64,000 bases of DNA from contig NZ_BSNQ01000009.1 of assembly GCF_030160075.1 (NCBI RefSeq), positions 616,295-680,294 on the forward strand, written 5' to 3'. Made by a program: the position numbers and the translations under genes. The stretch is from Dyella lipolytica. Its GTDB lineage: Bacteria; Pseudomonadota; Gammaproteobacteria; Xanthomonadales; Rhodanobacteraceae. The notes under the pieces were generated by a model, which was given only the letters and a program-made list of their open reading frames with translations, was not told the origin of the DNA and ran no database searches. The number at the start of each line of letters is the position of its first letter. The first letter of the stretch is position 1. Below, piece by piece: positions 1 through 64,000 of this stretch.

Positions 1-235
1 CGCACGCATGCTGGCGATCGATCCGCTGGCGCGCTCGTCGACCTGGGAAGATCTGCAGGCGGGGCGACGCACCGAGGTCGATTACATCAATGGTGAGATC
101 GTCGCGCTTGCAGGATCAAATGGGTTACGTGCCCCCGCCAATGCGCGCATCGTTGCCTTGATACGCGAGGCGGAACGGTCATACGTTCGATGGGATGCAA
201 TGACCCTGCTGAACGAGTTGCGCAGCGCACGCTAA
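1..235 (+). CDS. panE: 2-dehydropantoate 2-reductase, C-terminal end (partial)
   Basis: This is the last part of a gene that begins before the window; the frame is open from the left edge and ends with TAA at 233-235. The visible residues match the helical C-terminal domain of ketopantoate reductases, where a conserved S-x-W-x-D-L-x-x-G-R-x-T-E-v-D-y-i-N-G signature is seen (here STWEDLQAGRRTEVDYING). The enzyme reduces 2-dehydropantoate to pantoate with NADPH on the pantothenate/CoA pathway. The N-terminal Rossmann domain is outside the window, so a paralogue of the ApbA/PanE family with another substrate cannot be excluded. Confidence 0.8.
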   Translation, partial: ARMLAIDPLARSSTWEDLQAGRRTEVDYINGEIVALAGSNGLRAPANARIVALIREAERSYVRWDAMTLLNELRSAR

Positions 236-241
236 CGAAGA

Positions 242-586
242 TCAGCGTCGCACATCTTCGATATGCGCAACCTTACCGTCCACGATGGTAACGGTGGTGA
301 TGTGACCGTCACGCAAGTATTGCCATTTCTCGCCCTTGTCTGTCTTGGCGGATGAGGCCTGCTTTCCCTTGCGATGACTGGAAGCCTTGGACGACGTCTT
401 GTGCGAGCTGCTGCTTTTGCCTGATGTCGCACTCTTTGCACGCCCGGAAGGGTTGCCCAGCAACGCCTTCACTCGCGCAGCGCTGTCGCCGACCACCAGC
501 AACTGACTCCCAACGCGCAAACTTTCCAGCGCCTGCGCGGAGAAAGTGCACGTCAGCAAAACCAACAAAATAAGAAAACGTCGCAT
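242..586 (-). CDS. small secreted protein, DUF2845-like, with Ser/Lys linker
   Basis: A 114-residue protein starting with MRRFLILLVLLTC and a cleavable signal peptide ending near SAQA. An upstream in-frame ATG at 598 exists, but the ATG at 586 has GGAG six bases before it, so I chose that start. The first mature segment (LRVGSQLLVVGDSAARVKA) resembles DUF2845-type envelope proteins, in which a 'GDs...V...lG.P' motif begins the domain. It is followed by about 35 residues rich in Ser, Lys and His (roughly 55-90), then a short C-terminal strand block (WQYLRDGHITTVTIVDGKV). It probably acts in the periplasm. The function is unknown and the DUF2845 link is by eye. Confidence 0.7.
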   Translation of the reverse strand: MRRFLILLVLLTCTFSAQALESLRVGSQLLVVGDSAARVKALLGNPSGRAKSATSGKSSSSHKTSSKASSHRKGKQASSAKTDKGEKWQYLRDGHITTVTIVDGKVAHIEDVRR

Positions 587-640
587 GACATGCTCCATGT
601 CGTAGTGAGGCCAGGTTCCATGGCCGAATCGGGTGCGTTG

Positions 641-1231
641 TCAGAAGCCGGCGTCGGGCTCTGCGAGGTAGGCCAGTTCGTCTGGCGTACTGACGCGACC
701 GAGCACGGCGTTCCGATGCGGGAAGCGACCGAAACGCGCAATCACCTCCCGATGCTGCCGAGCATAATCGAGAAAACCGGCGTAGCGATCACGCTCATTC
801 GGCGGAACGCCGTTGCACAATGCCTCGAACAACGTGACGGAACGCTGCTGCAATGCGCTGTTCTCGGCGTGCTCCAGTGGCATGTAGGCGAACACACGCT
901 GGATCGCTGGCAGTTGGCGGTCGAAACCTTCCTCGATACCCCACAACGCCAGTTGCTGTGCGAGAAGGTCCTGCGCCCAAGCGCGCGGATCGTGGCGATA
1001 GAGATTGCGCGGAAACTGGTCCAGTACGATCAGCAAGGCCAGCCATCCCGATGGCGTTGCTGACCAGTCGCTAAGCTTTCCTGCCGCGGCAGATTCAGTC
1101 GTTTTCGCGAAATGCTCGCGGATCAAGGCATCGAAGTGCGAGTTGGTGGCGTACCACTCGCTGTGGTTTGCAGGGTCGAACCAGAACGCCAGTACCGCCA
1201 AGGCCTCGGGCGGCGGATTCGCCACACTCAA
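641..1231 (-). CDS. DUF924 family protein
   Basis: A 196-residue soluble protein of the DUF924 (COG3803) family. Family features are visible: an early VLAFWFDPA, the segment LLIVLDQFPRNLYRHDPRAWA near residues 66-87, FAYMPLEHAENSALQQRSV near 113-131, and a conserved end with RFGRFPHRNAVLGR. The fold is an all-helical, TPR-like bundle and no reaction has been established for the family. The start overlaps the stop of the upstream gene by four bases (ATGA), so the two are translationally coupled. Length is normal for the family (about 180-200 residues). Confidence 0.85.
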   Translation of the reverse strand: MSVANPPPEALAVLAFWFDPANHSEWYATNSHFDALIREHFAKTTESAAAGKLSDWSATPSGWLALLIVLDQFPRNLYRHDPRAWAQDLLAQQLALWGIEEGFDRQLPAIQRVFAYMPLEHAENSALQQRSVTLFEALCNGVPPNERDRYAGFLDYARQHREVIARFGRFPHRNAVLGRVSTPDELAYLAEPDAGF

Positions 1232-1671
1232 TGCCCGACGGCCTTGGCCAAACTGTGCATATCCAGATGGATCGACCGCAGGCGCGGAAGCTGGCGATGC
1301 AGCGCGGTCGTCACGTCGCCAGGCGCTACCCGGGTCAAGACGCGCTCGAATGCACGCAGCAGGCTTTGTTCGTGGTGCGCGAGCAGGCGAATCCAGGCGT
1401 CGTCACTGCGCGGTATGCCGCGTACCAACCATGCATCGAGTCGCTGACGTGCAGCGCCGATCATGCCGCTGCGCGTGGCAGGCGCATTGGCGTTGCTGCG
1501 CATCTGGGCTTGCAATTCGGCGATCACTTCGGTCAGTGACTGCGCTTCTTCATCCAGCACGGTGCGCAAACCCGGCTCACTCACCTGTGCGGCGGCATGA
1601 CGATACAACGCGCACAGCTCGATGCTGCGGCGTATCAGGTCATTGCACAGATGTCGGGGTTCAAGCGACAC
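1228..1671 (-). CDS. DUF2383-like four-helix protein
   Basis: A 147-residue protein predicted to be entirely alpha-helical. The pattern LCNDLIRRSIELCALYRHAA, then PGLRTVLDEEAQSLTEVIAE, then HHEQSLLRAFERVL is like the ferritin-like DUF2383/PA2169 four-helix-bundle proteins. Glu and His residues are spaced along the helices, but I do not see a complete metal-binding ExxH pair, so metal binding should not be assumed. It is the first gene of a two-gene unit and overlaps the DUF924 gene by four bases. Family assignment is moderate; the role is unknown, though relatives are often linked to envelope or stress functions. Confidence 0.65.
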   Translation of the reverse strand: MSLEPRHLCNDLIRRSIELCALYRHAAAQVSEPGLRTVLDEEAQSLTEVIAELQAQMRSNANAPATRSGMIGAARQRLDAWLVRGIPRSDDAWIRLLAHHEQSLLRAFERVLTRVAPGDVTTALHRQLPRLRSIHLDMHSLAKAVGH

Positions 1672-1780
1672 GGTGTCGCCTCCTGCCTAGTCTCGAATCA
1701 AGAACGACCCCATGGTGCAGGACCGGCACTTAGCGGCGGATAAACCCGCCTGCTCCGCCGCGAACCCGCTCAGCGACGTT

Positions 1781-2533
1781 TCATCGACCGATCAGGACAA
1801 GGTTCAAAGGCCGGCCGTTGCTGGCTCGAACGCCTTGCTGGAGCTCGGACAGGCGCTGGATATCCGGGCAAAGCGCCTGGATTTCGGGTCGCAGGGCCTG
1901 CAAGCGTTGCTGCAGGCGAGGCTGAAAACCAGCGGTGAGGTTGGTAGCGCGATCGCGCAGCTCGGCCGCTTGCTGCAGATCTCCGCTCAGGGCCGCATTG
2001 AGAGCCTGCTGCCCGAGCGCCGAGGCGAACAGCGGGGCAATGTCGTCGACGACCTGGTTGGCGTATTGATTGGCCGCGTCACCGTGCCAGTCGTGCGTGC
2101 TCTGGCTGGCAGCGATGCGCTGGCGCAATTCGGCCGAGTGTGCGGCCAAGCGGCGATCGAGCTCTGCCCGTGTGTCGGCATCCAGACTCAGACTGCCCGA
2201 CTCGTCGTCGATCGCCTTCATGGTCAAACCGACACCCTGCTGGGCTACCGCTTTCACCCGCGGCATCAAGGCACGCAGGTCGCGCTGGAACAGCTCGAGG
2301 CGGTCCTGATCCTCTGCACTCAAGGAGACGGACTGACCATCGGTTTGCAGCATGCCCTGACTCAGTACAACGCGTGTGGGCGAGGGGGCTGCGCGATCGA
2401 ACACCAACCGATCCGATTGCACGGTGAGGTCGTAGCTGCTGGTGGCATGGCAGACCTTGCCTAGATCCTGCGCATGCACGCTGCCGCAGGCAACGACAAG
2501 CATGGCGGTGGCGAGCAGTCGATTCATAGACAT
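1781..2533 (-). CDS. exported DUF2884 (YggN-type) protein
   Basis: A protein of about 250 residues with a signal peptide (MSMNRLLATAMLVVACGSVHA). The open frame extends to an ATG at 2563, but the first ten residues of that version are polar and unlike a signal sequence, so the internal ATG at 2533 is preferred. The mature part has the DUF2884 order: a cysteine-containing N-terminal strand block (KVCHATSSYDLTV), repeated 'L..DG..V.Ls..d..rl..f...lR.l.P' text, and a helical C-terminal half with one late Cys (ALCPDIQRL). The E. coli relative is YggN, a periplasmic protein of unknown role. It stands alone, with gaps on both sides. Confidence 0.75.
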   Translation of the reverse strand: MSMNRLLATAMLVVACGSVHAQDLGKVCHATSSYDLTVQSDRLVFDRAAPSPTRVVLSQGMLQTDGQSVSLSAEDQDRLELFQRDLRALMPRVKAVAQQGVGLTMKAIDDESGSLSLDADTRAELDRRLAAHSAELRQRIAASQSTHDWHGDAANQYANQVVDDIAPLFASALGQQALNAALSGDLQQAAELRDRATNLTAGFQPRLQQRLQALRPEIQALCPDIQRLSELQQGVRASNGRPLNLVLIGR

Positions 2534-2604
2534 AGGAAAGCTTTGTCGGCACGATTGAACCATGGCCGATACCGATAAGGCCCGCTATGGGAACCGGTGC
2601 TGAA

Positions 2605-3162
2605 TCAGCCCCTGCGCGCCCGGAATTGCAGGCGGACGGCAGGCTGACCTAATTGCCAGGCCAGCCACAGCAGCACTGGCACGGCGATCGCTCTCAGCCC
2701 CAACCCGACCAGCACGATGCGTCGCAAGTCCCCGAGCTGCATGTTCGGTATCGATGACGCTTGTGCATTCGCCGATAAAGCCGAGCCGGCCTCATTGAGC
2801 GTGCCCCATTGCTGCCACAGCAGGAGGCCGCGATAGGCGCTCCATACGCATAAAACCAGCGCGATCACCCGCAAAACCGGTCGCGCCCACGCCTGCCGCA
2901 GAATGCAACCGGCACAAGCGACGATCAGCACCAGCGCTGCCACCAGATACCCGAGATCCCAGGCCAGCATACCGTGCAGGGCCGCACCGCTCTGTTCATC
3001 GCCGGCCGGCAGCGTTTGCAAGACACCCCACACCTGCTGCGCATGCTTGATGTATTGCACGCCACCGTACGCTGCCAACAGCAGCAGCAGCCACGCGAGC
3101 ATGCGCCACCAGGCAAACCCGGACTTTGTTCGTCCGCCCAAATCGGCTCCGGAAATCAGCAT
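2605..3162 (-). CDS. inner-membrane protein, unknown function
   Basis: A 185-residue membrane protein with four likely transmembrane helices: about residues 19-36 (MLAWLLLLLAAYGGVQY), 68-88 (LGYLVAALVLIVACAGCIL), 96-113 (VLRVIALVLCVWSAYRGLL) and 150-170 (IVLVGLGLRAIAVPVLLWL). The C-terminus is short and basic (RFRARRG), suggesting a cytoplasmic end. Its start codon shares a base with the stop of the exported peroxiredoxin gene (TGATG), so the two are co-translated and may act together at the inner membrane. I do not recognise the family. Loss of thiol-redox motifs argues against it being a DsbD-like electron donor. Confidence 0.7.
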   Translation of the reverse strand: MLISGADLGGRTKSGFAWWRMLAWLLLLLAAYGGVQYIKHAQQVWGVLQTLPAGDEQSGAALHGMLAWDLGYLVAALVLIVACAGCILRQAWARPVLRVIALVLCVWSAYRGLLLWQQWGTLNEAGSALSANAQASSIPNMQLGDLRRIVLVGLGLRAIAVPVLLWLAWQLGQPAVRLQFRARRG

Positions 3163-3707
3163 CAGGCAGCCTTTTTCAACGTAGCGAGGTCGCTCAGCAC
3201 TTGAGCGGAATTTTTCTCCGGATCCACGTCGCGGTAAATCTTGGCGATCTTGCCGTTCGGGTCGATCAGGAACGTGGTGCGCTTGGCGAAATGCAGCCCG
3301 ATGGCCGAGGTCAGCACGCCGTAGCTAGTAGCTACCTGGCGGTTGGCGTCGGACAGCAGCGGAAACGGCACGTGATATTTGGCTGCGAATTCGGCGTGCG
3401 ACTTCACATCGTCCAGGCTCACGCCCACTACTTCGGCGCCCGCCTGGCGCAGCTTGGCGATGTCATCGCGAAAGGTGCAGACCTCGGTGGTGCAGCCCGG
3501 CGTGAAATCCTTGGGATAGAAGTACATCACCAGCCAATGCCCGTGAAAATCGACCGGCGTATGCCAATGACCGCTCTGATCCTGCAGATTGAACGCAGGC
3601 GCGGTCTGACCGACCTGCGGATTACCTTGCGTGGGGGCGCCAAACACGGGAACCGCGAGCAGGCTCAGCAAGAAGGTCATCACGAGCACAACCGAAAAAC
3701 GGCGCAT
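3162..3707 (-). CDS. exported PrxQ/Bcp-type peroxiredoxin
   Basis: A thiol peroxidase of the thioredoxin fold (PrxQ/BCP group) that reduces hydroperoxides. The motif PKDFTPGCTTEVCTF carries the peroxidatic Cys and, five residues later, the resolving Cys typical of atypical 2-Cys PrxQ enzymes. Unlike most cytoplasmic Bcp proteins it begins with a signal peptide (MRRFSVVLVMTFLLSLLAV...VFGA), so it should work in the periplasm. The frame is open to 3791, but the extra 28 residues would span a terminator hairpin at 3763-3788, so the ATG at 3707 is taken as start. It overlaps the downstream membrane-protein gene by one base. Confidence 0.85.
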   Translation of the reverse strand: MRRFSVVLVMTFLLSLLAVPVFGAPTQGNPQVGQTAPAFNLQDQSGHWHTPVDFHGHWLVMYFYPKDFTPGCTTEVCTFRDDIAKLRQAGAEVVGVSLDDVKSHAEFAAKYHVPFPLLSDANRQVATSYGVLTSAIGLHFAKRTTFLIDPNGKIAKIYRDVDPEKNSAQVLSDLATLKKAA

Positions 3708-3762
3708 GGACGAAACCCCACGAGGAAATAGGCTGCGGCGAGTATACGCCGCCCCATAAATA

Positions 3763-3788
3763 CGAAAGGCGCCGCAAGGCGCCTTTCG
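3763..3788 (-). terminator. rho-independent terminator of the 3807-4262 gene
   Basis: A perfect 11-bp inverted repeat, CGAAAGGCGCC (3763-3773) and GGCGCCTTTCG (3778-3788), around a GCAA tetraloop. Read on the minus strand it follows the stop of the secreted-protein gene by about 20 bases and is followed by TATTTATG, a modest U-rich tail. It also sits inside what would be an extended N-terminus of the peroxiredoxin frame, which supports the shorter start for that gene. Confidence 0.75.
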
Positions 3789-3806
3789 CAATGGAGCACT
3801 TTCGCA

Positions 3807-4262
3807 TCAATGAGTAATCGTGAACTTGCCCACCGAAACGCCCAGATTGATGCCCTCGCCAGCGCCAGCCAGCGCCAGCGACGTGGTGCCCTTGGTCAGC
3901 ACGTCGGCGGAGCCGCTTTTCACCACGCCTGCCTCGGCCCCCGCCTGCGCGTAATCGCCGAACACATCCTGGATACTGCGAACATGGGTGATCTCGCCCG
4001 TGCCGTTGTCGATACGGTACTTGCCGGCAGTCAGGCCGCCGCCGACCACATTGATCTTCACTGCCGCGCGCTCGCCGTTGTCGCAGACAACCGTGCCGTG
4101 GCCTTCGGCGTGCTTATAAAGAATCGACCAACCCGCCAGGCTGAACTTCAGATGGCACTTCAGGTTGGCTTCGGCAGCCTGTGCCGGGGCCGCCGGCAAA
4201 CTCGCCAGCCCGCCCGCACAAAGCAACAGGGCGGCGGTCAAACCAAGGGTGCGCTTACTCAT
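3807..4262 (-). CDS. secreted Gly-rich beta protein, unrecognised family
   Basis: A 151-residue protein with a clear signal peptide (MSKRTLGLTAALLLCAGGLA ... AQA). The mature part begins with two cysteines in NLKCHLKF and GTVVCDNG, likely a disulphide, and ends in Gly-rich strands (SLALAGAGEGINLGVSVGKF). The composition and the terminal aromatic/hydrophobic strand suggest a small periplasmic or outer-membrane-associated beta protein; it recalls DUF992-type exported proteins, but I cannot assign it with confidence. It is monocistronic, with its own terminator (3763-3788). GGAGAA stands just upstream of the start (minus-strand reading of 4266-4271). Confidence 0.7.
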   Translation of the reverse strand: MSKRTLGLTAALLLCAGGLASLPAAPAQAAEANLKCHLKFSLAGWSILYKHAEGHGTVVCDNGERAAVKINVVGGGLTAGKYRIDNGTGEITHVRSIQDVFGDYAQAGAEAGVVKSGSADVLTKGTTSLALAGAGEGINLGVSVGKFTITH

Positions 4263-4493
4263 GGACGTTCTCCTTTACGTTGCGTTACGGTCATCGATAA
4301 AGGCCGCGTTGCGAGAGTGTCCCGCTTAGCGACTGAACAAACAGGCAAGCACGACTAAGGACGTTCAGGATCGGTAAGCCCGTGTTACGAGGACGTGGAG
4401 ACGAAGTCTATTGTTTCTCCCTGCTTGATGCTTAACTAACAACACGCCGCGCACACTGAAATGCGCCGTCCATGTTCCTGCCATGGAGGAAAC

Positions 4494-4910
4494 ATGCTCA
4501 AGTATTCGCTAGTGGGCTATGACAGTTCCGATTCTTCGCAACGTGCTTTTCGTTTCGCCATGGAACTGGCGCGAGCGGCCGGCGGCCGGGTGCGGGTCGT
4601 CTCGGTGCTGCAGGTTATCCAGGGAGGCGCGGACGCCTGCGCCCTGATGATGAGCGACTCGGCCGCACAGCGTACCCAGGAACTGCAGCAGGAACTTCAG
4701 GCCATCGCCCCAGACACCGACAAACTGGTGGACCTGGAAATTACCCATGGCAGCCCCGGCGACGTGCTGCTCAACCAGATCCGGCAGCACCCCATCGACC
4801 ACATTGTGATCGGCCACACCGCCCGCGGCACGCTCGGCCGCTGGCTGCTCGGCTCGGTCTCTGAAGACGTGCTGGCGCGTGCCCGGGTACCCGTCACAGT
4901 GGTTCGCTGA
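4494..4910 (+). CDS. universal stress protein (UspA family)
   Basis: A 138-residue single-domain Usp with the Rossmann-like fold. The N-terminal strand MLKYSLVGYDSSDSS and the C-terminal nucleotide-loop pattern GHTARGTLGRWLLGSVSE followed by ARVPVTVVR are those of ATP-binding UspA/UspFG proteins. The start at 4494 is set by GGAGGA at 4485-4490; a longer frame from 4461 has no comparable site. The gene stands about 115 bases before the ferritin-like gene on the same strand and could share its control. Family members are induced by stress and starvation; the exact role here is not shown by the sequence. Confidence 0.9.
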   Translation: MLKYSLVGYDSSDSSQRAFRFAMELARAAGGRVRVVSVLQVIQGGADACALMMSDSAAQRTQELQQELQAIAPDTDKLVDLEITHGSPGDVLLNQIRQHPIDHIVIGHTARGTLGRWLLGSVSEDVLARARVPVTVVR

Positions 4911-5025
4911 GGCGCCCTTAGCAATTTGGGTCGGCTAGCATTAATCCGTCTCACTGTTCACCCTTTATGCTGTTGTCCCCGATCTGTCATGGGACGGATG
5001 GTCTTTTCTGCACAGGAAACTCCAC

Positions 5026-5847
5026 GTGGACTACAGCCCCGTCCTGCCATGGACCCTGGAAAGCCTAAATTTCGCCGACATCGACATCGCTCGCGTCCGG
5101 CACAATGAAAATCTCTTCCTACTGCTTTGCGGCGCCTCGTTCGTCGAGAGCGGCTCGGATCTGTATACGCACAATCTGATCGAACATTTCGACGGCGACC
5201 TGGAGCTGCAAACCTGGCTGCGTGAGCATTGGGAGCACGAGGAGCTACAACACGGCCGCGCCCTGGCCGCTTACGTGCAATATGTCTGGCCCGAGTTCGA
5301 CTGGGATGCCGGCTTTCAGGCCTTCTGGGAAGACTACGGCGCCTTGTGCACGAACGAGCATCTGGAACCCTCGCGCGGGCTGGAACTGGCTGCGCGCTGC
5401 GTCGTCGAGACCGGCACCGCCAGCCTCTATCGCGCGCTGAACGATATCGTGGACGAGCCCGTGCTGAAGCAGCTCACCAATCACATCAAGAGCGACGAAG
5501 TGCGGCACTACAAGCACTTCTATCAGGCGTTCCTGCGCTATCGCGAGCATGAGCGGCTGGGGCGCTACAAGGTTTTCCGCGCCATCCTTCGCAGGGTCAA
5601 CGAGATCCGCAACGAGGACAGCGATATTGCGTTGCGTCACGTGTTCAACCAGTGCTACCCGCAACACAAGGACGACAAAGTGCAGTTTCAGAAGGTCGCC
5701 GGACCTGCTCAAGCACTACTACGCCGGCATATCCCCGCCGATATGACGGTGAAAATGCTGCTCAAGCCATTGGATCTGCCGCCGCGGCTGCAGCAGTCGC
5801 TGGAAAAGCCACTGGCCCGTATCAGCGAAAAGCTGTTTTTGCAGTAG
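5026..5847 (+). CDS. ferritin-like di-iron protein
   Basis: A 273-residue, mostly helical protein. Six potential iron ligands occur in the classic ferritin-like order: E41 (FVESGSD), E73xxH76 (EELQH), E128 (VVETG) and E158xxH161 (DEVRH). This is the arrangement of di-iron carboxylate enzymes, including acyl-ACP desaturase-like and COQ7/ribonucleotide-reductase-like proteins, so a redox or oxygenase role is plausible. The substrate is not known. The start is GTG at 5026 with AGGA about eight bases upstream. There is no signal peptide, so it is cytoplasmic. It follows a universal stress gene, which hints at oxidative or iron stress but does not prove it. Confidence 0.8.
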   Translation: MDYSPVLPWTLESLNFADIDIARVRHNENLFLLLCGASFVESGSDLYTHNLIEHFDGDLELQTWLREHWEHEELQHGRALAAYVQYVWPEFDWDAGFQAFWEDYGALCTNEHLEPSRGLELAARCVVETGTASLYRALNDIVDEPVLKQLTNHIKSDEVRHYKHFYQAFLRYREHERLGRYKVFRAILRRVNEIRNEDSDIALRHVFNQCYPQHKDDKVQFQKVAGPAQALLRRHIPADMTVKMLLKPLDLPPRLQQSLEKPLARISEKLFLQ

Positions 5848-5891
5848 CGAGCCCTTCTTCGCCGTCCCGGCGCAGGCAGGAGTGATGCGCG

Positions 5892-6359
5892 TCAATGATC
5901 CGCTGGCGGCGCCGCGTTATCGCCGCCATCGGCCCGCGACTGCACATCGACCTCACGCTGCGCCTGCTGCTCGAGCTGGAGCTTGGCAAGGTCGATCGGC
6001 CGGATCTTGATGATCGGGCACGGGACATAGGGTCGGCCGGTAAGCACTTTGTCGAGATTGGCCGATACCTCTCGGATGCTCGAGGTCAAACCGATCGCAT
6101 TGGCGAACGTAAGGTTCGGGCAGGCCCAAACATCCAGCAGGTAGGCTCGACTGGGCACGGTATAGACCACCAGCTGCGAGTTGGAGAGCGGCTCCCACGA
6201 CCACATCCGACCCAGGAAGCGGAAGCTGGGTACAGGCGCGCCGGCGGCGGCGTTATAGGCATCCTGGCGCTGCTGCATGCGCTGCGCGTAAGGTGCGCTG
6301 GAGCAGGCCGCCAATAGGGCAACTAGCCATACGGTGGCGATCACTCGCATCGTTGTCAT
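5892..6359 (-). CDS. DUF6491 family lipoprotein (copy A)
   Basis: A lipoprotein of about 155 residues with signal and lipobox LVALLAAC followed by SSAPYAQR. The start at 6359 is chosen because GGAG lies seven bases upstream; ATGs at 6377 and 6365 lie further out. The mature part holds a SFRFLGRMWSWEPLSNSQLV block, AYLLDVWACPNLTF and RPYVPCPIIKIRPIDL, with two conserved cysteines probably disulphide-bonded. It ends in a disordered charged tail. It is the paralogue of the lipoprotein at 6714-7187 and lies downstream of it with the zinc-ribbon gene between them. DUF6491 proteins are common in Xanthomonadales and have no assigned role. Confidence 0.8.
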   Translation of the reverse strand: MTTMRVIATVWLVALLAACSSAPYAQRMQQRQDAYNAAAGAPVPSFRFLGRMWSWEPLSNSQLVVYTVPSRAYLLDVWACPNLTFANAIGLTSSIREVSANLDKVLTGRPYVPCPIIKIRPIDLAKLQLEQQAQREVDVQSRADGGDNAAPPADH

Positions 6360-6437
6360 GGTCATGCTCCGATTCATCTGCCATGGCTTAACGCATGAGA
6401 GCTGCGGGAGTGCACAACGGCATGTCGTGAGGACGCT

Positions 6438-6710
6438 CTAGTCCACTGCGGGTTGTTCCGTTTCACGCACGCGGTCTTGATCGTGCGTATTCGATGCCGG
6501 CCAGTGGTACCAATCTTGATGCAACGCAAACTGCTTGCAGGCCAAACAGGCGGTGATTTCCCAGCGATAGCCGCAACCCGGGCAAACGCCACGGGTCCAG
6601 AAGGTGTTCCACACCGTGCCGCACCCACCCATGTGGTGCGAGCACAGCCAACGGCTAGTGCCCAACGGACGCCAAGTACAGTGCGGGCAGTAGATCTCCG
6701 GTTCGTTCAT
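6438..6710 (-). CDS. small zinc-ribbon protein
   Basis: A 90-residue cytoplasmic protein with three Cys/His pairs: CPHC near residues 8-11, a C..HH..GGC group near 23-30, then CPGC near 43-46 and CLAC near 55-58. Together they can make two zinc sites of a ribbon fold. The segment TVWNTFWTRGVCPGCGYRW followed by a DWYHWP end is typical of a small conserved hypothetical family. It starts three bases after the stop of the upstream DUF6491 lipoprotein gene, so they are one transcription unit. Zinc-ribbon folds of this size often bind nucleic acid or protein partners; nothing here says which. Confidence 0.75.
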   Translation of the reverse strand: MNEPEIYCPHCTWRPLGTSRWLCSHHMGGCGTVWNTFWTRGVCPGCGYRWEITACLACKQFALHQDWYHWPASNTHDQDRVRETEQPAVD

Positions 6711-6713
6711 CGC

Positions 6714-7187
6714 TCAATGGTTGCCGGAGGGAGGCGGCGTCCCGCCGGCGTTGTCGCGCGGCACGGAGTCGACATGGCGCTGGTCCTGCTTTTCCAGCCT
6801 GAGCTGCGCCAGATCGATGGGGCGGATCTGCTTGATCATGCATGGAATGTAGCCACGACCCGTGAGCACTTTGTCGAAACCCGTCTGGACTTGATCGGCG
6901 AAACTGGTCAGTCCGATGGTGTTGGTAAAGGTCAAATTGTTGCAAGGCCAGACATCGAGCAGATACGCACGGTTGGGCAGCGTATAAACCACCAGCTGGG
7001 TTTCGCTGAGCGGCTCCCACGAGTAGATCGAGGCGCCCAAAACAAGACGGAAGCTGCGCACCGGCGCACCCGCCGAGGCGCTATAAGCCTGCTGTCGCTG
7101 CTGCAGGCGTTGTGCGTAGGGCACACTCGAGCACGCCGCCAGCAGCATGCCCAACAGCACCGCGGTCAAGACGTGGATCTTCGACAT
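6714..7187 (-). CDS. DUF6491 family lipoprotein (copy B)
   Basis: A lipoprotein of about 157 residues. The start at 7187 is fixed by a strong GGAGG eight bases upstream; the frame is open further but without support. The lipobox is MLLAAC, followed by SSVPYAQRLQQRQ. The mature body shares with copy A the blocks SWEPLS.(T/N)SQLVVYT.P.RAYLLDVW, NLTF.N.IGLTS and IRPIDLA, giving clear common descent. Both have the same pair of cysteines. It heads a probable operon B lipoprotein - zinc ribbon - A lipoprotein. The tail is Pro/Gly rich and disordered. Function unknown; the sequence places it at the periplasmic face of a membrane. Confidence 0.8.
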   Translation of the reverse strand: MSKIHVLTAVLLGMLLAACSSVPYAQRLQQRQQAYSASAGAPVRSFRLVLGASIYSWEPLSETQLVVYTLPNRAYLLDVWPCNNLTFTNTIGLTSFADQVQTGFDKVLTGRGYIPCMIKQIRPIDLAQLRLEKQDQRHVDSVPRDNAGGTPPPSGNH

Positions 7188-7249
7188 GGCACTTCCTCCG
7201 TACTCGGATACGCGGTTTAACGCACCGGCACGCGACCAGTGCACCGCGA

Positions 7250-7984
7250 TTATTTCTTGCCCACTTCGGTCCATTTGGACGGATCGTAACCGCCGACTTC
7301 GAACACCAGCGTTAGCTTGCCGCCATCCTGCATTTCCGCATCGATGGTGAGGCGTTTGGCTTTTTCCATGGTCGTGATGAAAGACTTGTCATCGCGGATG
7401 AAAATGGCGGGTTCGCCGGTCGTGGGCAGGAAAGCGCGCAGCGGATGCGGCTTGCCGTCGAACTGCGCCTGCAGCACGCAGTTGCCCTTGCAGACAAAGC
7501 CGTGACCGTTACCGAACATAAAGACGCTTTGTCCCCATTTGGTATGGCGGCGCAGCACCAGTCGCACGACACGATCGCCCGACGGGAATTTGCTAAACAG
7601 GCTGGCCGTGGATTGCGTGCCGCCTTCCATCGGGCCTACCTGGTACGTCCATAGCGCCGCGAGGCGCTGCTTTTCGCTGGTCTCTTTCCAGCGCTGCTCC
7701 ACGTCGGGCAGCGTCTGCTGCACTTCCTTGGCCGCATCGGAATTCGGGAATTGCTTGACGATTTCCTCGCCGAGCTGGGAAGCCATGCCGTCGTTCTTCG
7801 CCTGCAGCATTTGGCGATAGCTTTGCAGCTGGCTATTGGCCTGGGCGGCCTCGGCCTGTGCCTGGGCCTTGGCGGCATCGGCCGGAGATGGCGTGTTCTG
7901 GTCCTGCGGGGAGCAGGCCGCTAGAGCCAGCAAGCCACACGCGGCGGCAACGACCATGGAGCGATGGAAGAGCGAACGAGTCAT
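7250..7984 (-). CDS. lipoprotein with Ala/Gln-rich helix and C-terminal beta domain
   Basis: A lipoprotein of about 244 residues with lipobox ALAAC then SPQDQNTPSP. Residues about 40-110 form a long Ala/Gln-rich helix likely to be a coiled coil (AKAQAQAEAAQANSQLQSYR), with text resembling tetratricopeptide scaffold segments (EEIVKQFPNSDAAKEVQ). The C-terminal half is a beta-rich domain with a CKGNC pair, probably a disulphide, and KRLTIDAEMQDGGKLTLVFE near the end. I use the ATG at 7984; a GTG three codons earlier is possible. I do not recognise a named family. It is upstream of the lipoprotein operon but separated by about 60 bases. Confidence 0.75.
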   Translation of the reverse strand: MTRSLFHRSMVVAAACGLLALAACSPQDQNTPSPADAAKAQAQAEAAQANSQLQSYRQMLQAKNDGMASQLGEEIVKQFPNSDAAKEVQQTLPDVEQRWKETSEKQRLAALWTYQVGPMEGGTQSTASLFSKFPSGDRVVRLVLRRHTKWGQSVFMFGNGHGFVCKGNCVLQAQFDGKPHPLRAFLPTTGEPAIFIRDDKSFITTMEKAKRLTIDAEMQDGGKLTLVFEVGGYDPSKWTEVGKK

Positions 7985-8047
7985 CGGCAGCACACCGGCA
8001 AGGGACAGACCATTAGCTTGGAACGAGCGATTGTCCGGTGCAACCGT

Positions 8048-8920
8048 TCAGACCGCCGCAGGCTGGCCGAAACGTTCGCGTAGGGCCGCGCGATAACGGC
8101 GGCTGCAGGGAATCTTGACGCCATCGCGCATCAGCAAACGCGCGTCTCCTGTATCCAGCGGTTCGATCTCCACCAGAAAATCCAGATTGGCGACGTAGCT
8201 GCGATGCACACGCACAAAACGCTGCGTGTCGAGCCGCGCCTCGATGCCCGCCATGGTGGCGCGCAAGGGATAGTCGCGACCGCGCACATGAAGATTGACG
8301 TAGTTGCCCGAAGCCTGCAGCCACTCGATCTCGCGTGCCGCCAGCAGGAATTCCTTGCCCAGCTTGCGCACCAGAAACCGCTCGGGTTGCTCCACGGATT
8401 CCAGCGGCGGACCGACATCCGGCTCGGCGAGCAAGCGTGCTTCGCCCTGGAAGCGCATCACCCAAAGGCGATAAAGGCCGATTCCCGCCAACATCCAGAA
8501 ATAGGTGCGCACATCTTTGAGATATTCGTAGCCGAAGTGGGACCACCAGAGGCCGTCATCGTAGTGCTGACCGACCACCGCATAGGCGAGCTTGCGCAAA
8601 GCCACCATGCCACCCACATGAATCACACTGAACGCCACACTGAAAGCCAGGTGCCGTGGCAGGTTGTTCTGCCATGTCTCGAACCGGATGGGCCATCGCC
8701 GCGACGCCGCGATTAGCGCCGGGACCAAGGCCAACATCACGATAGCGCTGCTCGACTCCCACACCCAGGGTTGCCAGGCTGGAAAGTTGGGATGATCCAT
8801 CACGGAAATGATGGCATTGAAGACGGTGTTGACGACAAAGAGCACCGGCCAGAAGCCGATCTCGAACGACCGGCGCCAGCGCTGGAAGCTTTCAAAACTG
8901 AAACCGCGGTTGATCCCCAT
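8048..8920 (-). CDS. membrane-bound LytTR transcription regulator
   Basis: A 290-residue regulator with about four transmembrane helices in its first 165 residues and a LytTR DNA-binding domain at about 183-285. The LytTR hallmarks are present: EIEWLQASGNYVNLHV, a basic RATMAGIEARL helix, FVRVHRSYVANLDFL, and the final strand block KIPCSRRYRAALRERF. No receiver domain is found, so it is a one-component membrane regulator rather than a response regulator. Such proteins usually act on neighbouring promoters; the nearest are the MFS exporter (divergent, 9028) and the lipoprotein downstream. The signal it senses cannot be told from sequence. Confidence 0.85.
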   Translation of the reverse strand: MGINRGFSFESFQRWRRSFEIGFWPVLFVVNTVFNAIISVMDHPNFPAWQPWVWESSSAIVMLALVPALIAASRRWPIRFETWQNNLPRHLAFSVAFSVIHVGGMVALRKLAYAVVGQHYDDGLWWSHFGYEYLKDVRTYFWMLAGIGLYRLWVMRFQGEARLLAEPDVGPPLESVEQPERFLVRKLGKEFLLAAREIEWLQASGNYVNLHVRGRDYPLRATMAGIEARLDTQRFVRVHRSYVANLDFLVEIEPLDTGDARLLMRDGVKIPCSRRYRAALRERFGQPAAV

Positions 8921-9027
8921 GGCGGAATTCTACATAGCCGCCTTTCCCCTTGGACCCGTCATGTTGCCAACGGCTTTGCTTGGCGGCGGCACGCACCGAT
9001 AATGCGGCCTCAAGACAAGGATTACTG

Positions 9028-10299
9028 ATGTCGTCATCCCCCTCGCAGGGTTCGGCAGATTCACTGTTCCAGCATCGCGCCTACGTCGCGTTTTGGTGCG
9101 CCCGCACCGCTTCCAGCTTCGGTTTCCAAATGTTGTCGGTGGCGGTGGGCTGGCAAATCTACGCCATAACCGGTCGCGCCTTCGATCTTGGCCTGATCGG
9201 ACTGGTGCAATTTTTTCCGTCGGTATTGCTGGCGTTACCGGCGGGTCATCTCGCGGACCAGTTCGATCGACGCCGCATCGTATTGATGGGGCAGATCGTC
9301 GAATGGGTGGCGATCGTGCTGCTGGCGACGCTGACGCTGCTGCACGCCATCAATGAGGTGGGCATTCTGCTGCTGATTTTTACGATCAGCGTGGCGAAAG
9401 CATTCGAATCGCCCTCGATGCAATCGATGGTGCCCGCGCTGGTGCCGCCTGCCCTACTGCCGCGCGCCATGGCGGTGAACGGTTCGGCGATGCAAGCGGC
9501 GATGATCATGGGTCCTGCGCTGGGTGGCTTTCTTTATGTCGCGGGGCCGGGCGTGGTGTATGCGGTGTCGGCCGTGCTGTACCTGATCGCCGCCACCATG
9601 GTGTCCCAGCTGCGTTACGAGCAGACACCGCCAAAACGCGAACCCGCTACGCTCAAGACACTGTTCGCCGGTGTGCATTTCATCCGCGAACGCAAGGACG
9701 TGCTCGGCGTGATTTCGCTGGACCTTTTTGCGGTGTTGCTGGGTGGCGCAACGGCTTTGCTGCCGATCTTCGCCAAGGATGTGTTGCACACCGGGCCGTG
9801 GGGTCTTGGTCTGTTGCGCGCGGCACCGGCGGTGGGTGCGTTGCTGATGTCGTTCTGGCTAGCGCACAACAGCATGGAGCGGCGCGTGGGCAAGATCATG
9901 TTCGCTTCAGTCGCTGGCTTTGGCGTAGCGACGCTGGTGTTCGCCCTGTCGAAGGTGCTGTGGCTGTCGCTGCTTGCGCTGTTTGTGCTGGGCGCGTTCG
10001 ATATGGTCAGCATGGTGATCCGCGGTTCGCTGGTTCAACTCGATACGCCCGATGCGATGCGCGGCCGTGTCAGCGCGGTCAATGCGATCTTTATCAATAC
10101 CTCCAATCAGCTGGGCGAGTTCGAGTCGGGCATGGTTGCCGCGTGGCTGGGGGCCGTTGGATCGGCGGTCGTCGGTGGCATCGGCACATTGGTCGTCGTC
10201 GGTTTATGGATGTGGATGTTTCCAGGTCTGCGCCGTCGTCAGCGCTTGCATATGGAGCAGGCGACGCAGGATCAGGAAGCATCGGCGCAAACTATTTGA
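9028..10299 (+). CDS. MFS transporter, EntS/MFS_3-like
   Basis: A 423-residue major facilitator with about twelve transmembrane helices. After a short polar start (MSSSPSQ) come AYVAFWCARTASSFGFQML and the loop motif GHLADQFDRRRIVLMGQ between helices 2 and 3, the family signature. It resembles the MFS_3/EntS group of exporters, some of which move siderophores. The start at 9028 is supported by AAGGA nine bases upstream, rather than the longer frame from 8950. It diverges from the LytTR regulator gene, 107 bases away, and is followed closely by a glutathione transferase gene, so the pair may handle a toxic compound. Substrate unknown. Confidence 0.85.
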   Translation: MSSSPSQGSADSLFQHRAYVAFWCARTASSFGFQMLSVAVGWQIYAITGRAFDLGLIGLVQFFPSVLLALPAGHLADQFDRRRIVLMGQIVEWVAIVLLATLTLLHAINEVGILLLIFTISVAKAFESPSMQSMVPALVPPALLPRAMAVNGSAMQAAMIMGPALGGFLYVAGPGVVYAVSAVLYLIAATMVSQLRYEQTPPKREPATLKTLFAGVHFIRERKDVLGVISLDLFAVLLGGATALLPIFAKDVLHTGPWGLGLLRAAPAVGALLMSFWLAHNSMERRVGKIMFASVAGFGVATLVFALSKVLWLSLLALFVLGAFDMVSMVIRGSLVQLDTPDAMRGRVSAVNAIFINTSNQLGEFESGMVAAWLGAVGSAVVGGIGTLVVVGLWMWMFPGLRRRQRLHMEQATQDQEASAQTI

Positions 10300-10324
10300 A
10301 GCGATCAAGGAAGCGGATTAGCCC

Positions 10325-10990
10325 ATGATTACCGTTCATCACCTCAACAATTCGCGCTCGCAGCGCGTTCTTTGGCTGCTGGAAGAACTGGGTCTGCCGT
10401 ATGAGATCAAACGCTACCAGCGCGATCCGAAAACCATGTTGGCTCCGCCCGAGCTGCGCGCGGTACACCCGTTGGGCAAATCGCCGGTTATCACTGACGG
10501 CGAACTCACGCTGGCCGAATCGGGCGCGATCATCGAATACCTGGCCGACCGTTATGGCGCGGGCCGCTTGATTCCCGCGCCAGGCTCGACTGCACGACTG
10601 CGCTGCAATTACTGGCTGCATTACGCCGAAGGTTCGGCCATGCCGCCGCTGTTGCTGAAGTTGGTGTTTCGGCGCGTCGAAGCCGCTCCCCTACCGTTTT
10701 TCGCGCGCCCGGTGGCGAAAGGCATTGCCGGCAAGGTGCAGCAGAGTTTCGTCGATCCGCAGATTGGCTTGCATCTCTCCTACATGGAAGGAGAGTTGGC
10801 CAAGGCGGACTGGTTTGGCGGGGTAGATTTCAGCGCCGCCGACGTCGCCATGAGTTTTCCCCTGGAAGCAGCAACGGCTCGCGGCGGCCTGGATGACCGC
10901 TATCCGCGCCTGCAGGCATTTTTGCAGCGCATTCACGCGCGCCCGGCCTATCAGCGCGCACTTGAACGCGGCGGCGACTACCATCTCTGA
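10325..10990 (+). CDS. glutathione S-transferase family protein
   Basis: A 221-residue GST with an N-terminal thioredoxin-like domain (about 1-80) and a C-terminal helical domain. The N-terminus ITVHHLNNSRSQRVLWLLEE has the catalytic-region Ser of beta/theta-like classes (S10 or S12), and the glutathione-binding text HPLGKSPVITDGELTLAESGAIIEYL is complete. The C-terminal WFGGVDFSAADVAMSFPLE contains the N-capping box Ser/Asp. It begins 25 bases after the MFS gene and probably shares its transcript. The likely role is conjugation or reduction of electrophiles with glutathione; gshA, which supplies glutathione, lies elsewhere in this window. Confidence 0.9.
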   Translation: MITVHHLNNSRSQRVLWLLEELGLPYEIKRYQRDPKTMLAPPELRAVHPLGKSPVITDGELTLAESGAIIEYLADRYGAGRLIPAPGSTARLRCNYWLHYAEGSAMPPLLLKLVFRRVEAAPLPFFARPVAKGIAGKVQQSFVDPQIGLHLSYMEGELAKADWFGGVDFSAADVAMSFPLEAATARGGLDDRYPRLQAFLQRIHARPAYQRALERGGDYHL

Positions 10991-11078
10991 CTAGCTGAAC
11001 CACAGCGCCGCCGGTTAACGCTGCGCTCACGTCACCACTGGCAATTTCATCTTTCTGGACAGCGGCGGAGTACACACC

Positions 11079-11396
11079 ATGAGCAGGCAAGCTGATATCG
11101 AACGTCGACTCGACAACCTTGGTAGCCGCGTGCGGCAGTATTCCGACGGCGCGGCGGATACCGCCGATAGTCTTTTGGCCCGCGGACGGCGCGCCGTTGG
11201 CCGCTTCAATGGCCGCGATGCGGGCAAACGACTCAGCCGTGCAGCGGAGGATTTCGCAGACGAGGCGAATTATCAGTACCGTCGCCTGCGCCGGCAGGTG
11301 AATCGTCATCCAGCCGCCACGGTGGCGATCGTGGCGGGCACCATTGGCGCTTTCCTACTGCTGCGTCGCGTGTTTCGCAGCGATGATGAGGATTGA
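11079..11396 (+). CDS. small membrane-anchored protein, DUF883/ElaB-like
   Basis: A 105-residue protein with a long amphipathic charged N-terminal helix (MSRQADIERRLDNLGSRV, and RLSRAAEDFADEANYQYRRL near 52-70) and one hydrophobic segment near the C-terminus (TVAIVAGTIGAFLLLRRVF). The layout matches ElaB/YqjD (DUF883) proteins, which are tail-anchored inner-membrane proteins that bind ribosomes or DNA in stationary phase. The similarity is in architecture, not in a clear motif, so the family call is tentative. It is followed by a strong terminator shared with the convergent aceE gene. Confidence 0.65.
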   Translation: MSRQADIERRLDNLGSRVRQYSDGAADTADSLLARGRRAVGRFNGRDAGKRLSRAAEDFADEANYQYRRLRRQVNRHPAATVAIVAGTIGAFLLLRRVFRSDDED

Positions 11397-11425
11397 TCCG
11401 GTCGGCGCCGACATATCGACTCGAT

Positions 11426-11459
11426 AAAAAGAAACCCGCCGAATGGCGGGTTTCTTTTT
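11426..11459. terminator. bidirectional terminator between 11079-11396 and aceE
   Basis: A 15-bp inverted repeat with arms AAAAAGAAACCCGCC (11426-11440) and GGCGGGTTTCTTTTT (11445-11459) and a GAAT loop. A-rich and T-rich ends on both sides give U-tracts in both directions, as expected between convergent genes. Confidence 0.92.
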
Positions 11460-11468
11460 GGGTGACGA

Positions 11469-14162
11469 TCAAACGGTTTGCGGGTTCGGCTTGTCCGGAT
11501 CGAGCTTGTACTCGCGGATGGCGCGCGCCACGTCTTTGGCATTGACCTTGCCGTCTTTCGCCAAGGCGGCGAGTGCGGCGTGTGCGATCCAGTAACGATC
11601 CACTTCGAAGAAACCGCGCAGATGTTCGCGCGTATCCGAGCGGCCAAAGCCATCGGTGCCGAGCACGGTGTAACGCATGCCATCGGGCATGAAGGCGCGG
11701 ACCTGATCGGCAAACTCACGCACATAGTCGGTAGCGGCAATCGCCGGACCCTGGCGGCCCTGCAGCAAACCGGTGACATACGGCACGCGTTGTGTGCTTT
11801 CCGGATGCAGGCGGTTCCACCGTTCGGCATCGAAGCCATCGCGACGCAGTTCGATGAAGCTCGGCACGGACCAGATATCGGCCGTAACGCCGAAGTCCTT
11901 TTCCAGCAACTCGGCGGCCGCGATCACTTCGCGCAGGATGGTGCCCGAACCAAGCAACTGCACGCGGGTTTCGCCCTTTTTCGGCTTGCCGCCATCCTTG
12001 AACAGGTACATGCCCTTGACGATGCCCTCTTCCACGCCTTGCGGCAGGTCGGGGTGGGCATAGTTCTCGTTCATCACTGTTAGGTAGTAGTAGACGTCTT
12101 CCTGATCTTCGAGCATGCGGCGCACGCCATCCTGCATGATCACCGCAACTTCGTAGGAGAAGGTCGGGTCATACGCGCGCACGTTCGGGATCGAGCCGGC
12201 CATCAGATGCGAATGGCCGTCTTCGTGCTGCAAGCCTTCGCCATTGAGCGTGGTGCGGCCCGCGGTGCCGCCGATGAGGAAGCCGCGCGAACGCATATCG
12301 CCTGCGGCCCAGGCCAAGTCGCCGATGCGCTGGAAGCCGAACATCGAGTAGTAGATGAAGAACGGCAGCATCGGTTGGTTGCTGACGCTGTAGCTGGTGG
12401 CTGCCGCCATCCATGCGGCCATGCCGCCAGCTTCGGAAATACCTTCCTGCAGCACCTGGCCTTTCTGGTCTTCGCGGTAGTAGAGCAGCTGATCGGCGTC
12501 CTGCGGGCGATATTTCTGGCCGAACGGCGCGTAGATGCCGATCTGGCGGAACATGCCTTCCATGCCGAAGGTGCGTGCTTCATCGGCAACGATCGGGACC
12601 ACGCGCGGACCGATCGTTTTGTCGCGCAGCAACAGGTTCATGCCGCGCACCAGTGCCATGGTGGTGGAGATCTCGCGATCGCCGGTGCCCTTGGTGATCT
12701 GCTCGAACGCTGCCAGATCCGGCGCCTTGATCTTTACATCGGTGTGGCGGCGACGCTGCGGCAGGAAGCCGCCAAGCGCCTTGCGGCGCTCGAGCATGTA
12801 CTGCACCTCCGGCGAATCCTTGCCCGGGTGGTAATACGGCACGTCTTTGAGCTTGTCGTCCGGCACCGGAATGTTGAAGCGGTCGCGGAAGTGGCGCACG
12901 GCTTCGTCGTCCAGCTTCTTCTGCTGGTGCGTGGGGTTCTGCGACTCGCCGGCCGCACCCATGCCGTAACCCTTCACGGTCTTGGCGAGGATCACCGTGG
13001 GCATGCCCTTGGTGTTCACTGCCTGGTGATAGGCCGCATAAACCTTGTGCGGGTCGTGACCGCCACGATTGAGGCGCCAGATGTCGTCGTCACTCAAGTT
13101 GGCGACCATCTCGCGCGTCTCCGGATACTTGCCGAAGAAATGCTCGCGCGTGTACGCGCCGCCGAAGGCCTTGCACGCCTGATACTCGCCGTCGACGGTT
13201 TCCATCATCAGCTTGCGCAGCACGCCCTTGGTGTCGCGGGCGAGGAGCGGATCCCAGTAACTGCCCCACACCACCTTGAGTGCGTTCCAGCCGGCGCCAC
13301 GGAACACGCCTTCCAGTTCCTGGATGATCTTGCCGTTGCCGCGCACCGGGCCATCGAGGCGCTGCAGGTTGCAGTTGATGACGAAGATCAGGTTGTCCAG
13401 GCCTTCGCGGCCGGCCAGCGCGATGGCACCGAGCGATTCGGGCTCATCGGTTTCGCCGTCGCCCATGAAGCACCAGATCTTTCGATCGGACTTCGGAATG
13501 AGACCGCGGTGCTCCAAATACTTCCAGAACTGCGCCTGATAGATCGCCTGGATCGGACCCAGCCCCATCGACACCGTCGGCACCTGCCAGTAATCCGGCA
13601 TCAACCAGGGATGCGGGTACGACGACAGGCCGCGGCCATGGCCGGCGACTTCCATGCGGAACAGATCGAGCTGGTCTTCGCCGACGCGGCCTTCGAGGAA
13701 CGAACGCGCATAAATGCCAGGGCTGGAATGGCCCTGATGGAACACCAGGTCGCCCGGATGATCGGCACTGGGTGCGCGCCAGAAATGATTGAAGCCCACG
13801 TCGTACAGCGTCGCCGCCGAAGAAAAACTGGCGATATGGCCGCCCAGTTCGCCGGGCTTGCGGTTGGCGCGCACCACCATCGCCATCGCGTTCCAGCGGA
13901 TCAGGGTACGGATGCGCCATTCCATCGCGCCATCACCCGGACATTTGGCCTCGAGGTGCGGCGGAATGGTATTGACGTATTCGGTGGTGGGGTCGAACGG
14001 GAGATAGCCACCGGAACGGCGCGTCGAGTCGACCAGTCGCTCCAGCAGGAAATGCGCGCGCTCCGTGCCTTCGCGATTGATGACGGCGCTGAGCGATTCG
14101 ACCCATTCCTGGGTTTCGGTAGGGTCGAGGTCCTGGTGGAGGATGTCGTCGAGCTGATCCAT
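11469..14162 (-). CDS. aceE: pyruvate dehydrogenase E1 component (homodimeric)
   Basis: An 897-residue thiamine-diphosphate enzyme that decarboxylates pyruvate and passes the acetyl group to the lipoyl E2 subunit. The length matches gammaproteobacterial AceE (about 887). The N-terminus (LDPTETQEWVESLSAVI) is family-typical, and the ThDP/Mg motif starts at GDGETDEPES (residues 234-243) and ends about 28 residues later with FVINCNLQRLDGP. The C-terminal half holds the transketolase-like domain (EARTFGMEG, FIYYSMFGFQR). The aceF and lpd genes are not adjacent, and the gene ends at a strong terminator, so aceE appears monocistronic here. A 284-base leader region lies upstream, between it and maeB. 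Confidence 0.98.
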   Translation of the reverse strand: MDQLDDILHQDLDPTETQEWVESLSAVINREGTERAHFLLERLVDSTRRSGGYLPFDPTTEYVNTIPPHLEAKCPGDGAMEWRIRTLIRWNAMAMVVRANRKPGELGGHIASFSSAATLYDVGFNHFWRAPSADHPGDLVFHQGHSSPGIYARSFLEGRVGEDQLDLFRMEVAGHGRGLSSYPHPWLMPDYWQVPTVSMGLGPIQAIYQAQFWKYLEHRGLIPKSDRKIWCFMGDGETDEPESLGAIALAGREGLDNLIFVINCNLQRLDGPVRGNGKIIQELEGVFRGAGWNALKVVWGSYWDPLLARDTKGVLRKLMMETVDGEYQACKAFGGAYTREHFFGKYPETREMVANLSDDDIWRLNRGGHDPHKVYAAYHQAVNTKGMPTVILAKTVKGYGMGAAGESQNPTHQQKKLDDEAVRHFRDRFNIPVPDDKLKDVPYYHPGKDSPEVQYMLERRKALGGFLPQRRRHTDVKIKAPDLAAFEQITKGTGDREISTTMALVRGMNLLLRDKTIGPRVVPIVADEARTFGMEGMFRQIGIYAPFGQKYRPQDADQLLYYREDQKGQVLQEGISEAGGMAAWMAAATSYSVSNQPMLPFFIYYSMFGFQRIGDLAWAAGDMRSRGFLIGGTAGRTTLNGEGLQHEDGHSHLMAGSIPNVRAYDPTFSYEVAVIMQDGVRRMLEDQEDVYYYLTVMNENYAHPDLPQGVEEGIVKGMYLFKDGGKPKKGETRVQLLGSGTILREVIAAAELLEKDFGVTADIWSVPSFIELRRDGFDAERWNRLHPESTQRVPYVTGLLQGRQGPAIAATDYVREFADQVRAFMPDGMRYTVLGTDGFGRSDTREHLRGFFEVDRYWIAHAALAALAKDGKVNAKDVARAIREYKLDPDKPNPQTV

Positions 14163-14412
14163 GGAACGTCTCCGCGGCGCCGGGCGCCGACTTGCGTGGA
14201 TGCGCGTCGCTGGGGAGGGCGACGAAACCGTGGCATCGGTCCCGCGACGTTGGCCGGCACGGAACGGAACCGCGTGGCATGTTCGCCGCAGGGCGAGCTG
14301 AGTCTTCCGATTCTAGCTGCGGTGTGGCGATCCCGCCAATTGGAAAGGGTTTACATACGTATGCGCACGGGCAGCACTTCCGTCCCGCGGCGAAATACGG
14401 AAAAGCGGGCTA

Positions 14413-14439
14413 GGTGGGGTTCGCTTGGCTCACCCCACC
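14413..14439 (-). terminator. probable terminator of maeB
   Basis: An 8-bp stem GGTGGGGT (14413-14420) and ACCCCACC (14432-14439) with an 11-base loop. On the minus strand it follows the maeB stop by eight bases. The downstream tail (TAGCCCGCTTTTCC) is only weakly U-rich, so termination may be partial. The remaining spacer, 14163-14412, holds the aceE promoter and leader, with no further site I can assign apart from a short ATACGTAT palindrome near 14352. Confidence 0.55.
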
Positions 14440-14446
14440 CGACGCT

Positions 14447-16735
14447 TCAGCTGCGCTCGCTTTGCGCGGCGCGAATCTGCGCATCCACCGCCGCAATCGC
14501 GGTCATGTTCACCACACGGCGCACGGTGGAGGCCGGCGTCAGAATGTGCGCCGGCTTGTCCACGCCCATCAGGATCGGCCCAATAGCCACGCCATCGGTC
14601 ATCACCCGCACCATGTTGTAGGTGATGTTGGCGGCGTCGAGGTTGGGCATCACGTAGAGATTGGCGCGACCGCTGAGCGTGGTGCTGGGGAACATGCGCT
14701 GACGCATCGCCTCATCCCACGCGGTGTCGGCCTGCATTTCGCCGTCCATTTCGAGCTTGGGTGCGCGCGCTTTCAGAATCTTCCATACCTCGCGCATCTT
14801 CGCTGCGCTGGCATTCTCGTGACTGCCGTAGTTGGAGTGCGAGAGCAGCGCCACCTTCGGCTCGATACCGAACAGCTTGAGGCGATAACTGGCTTGCAGC
14901 GTCGCTTCGGCGATCTGTTCAGCGGTGGGATCGCACTGCACATGCGTGTCGAGGAAGAACCATGTGCCCTTATCGTTGATCACGCCGCTCAACGCCGACG
15001 TGCACTGCACGCCTGGGTCAAGCCCGAACACGCTGCGCAGATAACCGAGCTTCTTGTGGTAACGCCCGACCAGGCCGCAGATCAGCGCGTCTGCTTCACC
15101 ACGTTTGACCATGATCGCGGCGATCAGGGTGGGGCGCGAACGCACCAGGTTCTTCGCCGCCGACGGCGACACCCCGCGACGTTCGGTCAAGGAGTGATAA
15201 AGCTGCCAGTATTCGTTGAAGCGCGGATCGTCGTTGATATTGGTCAACTCGAAATCGATGCCCGCGCGCATACGCAAGCCCAGACGCTCGATGCGCGTTT
15301 GGATCACATCCGGACGACCGATCAGGATCGGATAGGCCAGTTTGTCATCGATCACCGTCTGCACTGCGCGCAGTACGGTTTCTTCCTCGCCTTCGGCGTA
15401 CACCACGCGCTTGCGGTCGGCACGCGCGCGTTCGTACACCGGCTTCATGATCAGACCGGTGCGATAAATAAATTGCGCGAGTTTTTCGAGATAGGCATCC
15501 ATGTCGGTGATCGGGCGTGTAGCGATGCCCGAGTCCATCGCAGCCTGCGCGACGGCAGGCGCAAGCATCACCAGCAAGCGTGGATCGAACGGACGCGGAA
15601 TCAAATACTCCGGACCGAAGGTCGGCGCTTCGCCGCCATAAGCAGCCGCCAGATCTCCGGCTTCCATCTGCGCTAGCGCAGCAATGGCGCGCACGCAGGC
15701 GAGCTTCATCGCTTCGTTGATGCCAGTGGCGCCTACATCCAGCGCACCGCGGAAAATGTAGGGAAAGCACAGCGCGTTGTTGACCTGGTTCGGGTAATCC
15801 GAACGACCGGTGGCGATGATGCAGTCCGGTCGGACCTTCTTGGCGTCTTCCGGCAAGATCTCCGGATTCGGGTTGGCCAGCGCCAGAATGATCGGCTGCC
15901 TGGCCATCGTGGCGACCATCTCCGGCTTCAGCACGCCACCGGCGGACAAGCCCAAGAAGATATCCGCACCATTGACGATCTCGGCCAGCGTGCGAGCTTT
16001 GGTGTCGCGCGCATAGCGCTGCTTGTCCGGATCCATATGATCGCGGCCGGTGTACAGCACACCTTCGCGGTCATAGGCGAGGATGTTCTCCGGCTTCAGG
16101 CCCAGCGCCACCAGCATATCCAGGCAAGCGATGCCCGCTGCACCGGCGCCAGCAGTGGCCAGCTTCACTTCTTCGATCTTTTTGCCGACCACTTGCAGCG
16201 CGTTGATGACGGCGGCGCCGACGATGATGGCAGTGCCATGCTGATCGTCGTGGAAAACCGGGATTTTCATCCGCTCGCGCAGCTTGCGCTCGACGATGAA
16301 GCACTCCGGCGCCTTGATGTCTTCCAGATTGATGCCGCCGAAAGTGGGTTCCATCGAGGCGATGATGTCGACCAGCTTGTCCGGATCGCGTTCGTTGAGT
16401 TCGATGTCGAACACATCGATACCGGCGAATTTCTGGAACAGCACGCCCTTGCCTTCCATCACCGGCTTGCCGGCCAGCGGACCGATATCGCCCAGGCCCA
16501 GCACCGCCGTGCCATTGGTGATGACCGCGACTAGGTTGGAGCGCGCGGTGTACTCGCTGGCGCTGCTCGGATCTTCAACGATCGCCTCGCAGGCGTAGGC
16601 CACCCCGGGCGAATACGCCAGCGACAAATCGTGCTGGGTAAGCAGCGGCGTGGTCGGCGAGACCTTGATCTTGCCAGGGCGCGGAAGGCGGTGATATTCG
16701 AGAGCGGCTTGGCGGAAATCGTCAGAGTGGGCCAT
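14447..16735 (-). CDS. maeB: NADP-dependent malic enzyme with phosphotransacetylase-like domain
   Basis: A 762-residue MaeB-type protein converting malate to pyruvate, CO2 and NADPH. Residues about 1-430 form the malic domain: [35 protein letters not shown] (NAD(P) region and catalytic loop) and [11 protein letters not shown] near 160-170. Residues about 435-762 form the phosphate acetyltransferase-like C-terminal module, which binds acetyl-CoA for regulation in the E. coli protein rather than acting as an enzyme. Length is normal (E. coli 759). It is transcribed away from the QEGLA-motif gene region and ends at a hairpin before aceE; both genes sit at the pyruvate node. Confidence 0.96.
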
Positions 16736-16914
16736 CGGATGCTTTTAAAACAGACGGAAGTGGGAAAAGGGGCCGCCCTGGCGGCATCGGACCATGGTAG
16801 CACCCGGTCGGTTTTCTCATGACCGATGACACACGTAGATATTTGTCCCGTATGGCTTTGATTTACAGCGTACTAGCTCTCTGTCTCTGACCTTACGAGC
16901 AAGGGTCCTGGCAC

Positions 16915-18189
16915 TTACACACCCGTGGAAAGCGACTCCGCCTCCACCTTCGACATACGGATGCGATTGATAAACAGCGAAAACGCCAGCTTGCCGGCCA
17001 GGCCGTGCACATGCTGCATCCACGGCGGCAGCCAGCGCGGCGCGGCAATGACACCCGAAGTGAAATGCGATTCCAGGCTCATCACGTCGTGCAGGGTCAT
17101 CTTGCCGGCGAACAGATAACGCAGCAGATCCATGCGCCGTTCCTTCAGAGCCCAGCGGAAGAACGTATGCACGTCCAGCAAACCGGACAGGTAGACATTG
17201 TCTTTGGCGAACGCCGAGCCGCCGGTCAGCGGTACACCGCGGTACACGCGCTGCGCGGAATGGAAGCTATCCGCCACGCTTTGCCCGCAGCGGTTGAAGA
17301 AACGGTAGACCTCGACAAAGTCCGCACCGTTGAGCGCCATGTCGATGGCAAGGATGCGCAAGCTGATGCGCTTGAGCCGCGCGATGTCGATCGCGCCCGA
17401 CATCAACTCGGAGAACACGGCCAGCCCTTCCTGCGTCGCCGTTACGCGCGGCGACGTGCGCGCCAGTGACGCCAGCAGCGGCTGCCCACGTCCGTTGAGC
17501 GCGGTCAGCGAATGTACGAACGCTTCGTGATTGAGCAGCTGATGGCGATCGTATTGGCTGAAGCGCGTACCGCCGCGCAAACGGATGCGCGTGGCGCCGG
17601 CAGCCGCTTTGGCGGTGAGATCGTTATCCACCTCGACGGCGATCATGCCGGCACCGAAAAACCCGTCCAGCACTTTGGCCAGATCCGCACGCAAGGTCTC
17701 GGCAGGAATATTGGCGGTGATGTCGTCGTCCTGCAGATCGGCGCCGAGCTCGTCGGACAGCTCCACGAAGTAACGCGCGGCATCGAGGTTGCTGCGGTCG
17801 CTGCCCGGAATGGCATCGCCCGGGCGACCGTATAGCTGGATGGAGGGTGCGGTGACACCTTCCGTGCCTACTGCCTCGAGCATTTCCGCAGCGATGCGCC
17901 AGGATTCGGCCGTGCGGCGCAGATAATCGCCAAGCGGATCGCTATCCCCTGCTTCGCTTTCAATGGCCGCGAGTTCCTTGCGCACCTCGGAGAAATCCGG
18001 CTTTTTGTAGCTCACCTCCGGCAAGGCGTACTGACCTTTGCCGTACTCCTCGATCATGCGGTCTTCCAGCGAGGCGGGCCAGCTGACGGTCGACAGAATG
18101 TTGATGCCGCGCACAGCCAGGAGCAGGCGCTTGTCGAGTGCGGCGTAGGGCTCTAATGCAACGGGAATGGCGTCGGCAGGTGTACTCAT
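16915..18189 (-). CDS. flavohemoglobin-type QEGLA motif protein (DUF1704)
   Basis: A 424-residue protein of the DUF1704/TIGR02421 family, recognised by the motif TQEGLAVFSE near residue 250, preceded by a His in NHEAFVHS. The layout HExxxH-like (NHEAFVH) plus QEGLA with a downstream Glu recalls a zinc metallopeptidase site such as that of tyrosine-carboxypeptidase relatives (vasohibin/MATCAP-like). That enzymatic reading is inference. The start at 18189 has GGGAG eleven bases upstream; the frame is open further but overlaps rsgA. It follows rsgA by seven bases and is therefore co-transcribed with it. The family name comes from association with flavohemoglobin expression; its biochemical role is not settled. 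Confidence 0.85.
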   Translation of the reverse strand: MSTPADAIPVALEPYAALDKRLLLAVRGINILSTVSWPASLEDRMIEEYGKGQYALPEVSYKKPDFSEVRKELAAIESEAGDSDPLGDYLRRTAESWRIAAEMLEAVGTEGVTAPSIQLYGRPGDAIPGSDRSNLDAARYFVELSDELGADLQDDDITANIPAETLRADLAKVLDGFFGAGMIAVEVDNDLTAKAAAGATRIRLRGGTRFSQYDRHQLLNHEAFVHSLTALNGRGQPLLASLARTSPRVTATQEGLAVFSELMSGAIDIARLKRISLRILAIDMALNGADFVEVYRFFNRCGQSVADSFHSAQRVYRGVPLTGGSAFAKDNVYLSGLLDVHTFFRWALKERRMDLLRYLFAGKMTLHDVMSLESHFTSGVIAAPRWLPPWMQHVHGLAGKLAFSLFINRIRMSKVEAESLSTGV

Positions 18190-18196
18190 GATGCCG

Positions 18197-19252
18197 TTAC
18201 TCCCTATCCCGCGAACCGCGCGAACCATGCGGTTTCGTGACGGGTCGCCCACCACGCTGGCGACGCAGGCGCGACTCCAGCATGGCGGCCTGTTCTTCGC
18301 GTTCGTCGCGCAGCTTCAGGTAATTGCGCCAGCGCTCGGGTGTGAGCTCGCCCTCGTCCAACGCAGCCTGCACCGCGCAACCCGGCTCGCTGCCATGACC
18401 GCAATCGGCGAAGCGGCAGTTTTCGGCCAGCGCCTCGATATCGGCGAACAGATCCAGGTTTTCCTCGCCGGTGAGTTTGAGCTCGCGCATACCGGGCGTA
18501 TCGATCAGACAACCGCCGCTGGGTAGCTGCAACAAGGCGCGATAAGTAGTGGTGTGGCGGCCGCGACTGTCATGCTCGCGCACGGTACGGGTGGCCATGT
18601 GCTGACTGCCCAGCAACGTATTGGTGAGGGTGGATTTGCCCGCACCAGAAGAACCCACCAGCACGGCGCTGTCGCCCGGCTTGAGGTAAGCGGCCAGCGC
18701 GGCAACGCTGGCGGAATCCTTACCGTTGATCGCGTGAATAGGTGTTCCATTGGGCAGCCGCTCGCGCAGTTCCGCGATGCGGTCAGCGCCGCCGTCGCGC
18801 AGATCCAGCTTGCTCAAAATCACGACTGGCTGCGCACCGGAGCCTTCGGTAAGCGAAAGGTAGCGCTCGATGCGGGCAGGATTGAAATCGCCATCCAGTC
18901 CAGTCAGCACCAGCACGTAGTCGATGTTGGTGGCGATCACCTGGCGTTCGTAACGCTCGCCGGCCGCGGCACGCGACAGCACGGTACGGCGGGACTGCAC
19001 GGTGACGATATGTGGCGGCTTGCCCGGTTCGATCTCCACAAAATCGCCCACGGCGGGCCGCTCTGCCGGATCGAGGCCGCGCTTGAGGAAATGGCCGGCG
19101 GGCTGGGCGCCGAAGACCTGGCTGCCGTCATGCAGTTCGTAACCTGCGCGGTGCTGGGCCACGACGCGTGCGAGTCGCCGCCCTTCACCTGGCAGTACCT
19201 GGCCGCGCCAACCGATATGACGCAGTTGTTCGATGGTCTGGGCATCGCTCAT
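18197..19252 (-). CDS. rsgA: ribosome small subunit-dependent GTPase A
   Basis: A 351-residue RsgA (YjeQ) GTPase acting in late 30S subunit maturation. The GTPase is circularly permuted: G4 (LSKLD) comes first, then G1 (GSSGAGKST) and G3 (DTPGMREL). The N-terminal OB-fold occupies about residues 20-90. The zinc knuckle is C-x5/6-C-x-H-x5-C in NCRFADCGHGSEPGC. A basic C-terminal tail (RRQRGGRPVTKPHG) is present. The internal ATG at 19252 gives the standard N-terminus; the frame is open to 19345 without support. It is divergent from the aminotransferase gene and followed closely by the QEGLA-motif gene. Confidence 0.95.
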   Translation of the reverse strand: MSDAQTIEQLRHIGWRGQVLPGEGRRLARVVAQHRAGYELHDGSQVFGAQPAGHFLKRGLDPAERPAVGDFVEIEPGKPPHIVTVQSRRTVLSRAAAGERYERQVIATNIDYVLVLTGLDGDFNPARIERYLSLTEGSGAQPVVILSKLDLRDGGADRIAELRERLPNGTPIHAINGKDSASVAALAAYLKPGDSAVLVGSSGAGKSTLTNTLLGSQHMATRTVREHDSRGRHTTTYRALLQLPSGGCLIDTPGMRELKLTGEENLDLFADIEALAENCRFADCGHGSEPGCAVQAALDEGELTPERWRNYLKLRDEREEQAAMLESRLRRQRGGRPVTKPHGSRGSRDRE

Positions 19253-19398
19253 GAGCCGGATTATGCCTGCCCACGGCCCTACCCGTCGTCTGCCCTGATT
19301 CCGCCCGACATCGCCTCCCACGAGACACACAGACGCTGTTAGCATCGGGGCGAACCGGCGGTATGCCGGGTTTTCGCGAAGAAATAAGGACTCCTCCG

Positions 19399-20643
19399 TT
19401 GGCCCCGATCAAACCAAGTGCGCACCTGGCCGAGGTGCGTTATGAAATCCGCGGTGCGCTCACCCGTCGTGCGCGCGAACTGGAAGCAGCCGGACAGCCG
19501 ATCATCAAGCTCAATATCGGTAATCCGGCTCGCTACGGATTTTCCGTGCCCAATCATTTGCGCGAGGCCATTGCCGCGCATTTGCACGAGAGCGAAGCGT
19601 ACGGCCACGAGCAAGGTCTGGAGGAAGCGCGCGAAACTATCGCCGCGCAACAGCGCGCACGCGGTGCTCGCCATGTCGAAGTGGAGCGCATCTTTATCGG
19701 CAATGGTGTCAGCGAGCTGATCGATCTGAGCCTGCGCGCCTTGCTGCAACCGGGCGACGAAGTGCTGCTGCCGAGTCCGGATTATCCGTTGTGGAGCGCC
19801 GCCACTATTCTGAACAGCGGTGTGCCGCGCTATTACCGCTGTCTGGCCGAGAACCGGCATATGCCGGATCCGGAAGAAATCGAAGCGTTGATCACGCCTC
19901 GTACGCGCGCCCTGGTCATGATCAATCCGAACAATCCCACGGGTGCGGTGTATCCGCGCGCGTTGCTGGAACGCATCGTCGCCATCGCGGCACGCCATCG
20001 CTTGTTACTGCTGTGCGATGAGATCTACGACGAAATACTCTACGACGGCACGTCGTTCCAACCGTTGGCGGAAGTCGCGGGCAATACGCCATGCGTCAGT
20101 TTCGGCGGCTTGAGCAAAGTGCATCGCGCGTGCGGTTATCGCGTCGGCTGGCTCAGCCTTTCCGGCGATCCGGCACACACGCATGACTATCGCGACGCCT
20201 TGCAGCTGTTGGCCGCATTGCGCCTATGCGCCAACGTCACCGCACAGTGGGCAGTGATTCCCGCCCTGCAGGACGCACCTACGATCGGCGCACTCACCTC
20301 GCCGGGTGGACGCTTGCACGAGGCTCGTCAGGCTGTGCTCGACGGCGTCGCCGCCAGCCATTATCTGGATCTGGTTACGCCGGGTGGCGCGCTATACGCG
20401 TTCCCGCGCGTGCGCAGCGATCGGATCGCCAATTTCAACGACGACGCTTTTGCGCTGCGCCTGCTGGAAGAGGAATCCGTATTGGTCGTGCCCGGCTCCA
20501 GCTTCAACGTACCAACCAGCCGCCATATGCGCCTTACGTTGCTGCCGCAGCCGACCCAGTTGCGCGAAGTGTTCGTGCGCATGGAACGCGTATTGACGCG
20601 GATGGCGACAGAACATTCGTCGCGCGCCGCCGCCATCGCCTGA
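19399..20643 (+). CDS. alaA: PLP aminotransferase, AlaA-like
   Basis: A fold-type I aminotransferase of about 414 residues. The sequence KPSAHLAEVRYEIRG, NPARYGF, the substrate-phosphate region GNGVSELIDL, MINPNNPTGAVYP and DEIYDEILYDG all agree with AlaA-type alanine-pyruvate aminotransferases. The PLP lysine lies in FGGLSKVHRACGYRVGW. I chose the TTG at 19399 because AAGGA is located eight bases upstream and the protein then begins like its relatives; an ATG at 19363 would add 12 residues and has no clear site. The gene is followed after three bases by the SGNH hydrolase gene. Substrate is inferred from family only. Confidence 0.85.
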   Translation: MAPIKPSAHLAEVRYEIRGALTRRARELEAAGQPIIKLNIGNPARYGFSVPNHLREAIAAHLHESEAYGHEQGLEEARETIAAQQRARGARHVEVERIFIGNGVSELIDLSLRALLQPGDEVLLPSPDYPLWSAATILNSGVPRYYRCLAENRHMPDPEEIEALITPRTRALVMINPNNPTGAVYPRALLERIVAIAARHRLLLLCDEIYDEILYDGTSFQPLAEVAGNTPCVSFGGLSKVHRACGYRVGWLSLSGDPAHTHDYRDALQLLAALRLCANVTAQWAVIPALQDAPTIGALTSPGGRLHEARQAVLDGVAASHYLDLVTPGGALYAFPRVRSDRIANFNDDAFALRLLEEESVLVVPGSSFNVPTSRHMRLTLLPQPTQLREVFVRMERVLTRMATEHSSRAAAIA

Positions 20644-20646
20644 TCT

Positions 20647-21246
20647 ATGCCATTGCATTACCTCGCCCTCGGCGATTCCTACACCATCGGCGAGGATGTT
20701 CCCGCGCACGCACGCTGGCCAGTGCAATTGGTCGACAAGCTGCGCAAGCATGGCGTAGCGATCGACGATCCGCGCATCGTGGCAGTCACCGGCTGGACCA
20801 CGGACGAGTTGTCGGCGGGGATAGATCAAGCCAAGCTCGCCCCAGATTACGACCTGGTTACGTTGCTGATCGGGGTCAACAACCAGTATCGCGGTCGTTC
20901 GGCCGGGGAATATCGAGAGCAGTTCCATAATCTGTTGCTGCGAGCCATTGCACTGGCGGGCAACCGCCCAGGACGCGTGGTGGTGGTCTCCATTCCCGAC
21001 TGGGGCGTCACGCCGTTCGGCCATGCCAGCGGTCGCGATGTGGCGAAAATTACCCATGAACTGGACGTGTTCAATGCGATTGGCCGCGACGAGGCCGTCC
21101 GTGCCGGCGCCCATTTTGTGAACATCACCAGCATTTCCCGCACCCACCCTTGGTTTGTGGCGAATGATGGGTTGCACCCCTCGGCCGCCCAATACACCTT
21201 GTGGACCAACGCGATCGAGCCGGTTGTGCGGACCGCCCTGCACTAA
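20647..21246 (+). CDS. SGNH/GDSL-family hydrolase
   Basis: A 199-residue esterase-like protein. The block I motif ALGDSYTIGEDV supplies the nucleophile Ser, LLIGVNNQYRG is block III with the oxyanion Asn, and the C-terminal DGLHPSAAQYTLW supplies the Asp-x-x-His dyad of block V. No signal peptide is seen, so it is cytoplasmic. It starts three bases after the aminotransferase stop and is likely in the same transcript. The substrate of this small SGNH clade is not known. Confidence 0.88.
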   Translation: MPLHYLALGDSYTIGEDVPAHARWPVQLVDKLRKHGVAIDDPRIVAVTGWTTDELSAGIDQAKLAPDYDLVTLLIGVNNQYRGRSAGEYREQFHNLLLRAIALAGNRPGRVVVVSIPDWGVTPFGHASGRDVAKITHELDVFNAIGRDEAVRAGAHFVNITSISRTHPWFVANDGLHPSAAQYTLWTNAIEPVVRTALH

Positions 21247-21354
21247 AAAACCGCTCGAAGGACCCACGGCAACCTCCCTGCAACCATTTCGCCATCGCAC
21301 GGTGACGTTGGAGTACGAGACTGTGATCCCGGCAACCAACCGGGGACCGACGCC

Positions 21355-22212
21355 ATGGCCATTCTTCGCTGCCGCAGCGTTTTCATATCCGACGTCCACC
21401 TGGGCACACCGGACTGCAAAGCCGCTTATTTGCTGGATTTTCTGCGACAACTGCAGTGCCAGAAGCTGTATCTGGTGGGCGACATCATCGATCTGGAATC
21501 CCTGAGCCGCCGCCGATGGTGGCATCCGGACCACGGCACCGTGATCGCCGAAGTGCTGGATATGGCGCGTCGAGGGGTCGAGGTCACCTACATCCCCGGC
21601 AACCATGATGCAGCCTTCCGCGGCATGGTCGGGCAATCCATCTGCGGCGTGCGCATCGAGCTGGACGCTGTTCACGTGGGCGCGGATGGGCGTCGCTACC
21701 GAGTCAGCCACGGCGACGAATACGATCCGGAACAGATCGGGCGCAGCTGGATGCTGAATATCGGCGAGGCGATGCACCGCTTCATCTGCTGGGGCAACCG
21801 CCGGGTGAACGCTTGGCGTCGTCGCATGGCGATGCCGTATCTGCCGCTGTCGATCATCGTGAAATCGCATATTGGCAAGGCGTTGGCGTATATCCGCGCT
21901 TACGAAGAACGCGTGGCCGCCGATGCCCGCGAGCGGGGTATGGATGGGCACATCTGCGGTCATATCCACTACGGCCAGGTGCGCACCATCGATGGCGTGG
22001 TGTACCTCAACGATGGCGACTGGGTGGAACACTGCACGGCACTGGTCGAGGATGAGATCGGCGCGATGGAGCTGATCCACTGGAGCGAGCAACCCACCGC
22101 CCTGGGACGCGCCAGCCGCGAGCTGGTCATGCCCTCGCCTACCGCCGCCCTGGCGCTCGCCCCCCTGGCCCGTCGCAAACGCAGCCTGGAAGACCTCCGG
22201 CCGGCCGCTTGA
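21355..22212 (+). CDS. calcineurin-like metallophosphoesterase, LpxH-related
   Basis: A 285-residue protein with all metal-binding blocks of the metallophosphoesterase fold: SDVHLG (D-x-H), GDIIDLE, GNHD, SHGDEYD and GHIHYG. The arrangement and length are like the UDP-2,3-diacylglucosamine pyrophosphatase branch (LpxH/LpxH2-like, YbbF), so a lipid A precursor pyrophosphatase or related phosphodiesterase is likely. The C-terminal tail (about 245-285) is Ala/Leu rich with a basic stretch RRKRS, perhaps for membrane contact. It stands about 108 bases after the SGNH hydrolase. An essential LpxH elsewhere in the genome is not excluded, so no symbol is given. Confidence 0.82.
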   Translation: MAILRCRSVFISDVHLGTPDCKAAYLLDFLRQLQCQKLYLVGDIIDLESLSRRRWWHPDHGTVIAEVLDMARRGVEVTYIPGNHDAAFRGMVGQSICGVRIELDAVHVGADGRRYRVSHGDEYDPEQIGRSWMLNIGEAMHRFICWGNRRVNAWRRRMAMPYLPLSIIVKSHIGKALAYIRAYEERVAADARERGMDGHICGHIHYGQVRTIDGVVYLNDGDWVEHCTALVEDEIGAMELIHWSEQPTALGRASRELVMPSPTAALALAPLARRKRSLEDLRPAA

Positions 22213-22336
22213 GCTGGCGGGGGTCGGCAAGAGCTTCGCGTATCCACGCACCTGTCTCCTGCTTCCCCATCTTGAAGCCGCCAAAATCGCCAGCATCTCG
22301 TAGGGGTACAATATCGCCTCTTTGCTGGAGCCCTAC

Positions 22337-23257
22337 ATGTCCCTCGACACCACCACCCGCGACCGTATCGAACACTTGCTCAAGGACCACCGCGTGGTGC
22401 TGTTCATGAAGGGCACTCGTCAGCAGCCGATGTGTGGCTTCTCCGCGGCAGCGACCAATACGCTCAACGAACTACTGCCCGACTACCACACGGTCAACGT
22501 GCTGGAAGATCAGGAAATCCGCGAAGGCATCAAGGCGTTCGGCAACTGGCCGACCATCCCGCAGCTGTATGTCGACGGTGAACTGGTCGGCGGCGCCGAC
22601 ATCATCCGGCAGATGTATGGCAGCGGCGAACTGCATCAACTGTTCGGTGCCGCAGCGCCGGACCGTACACCGCCGGAAATCATCATTACCGACAAAGCCG
22701 CCGAAGCGATCCGCGCAGGCACCGCGAACGCGCAGGGCCTTGCGCTGCATTTGGAAATCGGTCCCGATCATAGCGCCGGCTTCCAGCTGGCACCGGGCAA
22801 CGAGCACGACATCGTGGTGAGCGCCAACGGTATAGAAGTGCATTTCGATCCGGCCAGCGCGCAGCGTGCGAAGGGCATCGTGATCGACTGGGTATCCACC
22901 ATGCAGGGCGAAGGCCTCAGCCTGAAGTTTCCCGGTGCCGTCGAATTGCGTTCCTTGAGCGTGCACGAACTACAGCAACGCCTCGCTGTTGGCGACATCA
23001 CGCTGGTGGACGTGCGTCCCGCTCACGGTCGCGCCGCTGCCGCACCGCTGAAGCAAGCACGGATTCTGGATGAGGAAGGCACCGCCCTCGCCGCCCTGCC
23101 CAAAAACAGTCCGCTCGCCTTCATCTGCCACCACGGCATTTCCAGCCGCGGCGCCGCCGAGCGTTTCATCGCACACGGCTTCACCAACGTGTTCAACGTG
23201 GAAGGCGGCATGGATGCATGGGCGGCGGAGATTGATTCGAGCGTGCCGCGTTATTGA
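22337..23257 (+). CDS. grxD: Grx4 monothiol glutaredoxin fused to IscA-like and rhodanese domains
   Basis: A 306-residue tri-domain protein. Residues about 1-105 are a Grx4-type monothiol glutaredoxin: KGTRQQPMCGFS holds the single active Cys, and WPTIPQLYVDGELVGGADI is the glutathione site. Residues about 110-205 look like an A-type iron-sulfur carrier fold (ITDKAAEAIRAG ... VIDWV) but contain no cysteines. Residues about 210-306 are a rhodanese with ICHHGISSRGAAE as active loop and NVFNVEGGMDAW at the end. The first domain should bind a [2Fe-2S] cluster with glutathione. GGAG six bases upstream fixes the ATG at 22337. A -10-like TACAAT lies at 22307-22312. The gene is convergent with the oxygenase gene. 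Confidence 0.9.
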   Translation: MSLDTTTRDRIEHLLKDHRVVLFMKGTRQQPMCGFSAAATNTLNELLPDYHTVNVLEDQEIREGIKAFGNWPTIPQLYVDGELVGGADIIRQMYGSGELHQLFGAAAPDRTPPEIIITDKAAEAIRAGTANAQGLALHLEIGPDHSAGFQLAPGNEHDIVVSANGIEVHFDPASAQRAKGIVIDWVSTMQGEGLSLKFPGAVELRSLSVHELQQRLAVGDITLVDVRPAHGRAAAAPLKQARILDEEGTALAALPKNSPLAFICHHGISSRGAAERFIAHGFTNVFNVEGGMDAWAAEIDSSVPRY

Positions 23258-23290
23258 GCCCTAAGCTTTCCACGCATCAGGGCCGATGCA

Positions 23291-23965
23291 TCAGACGTCG
23301 GCCCACATGCGTAGCAGATTCGCGCGTGATTTGCTGATCACATCGAAGGTTGGACTCTTGCCTTCACGGGTGAATACCTGTCGTTTGGCAGTCTCCAGAT
23401 CCCACAGCAGTTCACGCTGCGCTGGATCGCGTACCTGACTCTGCACCCAGATGATCGCCGCGTCGCGTACGCCACGAGTGACCGGCGTGACATGGTGCAG
23501 CGTATTGGCAGGGTAGGCGATCGCAGCGCCTGCCTCGAGCTTGAACTGACTGGCGATGCCATTCATGAAGACGGTCAACTCGCCGCCATCGTAGCTTCGC
23601 GGGTCGGAAAGAAAAATGGTGATGGCAATATCGCTGCGTACCGCATTGCTCATGCTGCCCATGATCGGCGTGTCGACATGGGGACCATATTCCATGCCTT
23701 GTCCATAACGATTGAACAACACCGGCGTAGCCGCCGCCGGTAGCAAGGCCGCTTGCAATTCACCACTGCGCATGAAGGCTTCGCGCACGATGCGTGCAAT
23801 CTGCTCATATTCGGGCGTACCCGAAGGCACTTGCAGATTTTTCTTCACCTCGCGCGCGGACCAGCCGGCCGTACCGGCGCCATCCGTGAAAGGTGCGCGC
23901 TCCAGCTTGGAATTGATGGCTGCTAGTTCATCAGGACCGAGAACGGCGGGAAGACAGAAAATCAA
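23291..23965 (-). CDS. PKHD-type Fe(II)/2-oxoglutarate hydroxylase (PiuC/YbiX family)
   Basis: A cytoplasmic oxygenase of about 224 residues. The iron site is visible as H-x-D in YGPHVDTPIMG and the distal His with the oxoglutarate Arg in NTLHHVTPVTRGVRDA. EVKKNLQ and FNRYGQGMEYG are PiuC/YbiX signatures. The longest frame starts at an ATG (24004), but relatives begin at the segment IFCLPAVLGPDEL. A TTG at 23965 preceded by AGGA gives exactly that N-terminus, so I use it. In other bacteria piuC lies next to TonB receptor genes for iron. Here it diverges from a TPR-sulfotransferase gene, next to a receptor gene. Confidence 0.85.
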   Translation of the reverse strand: MIFCLPAVLGPDELAAINSKLERAPFTDGAGTAGWSAREVKKNLQVPSGTPEYEQIARIVREAFMRSGELQAALLPAAATPVLFNRYGQGMEYGPHVDTPIMGSMSNAVRSDIAITIFLSDPRSYDGGELTVFMNGIASQFKLEAGAAIAYPANTLHHVTPVTRGVRDAAIIWVQSQVRDPAQRELLWDLETAKRQVFTREGKSPTFDVISKSRANLLRMWADV

Positions 23966-24118
23966 GGCAATAATCCTGCATGAGGTTATGCGGCGGTGTG
24001 TCATTCATGGTAATCGCACGCCGCATGAAGCGGAATCCCTGCCGCCACTCGACCGTCTTACCATGAAGAACATGCCAGACTAGGCATGGATTCTGAGACA
24101 ACCTGCACCAGGTAGCCC

Positions 24119-25681
24119 ATGTCGCCCCCTTCCCTCTCCCCCGCAGCACGCCAGTGGCTGAGCGATGCCGGTAAAGCATTGTCCCAAGGGCGCCCGGATT
24201 TGGCCGAGCAACCCTTAAAACGTGTACTCGCCGAGGCCCCTGGCTTTGCTAACGCGCAGTTCCTGTTCGGCATAGCCTGTCAGATGCGTGGCGACAACAT
24301 CACCGCCGTTGAGTACATGCGCAAAGCCGCAAAGCAACGCCCTGATGATCCGAGCATCCTCACGAATCTAGGGGGCGCCCTTTACGATTCTGGCTCAACC
24401 GAAGAAGCATTCGTATGCCTGCGCCGCGCCACGGAACTGGCCCCCACGCAAGCGTCAAACTGGTACAACCTCGGTAAAGCGCTGAAATTGCAGTGGCAGC
24501 TGGACGAAGCCGCGGATGCTTTGCGACGCGCCCTCGATCTGGACGAACGGCATATCGCTGCGCGCAACACGCTTGCCGACATTTTCACGATACGCGGCAA
24601 TATCCCCGATGCGGTTACCGAATACCGCAAAGTATTGGCGCTGCAGCCCGATGAGGCGCTGGCCTGGCATGGATTGGCCAATCTGAAAACCGAGTCACTC
24701 ACACCGGCGGACGCAAAACAGATCCGTCACATCCTGCAAAACCAGCAACTTCCGCCCGACGCACGTGTATTACTCGGTTTCAGCCTGTACAAAGCCCTGG
24801 AAGACCAGCACGAATACCGTGGCGCGTTCGAAGCATTGCGCGAGGCCAATGCACTCAAACGCAAGTTGGTCCCATGGGATGCAGCTGCCGAGCATGCCCA
24901 TGTTGAGGACATCGTCGGAGCCTTTCGCCATCCCTTGCCAGCGCCGCTCGATCCGACCCTCGGACACGAGGTGATTTTCATCGCCAGCCTTCCTCGCTCT
25001 GGATCGACACTGGTTGAACATATTCTTGCTTCGCACCCGCTAGTAGAAGGTGCAAACGAGATCAGCGACCTCTCACAGATTCTCGAAGAAGAATCGAAAC
25101 AACGCGGCAAGGACTTTCCGCATTGGGTGACTGACGCCACCGCGGGAGATTGGGCACGGCTGGGCAAGAACTATCTTGCGCGCACCGCTCGTTGGCGCAT
25201 CAAGCGTCCTTATTTCACCGACAAAGGGTTGCAGAACTGGCAATGGATCGGCGCCATTCGCGCCATGTTGCCTGGCGCCAAAATCATTGACTGCCATCGC
25301 GATCCGGTCGAAACCTGTTTTGCCTGTTACCGCCAGTTATTCAGCGAAGGCACCTACTTCAGCTACGACTTGAAAGATCTCGCCAGTTATTACAACGACT
25401 ACCAAAAACTCAGTGACCATTGGCAAGAGCATTACCCGGACAAAGTGTTCGATCTTGCCTACGAGAAACTGGTGCAAGAGCCCGAAGCGCAGATTCGGCA
25501 CTTGCTTGCGTTCTGCCAATTGCCATTCGATGTGGCGTGCCTCTCGCCACATCAGACGCAACGCGATGTGCACAGCACGGCGAGTGCGGCGCAAGTGCGC
25601 CAACCCATAAGAGGTGATACCGCGCGCAGTCCACACTATCGGGACTTTCTGGCACCGCTGATCCAGCATCTCGATCACTGA
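24119..25681 (+). CDS. TPR-repeat sulfotransferase
   Basis: A 520-residue fusion. Residues about 8-215 contain five to six tetratricopeptide repeats (for example DPSILTNLGGALYDSGSTEE and ASNWYNLGKALKLQWQLDEA). Residues about 280-515 are a sulfotransferase domain: FIASLPRSGSTLVEHIL is the 5'-phosphosulfate loop binding PAPS, and DCHRDPVETCFACYRQLF the 3'-phosphate motif. It should transfer sulfate from PAPS to an acceptor chosen by the TPR part; the domain order is that of a large bacterial family often found near TonB receptors. No signal peptide is present. Divergent from the oxygenase gene, ending at a terminator shared with the receptor gene. Confidence 0.9.
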   Translation: MSPPSLSPAARQWLSDAGKALSQGRPDLAEQPLKRVLAEAPGFANAQFLFGIACQMRGDNITAVEYMRKAAKQRPDDPSILTNLGGALYDSGSTEEAFVCLRRATELAPTQASNWYNLGKALKLQWQLDEAADALRRALDLDERHIAARNTLADIFTIRGNIPDAVTEYRKVLALQPDEALAWHGLANLKTESLTPADAKQIRHILQNQQLPPDARVLLGFSLYKALEDQHEYRGAFEALREANALKRKLVPWDAAAEHAHVEDIVGAFRHPLPAPLDPTLGHEVIFIASLPRSGSTLVEHILASHPLVEGANEISDLSQILEEESKQRGKDFPHWVTDATAGDWARLGKNYLARTARWRIKRPYFTDKGLQNWQWIGAIRAMLPGAKIIDCHRDPVETCFACYRQLFSEGTYFSYDLKDLASYYNDYQKLSDHWQEHYPDKVFDLAYEKLVQEPEAQIRHLLAFCQLPFDVACLSPHQTQRDVHSTASAAQVRQPIRGDTARSPHYRDFLAPLIQHLDH

Positions 25682-25687
25682 AACGAA

Positions 25688-25715
25688 GAAGGCCGCCGGT
25701 TGCCCGGCGGCCTTC
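25688..25715. terminator. terminator between sulfotransferase and receptor genes
   Basis: A perfect 12-bp stem GAAGGCCGCCGG (25688-25699) and CCGGCGGCCTTC (25704-25715) with a TTGC loop, followed by TTTGTT on the plus strand and preceded by AAACGAA. It lies between convergent genes and probably serves both. Confidence 0.88.
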
Positions 25716-25770
25716 TTTGTTACTCCCATTACCGATGCCTTCCTTGGCACCGGTGTATCGTCAATGGGAA

Positions 25771-28700
25771 TTACCAGTCGAACTTCACGCTGAAGTCCAT
25801 GTAGCGCGGCGCTTCCGTCGACTGCGCGGTGTGGTAGACCGGGTTGTAAATATACGTGCCCGAGTTGTTTCCTCCGGCTCCGCCGCCGTTACCAATGGCG
25901 TATTGGGTGTAGTAAAGCGTCGCTTTCTGCTCGTTGAGCAGGTTATGCACTTCCCACTGCAAGGTGAGGTGCTTCTTCGCCCATTCCGGCGTGTACGTCA
26001 AACTCAGGTTGATCTGGCGAGTCCACGGTGTACGGCCACTGGAGCCACCGGGAGATCCCTCGCCGCCAAAACCCACGCCCGTCGCCGAAATAGAACTCGG
26101 CACACCACCGCAGTAGTGCTGATAGGGGCCGTTATACGCATCCGCAAAAATGGTGGAGCCAAAACCGCTCAGGCAGATGTTCGGCGCACCCGACTGAATG
26201 ATCGCGGTGGCGCTGACCATCCATTCCGGCGTAATGGTATACGCGCCAAACGCCTTGAAGGTGTGGCGATGGTCATTGGCCTGATCACCATTGGCGTATT
26301 GCATGAGGTCAGGGAAATCCCACTGCGCCGTGGTCGAACCGGAGAAAGAGCCAGTCCTCTGGTTCGTGATCTGCCCAATAGCGGTGTCGGTCGGACCTTC
26401 GGTGCTACCGTACGACTTGGAGAACAGGTAATCGACCTTGGCGTACCACTTGCCGTCCCAGCTGTGTTCCAAATAGTTTTCCAGGGCGTAGTACTTGCGC
26501 GACGGCTTCGGGAACCCAATGAAAGGTTGACCCGCCGTGTAAACCCCTTCACCCGTGTTCGGATTCCAGACCACCTGACCGCCGGGCGCATTGGCGCACG
26601 GGATGTAGTTGGTCTTGCCAGGGTTGACCAGACCAGCAGCGCAGTACGGGCTGTTGAGGTCGGTGTCATCGACGATATTGCCGAACTTCTCCCAGGTCGC
26701 CTGCGCACCCCATACCAAACCGGTATCGCCGAGCTGCTTCTGCATGCCCAGCACGTATTCGTCCTGATACGACGGCTTGAGGTTGCTCGAGGCGTAGTCG
26801 TGGACATTGCCCCTGACGCCATTCTCACCATCCGACGAGAAGAACCCTGGCGTTGTCACACCCGGAGCCAATACCGTGGGAACCACGGTCAGCCCGGTCG
26901 GAACACCATTCGAGGCGATACCTGTGTAGGTATAGACGATTTGTCCGTTGATGGAAGCTAGCGCACTGTTACGTGTGGCCAGACCCGCCGGCAACGCCAA
27001 GTAGTAACGCCCTGCGTTACCGAAGACCTTAAACGTACTGTCGCCAAACACATCCCAGCTGGCGCCGATGCGCGGCGCCCATTGCGGGCTGGTTTCCTTC
27101 AGGTAGGACTGACCGAGGGCGGTGTTTTCGAACTGATCGTTGCGCAGACCAAGGTCAAGCAACAGGTTGGGCATGACCTGCCAGCGATCTTCCACATACT
27201 GTGCCTTCTGGTTAACGCCCATCGAGGCGTCCTGATGCACCAGGTTTTGGACAACATAATTGCCGTAACCAGGGCTACCGATAAATGGCGCATTGGAGAA
27301 GGTAGACGGAGTGCCCAATACATAGCTATACGAACTGCCATTGATGATATCGGAACCGTCGTTGTCGTCTCGGTACTGAAGGTTGTCGATACCGAACTTC
27401 AGGTCGTGGCTGTCGGTGACCTTCCAATCAATGTCGACGCGCAGGTTGGTGCTCTTGGTGGTGTGGTCCGGATTGGTCTGGGATAGATCAATCAGGTTCG
27501 GGACGGTAACACCCGCCGGTATAACTACGCCGGGACCAAAAGTCACTGGAGACTGATTGCCGCCAGCCAGACTGGTGAAGTAGTCGCCCCACATCGCGCC
27601 GTATTGCACTTCGAGCGTGAGATTGTCGGTGATGTACGAGGTGTACTTCAGGATACCGATCTTGTAGGTATCTTTGGTCAAGATGCCTGGACCGTAAAAG
27701 TTGGCGACTTTCTGGTTCGTGTAGTCGTAGTTATAGAAGTTGTTGGTGGTCTCGTTGCTCTGGCTTTGGACGCCCGTCAACTCCAACACGTTGCTGTCGT
27801 TGATGTTCCAGTCCAACTTGCCGTACAGCTTGGGGCTGCTGGTACCCGTCGATTGCCAGTAACCCTGCGGCGACGTGACGCCAAAAGCCGGCAAGCCGCC
27901 CTGGCTGCTGTCGTGCTGCCATTCGGCAGTGACGAAGAAGAACAGTTTGTCCTTGATCAGCGGGCCGCTGAGGTAGGCGTCATACACGTTCGACCAGTCG
28001 CTGTTCTGCTTTCTGCCGGTTTCGATCTTGCCGTAACCGGGAGCATAGGCCGTGGTGCCTTGGGTGGAGGCCAGATATGGAACACCGGCGTTGTTCACTG
28101 CACCCACCGGCGTCAGCGGATTGTTGTAATGAATGTTGTCGTAGCTGCTTTCGGCCCAGGACGGACGGTAAGACACATACACGCCGGCATGCCACTCGTT
28201 GCTACCGCGCGCGCCAATTTGGCTGATCACGCCACCGGTCGAACGGCCGTATTCGGGGCCATAACCGGAGGTGATGGTCTGCTGCTCGGCAATGGCCCAG
28301 TACGGCAGCGCAACACCACCCGCGCCACCGATCGGATCGGTGGTATTGAAACCGTTGAGGTAATAAGCGTTTTCCACGACGCTGTTGCCGCCAAAAGAAA
28401 GCAACGGCGTACCGGTCGGACCCGTGCCGAGACTGGAGCCACCCTGGTTTACACCGGGGGCCAGCAGCGCAATGGCTTCAGCACTGTGAGCCAACGGCAA
28501 AGTCTTCAACTGCTGCGCAGTGATCACCGAGGTCTGGCGGGTGGAGGACACGTCGATCGCCGGCACCGAGTTGGCCGTAACCGTGACGGTGGAGAGGTTT
28601 TGCGCGTTCTTCTCCGAGGCAGCAGCAGCGGCAAACGGCACGTTCGTGCCGCCAGACACGCTTACCTGCACATGGTTCTGCGTAGCCACCACGCTGCCGT

Positions 28701-28977
28701 TCTGCACCAGCGACACGGTGTAGTCGCCCACCGGCAACTGGTTGGCGCCGTAGCGGCCATCGCTGCCGACTGCTACTTCGCGGGTCAGGCCAGTCTGGCT
28801 GTTGACGATACGAACCGTCTCACCAGCCGATACCGGCGCGGTACCAAACACGGAACCGGTCGTGGACTGTGCAAGCACCTGTCCGGAAAAGCCAAAGCCC
28901 ATGGCGACTGCCACGGCCAACGCAGTGTGACGCACCGGCATCCGCTTGGATGCAGGCGCAAACTTTTTAGTACTCAT
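25771..28977 (-). CDS. Oar-like TonB-dependent outer-membrane receptor
   Basis: A 1068-residue outer-membrane transporter. After a signal peptide (start MSTKKFAPASKRMPVRHTAL, cleavage near VLAQ) comes a carboxypeptidase-regulatory-like Ig domain (about 35-120, TTGSVFGTAPVSAGETVRIV), then a plug with VTVTANSVPAIDVSS and ITAQQLKTLPLAHSAEAIAL, then a beta barrel ending in the aromatic strand YMDFSVKFDW. Such Oar/CarboxypepD_reg receptors take up peptides, proteins or polysaccharides using TonB energy. The start at 28977 has GGGGAG eight bases upstream. It is preceded by an AT-rich 345-base region and faces the sulfotransferase gene. The ligand is unknown; the plug lacks motifs that would identify it. 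Confidence 0.93.
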   Translation of the reverse strand: MSTKKFAPASKRMPVRHTALAVAVAMGFGFSGQVLAQSTTGSVFGTAPVSAGETVRIVNSQTGLTREVAVGSDGRYGANQLPVGDYTVSLVQNGSVVATQNHVQVSVSGGTNVPFAAAAASEKNAQNLSTVTVTANSVPAIDVSSTRQTSVITAQQLKTLPLAHSAEAIALLAPGVNQGGSSLGTGPTGTPLLSFGGNSVVENAYYLNGFNTTDPIGGAGGVALPYWAIAEQQTITSGYGPEYGRSTGGVISQIGARGSNEWHAGVYVSYRPSWAESSYDNIHYNNPLTPVGAVNNAGVPYLASTQGTTAYAPGYGKIETGRKQNSDWSNVYDAYLSGPLIKDKLFFFVTAEWQHDSSQGGLPAFGVTSPQGYWQSTGTSSPKLYGKLDWNINDSNVLELTGVQSQSNETTNNFYNYDYTNQKVANFYGPGILTKDTYKIGILKYTSYITDNLTLEVQYGAMWGDYFTSLAGGNQSPVTFGPGVVIPAGVTVPNLIDLSQTNPDHTTKSTNLRVDIDWKVTDSHDLKFGIDNLQYRDDNDGSDIINGSSYSYVLGTPSTFSNAPFIGSPGYGNYVVQNLVHQDASMGVNQKAQYVEDRWQVMPNLLLDLGLRNDQFENTALGQSYLKETSPQWAPRIGASWDVFGDSTFKVFGNAGRYYLALPAGLATRNSALASINGQIVYTYTGIASNGVPTGLTVVPTVLAPGVTTPGFFSSDGENGVRGNVHDYASSNLKPSYQDEYVLGMQKQLGDTGLVWGAQATWEKFGNIVDDTDLNSPYCAAGLVNPGKTNYIPCANAPGGQVVWNPNTGEGVYTAGQPFIGFPKPSRKYYALENYLEHSWDGKWYAKVDYLFSKSYGSTEGPTDTAIGQITNQRTGSFSGSTTAQWDFPDLMQYANGDQANDHRHTFKAFGAYTITPEWMVSATAIIQSGAPNICLSGFGSTIFADAYNGPYQHYCGGVPSSISATGVGFGGEGSPGGSSGRTPWTRQINLSLTYTPEWAKKHLTLQWEVHNLLNEQKATLYYTQYAIGNGGGAGGNNSGTYIYNPVYHTAQSTEAPRYMDFSVKFDW

Positions 28978-29322
28978 GTAGTAAAACTCCCCAGCGGCAA
29001 GTATTTCCAAAAGAGATAAAAAACTGCCGACGCTACCCTTACCCAGTTTGGCGCTTACGACCAAACCAGGTGGCCGACGGCTTTTATCTTCCCCATCCCC
29101 TACAAATTGCCTAGACAGCCAAACATTGACTTAACACGTGTTTAGCAATTTGTTCCCATGAACATAAGGGTCCAAATAACAAAAAGTCAACGGCAATAAC
29201 TTGCGATCCTATAGCAAAAAAATACGACGTAAGAAAATGCCTGTAACCCCTTACAAGCGGTCGGAAATATCCCCGCGTATGCGTCAGGCTCACCAGGATC
29301 CTGCGTCAGGGAATGAAACCCT
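28978..29322 (-). promoter_or_regulatory. AT-rich spacer upstream of the receptor gene
   Basis: This 345-base spacer carries no gene that I can support. It is markedly more AT-rich than its surroundings, notably 29100-29240. It contains a 10-bp palindrome AACACGTGTT at 29133-29142, nested within arms AAATTGC (29104-29110) and GCAATTT (29145-29151). These could be an operator for the receptor promoter, with transcription toward lower coordinates. The leader next to the start (28978-29060) is unremarkable. No further element was recognised. Confidence 0.4.
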
Positions 29323-30111
29323 TCAGTCCCCAAATTCATCTTCGAAGCGCAGATGCTTCACGCTGCGCCCGTTACGTCGGACCAGCTTCAGGGCTTCGAT
29401 GCCGATGCGGATATGCGCATCCACAAACGCTGCCGTAACACTGCGGTCGCTGAGTTCGGTCTTCACGCCCTCGGGGATCATCGGCTGGTCGGAGACAAGC
29501 AGCAGGGCGCCACAGGGAATGCCGTTGGCGAAACCGGCCGCGAAGATCGTGGCGGTTTCCATGTCCACCGCCATGCAGCGGGTGCGGCGCAGGTATTCCT
29601 TGAAGGTATCGTCGTGCTCCCACACGCGGCGGTTGGTGGTGTAGACCGTGCCGGTCCAGTAGTCATGCCCCATGTCGCGGATCATGGTGGAGACGCCGCG
29701 CTGCAATTGGAACGCGGGCAGTGCCGGCACTTCGGGCGGAAGGTAGTCGTTGCTCGTGCCTTCGCCGCGAATAGCGGCGATCGGTAGCACGAGGTCACCG
29801 AGTTTGTTCTTCTTTTTCACACCGCCGCACTTACCCAGAAACAATGTGGCACTGGGTCGTATGGCGCCCAATAGATCCATGACGGTAGCGGCGTTGGGAC
29901 TGCCCATGCCGAAGTTGATTATCGTGATGCCGTCGGCCGTCGCGTTGGGCATGGGCCGATCACGGCCCTGCACTTCCACACCATGCCATTCCGCGAACAG
30001 ATCGACGTAATGGCCGAAATTGGTAAGCAGGATATGCGGGCCGAACTGCTCAAGCGGAATGCCGGTATAGCGCGGCAACCAGTTGGTGACGATCTCGTGT
30101 TTGGTCTTCAT
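29323..30111 (-). CDS. amn: AMP nucleosidase, short catalytic form
   Basis: A 262-residue enzyme that hydrolyses AMP to adenine and ribose 5-phosphate. It matches the catalytic nucleoside-phosphorylase-like domain of E. coli Amn (484 residues) and lacks that protein's N-terminal regulatory domain, as in other short AMP nucleosidases. Recognisable parts are INFGMGSPNAATVMDLL, FLGKCGGVKKKNKLGDLVLP, AVDMETATIFAAGFAN (ribose-binding Glu) and LLVSDQPMIPEGVKT, whose Asp fits the adenine site. The start at 30111 (MKTKHEIVTNW) has GAG nearby; longer versions lack support. It lies alone between the receptor region and the DegV gene, which diverges from it across 230 bases. Confidence 0.88.
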   Translation of the reverse strand: MKTKHEIVTNWLPRYTGIPLEQFGPHILLTNFGHYVDLFAEWHGVEVQGRDRPMPNATADGITIINFGMGSPNAATVMDLLGAIRPSATLFLGKCGGVKKKNKLGDLVLPIAAIRGEGTSNDYLPPEVPALPAFQLQRGVSTMIRDMGHDYWTGTVYTTNRRVWEHDDTFKEYLRRTRCMAVDMETATIFAAGFANGIPCGALLLVSDQPMIPEGVKTELSDRSVTAAFVDAHIRIGIEALKLVRRNGRSVKHLRFEDEFGD

Positions 30112-30341
30112 AAGAGCTCTTGCGTTAAGCACAGCAAACCTTCGCTGTGAATGACCGGCACCGCCACAGCGGCACGATGCCAAAACCTAAGATGCGTCCA
30201 TCTTAGAGCCTGTTCGCGATACGCAGCATGGCTCCTATGCAACACGTCGCAAAGCCATTGAACCTTGGCGCAGTGCGACAATCACATAGCGTAACCGCGT
30301 GCTATGTTCGGCGCGCACGATTGAAGTGAGGGATGGGCACT

Positions 30342-31286
30342 ATGCGAATGGGTTTGGCTATCGATGCCTCCTGCGATCTGCCGCAGGAATTTCTGCAGCA
30401 GCACGACATCGCCGTCATGCCTATTGCGGTACGCGTCGACAACTCCTCTTTCAAAGACAACCGCGACCCTGCCGAAGTGCAGCGCTTCCTAAGCCTGAAA
30501 CTGGGCAGCCGCAGTCACTCCGCCGAGACCGAGCCCTGCTCGGTGGAAGACGTGCAAAAGCTGTTCCTGGAAAAGCTGGTGCTGGAAAAGGACTGCGTGT
30601 TCTGCCTCACGATCACCGCCACGCGCAGCCCCATCTACGACCATGTGGTCAAGGCCAGCTTCGGAGTGCTCAAGCATTACCGGCAAGTGCGCGAACCGGC
30701 CGGCATCACTGGCCCGTTCCTGATGCGCGTGATGGATACGCGCAGTTTATTTGCCGGCTCCGCGCCCTGCGTAGTCGAAGCCGTGCGCCTGATGCAGGCC
30801 AACGAAACGCCTGCGGCGATTCGCGAACGGCTCGCCTATATCGCCGAGAACTCCTACGGCTACATGCTGCCGCGCGACCTTTACTACTTGCGCGCGCGCG
30901 CCAAGAAAAAGGGTGACCGCAGCGTCGGCCTTTTCAGTGCCGTGCTGGGCTCCACCCTCGATATCAAACCGCTGCTGCGCGGCTACCGCGGCGACACCAC
31001 GCCGGTGGGCAAGGTGCGCGGTTGGGAGCACGGTTGCGAAACGCTGTTCAACTACGCTGCCGATCGTGTGCGTGCAGGTCTGCTGGTACCGGTTATGTGC
31101 ACGGCCTATGGCGGTGATCTTTCCGAGCTGCCGACATTGCCGGGCTACGCCAAGCTGGCCGAAGCCTGCCAGGAATGTGGCGTCACCTTGATGCAGGCGC
31201 CGATGAGTATCACCGGCATGGTCAACGTCGGCGAAGGCGCGGTCACCGTCGGTTTCGCGGCCGAAGAACATACCGTCGAGTTTTGA
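30342..31286 (+). CDS. DegV family fatty-acid-binding protein
   Basis: A 314-residue cytoplasmic protein of the DegV (FakB-like) fold. The lipid-head binding signatures are seen: LAIDASCDLPQEF at the start, CLTITATRSPIYDHV near 90-105, and VMDTRSLFAGSAPCVVEA near 133-150. In Firmicutes FakB proteins present fatty acids to the FakA kinase; a kinase partner is not in this window, so the function in this organism remains open. The start is uncertain: ATGs at 30333, 30342 and 30348 are all in frame; GAGG spacing favours 30342. Confidence 0.82.
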   Translation: MRMGLAIDASCDLPQEFLQQHDIAVMPIAVRVDNSSFKDNRDPAEVQRFLSLKLGSRSHSAETEPCSVEDVQKLFLEKLVLEKDCVFCLTITATRSPIYDHVVKASFGVLKHYRQVREPAGITGPFLMRVMDTRSLFAGSAPCVVEAVRLMQANETPAAIRERLAYIAENSYGYMLPRDLYYLRARAKKKGDRSVGLFSAVLGSTLDIKPLLRGYRGDTTPVGKVRGWEHGCETLFNYAADRVRAGLLVPVMCTAYGGDLSELPTLPGYAKLAEACQECGVTLMQAPMSITGMVNVGEGAVTVGFAAEEHTVEF

Positions 31287-31307
31287 GCGGGCACACCGCG
31301 GGTGACG

Positions 31308-32090
31308 TCAGAACCCGTAGTTGATAAAGCCGCCGTCCACGGCCAATACCTGGCCAGTGATGTAGCTGGCAGCTGGTAGACATAAGAAAGCAATGGCCGC
31401 GGCTACTTCTTCCGGCTCGCCGATGCGCCGCAGCGGCGTGCGGTCGAGTACCTCGTCGAGATAATCGGCATCCGCCAACGCCGGTTCGGAGCGCTGAGTG
31501 CGGATGTACCACGGCGCCACCGCATTCACGCGGATACCGTCGATCGCCCACTCGGCGGCAAGGTTGCGGGTGAGCTGATGCAAAGCAGCCTTGGTCATGC
31601 CGTAAGGCGAGCCGGTGCGCACGTGCGTCATACCGGACACCGAGCCCACATTCACGATAGCCGCATTCGGATGTTGAACCAGTTGCGGGTGCGCAAGCCG
31701 GCACATTTCGTAGGCTGAAAACAGATTCTGCTCGAAGATGTCGCGATATTCGTCCGTGCTGTAATCGAGCGTGGCCATCGGCTGATTCCCGCCGGCGTTG
31801 TTGACCAGGATTGACAACGGCATGCCCAGGTCGGCAATCCAGTCGAACACCGCAAGGCGCTCTTCCGCTTCACTGACGTCGGCAGCAAAGGCCAACACAT
31901 CGATGCCGGGATAATCGTCCGTCAATTCCACGCAGACTTGCTCGAGATAATCCTCGTCGCGTGCCACCAGCAACAGGTTGGCACCCAGTCCGGCGAGCTC
32001 GCGCGCCGCAGCATAGCCGATGCCTTTGCTGGCGCCGGTGATCAAAGCGGTGTGGCCTTGTAGCTGCCAGGCATCGATGCGGCTGTTCAT
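31308..32090 (-). CDS. SDR oxidoreductase, tropinone-reductase-like
   Basis: A 260-residue classical short-chain dehydrogenase/reductase. TGASKGIGYAAAREL is the nucleotide motif, with VARDEDYLEQV after strand 2 suggesting NADP preference (R after the strand). NNAGG, the catalytic Ser in VGSVSGM, and SPYGMTKAALHQL with the Tyr-x-x-x-Lys pair are all present. The C-terminus ends GGFINYGF, as in tropinone-reductase-like and glucose-dehydrogenase-like members. Substrate unknown. It is convergent with the DegV gene and reads away from the small lipoprotein gene at 32171. Confidence 0.9.
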   Translation of the reverse strand: MNSRIDAWQLQGHTALITGASKGIGYAAARELAGLGANLLLVARDEDYLEQVCVELTDDYPGIDVLAFAADVSEAEERLAVFDWIADLGMPLSILVNNAGGNQPMATLDYSTDEYRDIFEQNLFSAYEMCRLAHPQLVQHPNAAIVNVGSVSGMTHVRTGSPYGMTKAALHQLTRNLAAEWAIDGIRVNAVAPWYIRTQRSEPALADADYLDEVLDRTPLRRIGEPEEVAAAIAFLCLPAASYITGQVLAVDGGFINYGF

Positions 32091-32170
32091 GCGCGCAGCT
32101 TACACGAACGACTTGTCTGGAGGGCAGCGCGGCGTGACACTGCATGTTGCCGCCGCGAGAAGCCACCACC

Positions 32171-32386
32171 ATGAAAACCATCCCAGCACTGCTCTGCCTT
32201 TTTGCCCTTGCCGCCTGCAGCAACAAACCACCCGCGCCGGAGTCGGACCCCAAGGCCGCCACCGCGCAGCCGGCCGCACCGTGGGATGCGATGAAGCAAG
32301 ATGAGCAGCGCGCCAAGGACGTGCAAAAGATAGTCGATAAGCAAGCTGCCGATCAGAACAAGCAGATCGAGCAGCAGACGCAGTGA
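32171..32386 (+). CDS. small lipoprotein
   Basis: A 71-residue lipoprotein: MKTIPALLCLFALAAC with lipobox ALAAC then SNKPPAPE. The mature peptide has a short Pro/Ala linker and a charged helix rich in Lys, Asp and Gln (DEQRAKDVQKIVDKQAADQ) likely to be a coiled coil. The start at 32171 (MKTIPALL) is preferred to the ATG at 32144 as it begins the signal sequence. It resembles the many small unassigned lipoproteins of this lineage. It sits between the SDR gene (divergent) and sppA (convergent). Confidence 0.7.
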   Translation: MKTIPALLCLFALAACSNKPPAPESDPKAATAQPAAPWDAMKQDEQRAKDVQKIVDKQAADQNKQIEQQTQ

Positions 32387-32450
32387 CTGCTTGTGTTTGG
32401 ACGTCTGTACGTCTCATGTGCTGCGCGCCGAAGATCGCCGCGCGGCCCGG

Positions 32451-34334
32451 TCAATGTGGCGAACAGAAGCAGTACGAATACACGTTCGGCCTGCCGGCTT
32501 GCGCCGTACGCAGCATCTGCAATTCCGGTGCAAGCATCGGCAACTGCGCAACCCAGCTAGGCAGCTTCACACCGTAGTTCTGCATGGTCGAGACCATGAC
32601 ATTCTGGTTGAGGCTGACAATGAAGCGCTCGAAGGCGCCCAAGGGTTGTTCCTGGTAGCGCACGGAATAATCCTTGCCCAGCCGCGCCAGGTCGGCCGCC
32701 TGCGCAACGGCGGCATCGAGTCCGCCGAGCTGGTCGACCAACCCGCGCTGGTGCGCCTGATCGCCAGTCCACACGCGGCCCTGCGCAATAGCATCGATGG
32801 CGGCGTAATCCTTGCCGCGCGCCTGCGCCACGCCGCCCACGAAATCGTGGTAACCCTTGTTGATGATCGACTGAATCACCGTACCGACCTTGGGATCGAG
32901 CGGACGGCTGATATCGAACGCGCCCGCCAGCGGCGTAGTACCGACACCGTCGCTGCTGATGCCGAGTTTGCTCAACGCATTGGGCACCGTGTAGTACATG
33001 CCGAAGATGCCGATCGAACCGGTGATGGTGTTGGGTTCGGCGTAAATCTTGTCGGCATTCATCGAGATCCAGTAGCCGCCGCTAGCTGCCACGTCACCCA
33101 TCGACACCACTACCGGGATGCCCGCTTCTCGCGTCTGCGCCACTTCACGCCGGATTTCTTCGGCCGCATACACTTCGCCGCCCGGCGAATTCACGCGCAA
33201 CACCAGCGCCTTGGTACGTTTGTCTTCGCGCGCACTGCGGATCAACGCGGCAGTGGATTCACCGCCGATCGAACCCGCCGGCTGCTCCCCCGCAGAAATC
33301 TCACCTTCTGCCACCACTACCGTGACGCCGGAACCACTCAGCTTGTTGCGGCTGGGCACGTTGGCGACATAACGATCCATGCCGACCCCGCGGAAACCGT
33401 GCCCGTCCTTGCCAGCGGGAACGCCTTGCGAACGCAGCATCTCGATGAGTTGCTCGCGCGTGGCCAGGCCATCGATCAGATGCTCATCCAGCGCAAGCTT
33501 GGCGAGATCGCCCTGTGTCGTCGCGATGCGGTCCGGCAGATCGTCGATATCGGCACGCAGCACGGCGGGATCGAGCTTGCGAAGTTTAGCCACATCGTTG
33601 ATGTAGCTATCCCACAAACCACCCATCCAGTAACTGTCGGCCTCTTTGGATTCCGGCGAGGCATGGTTGAGGATGAACGGTTCGGCCGCGCTTTTGAACT
33701 GGCCCACTCGGAACAGATGGACGTCAACGCCCAATTTGTCGAGCAGGTCTTTGTAGAACAAACGGTAGTCGGACAGGCCCGTAATAAGCACGCCGCCCTT
33801 TGGATCGAGCAGGATGCGATCGGCATGCGCTGCCAGGTAGTACTGGTATTGATCCAGACTCGATGCCCACACCATGACCGGTTTACCGGCGGTACGAAAA
33901 CGATCCAGTGCTGCGCCGACTTCGCTCAATGCGGCAAATCCGCCACTCTGCAATTGAGCCGGATCGAGCACGATGCGCGTGATGCGCGAATCCTTGGCCG
34001 CCGCATCGATGGCACCGGTCAGGTCGCGCAGCTGCACTTCTTTCGGTTCGTTGCCGGAGAGTTTGGACAACGCGCGCTGCATCGGGTTGATGCTGTATTG
34101 CTCGACTAGCCGCCCTTCCGGCCGCAGCACCAGCACGCTGCTGTCCTGGATGTCATTAAGGTGACTGGCCGCTCCGACACCCAGCATCAGCAACAGCAGC
34201 AGGAACAAGAAGCCGAAGAACACCACGTTGATGATGACCAGCCTGACGACATTGATCCCGCGCCCGAATACGCGCAGGACTGCCCAGAATCCGTTCGACT
34301 GCGGCGACTGGCGCATGGGCGGTGGTGTCGGCAT
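32451..34334 (-). CDS. sppA: signal peptide peptidase A (protease IV, 67-kDa type)
   Basis: A 627-residue inner-membrane protease that degrades cleaved signal peptides. One N-terminal transmembrane anchor spans about residues 30-54 (VRLVIINVVFFGFLFLLLLL). The general-base Lys is K214 in RVGQFKSAAEPF, in the N-terminal repeat, and the nucleophile is S418 in GDVAASGGYWIS, in the C-terminal repeat, the split Ser/Lys dyad known from E. coli SppA. The length is that of the long form (E. coli 618). GGAG is found about twelve bases before the start. It is followed by the convergent small lipoprotein gene and transcribed away from the MATE gene region. Confidence 0.95.
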   Translation of the reverse strand: MPTPPPMRQSPQSNGFWAVLRVFGRGINVVRLVIINVVFFGFLFLLLLLMLGVGAASHLNDIQDSSVLVLRPEGRLVEQYSINPMQRALSKLSGNEPKEVQLRDLTGAIDAAAKDSRITRIVLDPAQLQSGGFAALSEVGAALDRFRTAGKPVMVWASSLDQYQYYLAAHADRILLDPKGGVLITGLSDYRLFYKDLLDKLGVDVHLFRVGQFKSAAEPFILNHASPESKEADSYWMGGLWDSYINDVAKLRKLDPAVLRADIDDLPDRIATTQGDLAKLALDEHLIDGLATREQLIEMLRSQGVPAGKDGHGFRGVGMDRYVANVPSRNKLSGSGVTVVVAEGEISAGEQPAGSIGGESTAALIRSAREDKRTKALVLRVNSPGGEVYAAEEIRREVAQTREAGIPVVVSMGDVAASGGYWISMNADKIYAEPNTITGSIGIFGMYYTVPNALSKLGISSDGVGTTPLAGAFDISRPLDPKVGTVIQSIINKGYHDFVGGVAQARGKDYAAIDAIAQGRVWTGDQAHQRGLVDQLGGLDAAVAQAADLARLGKDYSVRYQEQPLGAFERFIVSLNQNVMVSTMQNYGVKLPSWVAQLPMLAPELQMLRTAQAGRPNVYSYCFCSPH

Positions 34335-34389
34335 AGATCTACGCGCTCCTCGTGATTACCCGCCAGCGTAACCTTTCAGGCGCCGCCGG

Positions 34390-35796
34390 TCATGAGGATA
34401 TGGTGGCATCCACGGTTGTCGGCGCAACAGGGCCAAACGTCCCGGGTTGGTGTCGGTGAGAGCTCCGCCAGAAACGCACGAACAACAGCAAAGCGGCCAT
34501 GCTCAATCCGGCGATCAATCCCATCCAGATGCCGCGTGGCCCCAGTCCGATATGGAAGGCCAGCCACCAGCCCACCGGCATACCGATCAACCAATAGGCG
34601 AACAAAGTGATCGCCATCGGCACGCGGGTGTCCTTCAGACCGCGCAAGGCGCCGTTGGACGCCACTTGTATGCCGTCGGAAAACTGAAACAACCCGGCCA
34701 GCAGAAGCAGTTGGGCCGCCAGTGCGATCACAGTTTCGTCATGGGTATAGAGCGACGCGATGGCGCGCGGAAAACCGAGCATCAGGCCGGCCGATACCAT
34801 CTGAGTCAGCAGCGTTAGACCGATGCCGCAAAACCCCGCATAACGCACGCCCGCCGCATCGCCACGACCCACCGCGTTGCCGACCCGCACGGTGATCGCC
34901 ATCGCCAAACCGAGCGGAATCATGAAGAACAGCGATGCTACATTGAGCGCCACCTGGTGGCTGGCAACCGCGTCCTCGCCCATCTTGCCGATCAGCAAGG
35001 CCGCAGCGACAAACAGGCCTGCTTCGGCCAGCAAGGTAATCGCCATTGGCAAGCCGACATGCACCAGCATGCCGATACGCCGGAGTTGCGGCCATTCAAA
35101 GTGATCGAACATACCAAGGCCGCGGTAGTTGCGATGGCAGATCACATAGATCCCGAACGCCAGCATCTCCAGCCACAGGGCGATGGCCGTGGCGATGCCG
35201 CAACCGCGTGCTCCCTGCGGCGGCAGGCCGAGTTTGCCGAACATGAAAACGTAGCCAAGCGGCACCAACAGCACCAGGCCGCCAAAGGCGAAATACATCG
35301 ACGGCCGGGTCAGCGAAAGACCTTCGGACAGACCGCGCAACGCGAAATAGCAGGTCAACGCGGGCGCGCCCCAGCTGATCGCGCGCAGAAATTCGCCGAC
35401 GTCGATATACAGACCGGGCGACACGCCGATGATGCGGATCAGCGGCTCGGCATGCCGCACCGCAAACCACAGCAGTACGCCCATACCCAGCGCCAACCAC
35501 AGGGCCTGACGGAATACCGCGCCCACCTCGTGCCTGCGCCCGGCCCCATCGAGCTGCGATATCGACGGCGGCACCGACATCATCATGCCGATGCCACTGA
35601 CGATCGCCAGCGACCACACACTGGCACCCACCGCTACCGCACCCAGGACATGCGCGCTGACGTGACCGGCCAGCACGGCATCGATCACATTGCTGCCGAC
35701 GGCGGCAAGCTGGGCCAAAATGAGCGGCAGGGCGAGGCGCACCGTGGTGCCGATCTCCCGCGACGCTCTGGCACGGTCGAGATGGGGAAATGTCAT
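34390..35796 (-). CDS. MATE family efflux transporter
   Basis: A 468-residue membrane exporter with twelve predicted helices, arranged as two MatE halves. It starts MTFPHLDRARASREIGTTV and runs through LPLILAQLAAVGSNVIDAVL (helix 1, with the conserved N/D region), GMMMSVPPSISQLDGAGRR, and GLSEGLSLTRPSMYFA; the C-terminal half begins near LPMAITLLAEAGLFVAAAL. This is the NorM/MdtK branch, exporting cationic drugs by Na+ or H+ antiport. The open frame extends upstream to 36237, but those 147 residues oppose the DUF3667 gene and lack transporter character, so the ATG at 35796 is used. No clear Shine-Dalgarno is seen. Confidence 0.9.
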   Translation of the reverse strand: MTFPHLDRARASREIGTTVRLALPLILAQLAAVGSNVIDAVLAGHVSAHVLGAVAVGASVWSLAIVSGIGMMMSVPPSISQLDGAGRRHEVGAVFRQALWLALGMGVLLWFAVRHAEPLIRIIGVSPGLYIDVGEFLRAISWGAPALTCYFALRGLSEGLSLTRPSMYFAFGGLVLLVPLGYVFMFGKLGLPPQGARGCGIATAIALWLEMLAFGIYVICHRNYRGLGMFDHFEWPQLRRIGMLVHVGLPMAITLLAEAGLFVAAALLIGKMGEDAVASHQVALNVASLFFMIPLGLAMAITVRVGNAVGRGDAAGVRYAGFCGIGLTLLTQMVSAGLMLGFPRAIASLYTHDETVIALAAQLLLLAGLFQFSDGIQVASNGALRGLKDTRVPMAITLFAYWLIGMPVGWWLAFHIGLGPRGIWMGLIAGLSMAALLLFVRFWRSSHRHQPGTFGPVAPTTVDATISS

Positions 35797-35886
35797 GGGT
35801 AAACGTACTCCGCGGCTGCCAATTGTACCCGAGCCATCGCAGCCGGGCTGTGCGAAGATCGCGCGCTGGATCGCAGAGGAATCGGC

Positions 35887-37056
35887 ATGAAGGAACTGAC
35901 CTCGTTCGAAGGCGTGCATTGCGCCAACTGCAGTACACCGCTGGAGGGTGAGTATTGCCATCATTGCGGGCAGTCCGTACATAGCGTGCTGCGACCGGTG
36001 CATGGGTTGTTCGAGGAGTTCTTCGAAACCTTTCTGCATATCGACGGGCGCATCCTGCACACCTTGCCGCCGCTGCTGCTCAAGCCCGGTTTTCTCACCC
36101 TGGAATATTTCAGCGGCCGGCGCGTGCGTTACATCGCACCGTTCCGGCTGATGTTCGTGCTGTGCCTGATGTCGTTCTTCGTGATGCACCTCGCCGCCAA
36201 CGTCATCGCCCACCGCATTGAGCAGAAGCATGCGCACGTGGTGCTGCTCGACAACGGCAACGATTTTGCACAGGCGCAGACACCCAAGCAGGTCAACGAT
36301 CTGCTGGAGCGCAAGCTCAGCGGACTCGATGCTGCGCGCCAGCTAGGTAATCCAAATGTCGTGACACAGGTGGATAACGCCGAGCGCAAGCTCCGAGAGC
36401 AGGCGAATGATCGCCTGACCCAACTGGGGGCCGCACCAGCTAACGCTTCCACCGCACCCGGCAAGCCAAGTGGCCTGGCGCAAAACGATGATTCCGATAT
36501 GGATATGCCAGTGCCGCAGGTGCAGATCAGCTGGCTGCCGGATATCGCCAAACAGCGCCTGACCGAACTTTTCCAGGGGATTCGCGACAACATCCAAACC
36601 TACAGACACGGCAGTCCCACCGCCCGCCAAGAAGCCGAGCAACGCATGATCACGGGCGTGTTCGGGGCGCTGCCCGGAACCATGCTGGTGTTGATCCCAG
36701 TGTTCGCCCTGCTGCTCGCCCTCGTCTACCTCTTCAAGCGGCGGCTTTACATGGAGCACCTCATCGTGGCCCTGCACAGCCACGCCTTCCTGTTCCTGAG
36801 TCTGCTGCTGATCTTCCTAGCCGGTATGTTGTCGACTTGGCTCAAGCCCCATGCGGCCTGGGTCGGCTATGCCATGGGGGTCATCCAGGCGCCCCTGATG
36901 ATCTGGATACCGACTTATTTGCTGATCATGCAGAAGCGGATCTACCGGCAGGGCTGGGTGATGACCCTCGTAAAATTCTTTTTTATTGCCTGGTGTTATT
37001 GCTGGCTATTGGGGTACGCCCTGCTCATTGCCGCCGTGCTCGGCATGGCTCATTGA
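35887..37056 (+). CDS. DUF3667 membrane protein with N-terminal zinc ribbon
   Basis: A 389-residue inner-membrane protein. It opens with a short zinc ribbon, CANC near residues 13-16 and CHHC near 24-27, followed by HGLFEEFFETFLHIDGRI and then LLKPGFLTLEYFSGRRVRYI, a DUF3667 signature. Transmembrane helices occur at about 85-103, 265-285, 300-325, 335-350 and 360-388, with a polar loop of about 150 residues between the first and the second. The loop is rich in Gln, Asn and Asp. Its role is unknown. It diverges from the MATE gene, and a 409-base spacer separates it from priA. Confidence 0.85.
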   Translation: MKELTSFEGVHCANCSTPLEGEYCHHCGQSVHSVLRPVHGLFEEFFETFLHIDGRILHTLPPLLLKPGFLTLEYFSGRRVRYIAPFRLMFVLCLMSFFVMHLAANVIAHRIEQKHAHVVLLDNGNDFAQAQTPKQVNDLLERKLSGLDAARQLGNPNVVTQVDNAERKLREQANDRLTQLGAAPANASTAPGKPSGLAQNDDSDMDMPVPQVQISWLPDIAKQRLTELFQGIRDNIQTYRHGSPTARQEAEQRMITGVFGALPGTMLVLIPVFALLLALVYLFKRRLYMEHLIVALHSHAFLFLSLLLIFLAGMLSTWLKPHAAWVGYAMGVIQAPLMIWIPTYLLIMQKRIYRQGWVMTLVKFFFIAWCYCWLLGYALLIAAVLGMAH

Positions 37057-37465
37057 TTGTCACATCTGGGGGCGTAAAAGGCCGGTTTTACACAGCGTCA
37101 AGGGATTGACATACGCAGGTGTCAAGTCGGCGGGTGGAGCTGCAACACTACGGAAGCAATCTTTCAAAACATTGATATACATGACTATTTTTAGCTGGTC
37201 AAAAGTTGAACAGCGTGTCACGAGCGCCGTTCTGACGGGCAATAAGGCACACTCTCCCCGGCGCATCCACAGACTTATCCACAACTCTTGTGGATAAGGG
37301 AAAAACCGTGTGTCGATGAGCCACTTAGCTCCTGTTCCTAGATGACAGAACAGCAATCGCTGCCAAGCATCCAGCGCAACATCCTTCGCGGGTTTTTGTC
37401 GGGGTCGATAACCGCTCGCGATACACTCGAACCGGTATCGGGTCACAGAGCCTGTCCTCATCGCC
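37057..37465. other. 409-base spacer upstream of priA
   Basis: No gene is supported here. The region includes an inverted repeat TTGACA (37106-37111) and TGTCAA (37120-37125), an AT-rich stretch with a run GATATACATGACTATTTTTA near 37170-37195, and the DnaA boxes at 37275-37297. The TTGACA could be a -35 element for a short transcript towards priA, but I see no convincing -10 at 17 bases. A Rho-independent terminator for the DUF3667 gene is not obvious. Confidence 0.5.
37275..37297. promoter_or_regulatory. inverted pair of DnaA boxes upstream of priA
   Basis: TTATCCACA occurs at 37275-37283 and its exact reverse complement TGTGGATAA at 37289-37297, separated by ACTCT. Each is a perfect match to the DnaA-box consensus TTATNCACA. 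A degenerate third copy (GCATCCACA, 37263-37271) precedes them in the same orientation as the first. They stand about 170 bases before the priA start. Such a site may make priA respond to DnaA-ATP, or serve as a titration site. The two boxes also form a hairpin with a 9-bp stem in RNA, so a role in transcript structure is an alternative. Confidence 0.65.
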
Positions 37466-39640
37466 ATGTCATCCGTTCTTCGCGTCGCACTCCCGGTACC
37501 TCTTCCCACACTGTTCGACTATCTGCCGCCCACCACCGGTGAGGCCAAGGCCGGTAGCCGGGTGCTGGTGCCCTTCGGACGCAGCAAGGCCGTGGGTGTG
37601 GTGGTCGAAACCGACGTACCGACGAATGTGGGCAGCACGCGGCTCAAGCGCGCGCTGCGCGTGCTGGATGAGACGCCGTTGCTCGACGCCGAACTGATGC
37701 AGACATTGGCCTGGGCCGCCGACTACTGGCTCGGTGCACCGGGCGAGGCGTATGCAAACGCCCTGCCGCTGCTATTGCGCGAAGACAAACCCTTGCCGGA
37801 AACCGGCGAACCGATCTGGCAGCTAACCACCGCCGGTCGCAGTGCGCTGGATGCCGGCAGTCGGCGCGGCGGCAGTCGCGCACTGTTGCAAGCGTTATCG
37901 ACCCGTCCTTTGTCGGCGGCCGAACTGGACGCCTTGATCACCGATTGGCGAGCCGCAGCGCGCCGATTGATCGAGGCCGGCCTGATCGAACGCGGCGAAC
38001 AAACGCCCTCGCCCGCATCCGCCCCGTCGTTTACGGCGCCCGTGCTGCACACTGAGCAGAAAGCGGCGGTCGACGCCGTGACTGAGTCATTCGGCCGCTT
38101 TCAACCGTTCCTGCTCGACGGCATCACTGGCAGCGGCAAAACCGAGGTATACCTTGCGCTGATCGAACGAACCCTGGCCCAGGGCAAACAGTCACTGTTG
38201 CTGGTACCGGAGATTGGCCTGGCACCGCAAACAGTGCGTCGTCTGCGCGAACGACTTGGCGTGCCCATCGAAGTGCTGCATTCCAACCTCGCCGAAGGCG
38301 AACGCGCTCGTGCGTGGCTGCGCATGCGCTCGGGTGAAGCAAAGGTCGTGCTGGGAACGCGCTCCGCCGTATTCACACCGCTGCCACACGCGGGTCTGAT
38401 CATCGTCGACGAAGAACACGATGGCTCCTACAAACAGCAGGAAGGCTTTCGCTATCACGCCCGCGACCTGGCGCTGGTGCGTGCACGTGCCTTGAATGTG
38501 CCCGTGCTGCTCGGTTCGGCTACACCATCGCTGGAAAGTCTGGCCAATGTCGAGGCGGGTCGTTATCACGCTTTGCATTTGCGCTCGCGCCCAAGCGCCG
38601 CGCATCCGCCGCAGGTGCAGATCGTGGACATGCGCGCCCAGCGGCTGGAGCATGGCCTTTCGCCGGCGCTATTGCATGTCGTCGGCGAAACAGTGGCGCG
38701 TGGCGAGCAGGTACTGGTGTTCCGTAACCGCCGCGGCTATGCGCCTGTTCTGTTTTGTCACGGCTGCGGCTGGCACGCCGAATGTCCACGCTGCGAGCAT
38801 CCGCTGACGCTGCATGCTGCTTGGTGGCGGTTGGTGTGTCACCACTGCGATCAACAGTCGCCCGTGCCGCCTACTTGCCCGGTTTGCGGCAGTACCGAGC
38901 TGAAGCCGCAGGGTCAAGGTACCGAACGACTGGAGGAAGCGCTTACCGCTCATTTCCCGCAGATTCCGGTACTGCGCATCGACCGCGAAACCACCCGACG
39001 CCGCGATGCCTTCGAACAGTTGCTCGACAACTTGCAGACCGATGCACCGGCGATCCTGGTCGGAACGCAGATGTTGGCGAAGGGCCACGATTTGCCAAAC
39101 CTGACCTTGGTCGCCATCGTCGGCGTGGACGAGGGATTGCTCAGCGTGGATTTCCGTGCCGGCGAACGACTCGCACAATTGGTCGTGCAAGTGGCCGGAC
39201 GCGCGGGACGTGCGCGCAAACCGGGGCGCGTACTGTTGCAGACACATCATCCCGATCATCCGCTGCTGCGAGGTTTGCTTGCGCAAGGTTATGCCGCAGC
39301 CGCCAAGGAACTACTGGCCGAACGCCGACAAACGGGATTACCGCCTTATGGCCATCAGGTGCTGCTGCGCTGCGAAGCGCATCAGCGCGCGACCGTAGAT
39401 GCTTTCCTGAGCGAAGCGCGCGCCGCGCTTCCGGATACCGACACCTTGCAGATCGCCGGTCCGATGCCTGCACCGATGCCGCTGCGTGCTGGCCGTCAGC
39501 GCGGACAGCTTCTGATCGAATCCACGACACGCCGTCATCTGCACGCCGCCACGCGTCCGTGGTCGACACAGCTCGCGCAACTACCTAGCGCACGCAAAGT
39601 GCGCTGGTCGCTGGACGTCGATCCGATCGATCTCTATTGA
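37466..39640 (+). CDS. priA: primosomal protein N', replication restart helicase
   Basis: A 724-residue PriA that recognises stalled forks and loads DnaB through PriB/DnaT. The N-terminal 3'-end binding domain spans about 1-105 (LRVALPVPLPTLFDYLP, RVLVPFGRSKAVGVVVE). The helicase core begins with LLDGITGSGKTEVYLALIER (Walker A) and includes VDEEHDGSYKQ (DEEH box). Eight cysteines form two zinc sites: CHGC, CPRC, CHHC and CPVC near residues 430-475. Motif VI region QVAGRAGRARKPGRVLLQT follows. Length is normal (E. coli 732). It is convergent with the RND gene, five bases apart. The DnaA boxes at 37275-37297 may regulate it. Confidence 0.97.
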   Translation: MSSVLRVALPVPLPTLFDYLPPTTGEAKAGSRVLVPFGRSKAVGVVVETDVPTNVGSTRLKRALRVLDETPLLDAELMQTLAWAADYWLGAPGEAYANALPLLLREDKPLPETGEPIWQLTTAGRSALDAGSRRGGSRALLQALSTRPLSAAELDALITDWRAAARRLIEAGLIERGEQTPSPASAPSFTAPVLHTEQKAAVDAVTESFGRFQPFLLDGITGSGKTEVYLALIERTLAQGKQSLLLVPEIGLAPQTVRRLRERLGVPIEVLHSNLAEGERARAWLRMRSGEAKVVLGTRSAVFTPLPHAGLIIVDEEHDGSYKQQEGFRYHARDLALVRARALNVPVLLGSATPSLESLANVEAGRYHALHLRSRPSAAHPPQVQIVDMRAQRLEHGLSPALLHVVGETVARGEQVLVFRNRRGYAPVLFCHGCGWHAECPRCEHPLTLHAAWWRLVCHHCDQQSPVPPTCPVCGSTELKPQGQGTERLEEALTAHFPQIPVLRIDRETTRRRDAFEQLLDNLQTDAPAILVGTQMLAKGHDLPNLTLVAIVGVDEGLLSVDFRAGERLAQLVVQVAGRAGRARKPGRVLLQTHHPDHPLLRGLLAQGYAAAAKELLAERRQTGLPPYGHQVLLRCEAHQRATVDAFLSEARAALPDTDTLQIAGPMPAPMPLRAGRQRGQLLIESTTRRHLHAATRPWSTQLAQLPSARKVRWSLDVDPIDLY

Positions 39641-39645
39641 GATCG

Positions 39646-42600
39646 CTATACCGGATCCACAAGACGTGGAAGCCCTGGTGCAGCATCGAGGTTACCGGCG
39701 TGCTGTTCGCGGCCGTGCACGATGCTAAACACCACCGGCACAAATAGCAGCGTCGCACACGTTGCAAACAGCAGGCCACCGATGACCGCAAGGCCGAGCG
39801 GCGAGTTCTGCTCATGCGCCAACGCCATCGGCAACATGCCGATAATCATCGCCAGCGCGGTCATGCACACCGGGCGGAAACGGGTGAAGCCAGCTTCCAG
39901 CGCTGCTTTCATCGCATCGCCGTGCTCGGCCAGTCGTTCGCGCGCAAAGCTCACCACCAGGATCGAGTTGGCCGTCGCCACGCCCATGCACATGATCGCG
40001 CCGGTCAACGCGGGCACCGACAACGTGGTGTGCGTGATGAACAACATCCACACGATGCCGGCAAGCGCAGCCGGCAAGGCCGTGATGATCACGAATGGAT
40101 CCAACCACGATTGGAAGTTCACCACGATCAACATGTAGATCAGCACCACCGCACCCAGCAAGCCGAACAGCAAGCCGGAGAACGCCGTATTCATCGCCGT
40201 GACCTGGCCAAGCAATCGCACTACCGAACCTTTCGGCCGATCCTTGGCAGCTGCACTTAGAACCTTCTGGATATCGCTCGATACCGCACCGAGATCGCGC
40301 CCCTGTACGGCAGCGTAAACATCGAACGAGGGGGCGATATCGTAATGCGATATCACCGCGGGACTCGCCGTGCGGTTGATCGATGCCAGTGCGCCGAGAA
40401 TCTGTCTGGCACCGGCGGTCGATGAGGTAATCGGCAGACTCTGCAACGCCGCAAGCGTGTCCATGCGATATTGCGGGGTCTGTGCCACCACGGCATACGA
40501 CACACCATTGTCCCGATTCAACCAGAACGTAGGTGCTACCTGCAGACTACCGGCCAGCGAAGCCACCATGCTGTTGGTGACATCATGCTCGGTAATGCCT
40601 AACGCATCTGCACGTACACGATCGACATCCACGTTCAACTGCGGTGCGCCGGTCGACTGCTGCAAGCGGACATCGGCGATGCCGGGGATCTTGCGCATCT
40701 GGCGCAAAAGCTCAATGGCGTAGGCCTGATTGGCCGCATTGTTGCGACCGGAGACTTTGACATCCAGAGGTGCCGGCGCACCGAAATTGAGAATCTGACT
40801 GCTCATGTCGGCGGGCAGGAAAGCGAAGCTAGTGCCGGGAAATTCGCGCGGCAATGCGGCGCGCAAGTCTTTGACATAGACATCGCTAGGGCCGTGCCCT
40901 TCCTTGAGAAGCACCTGAATGTCGCCATCTTGCGGCCCGATCGTGCCGCTGTTGTTGTAGACCATGTTGGTGCCGCTAAGCGGCAAACCGATATTGTCGA
41001 TGATGCCATCCAGCTGATCGGGCGGAATGATGCGGCGAATCGCATTCTCGATATGGTCGAACTGGGCCGCCGTATCTTCGATACGAGTACCTACCGGAGC
41101 GCGCACATGGATCGCTATCGCGCCCGCATCCGTGCTCGGGAAAAAGTCGCGCCCCAGGAACGGTACCAGCGCGAACGATACGATCACCGTCACAAGAAAG
41201 CCGATCACAAATGGCCGTCTCGTCGCCAGCGCTAACGATAGTGTGCCGTAATAGGTGTCGCGGACTTTGGTGAAACGGTGTTCGAAGCCTTGTTGGAATG
41301 CCACCAGCGCCATCCGCAACCGACCACGCTTCATAGCGGGATGCTGATCACCCTCGTGATGATTGATATACGCATCTTCCGGGTGATCGCCCAGGCCGCT
41401 TTCGACCATATGCGGCTTGAGCAGATACATCGCCATTGTCGGCACCAACGTGCGCGACAGTACAAACGACGAAGCCATGGCGAAAATGACCGCCAGCGCC
41501 ATCGGCCGGAACAGAAAGCCCGCGATGCCGTCGAGCATGAACATCGGTACGAACACGATGCAGATGCACAGCAGCGACACGAAAGCCGGCGTCACAATCT
41601 GCTTGGCACCATCCATGATGGCCGTGTGTACGTCCTTGCCCTGCTCCAAGTGCCAATTGATGTTCTCGATCGTTACCGTGGCGTCGTCCACCAGAATGCC
41701 GACCGCCAGCGCCAAGCCGCCCAGCGTCATCACGTTCAAGGTCTGCCCGAACGCCGCGAGCAGCGCGATCGCCGACAACACCGCCAACGGAATCGAGACG
41801 GCAATAATCACTGTCGATCGCCAACTACCCAGGAAGACCAGGATCATCACCGAGGTCAGCATCGCCGCGATGATGCCCTCGCGCGCTACCGACGCGATGG
41901 CGCTGCGCACGAATATCGACTGATCGCCCAATAGCTTCATCTTCAAGGACGGTGGCAGCGTTTCCTCCGCCAGCGGCAGCAGCTTCTTGATACCGGCCAC
42001 CACGGCCAACGTCGATGCGTTGCCGCCCTTGAGCGCCGGCATCAGTACGGCGCGGCGACCATCCACACGAACCACGTTGTTTTGCGGCGGGGAGCCGTCG
42101 CGCACGTGCGCGACCTGCCCAATGGTGATGGTCGCGCCGTCCACCGTCTTGATCGGCAGGTTGTTGAGTTCGTCGATCGCGGTAGGACTGTCGTTGAGCT
42201 CGACTGTGTATTCGTCATGGCCGATCTTCATGGTACCGACCGGTACGATCTGGTTCTGCGCCGCCAGCGCGTTACCGACGTCTTGCGCCGACAGACCTTT
42301 GGCCGCCAGCGCTTGCGGATCGAGATCGAGCATGATCTGTCGTTGCTTGCCACCGTACGGCGTAGGAATGGCGATGCCCGGTACCGACACCAGCATCGGC
42401 CGCAGGAAATTTTGCGCAAGGTCGCGGATCTTCTCTTCGGACAATTGCGTGCTCGACAAGGCCATCTGCAAGATCGGCACCGTGGAGGCGTTGTAGTTGA
42501 TGATTTGCGGCGGCGTGATGCCCGGCGGCATCTGTTTGAGTACCGTCTGCGAGATCGAGGTGACCTGCGCGGTGGCCGTGCGAATATCCACGCCCGGCTG

Positions 42601-42891
42601 GAAAAAGATCTTCACCACGCCGATGCCAGGCAACGACTGCGATTCGATGTGCTCGATATCCGTTACCGTCGAAGTGAGCTGACGCTCGTAGTAGTAGATC
42701 ACCCGTCCAGACATCGCACTGGGCGACAAGCCGTTGTATGTCCACACCACGCTGATCACCGGTATACCGATGTTCGGGAAGATGTCGGTCGGTGTGCGCA
42801 GCGCGGCCAATGGCCCCACGATCAGGATAAACAGCGCAAGGACGACAAAGGTGTAAGGGCGCGCGAGCGCGATGCGGACAAGACCCAACAT
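39646..42891 (-). CDS. RND efflux transporter permease subunit
   Basis: A 1081-residue inner-membrane proton-driven pump with the RND layout: helix 1 at about 10-30, a large periplasmic loop, helices 2-6, then a second loop and helices 8-12. Helix 4 carries GLALAVGILVDDATVTIENI with the Asp-Asp proton relay. N-terminal text PTDIFPNIGIPVISVVW and the porter-domain motif YYYERQLTSTVTDIEHIES are typical of the heavy-substrate or hydrophobe type. I could not tell whether it moves drugs, solvents or another substrate. It is third in a set transcribed adaptor - outer-membrane factor - permease, and its start follows the previous stop by five bases. Confidence 0.93.
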   Translation of the reverse strand: MLGLVRIALARPYTFVVLALFILIVGPLAALRTPTDIFPNIGIPVISVVWTYNGLSPSAMSGRVIYYYERQLTSTVTDIEHIESQSLPGIGVVKIFFQPGVDIRTATAQVTSISQTVLKQMPPGITPPQIINYNASTVPILQMALSSTQLSEEKIRDLAQNFLRPMLVSVPGIAIPTPYGGKQRQIMLDLDPQALAAKGLSAQDVGNALAAQNQIVPVGTMKIGHDEYTVELNDSPTAIDELNNLPIKTVDGATITIGQVAHVRDGSPPQNNVVRVDGRRAVLMPALKGGNASTLAVVAGIKKLLPLAEETLPPSLKMKLLGDQSIFVRSAIASVAREGIIAAMLTSVMILVFLGSWRSTVIIAVSIPLAVLSAIALLAAFGQTLNVMTLGGLALAVGILVDDATVTIENINWHLEQGKDVHTAIMDGAKQIVTPAFVSLLCICIVFVPMFMLDGIAGFLFRPMALAVIFAMASSFVLSRTLVPTMAMYLLKPHMVESGLGDHPEDAYINHHEGDQHPAMKRGRLRMALVAFQQGFEHRFTKVRDTYYGTLSLALATRRPFVIGFLVTVIVSFALVPFLGRDFFPSTDAGAIAIHVRAPVGTRIEDTAAQFDHIENAIRRIIPPDQLDGIIDNIGLPLSGTNMVYNNSGTIGPQDGDIQVLLKEGHGPSDVYVKDLRAALPREFPGTSFAFLPADMSSQILNFGAPAPLDVKVSGRNNAANQAYAIELLRQMRKIPGIADVRLQQSTGAPQLNVDVDRVRADALGITEHDVTNSMVASLAGSLQVAPTFWLNRDNGVSYAVVAQTPQYRMDTLAALQSLPITSSTAGARQILGALASINRTASPAVISHYDIAPSFDVYAAVQGRDLGAVSSDIQKVLSAAAKDRPKGSVVRLLGQVTAMNTAFSGLLFGLLGAVVLIYMLIVVNFQSWLDPFVIITALPAALAGIVWMLFITHTTLSVPALTGAIMCMGVATANSILVVSFARERLAEHGDAMKAALEAGFTRFRPVCMTALAMIIGMLPMALAHEQNSPLGLAVIGGLLFATCATLLFVPVVFSIVHGREQHAGNLDAAPGLPRLVDPV

Positions 42892-42896
42892 GTTGC

Positions 42897-44378
42897 TTAT
42901 TCCTCTTCGCTTGCGTGGTGCGTCGTGACCTTGGCGGTGTCTGCGGCGTCGATACCTGCCTGCTCGCGAGTCCAGCCGCCGCCCAATGCGCGGATCAGAT
43001 CCACGCTGGCCTGCAATCGACGTGTGCGGATGGTCTGCGCGTCCCGCTCGGCACTCAGCGCCGCGGTCTGTGCGACGACCACGTCCAGATAATTGACGAT
43101 GCCTTCGCGATAACGGTTCGTTGCGATCGACAGCGTCTTCTGCGCCGCCACTACCGCCTGATCTTCCTGCTGCGCTTCGGTACCCAGATCGCGCAGCAGC
43201 ACGAGATCGTCTTCCACCTGACGGAACGCATTCAGCACGGTCTGCCGGTAATCGGCCGATGCGGCCGCAAACTCGGCCTTGGCCTCGCGCAATTGCGCGC
43301 GCCGTAGTCCGGCATCAAAAAGGTTCAATGTGGCCAGCGGCCCCAAAGCCCAGAAGCGGTTACCAACGGAAAGCAGGTTGCCCATCCCAGTGTCCTGGAA
43401 ACCGTAGGCACCCGATAAGCTCAGGTCAGGGAAGAAAGCCGCACGTGCCACGCCGATACCTGCATTGGCTGCGTAGACGCGACGCTCCGCCGACGCGATA
43501 TCGGGACGACGTTCCAGCAAAGTGGAAGGCAGCCCTATCGGCGTTATCGGAGCCTGCAGCTGTTCCTGCAACGGCGCCATGGCAAAGCTGGAAGCAGGCA
43601 CACCCACCAGGCTGGCGATGGCGTGCTCGACCAGCGCACGCTGTGCCTGGATATCGGTCACCTGCGCTTGAGCATCATGCAGCTGCGTCTGCGCGCGCGA
43701 TACATCGAGCCCGGAGGCGACACCGCCAGCGTGGCGGTTCTCCGTCAGCGTGAGCGCACGCGTGTATGCCTTGAGCGCGTCGTCGAGAATGCTTGCCTGG
43801 ATGTCGTAGCCGCGCAGGCGCACGTAGTTGTCGGCCAGTTGTGCCTCGAGGCTCAGCTTTGCAGCGGCGAGATCCGCTTGTGCTGCTTGCGCCAACGCGT
43901 GGCCCTGGCTCACTTCGTTGCGGATGCGTCCCCACAGATCGAGATCGACATCCGCTTCGACGCCAATGGTGTCGCTGTCGTATTCATTTGGCTGATTGCT
44001 ACCGCGCAGGGGACGGTTATTCGATTGGCGTGCGCGGATCGGACTGGCTATAGCACCGATATGCGGAAACAATCCCGCATTGAGTTGGCTTTCGAAGGCG
44101 CGAGCGGTGTCGTAGCGCGCGAGCGCTGCCGCAAGACTGGGGTTGTCGGCATCGAGCTTGGATTCAAGCTGGTCCAACGTGCTGTCGCCGTACACGGACC
44201 ACCACGCACCACGCGACTGCTGGTCCGACGGCTCCGCCGCTTTCCATGCGGTGCCGGCCTCTTTGTAGCTCGCCGGCATCGGCGGCAGAGTCGGCGTGCG
44301 ATAGGTCGGCGCCAGCGAGCAACCGCCCAGCAGGACGGCCGCGGCCGCAGCCGCCAACAGGCGATTAGCGTGTCGCAT
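42897..44378 (-). CDS. RND outer-membrane factor, NodT/TolC-type lipoprotein
   Basis: A 493-residue outer-membrane channel protein. A lipobox AAAVLLGGC followed by SLAPTYRTP gives a lipid-anchored N-terminus. The alpha-hairpins are visible as DLDLWGRIRNEVSQG and RYDTARAFESQLNAG in repeat 1, with the paired repeat DLSLSGAYGFQDTGMGNLLS and QAVVAAQKTLSIATNRYREG in the second half. These are the two OEP repeats of NodT/TolC proteins. The start at 44378 overlaps the adaptor gene by 14 bases; a longer frame adds 18 basic residues before the signal sequence. It should form the exit duct for the adjacent pump. Confidence 0.93.
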   Translation of the reverse strand: MRHANRLLAAAAAAVLLGGCSLAPTYRTPTLPPMPASYKEAGTAWKAAEPSDQQSRGAWWSVYGDSTLDQLESKLDADNPSLAAALARYDTARAFESQLNAGLFPHIGAIASPIRARQSNNRPLRGSNQPNEYDSDTIGVEADVDLDLWGRIRNEVSQGHALAQAAQADLAAAKLSLEAQLADNYVRLRGYDIQASILDDALKAYTRALTLTENRHAGGVASGLDVSRAQTQLHDAQAQVTDIQAQRALVEHAIASLVGVPASSFAMAPLQEQLQAPITPIGLPSTLLERRPDIASAERRVYAANAGIGVARAAFFPDLSLSGAYGFQDTGMGNLLSVGNRFWALGPLATLNLFDAGLRRAQLREAKAEFAAASADYRQTVLNAFRQVEDDLVLLRDLGTEAQQEDQAVVAAQKTLSIATNRYREGIVNYLDVVVAQTAALSAERDAQTIRTRRLQASVDLIRALGGGWTREQAGIDAADTAKVTTHHASEEE

Positions 44379-45582
44379 CACGATCGTGCTCCGGCGCCTC
44401 GTTCTGTGCGGCGAGATTCTCGGGTGACGCAACCGCTACCCGGACCTTGTCGCCCTCCATCAGTGAATCCGGCGGGTTCTCGATGACCTGATCGGTGGGC
44501 GCCAACCCATGATCGATCTGCAAGGTCGTACCGAGGTCGACGGCGATATGCACGTTATGCAAATGTGCCCGGCCATCGGCGCCAAGCACCGCGACTTGCG
44601 GCCCGCGCGCGCGGAAGATCAAAGCGCTGGCCGGCACGCTGACCATGTGCGGATCGACCGCGAGATTGAGTTGTACATCCGCATAGTCGCCAGGCTTGAG
44701 CGCACCATCGCTGTTGTCCGCGATGAATTGCGCCAGCAAGCTGCCTGAGCTTTGGTTGATGGCATCGGAGCTGCCGATCAGAGTGGCATGGAAGGTTCGC
44801 CCAGGAAGTTCCGGCACATTGAGCGTCACCGTCATGCCCGGTTTGATACCGTCAGCATTCACCTCCGGCACCGGCACGTAGAGACGCATACGGCTCGTGT
44901 CGGCCACGGTGAAAAGCTCCGGGCCGCTTTCATTGTTGGCGGTGATCAGGTCACCCACGTCCGTGCTGCGAGCCGTGACCGTGCCGGCGAACGGCGCGAC
45001 GATCTGCTTGAATGTTTCCAACGCATCGAGCCGATCCACATCGGCCTTGGCCGCCAACACGGTGGCCTGCGCCGCCTCTGCTTCACCGCTCTTTTCATCC
45101 GCTTCCTGCTTGGACACCGAGTCGGACGACAGCAGATGCTGCCAGCGATGAGAAGTAATGTTGGCGAGATTGGCGTCGGCCTGTGCTTTTACCAGCACGG
45201 CCTTGGCCTGCTCCAGCTGCTGGTCCAATTCCGGCGTATCGATCGTTGCGAGCACGTCGCCCGCTTTCACTTTGGCGCCGATGTCTTTGTACCAGGCCTT
45301 CAGATAACCGCCGACGCGCGCATGAATCGGTGCGCTGTTCCAAGCTTCCAGATGACCCGGCAAGGTGATCACGTGTTCCTTGGCAGGATCGGACGACGGC
45401 GCGAGGCGCACGCTTGGAATCAACTGCGCATCGGTCCACTGCACTAGTTCGTGGTGTTCGCGATAGCGAAGACTCAGCCCGAGGATGACAACCAACACAG
45501 CCAGAAGAGCAGCGCCGATACCGACGGCTTTGAGACGAGGCGGCTTTTGCGCCACCTGCACGGGTGCGTGATTGTGCGACAT
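44365..45582 (-). CDS. RND periplasmic adaptor (membrane fusion protein)
   Basis: A 405-residue adaptor with one N-terminal transmembrane anchor (LKAVGIGAALLAVLVVILGL near residues 17-38). The lipoyl-like half motifs APIHARVGGYLKAWYKDIGA and TVTARSTDVGDLITA flank an alpha-hairpin rich in Ala/Glu (about 125-190). A beta-barrel follows (YVPVPEVNADGIKPG). The start at 45582 (MSHNHAPVQVAQ) has GGAAG seven bases upstream; the open frame reaches 45957 but that extension opposes the histidine-kinase gene's end and has no support. It is the first gene of the efflux operon and its promoter region, 45583-45712, holds a perfect palindrome. Confidence 0.93.
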   Translation of the reverse strand: MSHNHAPVQVAQKPPRLKAVGIGAALLAVLVVILGLSLRYREHHELVQWTDAQLIPSVRLAPSSDPAKEHVITLPGHLEAWNSAPIHARVGGYLKAWYKDIGAKVKAGDVLATIDTPELDQQLEQAKAVLVKAQADANLANITSHRWQHLLSSDSVSKQEADEKSGEAEAAQATVLAAKADVDRLDALETFKQIVAPFAGTVTARSTDVGDLITANNESGPELFTVADTSRMRLYVPVPEVNADGIKPGMTVTLNVPELPGRTFHATLIGSSDAINQSSGSLLAQFIADNSDGALKPGDYADVQLNLAVDPHMVSVPASALIFRARGPQVAVLGADGRAHLHNVHIAVDLGTTLQIDHGLAPTDQVIENPPDSLMEGDKVRVAVASPENLAAQNEAPEHDRDATR

Positions 45583-45664
45583 GAGTAGCTTCCAGTGGCG
45601 CAGGCCAACGAAGCTCGCATTATCGGGAAGGGCCGTCCGCAGCACCTTTCGCCGGCATGAAGAA

Positions 45665-45676
45665 TGTTTCATGAAA
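45665..45676. promoter_or_regulatory. palindrome upstream of the RND operon
   Basis: GTTTCATGAAAC is a perfect 12-bp palindrome, 83 bases before the adaptor start. It lies in the only spacer from which the efflux operon can be transcribed. Next to it, 45677-45704, is an imperfect hairpin whose plus-strand reading ends in six T's; its minus-strand tail is weak, so it is a poor terminator for the histidine-kinase gene. The palindrome could be an operator for a dimeric repressor. The neighbouring OmpR-type regulator would more often bind direct repeats. Confidence 0.4.
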
Positions 45677-45712
45677 CGCCGCCTTGGGCGCTCAAGCGGC
45701 TTTTTTGCGCGT

Positions 45713-47107
45713 CTAGACCGCAGATTGCAATCGGCAATCCATACCAATACGGCTACCTTTTTGGTCGCCATGGATATAGAGCTCGAAGTCGTGCAGCTTG
45801 GCGATGGCGGCAACGATGCTGAGGCCCAAGCCATGCCCGGGCATATCGCGACCGGCCTCGCCTCGGTAGAACCGTTGCCAAATGGCTTGGCGCTGTTCGA
45901 CCGGAATGCCGGGACCGCTGTCCGACACTTCGATACGCGCCAGATCTGTCCCGACACGCGTGGCGCTAAGCACTACCTTTCCATCTGCCGGCGTGAACTT
46001 GATGGCATTGGCGACGAGATTGCCCAGCGCCTCGAACAGTAGGTCAGGATCCGCCTGTACCAGCAATCCAGGTTCTATATGCAACTCGAAGCTCTGCTGC
46101 TGGTCTTCGGCCAACGGTGCATACAATTCATGCACATGCTGCAATGTCTCACCAAGATCAACCGCTACGAAACCTTCGCGGCGACGACGATCTTCCAACT
46201 CCGAGATGCGCAGCAAGGCGCGAAAACGACTAAGCACTTCATCGATGTCACCGACGCAGCGTTCGATCAGTCCCGCATGCGGATCTTCCTCACCCATCTG
46301 TTGCTGCATGCGGTACAGCTGTGAGCGCAACCGGGTGAGCGGCGTACGCAGATCGTGCGCAATGTTGTCGCAGACGCCTTTTACCTCGCCCATCAGCCGC
46401 TCGATCTGATCGAGCATGCCGTTGACGATCGCGGCAAGGCGGTCGAGCTCATCACCGCGATGGCTGACCGGCAGACGCTGATGCAGATCGCCGTGCGTGA
46501 TTAGCTGAGTAGCCGCTTCGATCTGCCGGATCCGACGCCGCGGCGCGCGATTGAGGATCAAGCCACCGATAAGGCCGGGCACCAAGGTGAACGACAAACC
46601 CCACCATAGAGCGTGCTTGATGATGCTGCTGACATGCGCAGTGACTCCGGTGGTATGCGCTAACGCAAGCACTTCGCCGCTATCGAGGCGCGCCGCGATG
46701 ATGGTGAGACTTTCCTCTGTCGGCAGTGCATCCCTCGCGATCACCTCGTCGGTATCCACGCGTAGCGGACCGCCGTCGATTTTCAGTGTTGGCGGAAGCC
46801 GCGCCACATCGCCAGCCACCCATTCGCCATGTGCATCGAAGAGGCCCCACGCGTTGTAATTGGCACCCTTCAATACAACGTAATCGTTCAACATGGATTG
46901 CAAGTGCGTGCGGTCGACACTCCGCATCGCATCGACTTGTTGCACCAGATCGCGGTCGGCACGTACCTGCAGATAGCGCACGGTTTCCCAATAGATCAGC
47001 CCCAGCAACACCGTGCCCCAGATCACGAAGAAAAGGCCGTAACCGAGCAACAGCCGCGATGTCGTGGCACGCCAGTGCATCGACCAGTCTTTGCCGGAAT
47101 TAGCCAA
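45713..47107 (-). CDS. sensor histidine kinase
   Basis: A 464-residue two-component sensor with two transmembrane helices (about 18-40 and 165-185) enclosing a periplasmic domain of about 125 residues. A HAMP linker (about 186-240) leads to the phosphoacceptor H251 in CDNIAHDLRTPLTRLRSQL. The ATPase has the N-box NLVANAIKFTPADGKV, G1 DSGPGIP and G2 GHGLGLSIVAAI. The TTG at 47107 overlaps the regulator's stop by eight bases; an ATG at 47080 is the alternative start. It follows the response-regulator gene and ends beside the RND operon, so it may sense the pumped compound or envelope stress. That link is inference from position. Confidence 0.88.
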   Translation of the reverse strand: MANSGKDWSMHWRATTSRLLLGYGLFFVIWGTVLLGLIYWETVRYLQVRADRDLVQQVDAMRSVDRTHLQSMLNDYVVLKGANYNAWGLFDAHGEWVAGDVARLPPTLKIDGGPLRVDTDEVIARDALPTEESLTIIAARLDSGEVLALAHTTGVTAHVSSIIKHALWWGLSFTLVPGLIGGLILNRAPRRRIRQIEAATQLITHGDLHQRLPVSHRGDELDRLAAIVNGMLDQIERLMGEVKGVCDNIAHDLRTPLTRLRSQLYRMQQQMGEEDPHAGLIERCVGDIDEVLSRFRALLRISELEDRRRREGFVAVDLGETLQHVHELYAPLAEDQQQSFELHIEPGLLVQADPDLLFEALGNLVANAIKFTPADGKVVLSATRVGTDLARIEVSDSGPGIPVEQRQAIWQRFYRGEAGRDMPGHGLGLSIVAAIAKLHDFELYIHGDQKGSRIGMDCRLQSAV

Positions 47108-47774
47108 GGCGATATCCCGATCCGCGCATGGTGCGGATCAACGACGGCTCGCCGTCGATATCGACTTTGCGGCGCAGACGGGCGATGTGCACATCGATCA
47201 GGTTGGTGCCGGGATCAAAACGCAGACCCCACACGCTCTCGAAAATCATCGCGCGCGTCAGCACCTGACCGGGATAGCGCATCAGAAATTCCAGTAGTCG
47301 GTATTCGGTGGGCAGCAGCGTCAATTCGCGCATGCCGCGGCGGGCAGTGCGAGCGATCAGATCCAGTTCCAGGTCGGCGACGCGCAGGCGCGTCTGTGCG
47401 GGCTGTTCCTGCCGATGCCGCCGCAGCAGCACTTCGATGCGCGCCGCCATTTCGTCCGGCGCGAACGGTTTGGTGAGGTAATCATCGCCACCGGCGCGCA
47501 GGCCGCGTACGCGTTCGTCGACGTCGCCCAATGCGCTGATCATCAGCACAGGTGTGGTGACGCCGCTTTCGCGCAGCTGCTTGACCAGTTTGAGGCCGTC
47601 CATCCCGGGCAGCATCAGATCCAGCGTGATGGCGTCGTAGTGCGGCTCCAGCGCACGCTGCAAACCTTGCAGGCCATCGCTCACCCGATCCGCGCTGATG
47701 CCGTGCGCAGCCAGTTCCAGCGCGATTTCGCGCGCGGTGATCTCGTCGTCTTCGATGACCAGGATGTGAGGCAT
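47100..47774 (-). CDS. OmpR-family response regulator
   Basis: A 224-residue regulator. The receiver domain (about 1-118) has the acidic pair in VIEDDE, phosphoacceptor D52 in TLDLMLPGMDG, Ser in MISALGD and Lys in YLTKPFAPDE. The OmpR/PhoB winged-helix domain follows with LTLLPTEYRLLEFLMRYPGQ, VLTRAMIFESVWGL and NLIDVHIARLRRKVD. The ATG at 47774 begins MPHILVIEDD, the normal family N-terminus; the longer frame to 47813 is unsupported and runs into the rpoH terminator region. Its stop overlaps the kinase gene, forming one operon. Confidence 0.93.
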   Translation of the reverse strand: MPHILVIEDDEITAREIALELAAHGISADRVSDGLQGLQRALEPHYDAITLDLMLPGMDGLKLVKQLRESGVTTPVLMISALGDVDERVRGLRAGGDDYLTKPFAPDEMAARIEVLLRRHRQEQPAQTRLRVADLELDLIARTARRGMRELTLLPTEYRLLEFLMRYPGQVLTRAMIFESVWGLRFDPGTNLIDVHIARLRRKVDIDGEPSLIRTMRGSGYRLG

Positions 47775-47816
47775 GCGCCGTCCAGGCGTGGTGTCCACGC
47801 GGGACTTAAACACAAA

Positions 47817-47839
47817 ACGGCCTCCGCGAGGGAGGCCGT
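47817..47839 (-). terminator. terminator of rpoH
   Basis: A 9-bp stem ACGGCCTCC (47817-47825) and GGAGGCCGT (47831-47839) with a GCGAG loop. On the minus strand it follows the rpoH stop by about 25 bases and is followed by TTTGTGTTT, a good U-tract. It separates rpoH from the two-component operon. Confidence 0.85.
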
Positions 47840-47863
47840 CGTGAAGTGCATGTCAGCGCGACT

Positions 47864-48721
<858 letters not shown>

Positions 48722-48750
48722 GTTGGAACCTCCAAAATTTGGGGATCAGC

Positions 48751-48777
48751 TTAGCACTCTGATACTTGGAGTGCTAA
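48751..48777 (-). promoter_or_regulatory. CIRCE element (HrcA operator) upstream of rpoH
   Basis: TTAGCACTC at 48751-48759 and GAGTGCTAA at 48769-48777 are separated by exactly nine bases. This is the full consensus CIRCE with no mismatch. It lies 30 bases upstream of the rpoH start, inside the expected leader or start region of the transcript, the normal position for HrcA repression. Further upstream an inverted repeat TGTAC (48806-48810) and GTACA (48817-48821) overlaps an AT-rich stretch that may hold the -10 element. Confidence 0.93.
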
Positions 48778-48914
48778 AGGCGTCAGCAAGTTCCGGCGCC
48801 TTTTATGTACCGAATAGTACACGAATGATCCGGCCTTGTCCATTCCCAGTGGACGCCGCCAGGCGGGGTTTCAAGCATGACTTCCGGGACGTAAAGGCAG
48901 ACCGGCCCAGGGAA

Positions 48915-49625
48915 TCAGACCCCAGCGAGCTGGGCCCGAGACGGCAGGGACCAGTCGATAGGTGCCTGTCCATGCGCCTCCAGATAACGATTTGCCGCTG
49001 AGAAGTGGCCACAGCCAATAAACCCGCGATGTGCCGACAGGGGCGAGGGATGGACGGCCTTCAGCACGGTATGGCGACGGATATCGATCAGCTGGCCTTT
49101 GCGCTGCGCGTAGGAGCCCCAGAGCATGAACACCAGACCTTCACGTTCGCGGTTGAGCGCGTCGATAGCGGCATCCGTGAAACCTTCCCAGCCCTTGCCT
49201 TGATGCGAAGCGGCCAATCCACGTTCCACCGTAAGCACGGCGTTGAGCAACAGCACCCCGCGATCGGCCCATGGCGTAAGGCAGCCATGATCGGGGGGTG
49301 GAATGCCGAGGTCGCGCTGTATTTCCTTGAAGATGTTGACCAACGAAGGCGGCGACGGCACGCCCGGACGCACCGAAAAGCACAATCCATGCGCCTGACC
49401 CGGACCGTGATACGGATCCTGCCCCAGGATCACCACACGCACCGACGCGAATGGCGTGTGCGCGAACGCGTTGAAGATGTCAGGTCCCGGCGGATAGATC
49501 ACCTTGCCCGCGTGTTTCTCCGCGCGCAAAAACTCAGACAGCGTGCGCATGTCAGGGCGCTGTAAATAATCGCCGATGCGGCTCTTCCACGATGGTTCGA
49601 GCTTGACGCGTTCTTCTTCGCTCAT
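48915..49625 (-). CDS. ung: uracil-DNA glycosylase, family 1
   Basis: A 236-residue DNA repair enzyme that removes uracil. The water-activating loop [18 protein letters not shown] is intact with catalytic Asp and His, the 4-Pro loop [11 protein letters not shown]-like text ([12 protein letters not shown]) is present, [11 protein letters not shown] follows, and the minor-groove intercalation loop is [11 protein letters not shown]. Length is normal (E. coli 229). The start overlaps the stop of the tandem-receiver gene by four bases (ATGA), so the two are translationally coupled. The gene is separated from rpoH by the 193-base rpoH control region. Confidence 0.97.
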
Positions 49626-50467
49626 GTGATGCTTTCGCGTGTGCGCAAATGCTGAGCAACGCGTAATTGGAACAGTAATTTGGTGATCAGCAGACGCTCT
49701 TCCACCGGCTTCTCGACCAGATCGTTGGCGCCGGCGCGAATCAACGCGGCCTGGTTGTCGGGATTCTCATCGCCCGTCATCACCAGTACCGGCAACTTGC
49801 CCTTGCCGTAACCGAAATCGCTGCGGATGAATTTGAGTAGATCGCCGCCGGTAAGTTCGCCTTTCAAACTAACGTCGGTCAGGACGAGGTCGGCGCCCAC
49901 GGCACCCTGCGCGCGCTCGGTCTCCAGCAACGCCAGCGCATCTTCCACGCTGACGACGTGGCGCACGGTAAGGCCAATCTTTTCCAGCATACGGCGCGTG
50001 GCTAGCGCGACCACGCGACTATCTTCCACATACAGCACCACGCCTTCGGCGACGCTCTCCGGACGTACATAGCCGCGAATGAATTCTGCCAACGCCTGGA
50101 AACCGAGCGACTTGTCGAAGTAATCGGTGACGTGCTCACCCAGTGCACGGCGGTGCAAGCGATCGTCGACATCGCCGGACACCACCACAATCGGCACATA
50201 GATCTGCGGCGCGGATTCGCGCACATAGCGCGCCAGCTCCAGGCCATCCATATCGGGCAAGCGCAGGGCCACCGTAATGAAATCGAACACACCGCGATCG
50301 AGCAGCTGATGCGCTTCGGCGCCCGTGCCGCAGCCCACCACTTCGGCCTGCGGCAATTCAGCCTGCAGCACTCGCGTGATCAGTTGGCGGACGACCTTGG
50401 AACCATCCACCACCAGCACGCGCGGTGCGGTGCTGAGGTCGCGGCTGCTGATACTTGCACTCATCAA
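49622..50467 (-). CDS. tandem receiver-domain protein with degenerate first receiver
   Basis: A 281-residue protein made of two receiver domains and no output domain. In REC1 (about 15-130) the acidic patch is only D21 and the phosphoacceptor position, in [15 protein letters not shown], is A67 instead of Asp; Ser97 and K119 remain. REC2 (about 142-265) is complete: E148/D149, D198 in LVLTDVSL, T231 in VMTGDE and K253 in VEKPVE. REC1 therefore cannot be phosphorylated in the usual way and may bind a partner, while REC2 can take the phosphate. It lies between ftsX and ung and overlaps ung by four bases. No cognate kinase is next to it. Confidence 0.88.
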
Positions 50468-50610
50468 AAAATCCCACCATCCCGGTCAAGCTTGGCTTCC
50501 GTGCTCACGCGTCGGCGGGCGCCCCCCTGCGCCCGTTTGGCCCACCCATCTTGCCCCAGAGTAGCCGGGAATGGTTGCGAACGACTTCACCACCCGCCAA
50601 GTTCGATCGT

Positions 50611-51576
50611 TCAGGCAGCGCGGCGCAACTGCCATGCGCTGACCAAACGCGCCCCGAGCCACCCCAGGAAGGCGGCGGCAATCGGCACCGCCAGCAACAG
50701 CCACGGCGGCAGGCCGCCGACGTGGAGCTTGCCTTCGTAAACCTGACTGAGACGCGCCACCGGATCGACCAGCGCGAACTCGATCAGCAGCGCCAATGCC
50801 ACCGCCAGGATGCCGCCGGACAGCCCGTACCAGATCCCCGCATAAAGATACGGGCGGCGCACGAAGGCACGGCTGGCGCCGACCAGCTTCAAGACGCCGA
50901 TTTCATCGGCGCGGCTGGTGATGTCCACGCGCACCGTATTGCCGACTACCAGCAATACCGCCAGCGCGAACAACGCCGCCAGAATTAGCACGGCGCGATT
51001 GCCGACGCCAAGCAAGGCGTCGAGGCGCTGCCGCCACGTGCCGCTGTCTTGCACCATGTCCACGCCCTGCATGCCGCGCAGATCGTCCACGAGATGACCC
51101 ACCGCATCGGCGGAAAGTCCGTCCTGCGGTTGCACTTCGAGCACGTAAGGCAACGGGTTGTCGTCCAGCGCATGCAGCGAATCGGAGAAGCCCTGCATCT
51201 TGCTCAATTCGTCCATGCCCTGCTGCGGCGATTTCAACGTGACATTCGCGACGCCATCGTGCTGCTGCACCTGTTTGGCCAGCAGCTGCGCGTTGGCCGC
51301 CACCTGGTCCGGCTTCAGGAAGACATTGATCACCTGATTGCGGCCCAACGCATCACCCAGCGACTGCGCGTTGGAGAGCAGCAGATAGAACGCCAGCGGC
51401 AAGGCCAGCGCCAGGCCCATCACCGCGATGGTCAGGAAGCTGCCCACTGGCTTGGAAGCAAGACGGCGCAAGCTCGCGCCGGCACTCCAGCTGTGGTGTT
51501 CACGCCAGCTCGACACGGGGCGCCGATGGCTACGTTCGCTGCGCGTCGGAGGCTGGACGTCGGTCGGCGTGCTCAT
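50611..51576 (-). CDS. ftsX: cell division ABC transporter permease FtsX
   Basis: A 321-residue inner-membrane protein with four transmembrane helices: near 50-72, 200-222, 250-270 and 290-310, with a large periplasmic loop after the first helix. With FtsE it forms the complex at the divisome that activates amidases through EnvC. The loop text GVANVTLKSPQQGMDELS and LRGMQGVDMVQDSG is typical. The N-terminal cytoplasmic segment (about 1-48) is basic. It overlaps ftsE by four bases, so the pair is co-translated. Confidence 0.95.
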   Translation of the reverse strand: MSTPTDVQPPTRSERSHRRPVSSWREHHSWSAGASLRRLASKPVGSFLTIAVMGLALALPLAFYLLLSNAQSLGDALGRNQVINVFLKPDQVAANAQLLAKQVQQHDGVANVTLKSPQQGMDELSKMQGFSDSLHALDDNPLPYVLEVQPQDGLSADAVGHLVDDLRGMQGVDMVQDSGTWRQRLDALLGVGNRAVLILAALFALAVLLVVGNTVRVDITSRADEIGVLKLVGASRAFVRRPYLYAGIWYGLSGGILAVALALLIEFALVDPVARLSQVYEGKLHVGGLPPWLLLAVPIAAAFLGWLGARLVSAWQLRRAA

Positions 51577-52262
51577 AGCACCTCCTCCGCGGCGACATCC
51601 GCCACCAGGCGGCCATGGTCGAGCACAACGACACGTTTCTTCATGCGCTTGATCAGAGGCAGATCGTGACTGGCGATCAGCACGGTCGTGCCGACCTGCT
51701 GGAATTCGGCGAAAAGACCCATGATTTCGACGGCGAGCTGCGGATCGAGGTTGCCAGTAGGTTCATCGGCGATCAGCACGTTCGGCTTGGCGACGATGGC
51801 ACGGGCAATGCCGACGCGTTGCTGCTCGCCGGTAGACAGCGAGGCGGGCAACTGACGTTCGTAATCGAGCAGGCCGACTTTTTCGAGCGCCGCGCGTACA
51901 CGTCGACCGCGTTCCAGTGGCGCGATGCCACCGATCACCAACGGCAATTCGACATTGGCAAAAACGGTGCGATCCATTAGCAAACGATGATCCTGGAACA
52001 CCATGCCGAGGCTGCGGCGCAGCTTGGGAATCCCGCTACGACCGATCTTTGCCAGGCTTTGCCCGTCGAGACTGATGTGCCCGTGCGAGGGACGCTCGAT
52101 CAGCGCCAGCAACTTGAGCAAGGTGCTCTTGCCGGCGCCCGAATGACCGGTGACGAACGCCATTTCGCCCTTGGCGACTTCGAACGTAAGCTGCGAAAGG
52201 GCCTCGTGGCCGCCTTCATAGCGTTTGCTGACTTGATCGAAGCGGATCACCGCGTTCCCCAT
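51573..52262 (-). CDS. ftsE: cell division ATP-binding protein FtsE
   Basis: A 229-residue ABC ATPase. Walker A is GHSGAGKST, the Q-loop is in VFQDHRLLMDRTVFANV, the signature is LSTGEQQRVGIARAIV and Walker B is VLIADEPTGNLDP. The N-terminus (MGNAVIRFDQVSKRYEGG) matches FtsE. It binds FtsX in the inner membrane and takes energy from ATP hydrolysis for septal peptidoglycan splitting. It is the first gene of ftsE-ftsX. The upstream spacer (52263-52365) is only 103 bases and holds the promoter region plus the end of rhlB. Confidence 0.97.
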   Translation of the reverse strand: MGNAVIRFDQVSKRYEGGHEALSQLTFEVAKGEMAFVTGHSGAGKSTLLKLLALIERPSHGHISLDGQSLAKIGRSGIPKLRRSLGMVFQDHRLLMDRTVFANVELPLVIGGIAPLERGRRVRAALEKVGLLDYERQLPASLSTGEQQRVGIARAIVAKPNVLIADEPTGNLDPQLAVEIMGLFAEFQQVGTTVLIASHDLPLIKRMKKRVVVLDHGRLVADVAAEEVL

Positions 52263-52365
52263 CCTTAAGCCGTGCCACTGGCCGCAAGGATAAGGGAAGC
52301 ATTGGCGATATGCGCGTGTTTGCTTACTGCATCACCACAAATTCGTGTGGCGACGCAGTACCGGT

Positions 52366-54036
52366 TCAGCGACCGGTGAACAGGCGCGTCAGGCGGCGAA
52401 AGAAACCTGGCTTCTTAGATGCGACATGCTCGCCCGACGCTGGCGACTGGGCGACGACCTGCCGTGAGGGGCGATTGCCATTATTCGGCGTAGCGGCGGC
52501 GTGATTGGCCGCCGCCTCGGTACCCGGTGCACCGCCGGAACGACGGCGACCCCGACCGCCGCGACGACGGCGACGCTGACCTTCTGCCGTCACGTCATCC
52601 TGCGGCGATGACGTCGGCGCGGGTGCGGGATGCGCACTACCGTTGGCGGCAGCAGCCTCTGCGGCACGTGGTTTGCGCGGACGATCCTCACGGCGACGTT
52701 CCGACGGCGGACCCGAACGTTCGCCATCGCGTTTGCCACGACCGCGTGGACCTTTCGGAGAAGATTTCTTGGCATCGTCGCGCGGCGTCACCTTGTCGCC
52801 AAACGCTGCGCTGTCGGCTGCAGCATCCGCAACGAACTGCGCGTCGATCTGCTTCGGCTGCGGCATCACCAGCAGCTCCGGCCCGATCGCCGCCACCGGA
52901 ATCTTCTGGCCGATGTATTCCTCGATATCCGGCAGGGACATCGCATACAAATCGCAGGCAAAACTGATCGCATCGCCTTCGGCGCCCAAGCGCGCGGTAC
53001 GGCCGATGCGGTGCACGTAGTCCTCGGCGTCCTGCGGCAGGTCGTAGTTGAATACGTGACTGACCGCCGGGATGTGCAAGCCGCGCGCCGCCACATCCGT
53101 GCACACAAGAATGTCGAGCTGACCATCCTGGAAACGTTGCAACAGTTTCTGGCGCTTCAGCTGCGGCACATCGCCGGACAATGCGCCGACGCGATAGCCT
53201 TGTCGCTTCACGCGATCGGTCACGCGCTCGGCAGCTGCCTTGGTGTTGACGAAAATGATGCTGCGCGACGCCGACGCCTGTTCGAGCAAATTCAGCAGCA
53301 ACGGCAGCTTTTCTTCCTTGGCGGGGAAATAAACCTGCTGGCGTACGCGGTCGGCGGTGACGTTGTCGGTCTCCACCACGAGCTTCTCGGCGTTGTGCAT
53401 GTGCTCATAGGCCAGCTCTAGCACGCGATGCGAGAGCGTGGCGGAGAACAGCAGCACCTGACGCTGCTCGCGCGCTGGCAGACGACGGAAGATGAAACGC
53501 ACGTCCTTGATGAAGCCCAGATCGAACATGCGATCGGCTTCGTCGACCACCATCACTTCAACGCCGTTGAAGCCGAACACGTTCTGCTTGTAATAGTCGA
53601 GCAGGCGGCCAGGCGTGGCGATGATGATGTCGCAGCCATCTTTCAACTGCTGTCGCTGCTTGTCGTAATCGACGCCGCCGTAGATCAGCGCGGAGCGCAG
53701 GCCGGTGTAGCGGCCGATGCTCTTGGCATCCTTTTCGATCTGGATCGCCAGTTCGCGGGTCGGCGCGATCACCAAGGCACGAGGGTCGGAGTCCTTGCGC
53801 TCGGCCACGGCCGGCTGGGTCAGCAGGCGATTCATCAGCGCGACCAGGAAGGCGCAGGTTTTGCCGGTACCGGTTTGCGCCTGTCCGGCGACGTCGCGTC
53901 CGGTGAGTGCGACCGGCAGGGTCAAATCCTGGATCGGCGTGCAGCGCGCAAAGCCGGCCTCGTCGAGGCCTTTCTGCAGCAGCGGATGCAAGTCGAATTG
54001 GGTAAAGAAGGTTTCAGTCAGTACGGTTTGGGACAT
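52366..54036 (-). CDS. rhlB: DEAD-box RNA helicase RhlB with long RG-rich tail
   Basis: A helicase of about 556 residues. N-terminal text [18 protein letters not shown] resembles E. coli RhlB, and motifs are complete: Q motif [10 protein letters not shown], Walker A AQTGTGKT, motif Ia [12 protein letters not shown] box VVDEADRM, motif III SAT and motif [12 protein letters not shown]. After the core (about 1-400) comes a 150-residue basic, low-complexity tail with [11 protein letters not shown] and many Lys/Pro/Ser, which probably binds RNA or RNase E. The frame is open to 54336 but has no helicase-like residues before 54036. It unwinds RNA for degradation. The order rhlB (divergent) trxA rho is the same as in E. 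coli. Confidence 0.93.
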
Positions 54037-54175
54037 GAAGGGGAGTCTGGTGGAGGCCGGTGCCGAAGCGACTGGCCCGGTCCCGCGGCAGTCTGGCAAC
54101 CTTGGGACAGGTGGATGGATGCGACGCGCTGGGCAGCAGCGCCGAAAGGTGGGAACGACACACCGCAACCCCGCC

Positions 54176-54216
54176 GGCATAGGTGAAACGGCTCGCGGAG
54201 CCACCTCACCTATGCC
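54176..54216 (-). promoter_or_regulatory. nested stem-loop in rhlB leader (distal)
   Basis: Outer arms GGCATAGGTGA (54176-54186) and TCACCTATGCC (54206-54216) form a perfect 11-bp stem enclosing a second stem GGCTC (54190-54194) and GAGCC (54198-54202) with a GCG loop. Both are too exact for chance within a 41-base stretch. It is 140 bases from the rhlB start, so it is likely part of the 5' leader; autoregulation by RhlB or a temperature response is inference. Confidence 0.55.
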
Positions 54217-54272
54217 AGCCGGAAACTTCGCGGCTGCCCTTGAATCGCTTGAATCGCGTCCCGACTTAGGCT

Positions 54273-54310
54273 GGAATGGAGCCCTGCCGCAACGGCATCG
54301 CTTCCATTCC
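54273..54310 (-). promoter_or_regulatory. nested stem-loop in rhlB leader (upstream)
   Basis: Arms GGAATGGA (54273-54280) and TCCATTCC (54303-54310) give an 8-bp outer stem, with an inner stem TGCCG (54285-54289) and CGGCA (54293-54297) around a CAA loop. It is 57 bases upstream of the first structure. Together the two make a leader with repeated double stems. Confidence 0.5.
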
Positions 54311-54405
54311 CGGATCGACCCGAGCCTCATGGGCACCCCATAGTGTAGCTGATGATCGGCACGCGGTCTTAAACCCCTCTCTACCGCCTACCTCGGAGAC
54401 CCACG

Positions 54406-54732
54406 GTGAGCGAACTTATCAGCCATGTGAGCGACGACGCCTTCGACCAGGAAGTGCTGAAGTCCGATACCCCTGTCCTGCTGGATTTCTGGGCCGAATG
54501 GTGCGGCCCCTGTAAAGCCATTGCCCCCACGCTGGAGGACTTGGCCAAGCAGTACGAGGGCAAGCTGCGCGTGGTCAAACTGAACATCGACCACAACCAA
54601 AAGACCCCTCGCACCTACGGCGTTCGCGGTATCCCGACCCTGATGGTGTTCAAGAACGGCAAGGTCGAAGCCACCCAGATCGGTGCGGTCAGCAAGGGGC
54701 AGCTGGTCCAGATGATCGACAAGGCGATCTGA
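54406..54732 (+). CDS. trxA: thioredoxin
   Basis: A 108-residue thioredoxin with the active site WAEWCGPCK at residues about 30-38 and the cis-Pro region [16 protein letters not shown]. It is reduced by thioredoxin reductase and supplies electrons to ribonucleotide reductase, methionine sulfoxide reductase and peroxiredoxins. Start is GTG at 54406 with GGAG seven bases upstream. It lies directly before rho, as in E. coli, with a hairpin between. The E. coli-like position supports TrxA rather than another thioredoxin family member. Confidence 0.97.
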
Positions 54733-54746
54733 GCGCTACCGCATAA

Positions 54747-54788
54747 ACCCGCCGTTGCGCGCACCCTTTACGGCGCTGCGCGGCGGGT
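54747..54788 (+). terminator. hairpin after trxA
   Basis: Arms ACCCGCC (54747-54753) plus GCGC (54757-54760) pair with GCGC (54778-54781) and GGCGGGT (54782-54788) around a 17-base loop. The tail GTTAGATTCC is not U-rich, so it is probably a weak or partial terminator between trxA and rho. The following leader of rho (54790-54889) is pyrimidine-rich in its second half (CTCGTCTTCCCTTCTG), a composition suited to a Rho binding site and hence self-regulation. Confidence 0.45.
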
Positions 54789-54889
54789 GTTAGATTCCAT
54801 ACCTAGTTGGGGCTGTCCTGCCTCCTCGCGCGTTCCGCGCAACGCTCGTCTTCCCTTCTGTAATTAACGGCGCCCCGTGAGGTTTGCCC

Positions 54890-56677
54890 GTGTCCGATAT
54901 AGAAAGCAAAGATTCGTCCGACGCCATCAGCGCCGAAACCAAACCCGTGACTGAAACCCGTACTCGTTCGCCGCGTCGATCCGCTGCTGCGATCGAGAAC
55001 GAGGCCAATCGCGTGCGCAGCGAGAAACCCGCGAGCGAGCCGCCTGCGCCTGTCGTGGAGCGACCGGCACCCGCGGCCGACACCCGCGTCTTGCCAAACC
55101 TGCCGATGCCTCCCGCCCCGACCGACGAAGCGCCCCGCTACGGCAACAGCCAGAGCAACGGCAACGAAGGTCAGGAGAGTCGCGAAGGCGGCCAGGGCAA
55201 TGGCAATGGCCAGCCGAACGCGCCGCAGCAGCAAGGCCAGGGTCAAGGCCAAGGTGGCAACGATCGACGCAACGACCGCAATGATCGCAACCGCCGTCGC
55301 CGCCACGAGCGCGGTCCGCGCCCGCAGGGCGGTCCCGGTGGCGGCGGTCAGCCGCGCAATCCGCATGGCCTGCCGGTGGACGACGACAATGCCGATATCG
55401 GCAGCAACGACCGCCTGATCAACCTCACCGAACTCAAGCGCAAGAACGCGATCCAGTTGCTGGAGTTCGCCGAATCGCTCGGCATCCAGGAAGGCGTCGC
55501 CCGCCAGCGCCGCCAGGATGTGATCTTCAATGTCCTCAAGGCGCACGCCCGCTCCGGCGGCGGCATCTGGGCCGAGGGTGTGCTTGAGATCTTGCAGGAC
55601 GGCTTCGGCTTCCTGCGCTCGGCTGACGAGTCTTACCTCGCCGGCCCGGACGACATCTACGTGTCGCCCAGCCAGATCCGCCGCTTCAACCTGCGCACCG
55701 GCGATTACATCACCGGACGCGTGCGTCATCCGAAGGAAGGCGAGCGCTACTTCGCCATGCTCAAGGTCGACGACATCAACGGCGATCCGCCGGAGGCGTC
55801 GAAGAACAAGCTGCTGTTCGAAAACCTCACGCCGCTGTTCCCGCGTAAAGCGTTCAAGCTCGAGCGCGGCAACGGTTCGAGCGAGGACATCACCGGCCGC
55901 ATCCTCGACTTGGTAGCGCCGATCGGTCGCGGCCAGCGCGGCCTGATCGTCTCTCAGCCGAAATCCGGCAAAACGATGATGCTGCAGAACATCGCGCAGG
56001 CCATCACGTACAACCATCCCGACGCGCACCTGATCATGCTGTTGATCGACGAGCGCCCGGAAGAAGTGACGGAAATCGCCCGCACCGTTCGCGCCGAGGT
56101 GATCTCCTCGACCTTCGATGAGCCGGCCGTGCGCCACGTGCAGGTTGCCGAAATGGTGATCGAACGCGCCAAACGCCTGGTTGAGCACAAGAAGGATGTG
56201 GTCATCCTGCTCGACTCGATTACTCGCCTCGCCCGCGCTTACAACACCGTGGTACCCAGCTCCGGCAAGGTGCTCACCGGCGGTGTCGACGCGAACGCGC
56301 TGCAGCGTCCGAAGCGCTTCTTCGGCGCCGCGCGTAACGTCGAAGAAGGCGGCTCGCTGACCATCATCGCCACCGCGCTGACCGACACCGGCAGCAAGAT
56401 GGACGAGGTGATCTACGAAGAGTTCAAGGGCACCGGCAATATGGAAGTGCACCTGTCTCGCCGCATTTCCGAGAAGCGCGTCTACCCGGCCATCGACATC
56501 AACCGATCCGGCACGCGCCGCGAGGATCTGCTGATCGATCCGGACCTGCTCGCCAAGATCTGGATCCTGCGCAAGCTGCTGCATCCGATGGACGAGCTGG
56601 CGGCCATGGAATTCATGCTCGACAAGATGAAGAACACCAAGTCCAACGATGAATTCTTCAATTCGATGAAGCGCTAA
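54890..56677 (+). CDS. rho: transcription termination factor Rho with large N-terminal insertion
   Basis: A 595-residue Rho, against 419 in E. coli. Residues about 1-165 are a disordered extension: Arg/Ser/Thr first, then Asn/Gln/Gly repeats ([18 protein letters not shown]), then Arg-rich ([12 protein letters not shown]). The remaining part has the normal N-terminal domain ([20 protein letters not shown]), the RNA-binding cold-shock fold ([20 protein letters not shown]) and the ATPase with Walker A SQPKSGKT, Walker [17 protein letters not shown] and the R-loop/Q-loop region near [14 protein letters not shown]. Start GTG at 54890 has GAGG seven bases upstream; TTG at 54884 is the alternative. 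Insertions like this are found in several GC-rich lineages. Confidence 0.97.
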
Positions 56678-56694
56678 TCGTTACGCTGTGAAAG

Positions 56695-56725
56695 AGGAAT
56701 CGGCCGCCCAGGGCGGCCGATTCCT
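56695..56725 (+). terminator. terminator of rho
   Basis: Arms AGGAATCGGCCGCCC (56695-56709) and GGGCGGCCGATTCCT (56711-56725) make a nearly perfect 15-bp stem followed by TTTTGC. It lies 17 bases after the rho stop and is a strong intrinsic terminator. Confidence 0.92.
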
Positions 56726-56793
56726 TTTGCGCCACTCTGTGTCCCCGGTGTGTCAGCTGCTAGGATCTTGCGACCCCCCCGTTCCCTGGTCGT

Positions 56794-57459
56794 ATGCGCA
56801 TCCTGCTAGTTGAAGACGATCTCCTGGTTTCCGACGCCATCGTGCGCGGGTTGGCCACTGCTGGTTATGTGGTCGATGCCGTGGTCGACGCCGAATCGGT
56901 GCAAAGTCGCCTGGACTCCACCCACTACGATCTTGCGATCGTGGACCTCGGCCTGCCCGGCGAAGACGGGTTCGCCCTGGTGCGCCGCCTGCGCCGCGAC
57001 GGCAACGCCTTGCCGCTACTGATTGTGACCGCCCGCGACGGCCTGGACGACCGCGTCAACGCGCTGGATCTCGGTGCCGACGATTACCTGGTCAAACCCT
57101 TCGCTCTGCCCGAATTGGCCGCCCGCTGCCGTGCGTTGATTCGCCGCGCCACCGCCGCTACGGCGAATGAAATGGTGGTGGGACGCCTACGCATCGATCT
57201 CGCCGGACGCCGCGCGCTGGACGATACTGGCCGCGTGCTCGAACTCACCCGTCGCGAATGGTCGATTCTCGAATGCCTGGCCCATCACAGCGGTCGCGTG
57301 GTGAGCAAGGAGCGACTGATCCAGGCTATTGTGAGCTGGGATGAAGAAATCTCCGGCAATGCCATCGAAGTACACGTTTCGCGTTTGCGCGCGAAGCTGG
57401 GCGATGCAGCTACGGTGCGCGGCATCCGCGGGCTCGGCTATCGTCTCGACGATGCGTAG
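56794..57459 (+). CDS. OmpR-family response regulator
   Basis: A 221-residue regulator. Receiver: MRILLVEDDLLVSDAIV with the acidic pair, phosphoacceptor D51 in IVDLGLPGEDGF, Thr in IVTARDGLDDR and Lys in YLVKPFALPE. DNA-binding winged helix: ELTRREWSILECLAHHSGRV and NAIEVHVSRLRAKLG. It resembles QseB/TctD-like regulators more than PhoP, as does its partner kinase, whose start follows after eight bases. Signal and targets are not shown by the sequence. Confidence 0.93.
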   Translation: MRILLVEDDLLVSDAIVRGLATAGYVVDAVVDAESVQSRLDSTHYDLAIVDLGLPGEDGFALVRRLRRDGNALPLLIVTARDGLDDRVNALDLGADDYLVKPFALPELAARCRALIRRATAATANEMVVGRLRIDLAGRRALDDTGRVLELTRREWSILECLAHHSGRVVSKERLIQAIVSWDEEISGNAIEVHVSRLRAKLGDAATVRGIRGLGYRLDDA

Positions 57460-57467
57460 GTCACGCC

Positions 57468-58958
57468 ATGTTCTCGGGCGCTAATCCCCGGCGCGCCCCC
57501 AGCGTCCGCGGCCGCCTGCTCGGCTATTTGCTGCTGCCGCTCCTGCTGCTGATGATCGCCAGTATCTGGGCCGACCATCGCACCTTTGTCACCCCGATGT
57601 ACGACACCTTCGATCGTGCGCTATCGCGCGCGGCAGTCGCTATCGCGGCGCATGTACAACGAGCGCCGGACGGAGAGCTCTACCTCGAAAGACCGGATCC
57701 AGGCCCTATTCCGCTGCATGCTTCCGGCACTCCACCCTTGCAGCCACCTTCTGGCAACGAGCACGGCAAACCACCTATACGCTTCGATGCCGGCAACCGA
57801 CCGATGTCGTGGATGCGACTTTATCCCGGCGCGCGGGATAGCTTTGTGTACCGGGTCAGCGTTCCAGACGGCCGAACCGTGGCGGGCGATGCTGGGTTGC
57901 CCATCGCGGAAAGCAATGAAATAGACAACCTGACCTACAACAACACAACCTACAAACAGCTGCCCTTACGCGTCGTCAGTTATCACACGACGGTCAGCGG
58001 CCAACCGCTGGTGGTCACGGTAGGCGAGACCGTGCATCGACGCGACATGGTCGTGCGCCGACTGGACACCGTCATCGGAATAAGCGACGGGATCCAGCTG
58101 CTGCTGGTACTGGGCTTGTGTCTGTTCGGCATCACGGTGGCGTTACGTCCGATCAACCGACTGCGTGATCAGATCATGCGCCACCCGCCGCAATCGCTGC
58201 ACCCGCTGCCGCTGGAACCCGTGCCGGGCGAAGTGCGCCCCCTGGTGGAGTCGCTCAATACATTGCTGGTGACGGTTCGCGATTCCACGCTTGCCCAACA
58301 ACACTTTCTGACCAATGCCGCCCACCAGTTGCGCACACCACTCACGGGGTTAAAGGCACAACTGGAAGTGCTGGCGAACGAAACCCAGGACCACGCACAG
58401 CAAGAGCGCATCTCGCGCCTGCAAGGCAGCGTGGATCGCTTGGCCCACACCGCCAACCAGTTGCTCGCCCTTGCGCGAGCGGAGCCGTCCGCGCACGGTC
58501 CCGGCGATTTTGTTGCGATCCAGCTCGACACCCTGATCGGCACCGTAGTCGATTCGATGCTGGATAGGGCGCTGGCCCACGACATCGACCTCGGCGCCGA
58601 ATGCGAACCGGCGCAGGTCCATGGCGTCTACTGGTTGCTGCACGAGTTGCTGATCAACCTGCTCGATAACGCGCTACGCCATACGCCCGATGGCGGCAAT
58701 ATCACGCTCCGCTGCGGCCTCCACCGTGGCTCGCCGTATCTGGAAGTGGAGGACAGCGGCCCCGGCGTTCCGATCGCCGAACGCGAACGCGTGCGCGAAC
58801 GCTTCTATCGTGCCGCCGGAAGCGATTTGCAGAGCAGCGGCCTGGGCCTGGCGATCGTCGAGGAAATTGCACGCAGTCATCGCGCGCGTTTCGAAATTCT
58901 GGATGCGCTTCAGGGCAGCGGCGCGCGGATGCGCATTGAATTCCCTGCACATGCGTAA
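57468..58958 (+). CDS. sensor histidine kinase, TctE/QseC-like
   Basis: A 496-residue sensor with transmembrane helices at about 18-36 and 208-226. The periplasmic region of about 170 residues has the 2CSK_N-like layout of TctE/QseC sensors. A short HAMP region (about 227-270) precedes the phosphoacceptor H286 in LTNAAHQLRTPLTGLKAQLE. ATPase motifs are the N-box LLINLLDNALRHTPDGGNI, G1 VEDSGPGVP and G2 SSGLGLAIVEEI. It is eight bases after the response regulator and forms a two-gene operon. In this family the ligand is often a small carboxylate or cation, but that is not visible here. Confidence 0.93.
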   Translation: MFSGANPRRAPSVRGRLLGYLLLPLLLLMIASIWADHRTFVTPMYDTFDRALSRAAVAIAAHVQRAPDGELYLERPDPGPIPLHASGTPPLQPPSGNEHGKPPIRFDAGNRPMSWMRLYPGARDSFVYRVSVPDGRTVAGDAGLPIAESNEIDNLTYNNTTYKQLPLRVVSYHTTVSGQPLVVTVGETVHRRDMVVRRLDTVIGISDGIQLLLVLGLCLFGITVALRPINRLRDQIMRHPPQSLHPLPLEPVPGEVRPLVESLNTLLVTVRDSTLAQQHFLTNAAHQLRTPLTGLKAQLEVLANETQDHAQQERISRLQGSVDRLAHTANQLLALARAEPSAHGPGDFVAIQLDTLIGTVVDSMLDRALAHDIDLGAECEPAQVHGVYWLLHELLINLLDNALRHTPDGGNITLRCGLHRGSPYLEVEDSGPGVPIAERERVRERFYRAAGSDLQSSGLGLAIVEEIARSHRARFEILDALQGSGARMRIEFPAHA

Positions 58959-59024
58959 GTAATTACTTTCACATACGTAGGTTCAGGCCGTAGCTGTACT
59001 GTCACGTACAATTTATTTTCGCTC

Positions 59025-59066
59025 GCCCCCTTTTGGGGGCTGTGCAGCGCCTCCATAGTCGGAGGC
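59025..59066 (+). promoter_or_regulatory. tandem hairpins in gshA leader
   Basis: GCCCCC (59025-59030) pairs with GGGGGC (59035-59040) around TTTT. Eight bases further GCCTCC (59049-59054) pairs with GGAGGC (59061-59066) around ATAGTC. A -10-like TACAAT (59007-59012) precedes both, so they would be close to the 5' end of the gshA transcript. The second ends 26 bases before the GTG start; its GGAGGC arm could be a decoy or sequestered Shine-Dalgarno-like sequence. Confidence 0.5.
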
Positions 59067-59092
59067 TATTCCCGTGCGATGAGGCTTGCCAC

Positions 59093-60460
59093 GTGTCCAT
59101 CCCCAGTGCCGTCAAGAGCACCCCCATCCACGGTCGCCAGCAGTTGATCGATTACCTCGCCGCCGGCGAAAAGCCGCGCGACGCCTGGCGCATCGGCACC
59201 GAGCACGAGAAGTTCGGTTTCCGCACCGACGATCTGCGTCCACCTACTTTCGAGGGGGATCACGGCATCCGTGCGCTGCTTGAAGGGATCGCCGCCCGCT
59301 ACGGCTGGGATATCGCCCGCGAAGGCGAGATTCCGGTGGCGCTGACTCGCGGCCAAGCCAACATCACGCTCGAACCGGCCGGCCAGCTGGAGCTTTCAGG
59401 CGCCCCGCTGGAGACCATTCACCAGACGTGTTCCGAAGTGAACAGCCATCTGGAGGAAGTGCGCTCCGTCGCCGACGGCATGGGCCTGGGTTTCCTCGGC
59501 ATGGGTTTCCAACCCAAGTGGCGCCGCGACGAGATGCCGTGGATGCCGAAAGGCCGCTACAAGATCATGCGCGAATACATGCCCAAGGTCGGCTCCCTGG
59601 GACTGGACATGATGACGCGCACCTGCACCGTGCAGGTGAACCTCGATTTCGGCAGCGAAGCGGACATGGTGCGCAAGTTCCGCACCAGCTTGGCGCTGCA
59701 ACCGATCGCCACCGCGCTGTTCGCCGACTCGCCCTTCACCGAGGGCAAGCCCAATGGTTATCTGTCGTATCGCTCGCACGTATGGACCGACACCGACGCA
59801 GACCGCACTGGCATGCTCGATTTCGTGTTCGAAGAGGGCTTCGGCTACGAGCGCTACGTGGATTACATCCTCGATGTACCGATGTATTTCAGCTACCAGA
59901 ACGGTCGCTACATCGATCTGGCAGGCAAAGATTTCAAGCGGTTCATGGACGGCACACTCGACGCCCTGCCCGGCACGCGCGCCACGATGAAGGACTGGGC
60001 CGACCACCTCACCACCGCCTTCCCCGAAGTGCGCCTGAAGCAATACCTGGAAATGCGCGGCGCCGACGGCGGTCCCTGGAATCGCCTGTGTGCATTGCCC
60101 GCGCTGTGGGTTGGTCTGCTTTACGACGACGACGCGCTGTATGCCGCATGGGATTTGGTGAAGGACTTCACTCGCGAGGAACGCCACGCGCTGCGCGATG
60201 GCGTGCCGAAGCATGGATTGAAGCTACCGTTCCGCCAGGGCACGGTGCGCGATCTCGCACATGAAACCTTGCAGATCGCCTCGCATGGTCTCAAGCGCCG
60301 CCATCGGCTCAATCGCAACGGCGCTGACGAAAGCATTTTCCTGGAACCGATGATCGAAATCGTCCACGCCAACCAGACTCCGGCCGAACGCAAGCTCGAA
60401 TTGTTCCATGGCGAATGGAACGGCAGCGTCGATCCGGTGTTCAAGGATTTCGCGTATTGA
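59093..60460 (+). CDS. gshA: glutamate-cysteine ligase, plant type
   Basis: A 455-residue enzyme making gamma-glutamylcysteine, the first step of glutathione synthesis. The residues [53 protein letters not shown] and [19 protein letters not shown] are those of the plant/alphaproteobacterial GCL family (TIGR01436-like), not the E. coli GshA family. Start: GTG at 59093 with GAGG eight bases upstream; a longer frame from 59033 would run through the leader hairpins. Its stop overlaps the start of the exporter gene (TTGA, four bases). It is near the bufferin operon, another thiol system. Confidence 0.95.
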
Positions 60461-61095
60461 TCACGGCGGCAGCGGCACACGCTCCGTTCCTGTCGGGGTT
60501 GCTGCTCGGAGCGTCTTTGATCGTCGCGATCGGCGCGCAGAGTGCCTTCGTCCTGCGCCAGGGCTTGCTGCAGTCGCACCGATTTCCAGTCGCGCTGTTC
60601 TGCGCCCTCTCCGATGCATTACTCATCGCCGCCGGCGTGGGCGGCCTGGGCATCGCCATTGGACACCATCCGCGCGCACTGGCATTCGTCGCAGGCGCTG
60701 GTGCTCTGGCGCTTGTGTGGTACGGCGTGCAGGCATTGCGCCGCGCGATTCATCCCCATGCACTGACTGCTGATACCCACGGCAAATCCAGCAGCATGTG
60801 GCGAGTCATCGCCACATGCGCCGGTTTCACCTGGCTCAATCCACATGTCTATCTCGATACGGTCTTGCTCATCGGCAGCCTTGCCTCGGCATGGCCATTG
60901 CCGGGGCCGCGACTGCTATTCGCCATCGGTGCTGCAACGTCGTCCTTCATCTGGTTCTTCGCGCTCGCCTACGGTGCGCGGCTCCTTGCGCCCCTGTTCC
61001 GCAAGCCGATGGCATGGCGCGTCTTGGACATTCTGATCGCGCTGGTGATGTGGAGTATCGCCAGCAAGTTGCTGATGTCCTTCCTCGCGCGCTGA
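60457..61095 (+). CDS. LysE/ArgO-family amino acid exporter
   Basis: A 212-residue inner-membrane exporter of about six helices. It has [20 protein letters not shown] near the start and the LysE-type [18 protein letters not shown] in the middle, with an invariant LNPH motif. These fit ArgO/LysE basic amino acid exporters. The start is TTG at 60457, overlapping the gshA stop by four bases with AAGGA nine bases upstream; this start places [11 protein letters not shown] at the N-terminus. It is co-transcribed with gshA and its stop adjoins the stop of the convergent DoxX gene with no gap. The substrate could be arginine or lysine or possibly a peptide. Confidence 0.87.
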
Positions 61096-61557
61096 TCAAT
61101 CCTGGGTACGAATACCCAGCCAGCGTGCCACCCAGGTGTCGAGACTGACCTTGCCTGGGCCGGCTATCAGGAACCAGAAGAAGATCAGCGTATAGACCAC
61201 TTCATCGGCTTCGACGTAGTCATCCAAACCCATCAGATTGCTCGACACCACCAGCGTCACGGCCACGATCATGTTGATGATCATTGGGATGGTGACTAGC
61301 CGGGTAAACAGGCCGAGCATCAACAGCAGCCCGCCAACCAGCTCGGTCCACGCCGACAGCGCGGCGCTGAATGCCGGGAATGGAATGCCCCATCCCATAA
61401 AGCGCTGGGTGAAACCCTCCAGGTTGTGGACCTTGGCGATGCCGGTTTCCAGCCAGAAGTAGCCGAACACCAGCCGCACGACCAGTGGCCCAAGCCAGCG
61501 CCAGGCATGAAGTATCTCGAGCAGGCGCGAGGCCTTTGCCGCCATAAATTGACGCAT
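61096..61557 (-). CDS. DoxX family membrane protein
   Basis: A 153-residue inner-membrane protein with four helices. Family signatures are LVVRLVFGYFWLETGIAKVHNL, AFSAALSAWTELVGGLLLML and LFTRLVTIPMIINMIVAV. The start at 61557 (MRQFMAAKASR) has AAGGAA nine bases upstream; the frame is open further without support. It is divergent from bufA with 275 bases between. DoxX proteins are common partners of DUF692 bufferin operons, where they may act as quinone-linked redox proteins; here the gene is on the opposite strand instead of the operon's end. Confidence 0.88.
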   Translation of the reverse strand: MRQFMAAKASRLLEILHAWRWLGPLVVRLVFGYFWLETGIAKVHNLEGFTQRFMGWGIPFPAFSAALSAWTELVGGLLLMLGLFTRLVTIPMIINMIVAVTLVVSSNLMGLDDYVEADEVVYTLIFFWFLIAGPGKVSLDTWVARWLGIRTQD

Positions 61558-61832
61558 CGCACATATTCCTTTGAATGAAGTGAGCGCATGATGCGCGAGC
61601 CCACCCATACCCACCATGTCCGTACGTCCAGGCTTTCTTGCCTTGGGTCCAACCATGCCACAGACCGGACGATCGAGCATAAAAGCGGGATGCCTGGGCG
61701 CAGCTATAAAGAGTTGCAGGCAACACAATGAACCTGTCGAGACCGATACAAGCAGGCGATACCTGCATGACGGACAAGACACCCCCCTTTGCCGCACCGC
61801 GGCGAACACAAACTTCTTACGGAGCCATAACT

Positions 61833-62102
61833 ATGAACATCAAGACAGTCAACGCCAGTGCCATGGCCGTGTTGGTGGCCGGTCTGTTCGCCGCCACCGC
61901 GGTATCCGCCGCACCGGCTGGCGCACCGGCCGGCGACCAGGCAGCGGTCAAGTGCATGAACTCGTCGTCCTGTAAGGGCCACGGCGCCTGCAAGCAGGCC
62001 ACGAACTCCTGCAAGGGCCAGAACTCGTGCAAGGGTCAGGGTTTCACCATGCAGAAGACCCAGGCCGATTGCGACGCTGCGCAGGCCGCCGCGAAGAAGT
62101 GA
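61833..62102 (+). CDS. bufA: BufA-like six-cysteine exported precursor peptide
   Basis: An 89-residue precursor with a Sec signal peptide (MNIKTVNASAMAVLVAGLFA, cleavage near VSA). The mature part of about 63 residues has six cysteines at 41, 47, 53, 60, 66 and 80, with CKG tripeptides at 47, 60 and 66. These are typical of bufferin-type modified peptides, in which DUF692 enzymes turn some Cys into thiooxazoles and copper is bound. The start at 61833 has GGAG eight bases upstream. It is the first gene of the bufA-bufB-bufC unit, separated from bufB by a strong hairpin. It resembles the CKG-rich BufA subgroup. Confidence 0.85.
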   Translation: MNIKTVNASAMAVLVAGLFAATAVSAAPAGAPAGDQAAVKCMNSSSCKGHGACKQATNSCKGQNSCKGQGFTMQKTQADCDAAQAAAKK

Positions 62103-62109
62103 TGGATCC

Positions 62110-62143
62110 GGCGGGGTCGCGCGCACATCGCGCGCACCCCGCC
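62110..62143 (+). promoter_or_regulatory. intra-operon hairpin between bufA and bufB
   Basis: Left arm GGCGGGGTCGCGCG (62110-62123) pairs with CGCGCG (62129-62134) and ACCCCGCC (62136-62143) across a CACAT loop and one bulged C. It begins eight bases after the bufA stop and is followed by CTTATCTCGAG, not a U-tract, so it is more likely an attenuating or 3'-protecting stem than a full terminator. It should make bufA mRNA more abundant than bufB-bufC mRNA. Confidence 0.75.
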
Positions 62144-62169
62144 CTTATCTCGAGAATACGAGTCACGCC

Positions 62170-63027
62170 ATGGCCATAACATCCACGACATGTTCCGGCT
62201 CACTTCCCTATCTCGGCTACGGACTCGGTTTGCGCGTGGAGCACTACGAAGCGCTGCTCGCCAACCCCGGCAAGGTCGAATGGCTGGAAGTGGTTTCGGA
62301 GAACTACATGGTGAGCGGCGGCTTGCCGCTGGTGTGGCTCGATCGTTTCCGCGAACGCTTCCCGCTGGTGATGCATGGCGTGTCGTTGTCGATCGGCAGT
62401 ACCGACCCGCTGGATGACGACTATCTCGCTCGGCTGGCTGCACTGGCACAACGCATCGAGCCGGCGTGGGTGTCCGATCATCTGTGCTGGACCGGCGTGC
62501 AGGGCGTCAATCTGCATGACCTGATGCCGCTGCCGTATACCGAAGAAGCGCTCGACCATGTCGTAAGCCGTGTGAAACGCGTGCAGGACACGCTCAAACG
62601 ACGCATCCTGCTGGAGAACGTCTCCAGTTACGTGAGCTTCGCCGATTCGCAACTGAGCGAATGGGACTTCCTGGCCGCGGTGGCGGAACGCGCCGATTGC
62701 CTGATCCTGCTCGATGTCAACAACGTGCATGTCAGCGCGATGAACCATGGCTTCTCGCCGTTGGATTATCTGCGCGGCATTCCCGCATCGCGTGTACAGC
62801 AATTTCATCTTGCCGGTTACGAGCAAGGCGAGCAATTGATTATCGACACGCACGATGCGCCCGTTTCCAACGCGGTGTGGGACCTGTATCTCGAGGCCGT
62901 ACGCCGTTTCGGTCGCGTATCGACCATGATCGAACGCGACGACAACTTCCCGCCGCTGGCCGAACTCATGGCCGAGCTCGAACATGCCCGCACGCTGGCC
63001 GAACCGCTGCTGCAGGATGCCGCATGA
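62170..63027 (+). CDS. bufB: BufB-like DUF692 (MNIO) iron enzyme
   Basis: A 285-residue TIM-barrel protein of the DUF692/multinuclear non-heme iron oxygenase family. Likely metal ligands occur in the family's order: H69 (VMHGVSL), D103/H104 (VSDHLCW), E149 (LLENVSSY), D182, N185 and H187 (LDVNNVHVSA), H213 (FHLAGY), D226/H228 (DTHDAP) and E255 (IERDDNFP). It would modify cysteines of BufA in the cytoplasm before export, with BufC helping to recognise the peptide. GAGAATACGAG before the start is a moderate ribosome site. Its stop overlaps bufC by four bases (ATGA). Length is normal (about 280). Confidence 0.93.
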   Translation: MAITSTTCSGSLPYLGYGLGLRVEHYEALLANPGKVEWLEVVSENYMVSGGLPLVWLDRFRERFPLVMHGVSLSIGSTDPLDDDYLARLAALAQRIEPAWVSDHLCWTGVQGVNLHDLMPLPYTEEALDHVVSRVKRVQDTLKRRILLENVSSYVSFADSQLSEWDFLAAVAERADCLILLDVNNVHVSAMNHGFSPLDYLRGIPASRVQQFHLAGYEQGEQLIIDTHDAPVSNAVWDLYLEAVRRFGRVSTMIERDDNFPPLAELMAELEHARTLAEPLLQDAA

Positions 63028-63827
63028 GCTCGCTGCAAGCGATCCAGCAACAGATGCTGCAGGCGGTGCTTGCCGAGAAGGCGCTGCCGCCGCACATCGT
63101 GCGCGGTGACCGCATCGCCGATACCAACAGCCGGCTTGCTGTTTATCGGCATGGCTACCGCTTTCGCTTGCGCGATGCTTTGAAAGGTGAATTCACCGGC
63201 CTGCAATGCATGGTTGGCCAGCGCTTCGAGACGTTGCTGGACCGTTACATCGACGCGCATCCTTCCGAGCACTACAACATTCGCTGGTATGGCGCCGGCC
63301 TGGCCGCATTCCTCGACTACGCCCGGCCTTGGCGCGACAAGCCGCAGCTGACCGAGATGGCTCGCCTTGACTGGGCCATTTCCACCGCATTTGACGCGGC
63401 AGACGAATCGAGCATGGGCGTCGCTGAACTATCGGTCGTGCCGCCCGATGCATGGGCCGATCTGCGCTTGTCGTTGCAGAAGAATCTGCAAGTACTTACA
63501 TGTATGCACAACACCGATGCATTCCGCCGCGCCGCGGACCGCGACGCCAAACGCCCGCGCCTGCAACGCTTTGCCCACCCGCACCAAGTGATGGTGTGGC
63601 GACAAGCGATGACGGTTCACTATCGCCCCCTGGATGGCGACGAATGGCAAGTGCTAGGCGCTGCGATGCGCGGCGAGCCCTTCGCGTCACTGTGCGAAAG
63701 GCTGGCCGAGCACCATGACGAATCCGCCGCTACGCTGCGCATGGTGGCCTTGCTGAAACGCTGGCTGGAGGCTGGCCTGATATGCGGCTGGACATTCGAC
63801 CCCTCCTTGTCGGGGTCCGCGATGTAA
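63024..63827 (+). CDS. bufC: BufC-like DUF2063 partner protein
   Basis: A 267-residue protein of the DUF2063/NGO1945 type, the usual partner of DUF692. N-terminal text SLQAIQQQMLQAVLA and DTNSRLAVYRHGYRFRLRDAL is the conserved N-terminal helical domain; RYIDAHPSEHYNIRWYGAGL and VVPPDAWADLRLSL lie in the middle. The partner family binds precursor peptides and passes them to the MNIO enzyme. The ATG at 63024 overlaps the bufB stop (ATGA). A longer in-frame stretch upstream is the antisense-free reading of bufB in another frame and is not used. The gene ends 57 bases before the partial gene. Confidence 0.88.
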   Translation: MSSLQAIQQQMLQAVLAEKALPPHIVRGDRIADTNSRLAVYRHGYRFRLRDALKGEFTGLQCMVGQRFETLLDRYIDAHPSEHYNIRWYGAGLAAFLDYARPWRDKPQLTEMARLDWAISTAFDAADESSMGVAELSVVPPDAWADLRLSLQKNLQVLTCMHNTDAFRRAADRDAKRPRLQRFAHPHQVMVWRQAMTVHYRPLDGDEWQVLGAAMRGEPFASLCERLAEHHDESAATLRMVALLKRWLEAGLICGWTFDPSLSGSAM

Positions 63828-63884
63828 CCGGCGCCGGCTTCCGGCGAATAACTGGCATAGAGCCCAGTCACGGAAGCGTCGCCC

Positions 63885-64000
63885 ATGTACATCGAGCACC
63901 AACCCGTTCTCGCCGACAGGCCGCGGCCGCTGCTGGTCGAGCCAGCCCTGGAATCCCTGCTCAACCAATCCATGCTACGCGTGGACGTCGTGGCCGAGCT
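63885..64000 (+). CDS. start of an unidentified gene (partial)
   Basis: An open frame of 38 codons plus two bases running off the window, starting MYIEHQPVLADRPRPLLVEP. CGGAAG lies about ten bases before the ATG. It is on the same strand as the bufferin operon, 57 bases after bufC, and may be its next gene. The visible residues do not show a signal peptide or a membrane helix and I do not recognise them. Two open frames on the opposite strand overlap it and are unlikely to be genes. Confidence 0.5.
   Translation, partial: MYIEHQPVLADRPRPLLVEPALESLLNQSMLRVDVVAE

Follow-up and report, generated by a model that had tools for sequence, protein, structure and literature searches.

A conserved Buf2-type bufferin operon with a divergent doxX gene in Dyella lipolytica

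Which type of modified peptide would be made by the locus at positions 61096-63827 of the window, and do its Cys pattern and its divergent doxX gene set it apart from described bufferins? By the window, we mean the whole stretch of 64,000 nucleotides that was analysed, from the Dyella lipolytica contig NZ_BSNQ01000009.1. A sequence-only reading had identified a bufferin-type operon, with an 89-residue exported peptide harbouring Cys residues at positions 41, 47, 53, 60, 66 and 80, and genes for a DUF692 enzyme and a DUF2063 partner that overlap by four bases. The peptide and its Cys residues were found as described in the open reading frame 61833-62102, and both downstream genes were verified by their Pfam signatures (PF05114, 375.8 bits; PF09836, 60.2 bits), with bufC beginning within the bufB stop codon (ATGA at 63024-63027). 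The features of the locus are as follows.

61096-61557, minus strand: doxX, divergent to bufA, coding for a small membrane protein of 153 residues (PF07681, 63.6 bits for a cut-off of 23.6)
61625-61652, minus strand: doxX-side copy of a 28-bp element, facing doxX (alignment; best reverse-strand match of the matrix built on bufA-side copies)
61665-61692, plus strand: bufA-side copy of the 28-bp element, facing bufA (alignment; matrix)
61833-62102, plus strand: bufA, precursor of 89 residues with six Cys residues and an apparent Sec signal peptide (NF050166)
62170-63027, plus strand: bufB, multinuclear non-haem iron oxidative enzyme (MNIO, formerly DUF692; NF050167, PF05114)
63024-63827, plus strand: bufC, partner protein with DUF2063 and RRE domains (PME1; PF09836)

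The start of doxX was set by eye at 61557 (ATG, with AAGGAA upstream) in preference to the longer open reading frame listed by the program, and alignments to relatives favoured the bufA start at 61833 over a longer in-frame one at 61728. The apparent Sec signal peptide was recognized by eye as a hydrophobic run followed by VSA-AP. An orthologous locus with the same gene order is present in all 16 genomes of the genus, that of the window included, and the arrangement is therefore not due to chance. No match was obtained in an Rfam search of 61000-64000, nor in 61000-63950 with simple scans for sigma-70 promoters and terminators.

Assignment to the Buf2 family

The precursor scores 66.5 bits on the equivalog model Cu_RiPP_BufA2 (NF050166, cut-off 60), and the enzyme scores 388.3 bits on the MNIO_BufB model (NF050167, cut-off 310). 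The predicted model of BufC contains the RiPP-recognition (RRE) fold and matches NGO1945 and TglI; these relatives came up by fold only, and a PDB sequence search with E values up to 1 gave no match for BufC or for BufA. Both the gene order (precursor, MNIO, partner) and the DUF2063 and RRE domains of the partner are those of Buf2 bufferins. The DoxX protein scores 74.1 bits on the HvfX model NF050144, under its cut-off of 80. With NF050166, NF050167 and DUF2063 all present, the reading as a bufferin-type operon stands, and the locus is more precisely a Buf2 bufferin operon (BufA2, formerly Buf_6/12Cys; 'Cys-Lys' captophorin). 'Cys-Lys' precursors form one of three large groups (Gadgil et al., PMC13097082).

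Other identities were tried and discarded. The precursor lacks the PF10048 match that a Buf1 (DUF2282) protein would give (E values up to 0.01), and it lacks the KCG of the EGKCG captophorins of the oxazolin type. BufC scores 23 bits on the model for HvfC-type partners (NF050145, cut-off 142), and BufB scores 74.6 bits on the MbnB model of methanobactin clusters (TIGR04159, cut-off 325).

The locus shares with the published Buf2 bufferins (BufA2, NF050166; Antoine et al. 2025, PMC12452194) the six Cys residues and their spacing, the Cys-Lys motifs, the bufABC order and the DUF2063-RRE partner, and may differ from them by its divergent doxX gene. The Buf1 (DUF2282) bufferins of Caulobacter have the same type of enzyme pair and the same proposed chemistry, but they harbour four conserved Cys residues and belong to another precursor family. 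The EGKCG captophorins (fontiphorin, oxazolin/HvfA, gonophorin; PMC13097082) are similar in their MNIO and PME1 proteins, their 5-thiooxazole chemistry and their copper binding, the last of these putative for BufA; unlike BufA they have Lys-Cys rather than Cys-Lys repeats, and their enzymes have a Phe where that of the window has an Asp. Methanobactins (MbnABC) have in common with the window locus an enzyme of the MNIO superfamily and copper chelation, again presumed here, but they are characterized by oxazolone-thioamide groups, a leader peptide without a Sec signal and a role in copper uptake (PMC12452194).

The divergent doxX gene and the shared upstream region

Each of the 16 genomes of the genus, counting that of the window, has the doxX gene upstream of and divergent to the operon, as do two other genomes of the family; in another locus of this family (L016), DoxX was not found within 1.5 kb. 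We also analysed 80 named loci, the best 80 of 533 confirmed ones, fetched with two CKG-containing peptide patterns, a sample which leans towards the lineage of the window for these reasons. The named loci nearest to that of the window come mainly from Dyella species. DoxX is encoded upstream and divergently within 3.5 kb in 31 of them, 29 of which have an MNIO gene; in two of the 31 (L130 and L142) it is more than 1 kb away and not adjacent. It is on the same strand in 13 loci and downstream on the other strand in one, and none was seen in the remaining 35, 9 of which have less than 2.5 kb on a side. All 26 best named loci (L063-L088) harbour a divergent doxX gene. In an enzyme tree of 60 rows, from which rows shorter than 220 residues were left out, the window belongs to a starred clade of 26, itself and 25 named loci, all with the divergent arrangement, and the doxX-orientation label changes 4 times on this tree versus 20.3 times in shuffles. 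The divergent doxX gene is thus a conserved feature of the lineage and not a peculiarity of the window.

This survey also yielded some side observations. Genes for a glutamate-cysteine ligase and a LysE-type exporter precede doxX at 59033-61095 and may represent a thiol-supply neighbourhood; they recur in 11 and 7 of the 80 named loci, respectively. A locus titled Candidatus Eremiobacteraeota (L066, CAJCJD010000174.1) is nested among those of Dyella, with an enzyme 94% identical to that of the window, and its title looks mislabelled. Several named loci, including L125 and L128, have a BufA2 precursor gene and doxX with no MNIO gene seen nearby; precursor genes located away from MNIO genes have been reported (PMC12452194).

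Alignments revealed two conserved, outward-facing copies of a 28-bp element in the doxX-bufA gap. We built a matrix from the bufA-side copies found in 16 loci other than the window and used it to scan the remainder of the gap, on the reverse strand, in these 16 loci and in the window (17 in total). The doxX-side block is the best reverse-strand match in 15 of the 17, while in L075 and L076 the best match falls elsewhere in the gap; p reaches 0.139 in L069. Of 27 rows, 17 contain a bufA-side copy recognized by a strict pattern, and three more (L073, L077 and L080) contain one seen by eye; on inspection, the copy is absent from L082-L087, and L088 has a variant, as judged by eye. A matrix built from 14 copies, the two of the window included, scores the pair at 38.6 and 27.3 and the next-best position in the window at 6.5; in the loci of the two further BufA2 genes of the same genome, no score exceeds 4.3. 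In the 4.05-Mb genome of the window, the core pattern has three matches, two of which are the pair itself, and the reversed control has two; no link was found for the third match (L143). A pattern made of the two ends only proved uninformative (24 matches in this genome versus 63 in the control). Of the 40 core matches across the 16 genomes of the genus, 8 coincide by coordinates with the buf locus and are spread over 6 genomes, and the genome-wide searches with the element patterns revealed no wider regulon.

The chances are close to even that the two blocks are unrelated core promoters that resemble each other through shared base composition and species relatedness. The p value of only 0.075 in the window is consistent with this, as is the genus-wide frequency of the core pattern, hardly higher than that of the reversed control (40 versus 36 matches). 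Moreover, the species are closely related, with L070 and L071 nearly identical, and the tests are therefore not independent, and the shuffles preserved single-base composition only. However, the recurrence of the same block as the best reverse-strand match, with p values up to 0.05 in 13 of those 15 loci, argues against a fortuitous resemblance, and so does the forward-strand control, in which p = 0.05 is reached in 2 of the 17 loci.

Paired, outward-facing elements in a shared upstream region suggest that a single factor acts on both copies, as twin promoters or operator sites, and hence that doxX and bufA are under common rather than separate control. The divergence of doxX had already been noticed in the sequence-only reading; its proposal that the two arms may be regulated differently fits less well with these elements, which lean towards common control. 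We also envisage, as a tentative and less probable possibility, that the nearly identical 28-bp elements join doxX to the bufferin operon as one unit in Dyella, Rhodanobacter and Frateuria, and that a single dedicated sigma factor or activator with very few other targets recognizes both of them. If so, DoxX would be a working partner of the bufferin. Sigma and anti-sigma genes occur in Buf1 but not in Buf2 clusters (PMC12452194), and the Buf2 operons, described without sigma genes, would then still have a dedicated switch. Upstream of bufA in Solimonas aquatica (L088), the two elements were seen by eye to have a GGAAC form and to adjoin each other in a GTTCC-GGAAC palindrome, which hints at an overlap between divergent promoters.

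The same genome harbours two more loci with BufA2 and MNIO genes, on contig C3 (957165-958286 and 984169-985300; L002-L004 and L023), whose enzymes are 54-55% identical to BufB of the window. No divergent doxX gene was seen in the flanks examined, and the second locus has a same-strand doxX gene approximately 0.9 kb upstream. Just before one of the BufA2-MNIO loci, genes for an OsmC-type protein, a DUF2282 (Buf1) precursor, DoxX and an alpha/beta hydrolase are found in a row (L033, 1027-3070; about 982043-984086 of contig C3). The Buf1 and Buf2 precursor genes are thus close together there, and their products possibly share one enzyme.

Predicted modification and function of the precursor

A scan of the named loci for six-Cys domains (gaps of 3-8, 3-8, 3-9, 3-8 and 8-18, with at least two CKG) yielded 87 domains from 79 of the 80 loci, L104 having no match. 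A Lys residue immediately follows Cys2, Cys3, Cys4 and Cys5 in 87, 72, 83 and 85 of these domains, respectively, and Cys1 or Cys6 in only 5 and 7. The Cys3 and Cys4 counts represent the fairer test, because Cys2 and Cys5 are within the fetch patterns and the scan accepted only domains with two or more CKG. In BufA, Lys follows each of Cys47, Cys53, Cys60 and Cys66. Given these counts and the precedent of Buf1, in which the central Cys residues are modified and the outer two are joined by a disulphide (figure legend, PMC12452194), we predict that these four residues become 5-thiooxazoles, each losing 4 H, and that a disulphide joins Cys41 to Cys80, both of them otherwise unmodified. The AlphaFold model of BufA (A3, 23 rows) was poor, with a mean pLDDT of 47.2, and was left unused.

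The enzyme carries matching marks. According to Gadgil et al. (PMC13097082), Cys-Lys enzymes have an Asp in place of the Phe that follows the catalytic Asp and have lost a second Arg, which a later sentence of the same paper attributes to the Cys-Lys group, in contradiction with its own logos. In the alignment, BufB has ERDDNFPP at the place of ERDFNFPP in 3BWW, a relative of solved structure, Val23 follows Arg22, and the second Arg is absent from all 64 rows. With Asp258, Val23 and no second Arg, BufB follows the rule given for this subgroup, the positions having been matched to FonB of that paper by motif and via 3BWW, without the FonB sequence. Residue 258 is an Asp in 47 of the 60 readable rows of related enzymes (Ala in 10, Glu in 2 and Asn in 1, with four rows gapped), making this mark common but not universal.

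In relatives, an MNIO enzyme and its DUF2063-RRE partner convert Cys residues to 5-thiooxazoles, yielding products that bind copper (PMC13097082; PMC12452194); the sequence-only reading was correct in giving this as the known function of bufferins. For the Buf2 bufferin of C. vibrioides, a preliminary account reports the same mass loss per Cys, absorbance at 305 nm and a similar function (PMC12452194). By analogy with these proteins, we infer that the RRE domain of BufC would hold the BufA precursor while BufB would oxidise its Cys residues in the cytoplasm, and that Sec would export the peptide to the periplasm, where it would sequester excess copper. DoxX would be an accessory protein in the membrane, its gene being transcribed divergently and probably under the same control. 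Taken as a whole, this explanation, a Buf2 operon with four thiooxazoles, a Cys41-Cys80 disulphide, Sec export, copper sequestration and DoxX as an accessory, appears to us very probable. By title and start of abstract, none of the matches listed in a literature search on Dyella and copper concerns this locus. The proteins of a related EGKCG cluster of Microbulbifer were reported to be undetected with or without added copper (PMC12538549).

It might be argued that the operon serves mainly in the response to oxidative or thiol stress, copper binding being secondary. The literature ties doxX to oxidative or sulphur stress (PMC12452194), the upstream glutamate-cysteine ligase gene recurs in other loci, and a second bufferin cluster of the same genome adjoins an OsmC-type gene. 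However, such neighbour genes may be coincidental, and bufferins have been described to act in copper stress, in a preliminary account in the case of Buf2 (PMC12452194), which makes this alternative improbable.

The Cys gaps of BufA, 5,5,6,5,13, and its richness in CKG had been regarded as unusual and as possibly giving a binding site different from the described ones. Comparison with the bufferin families upheld the kinship and not the singularity: the spacing x5,x5,x6,x5,x12-13 is found in 86 of the 87 domains of the named loci, with 48 instances of 5,5,6,5,13, the commonest pattern, 38 of 5,5,6,5,12 and one of 5,5,8,5,12. In another sample of 62 fetched loci, scanned with a pattern that held the first four gaps fixed and in which L001-L003 duplicate places also present as L030, L023 and L004, 60 have a six-Cys match, all with gaps of 5,5,6,5,12 or 5,5,6,5,13; the other two are of a DUF2282-like type, as judged by a DUF2282 match for L033 and by eye for L032. 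Six Cys residues have been reported in 90% of Buf2 proteins (PMC12452194). In an alignment of 19 relatives retrieved with the family model, conservation of the Lys and Gly residues of CKG at Cys47, Cys60 and Cys66 is complete or no lower than 90%, and CKG thus appears from the alignment to be the family's own motif. A distinct metal site or metal preference of this bufferin is very hard to reconcile with a spacing and a motif that are both the family norm and therefore provide no basis for a different site, even though the last gap is 13 in the lineage of the window versus 12 in many others, and some bufferins may handle other metals, as reported MerC fusions indicate (PMC12452194).

By itself, this locus is an ordinary, well-conserved further example of a very large known class, and it changes little. 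The conservation pattern allows the four modified Cys residues, of the six in Buf2 bufferins, to be sharply predicted, which is useful since the authors of the family paper state that they have not yet identified the Buf2 modification (PMC12452194). The shared doxX-bufA upstream region is a tractable place to address both the control of Buf2 operons and the role of DoxX.
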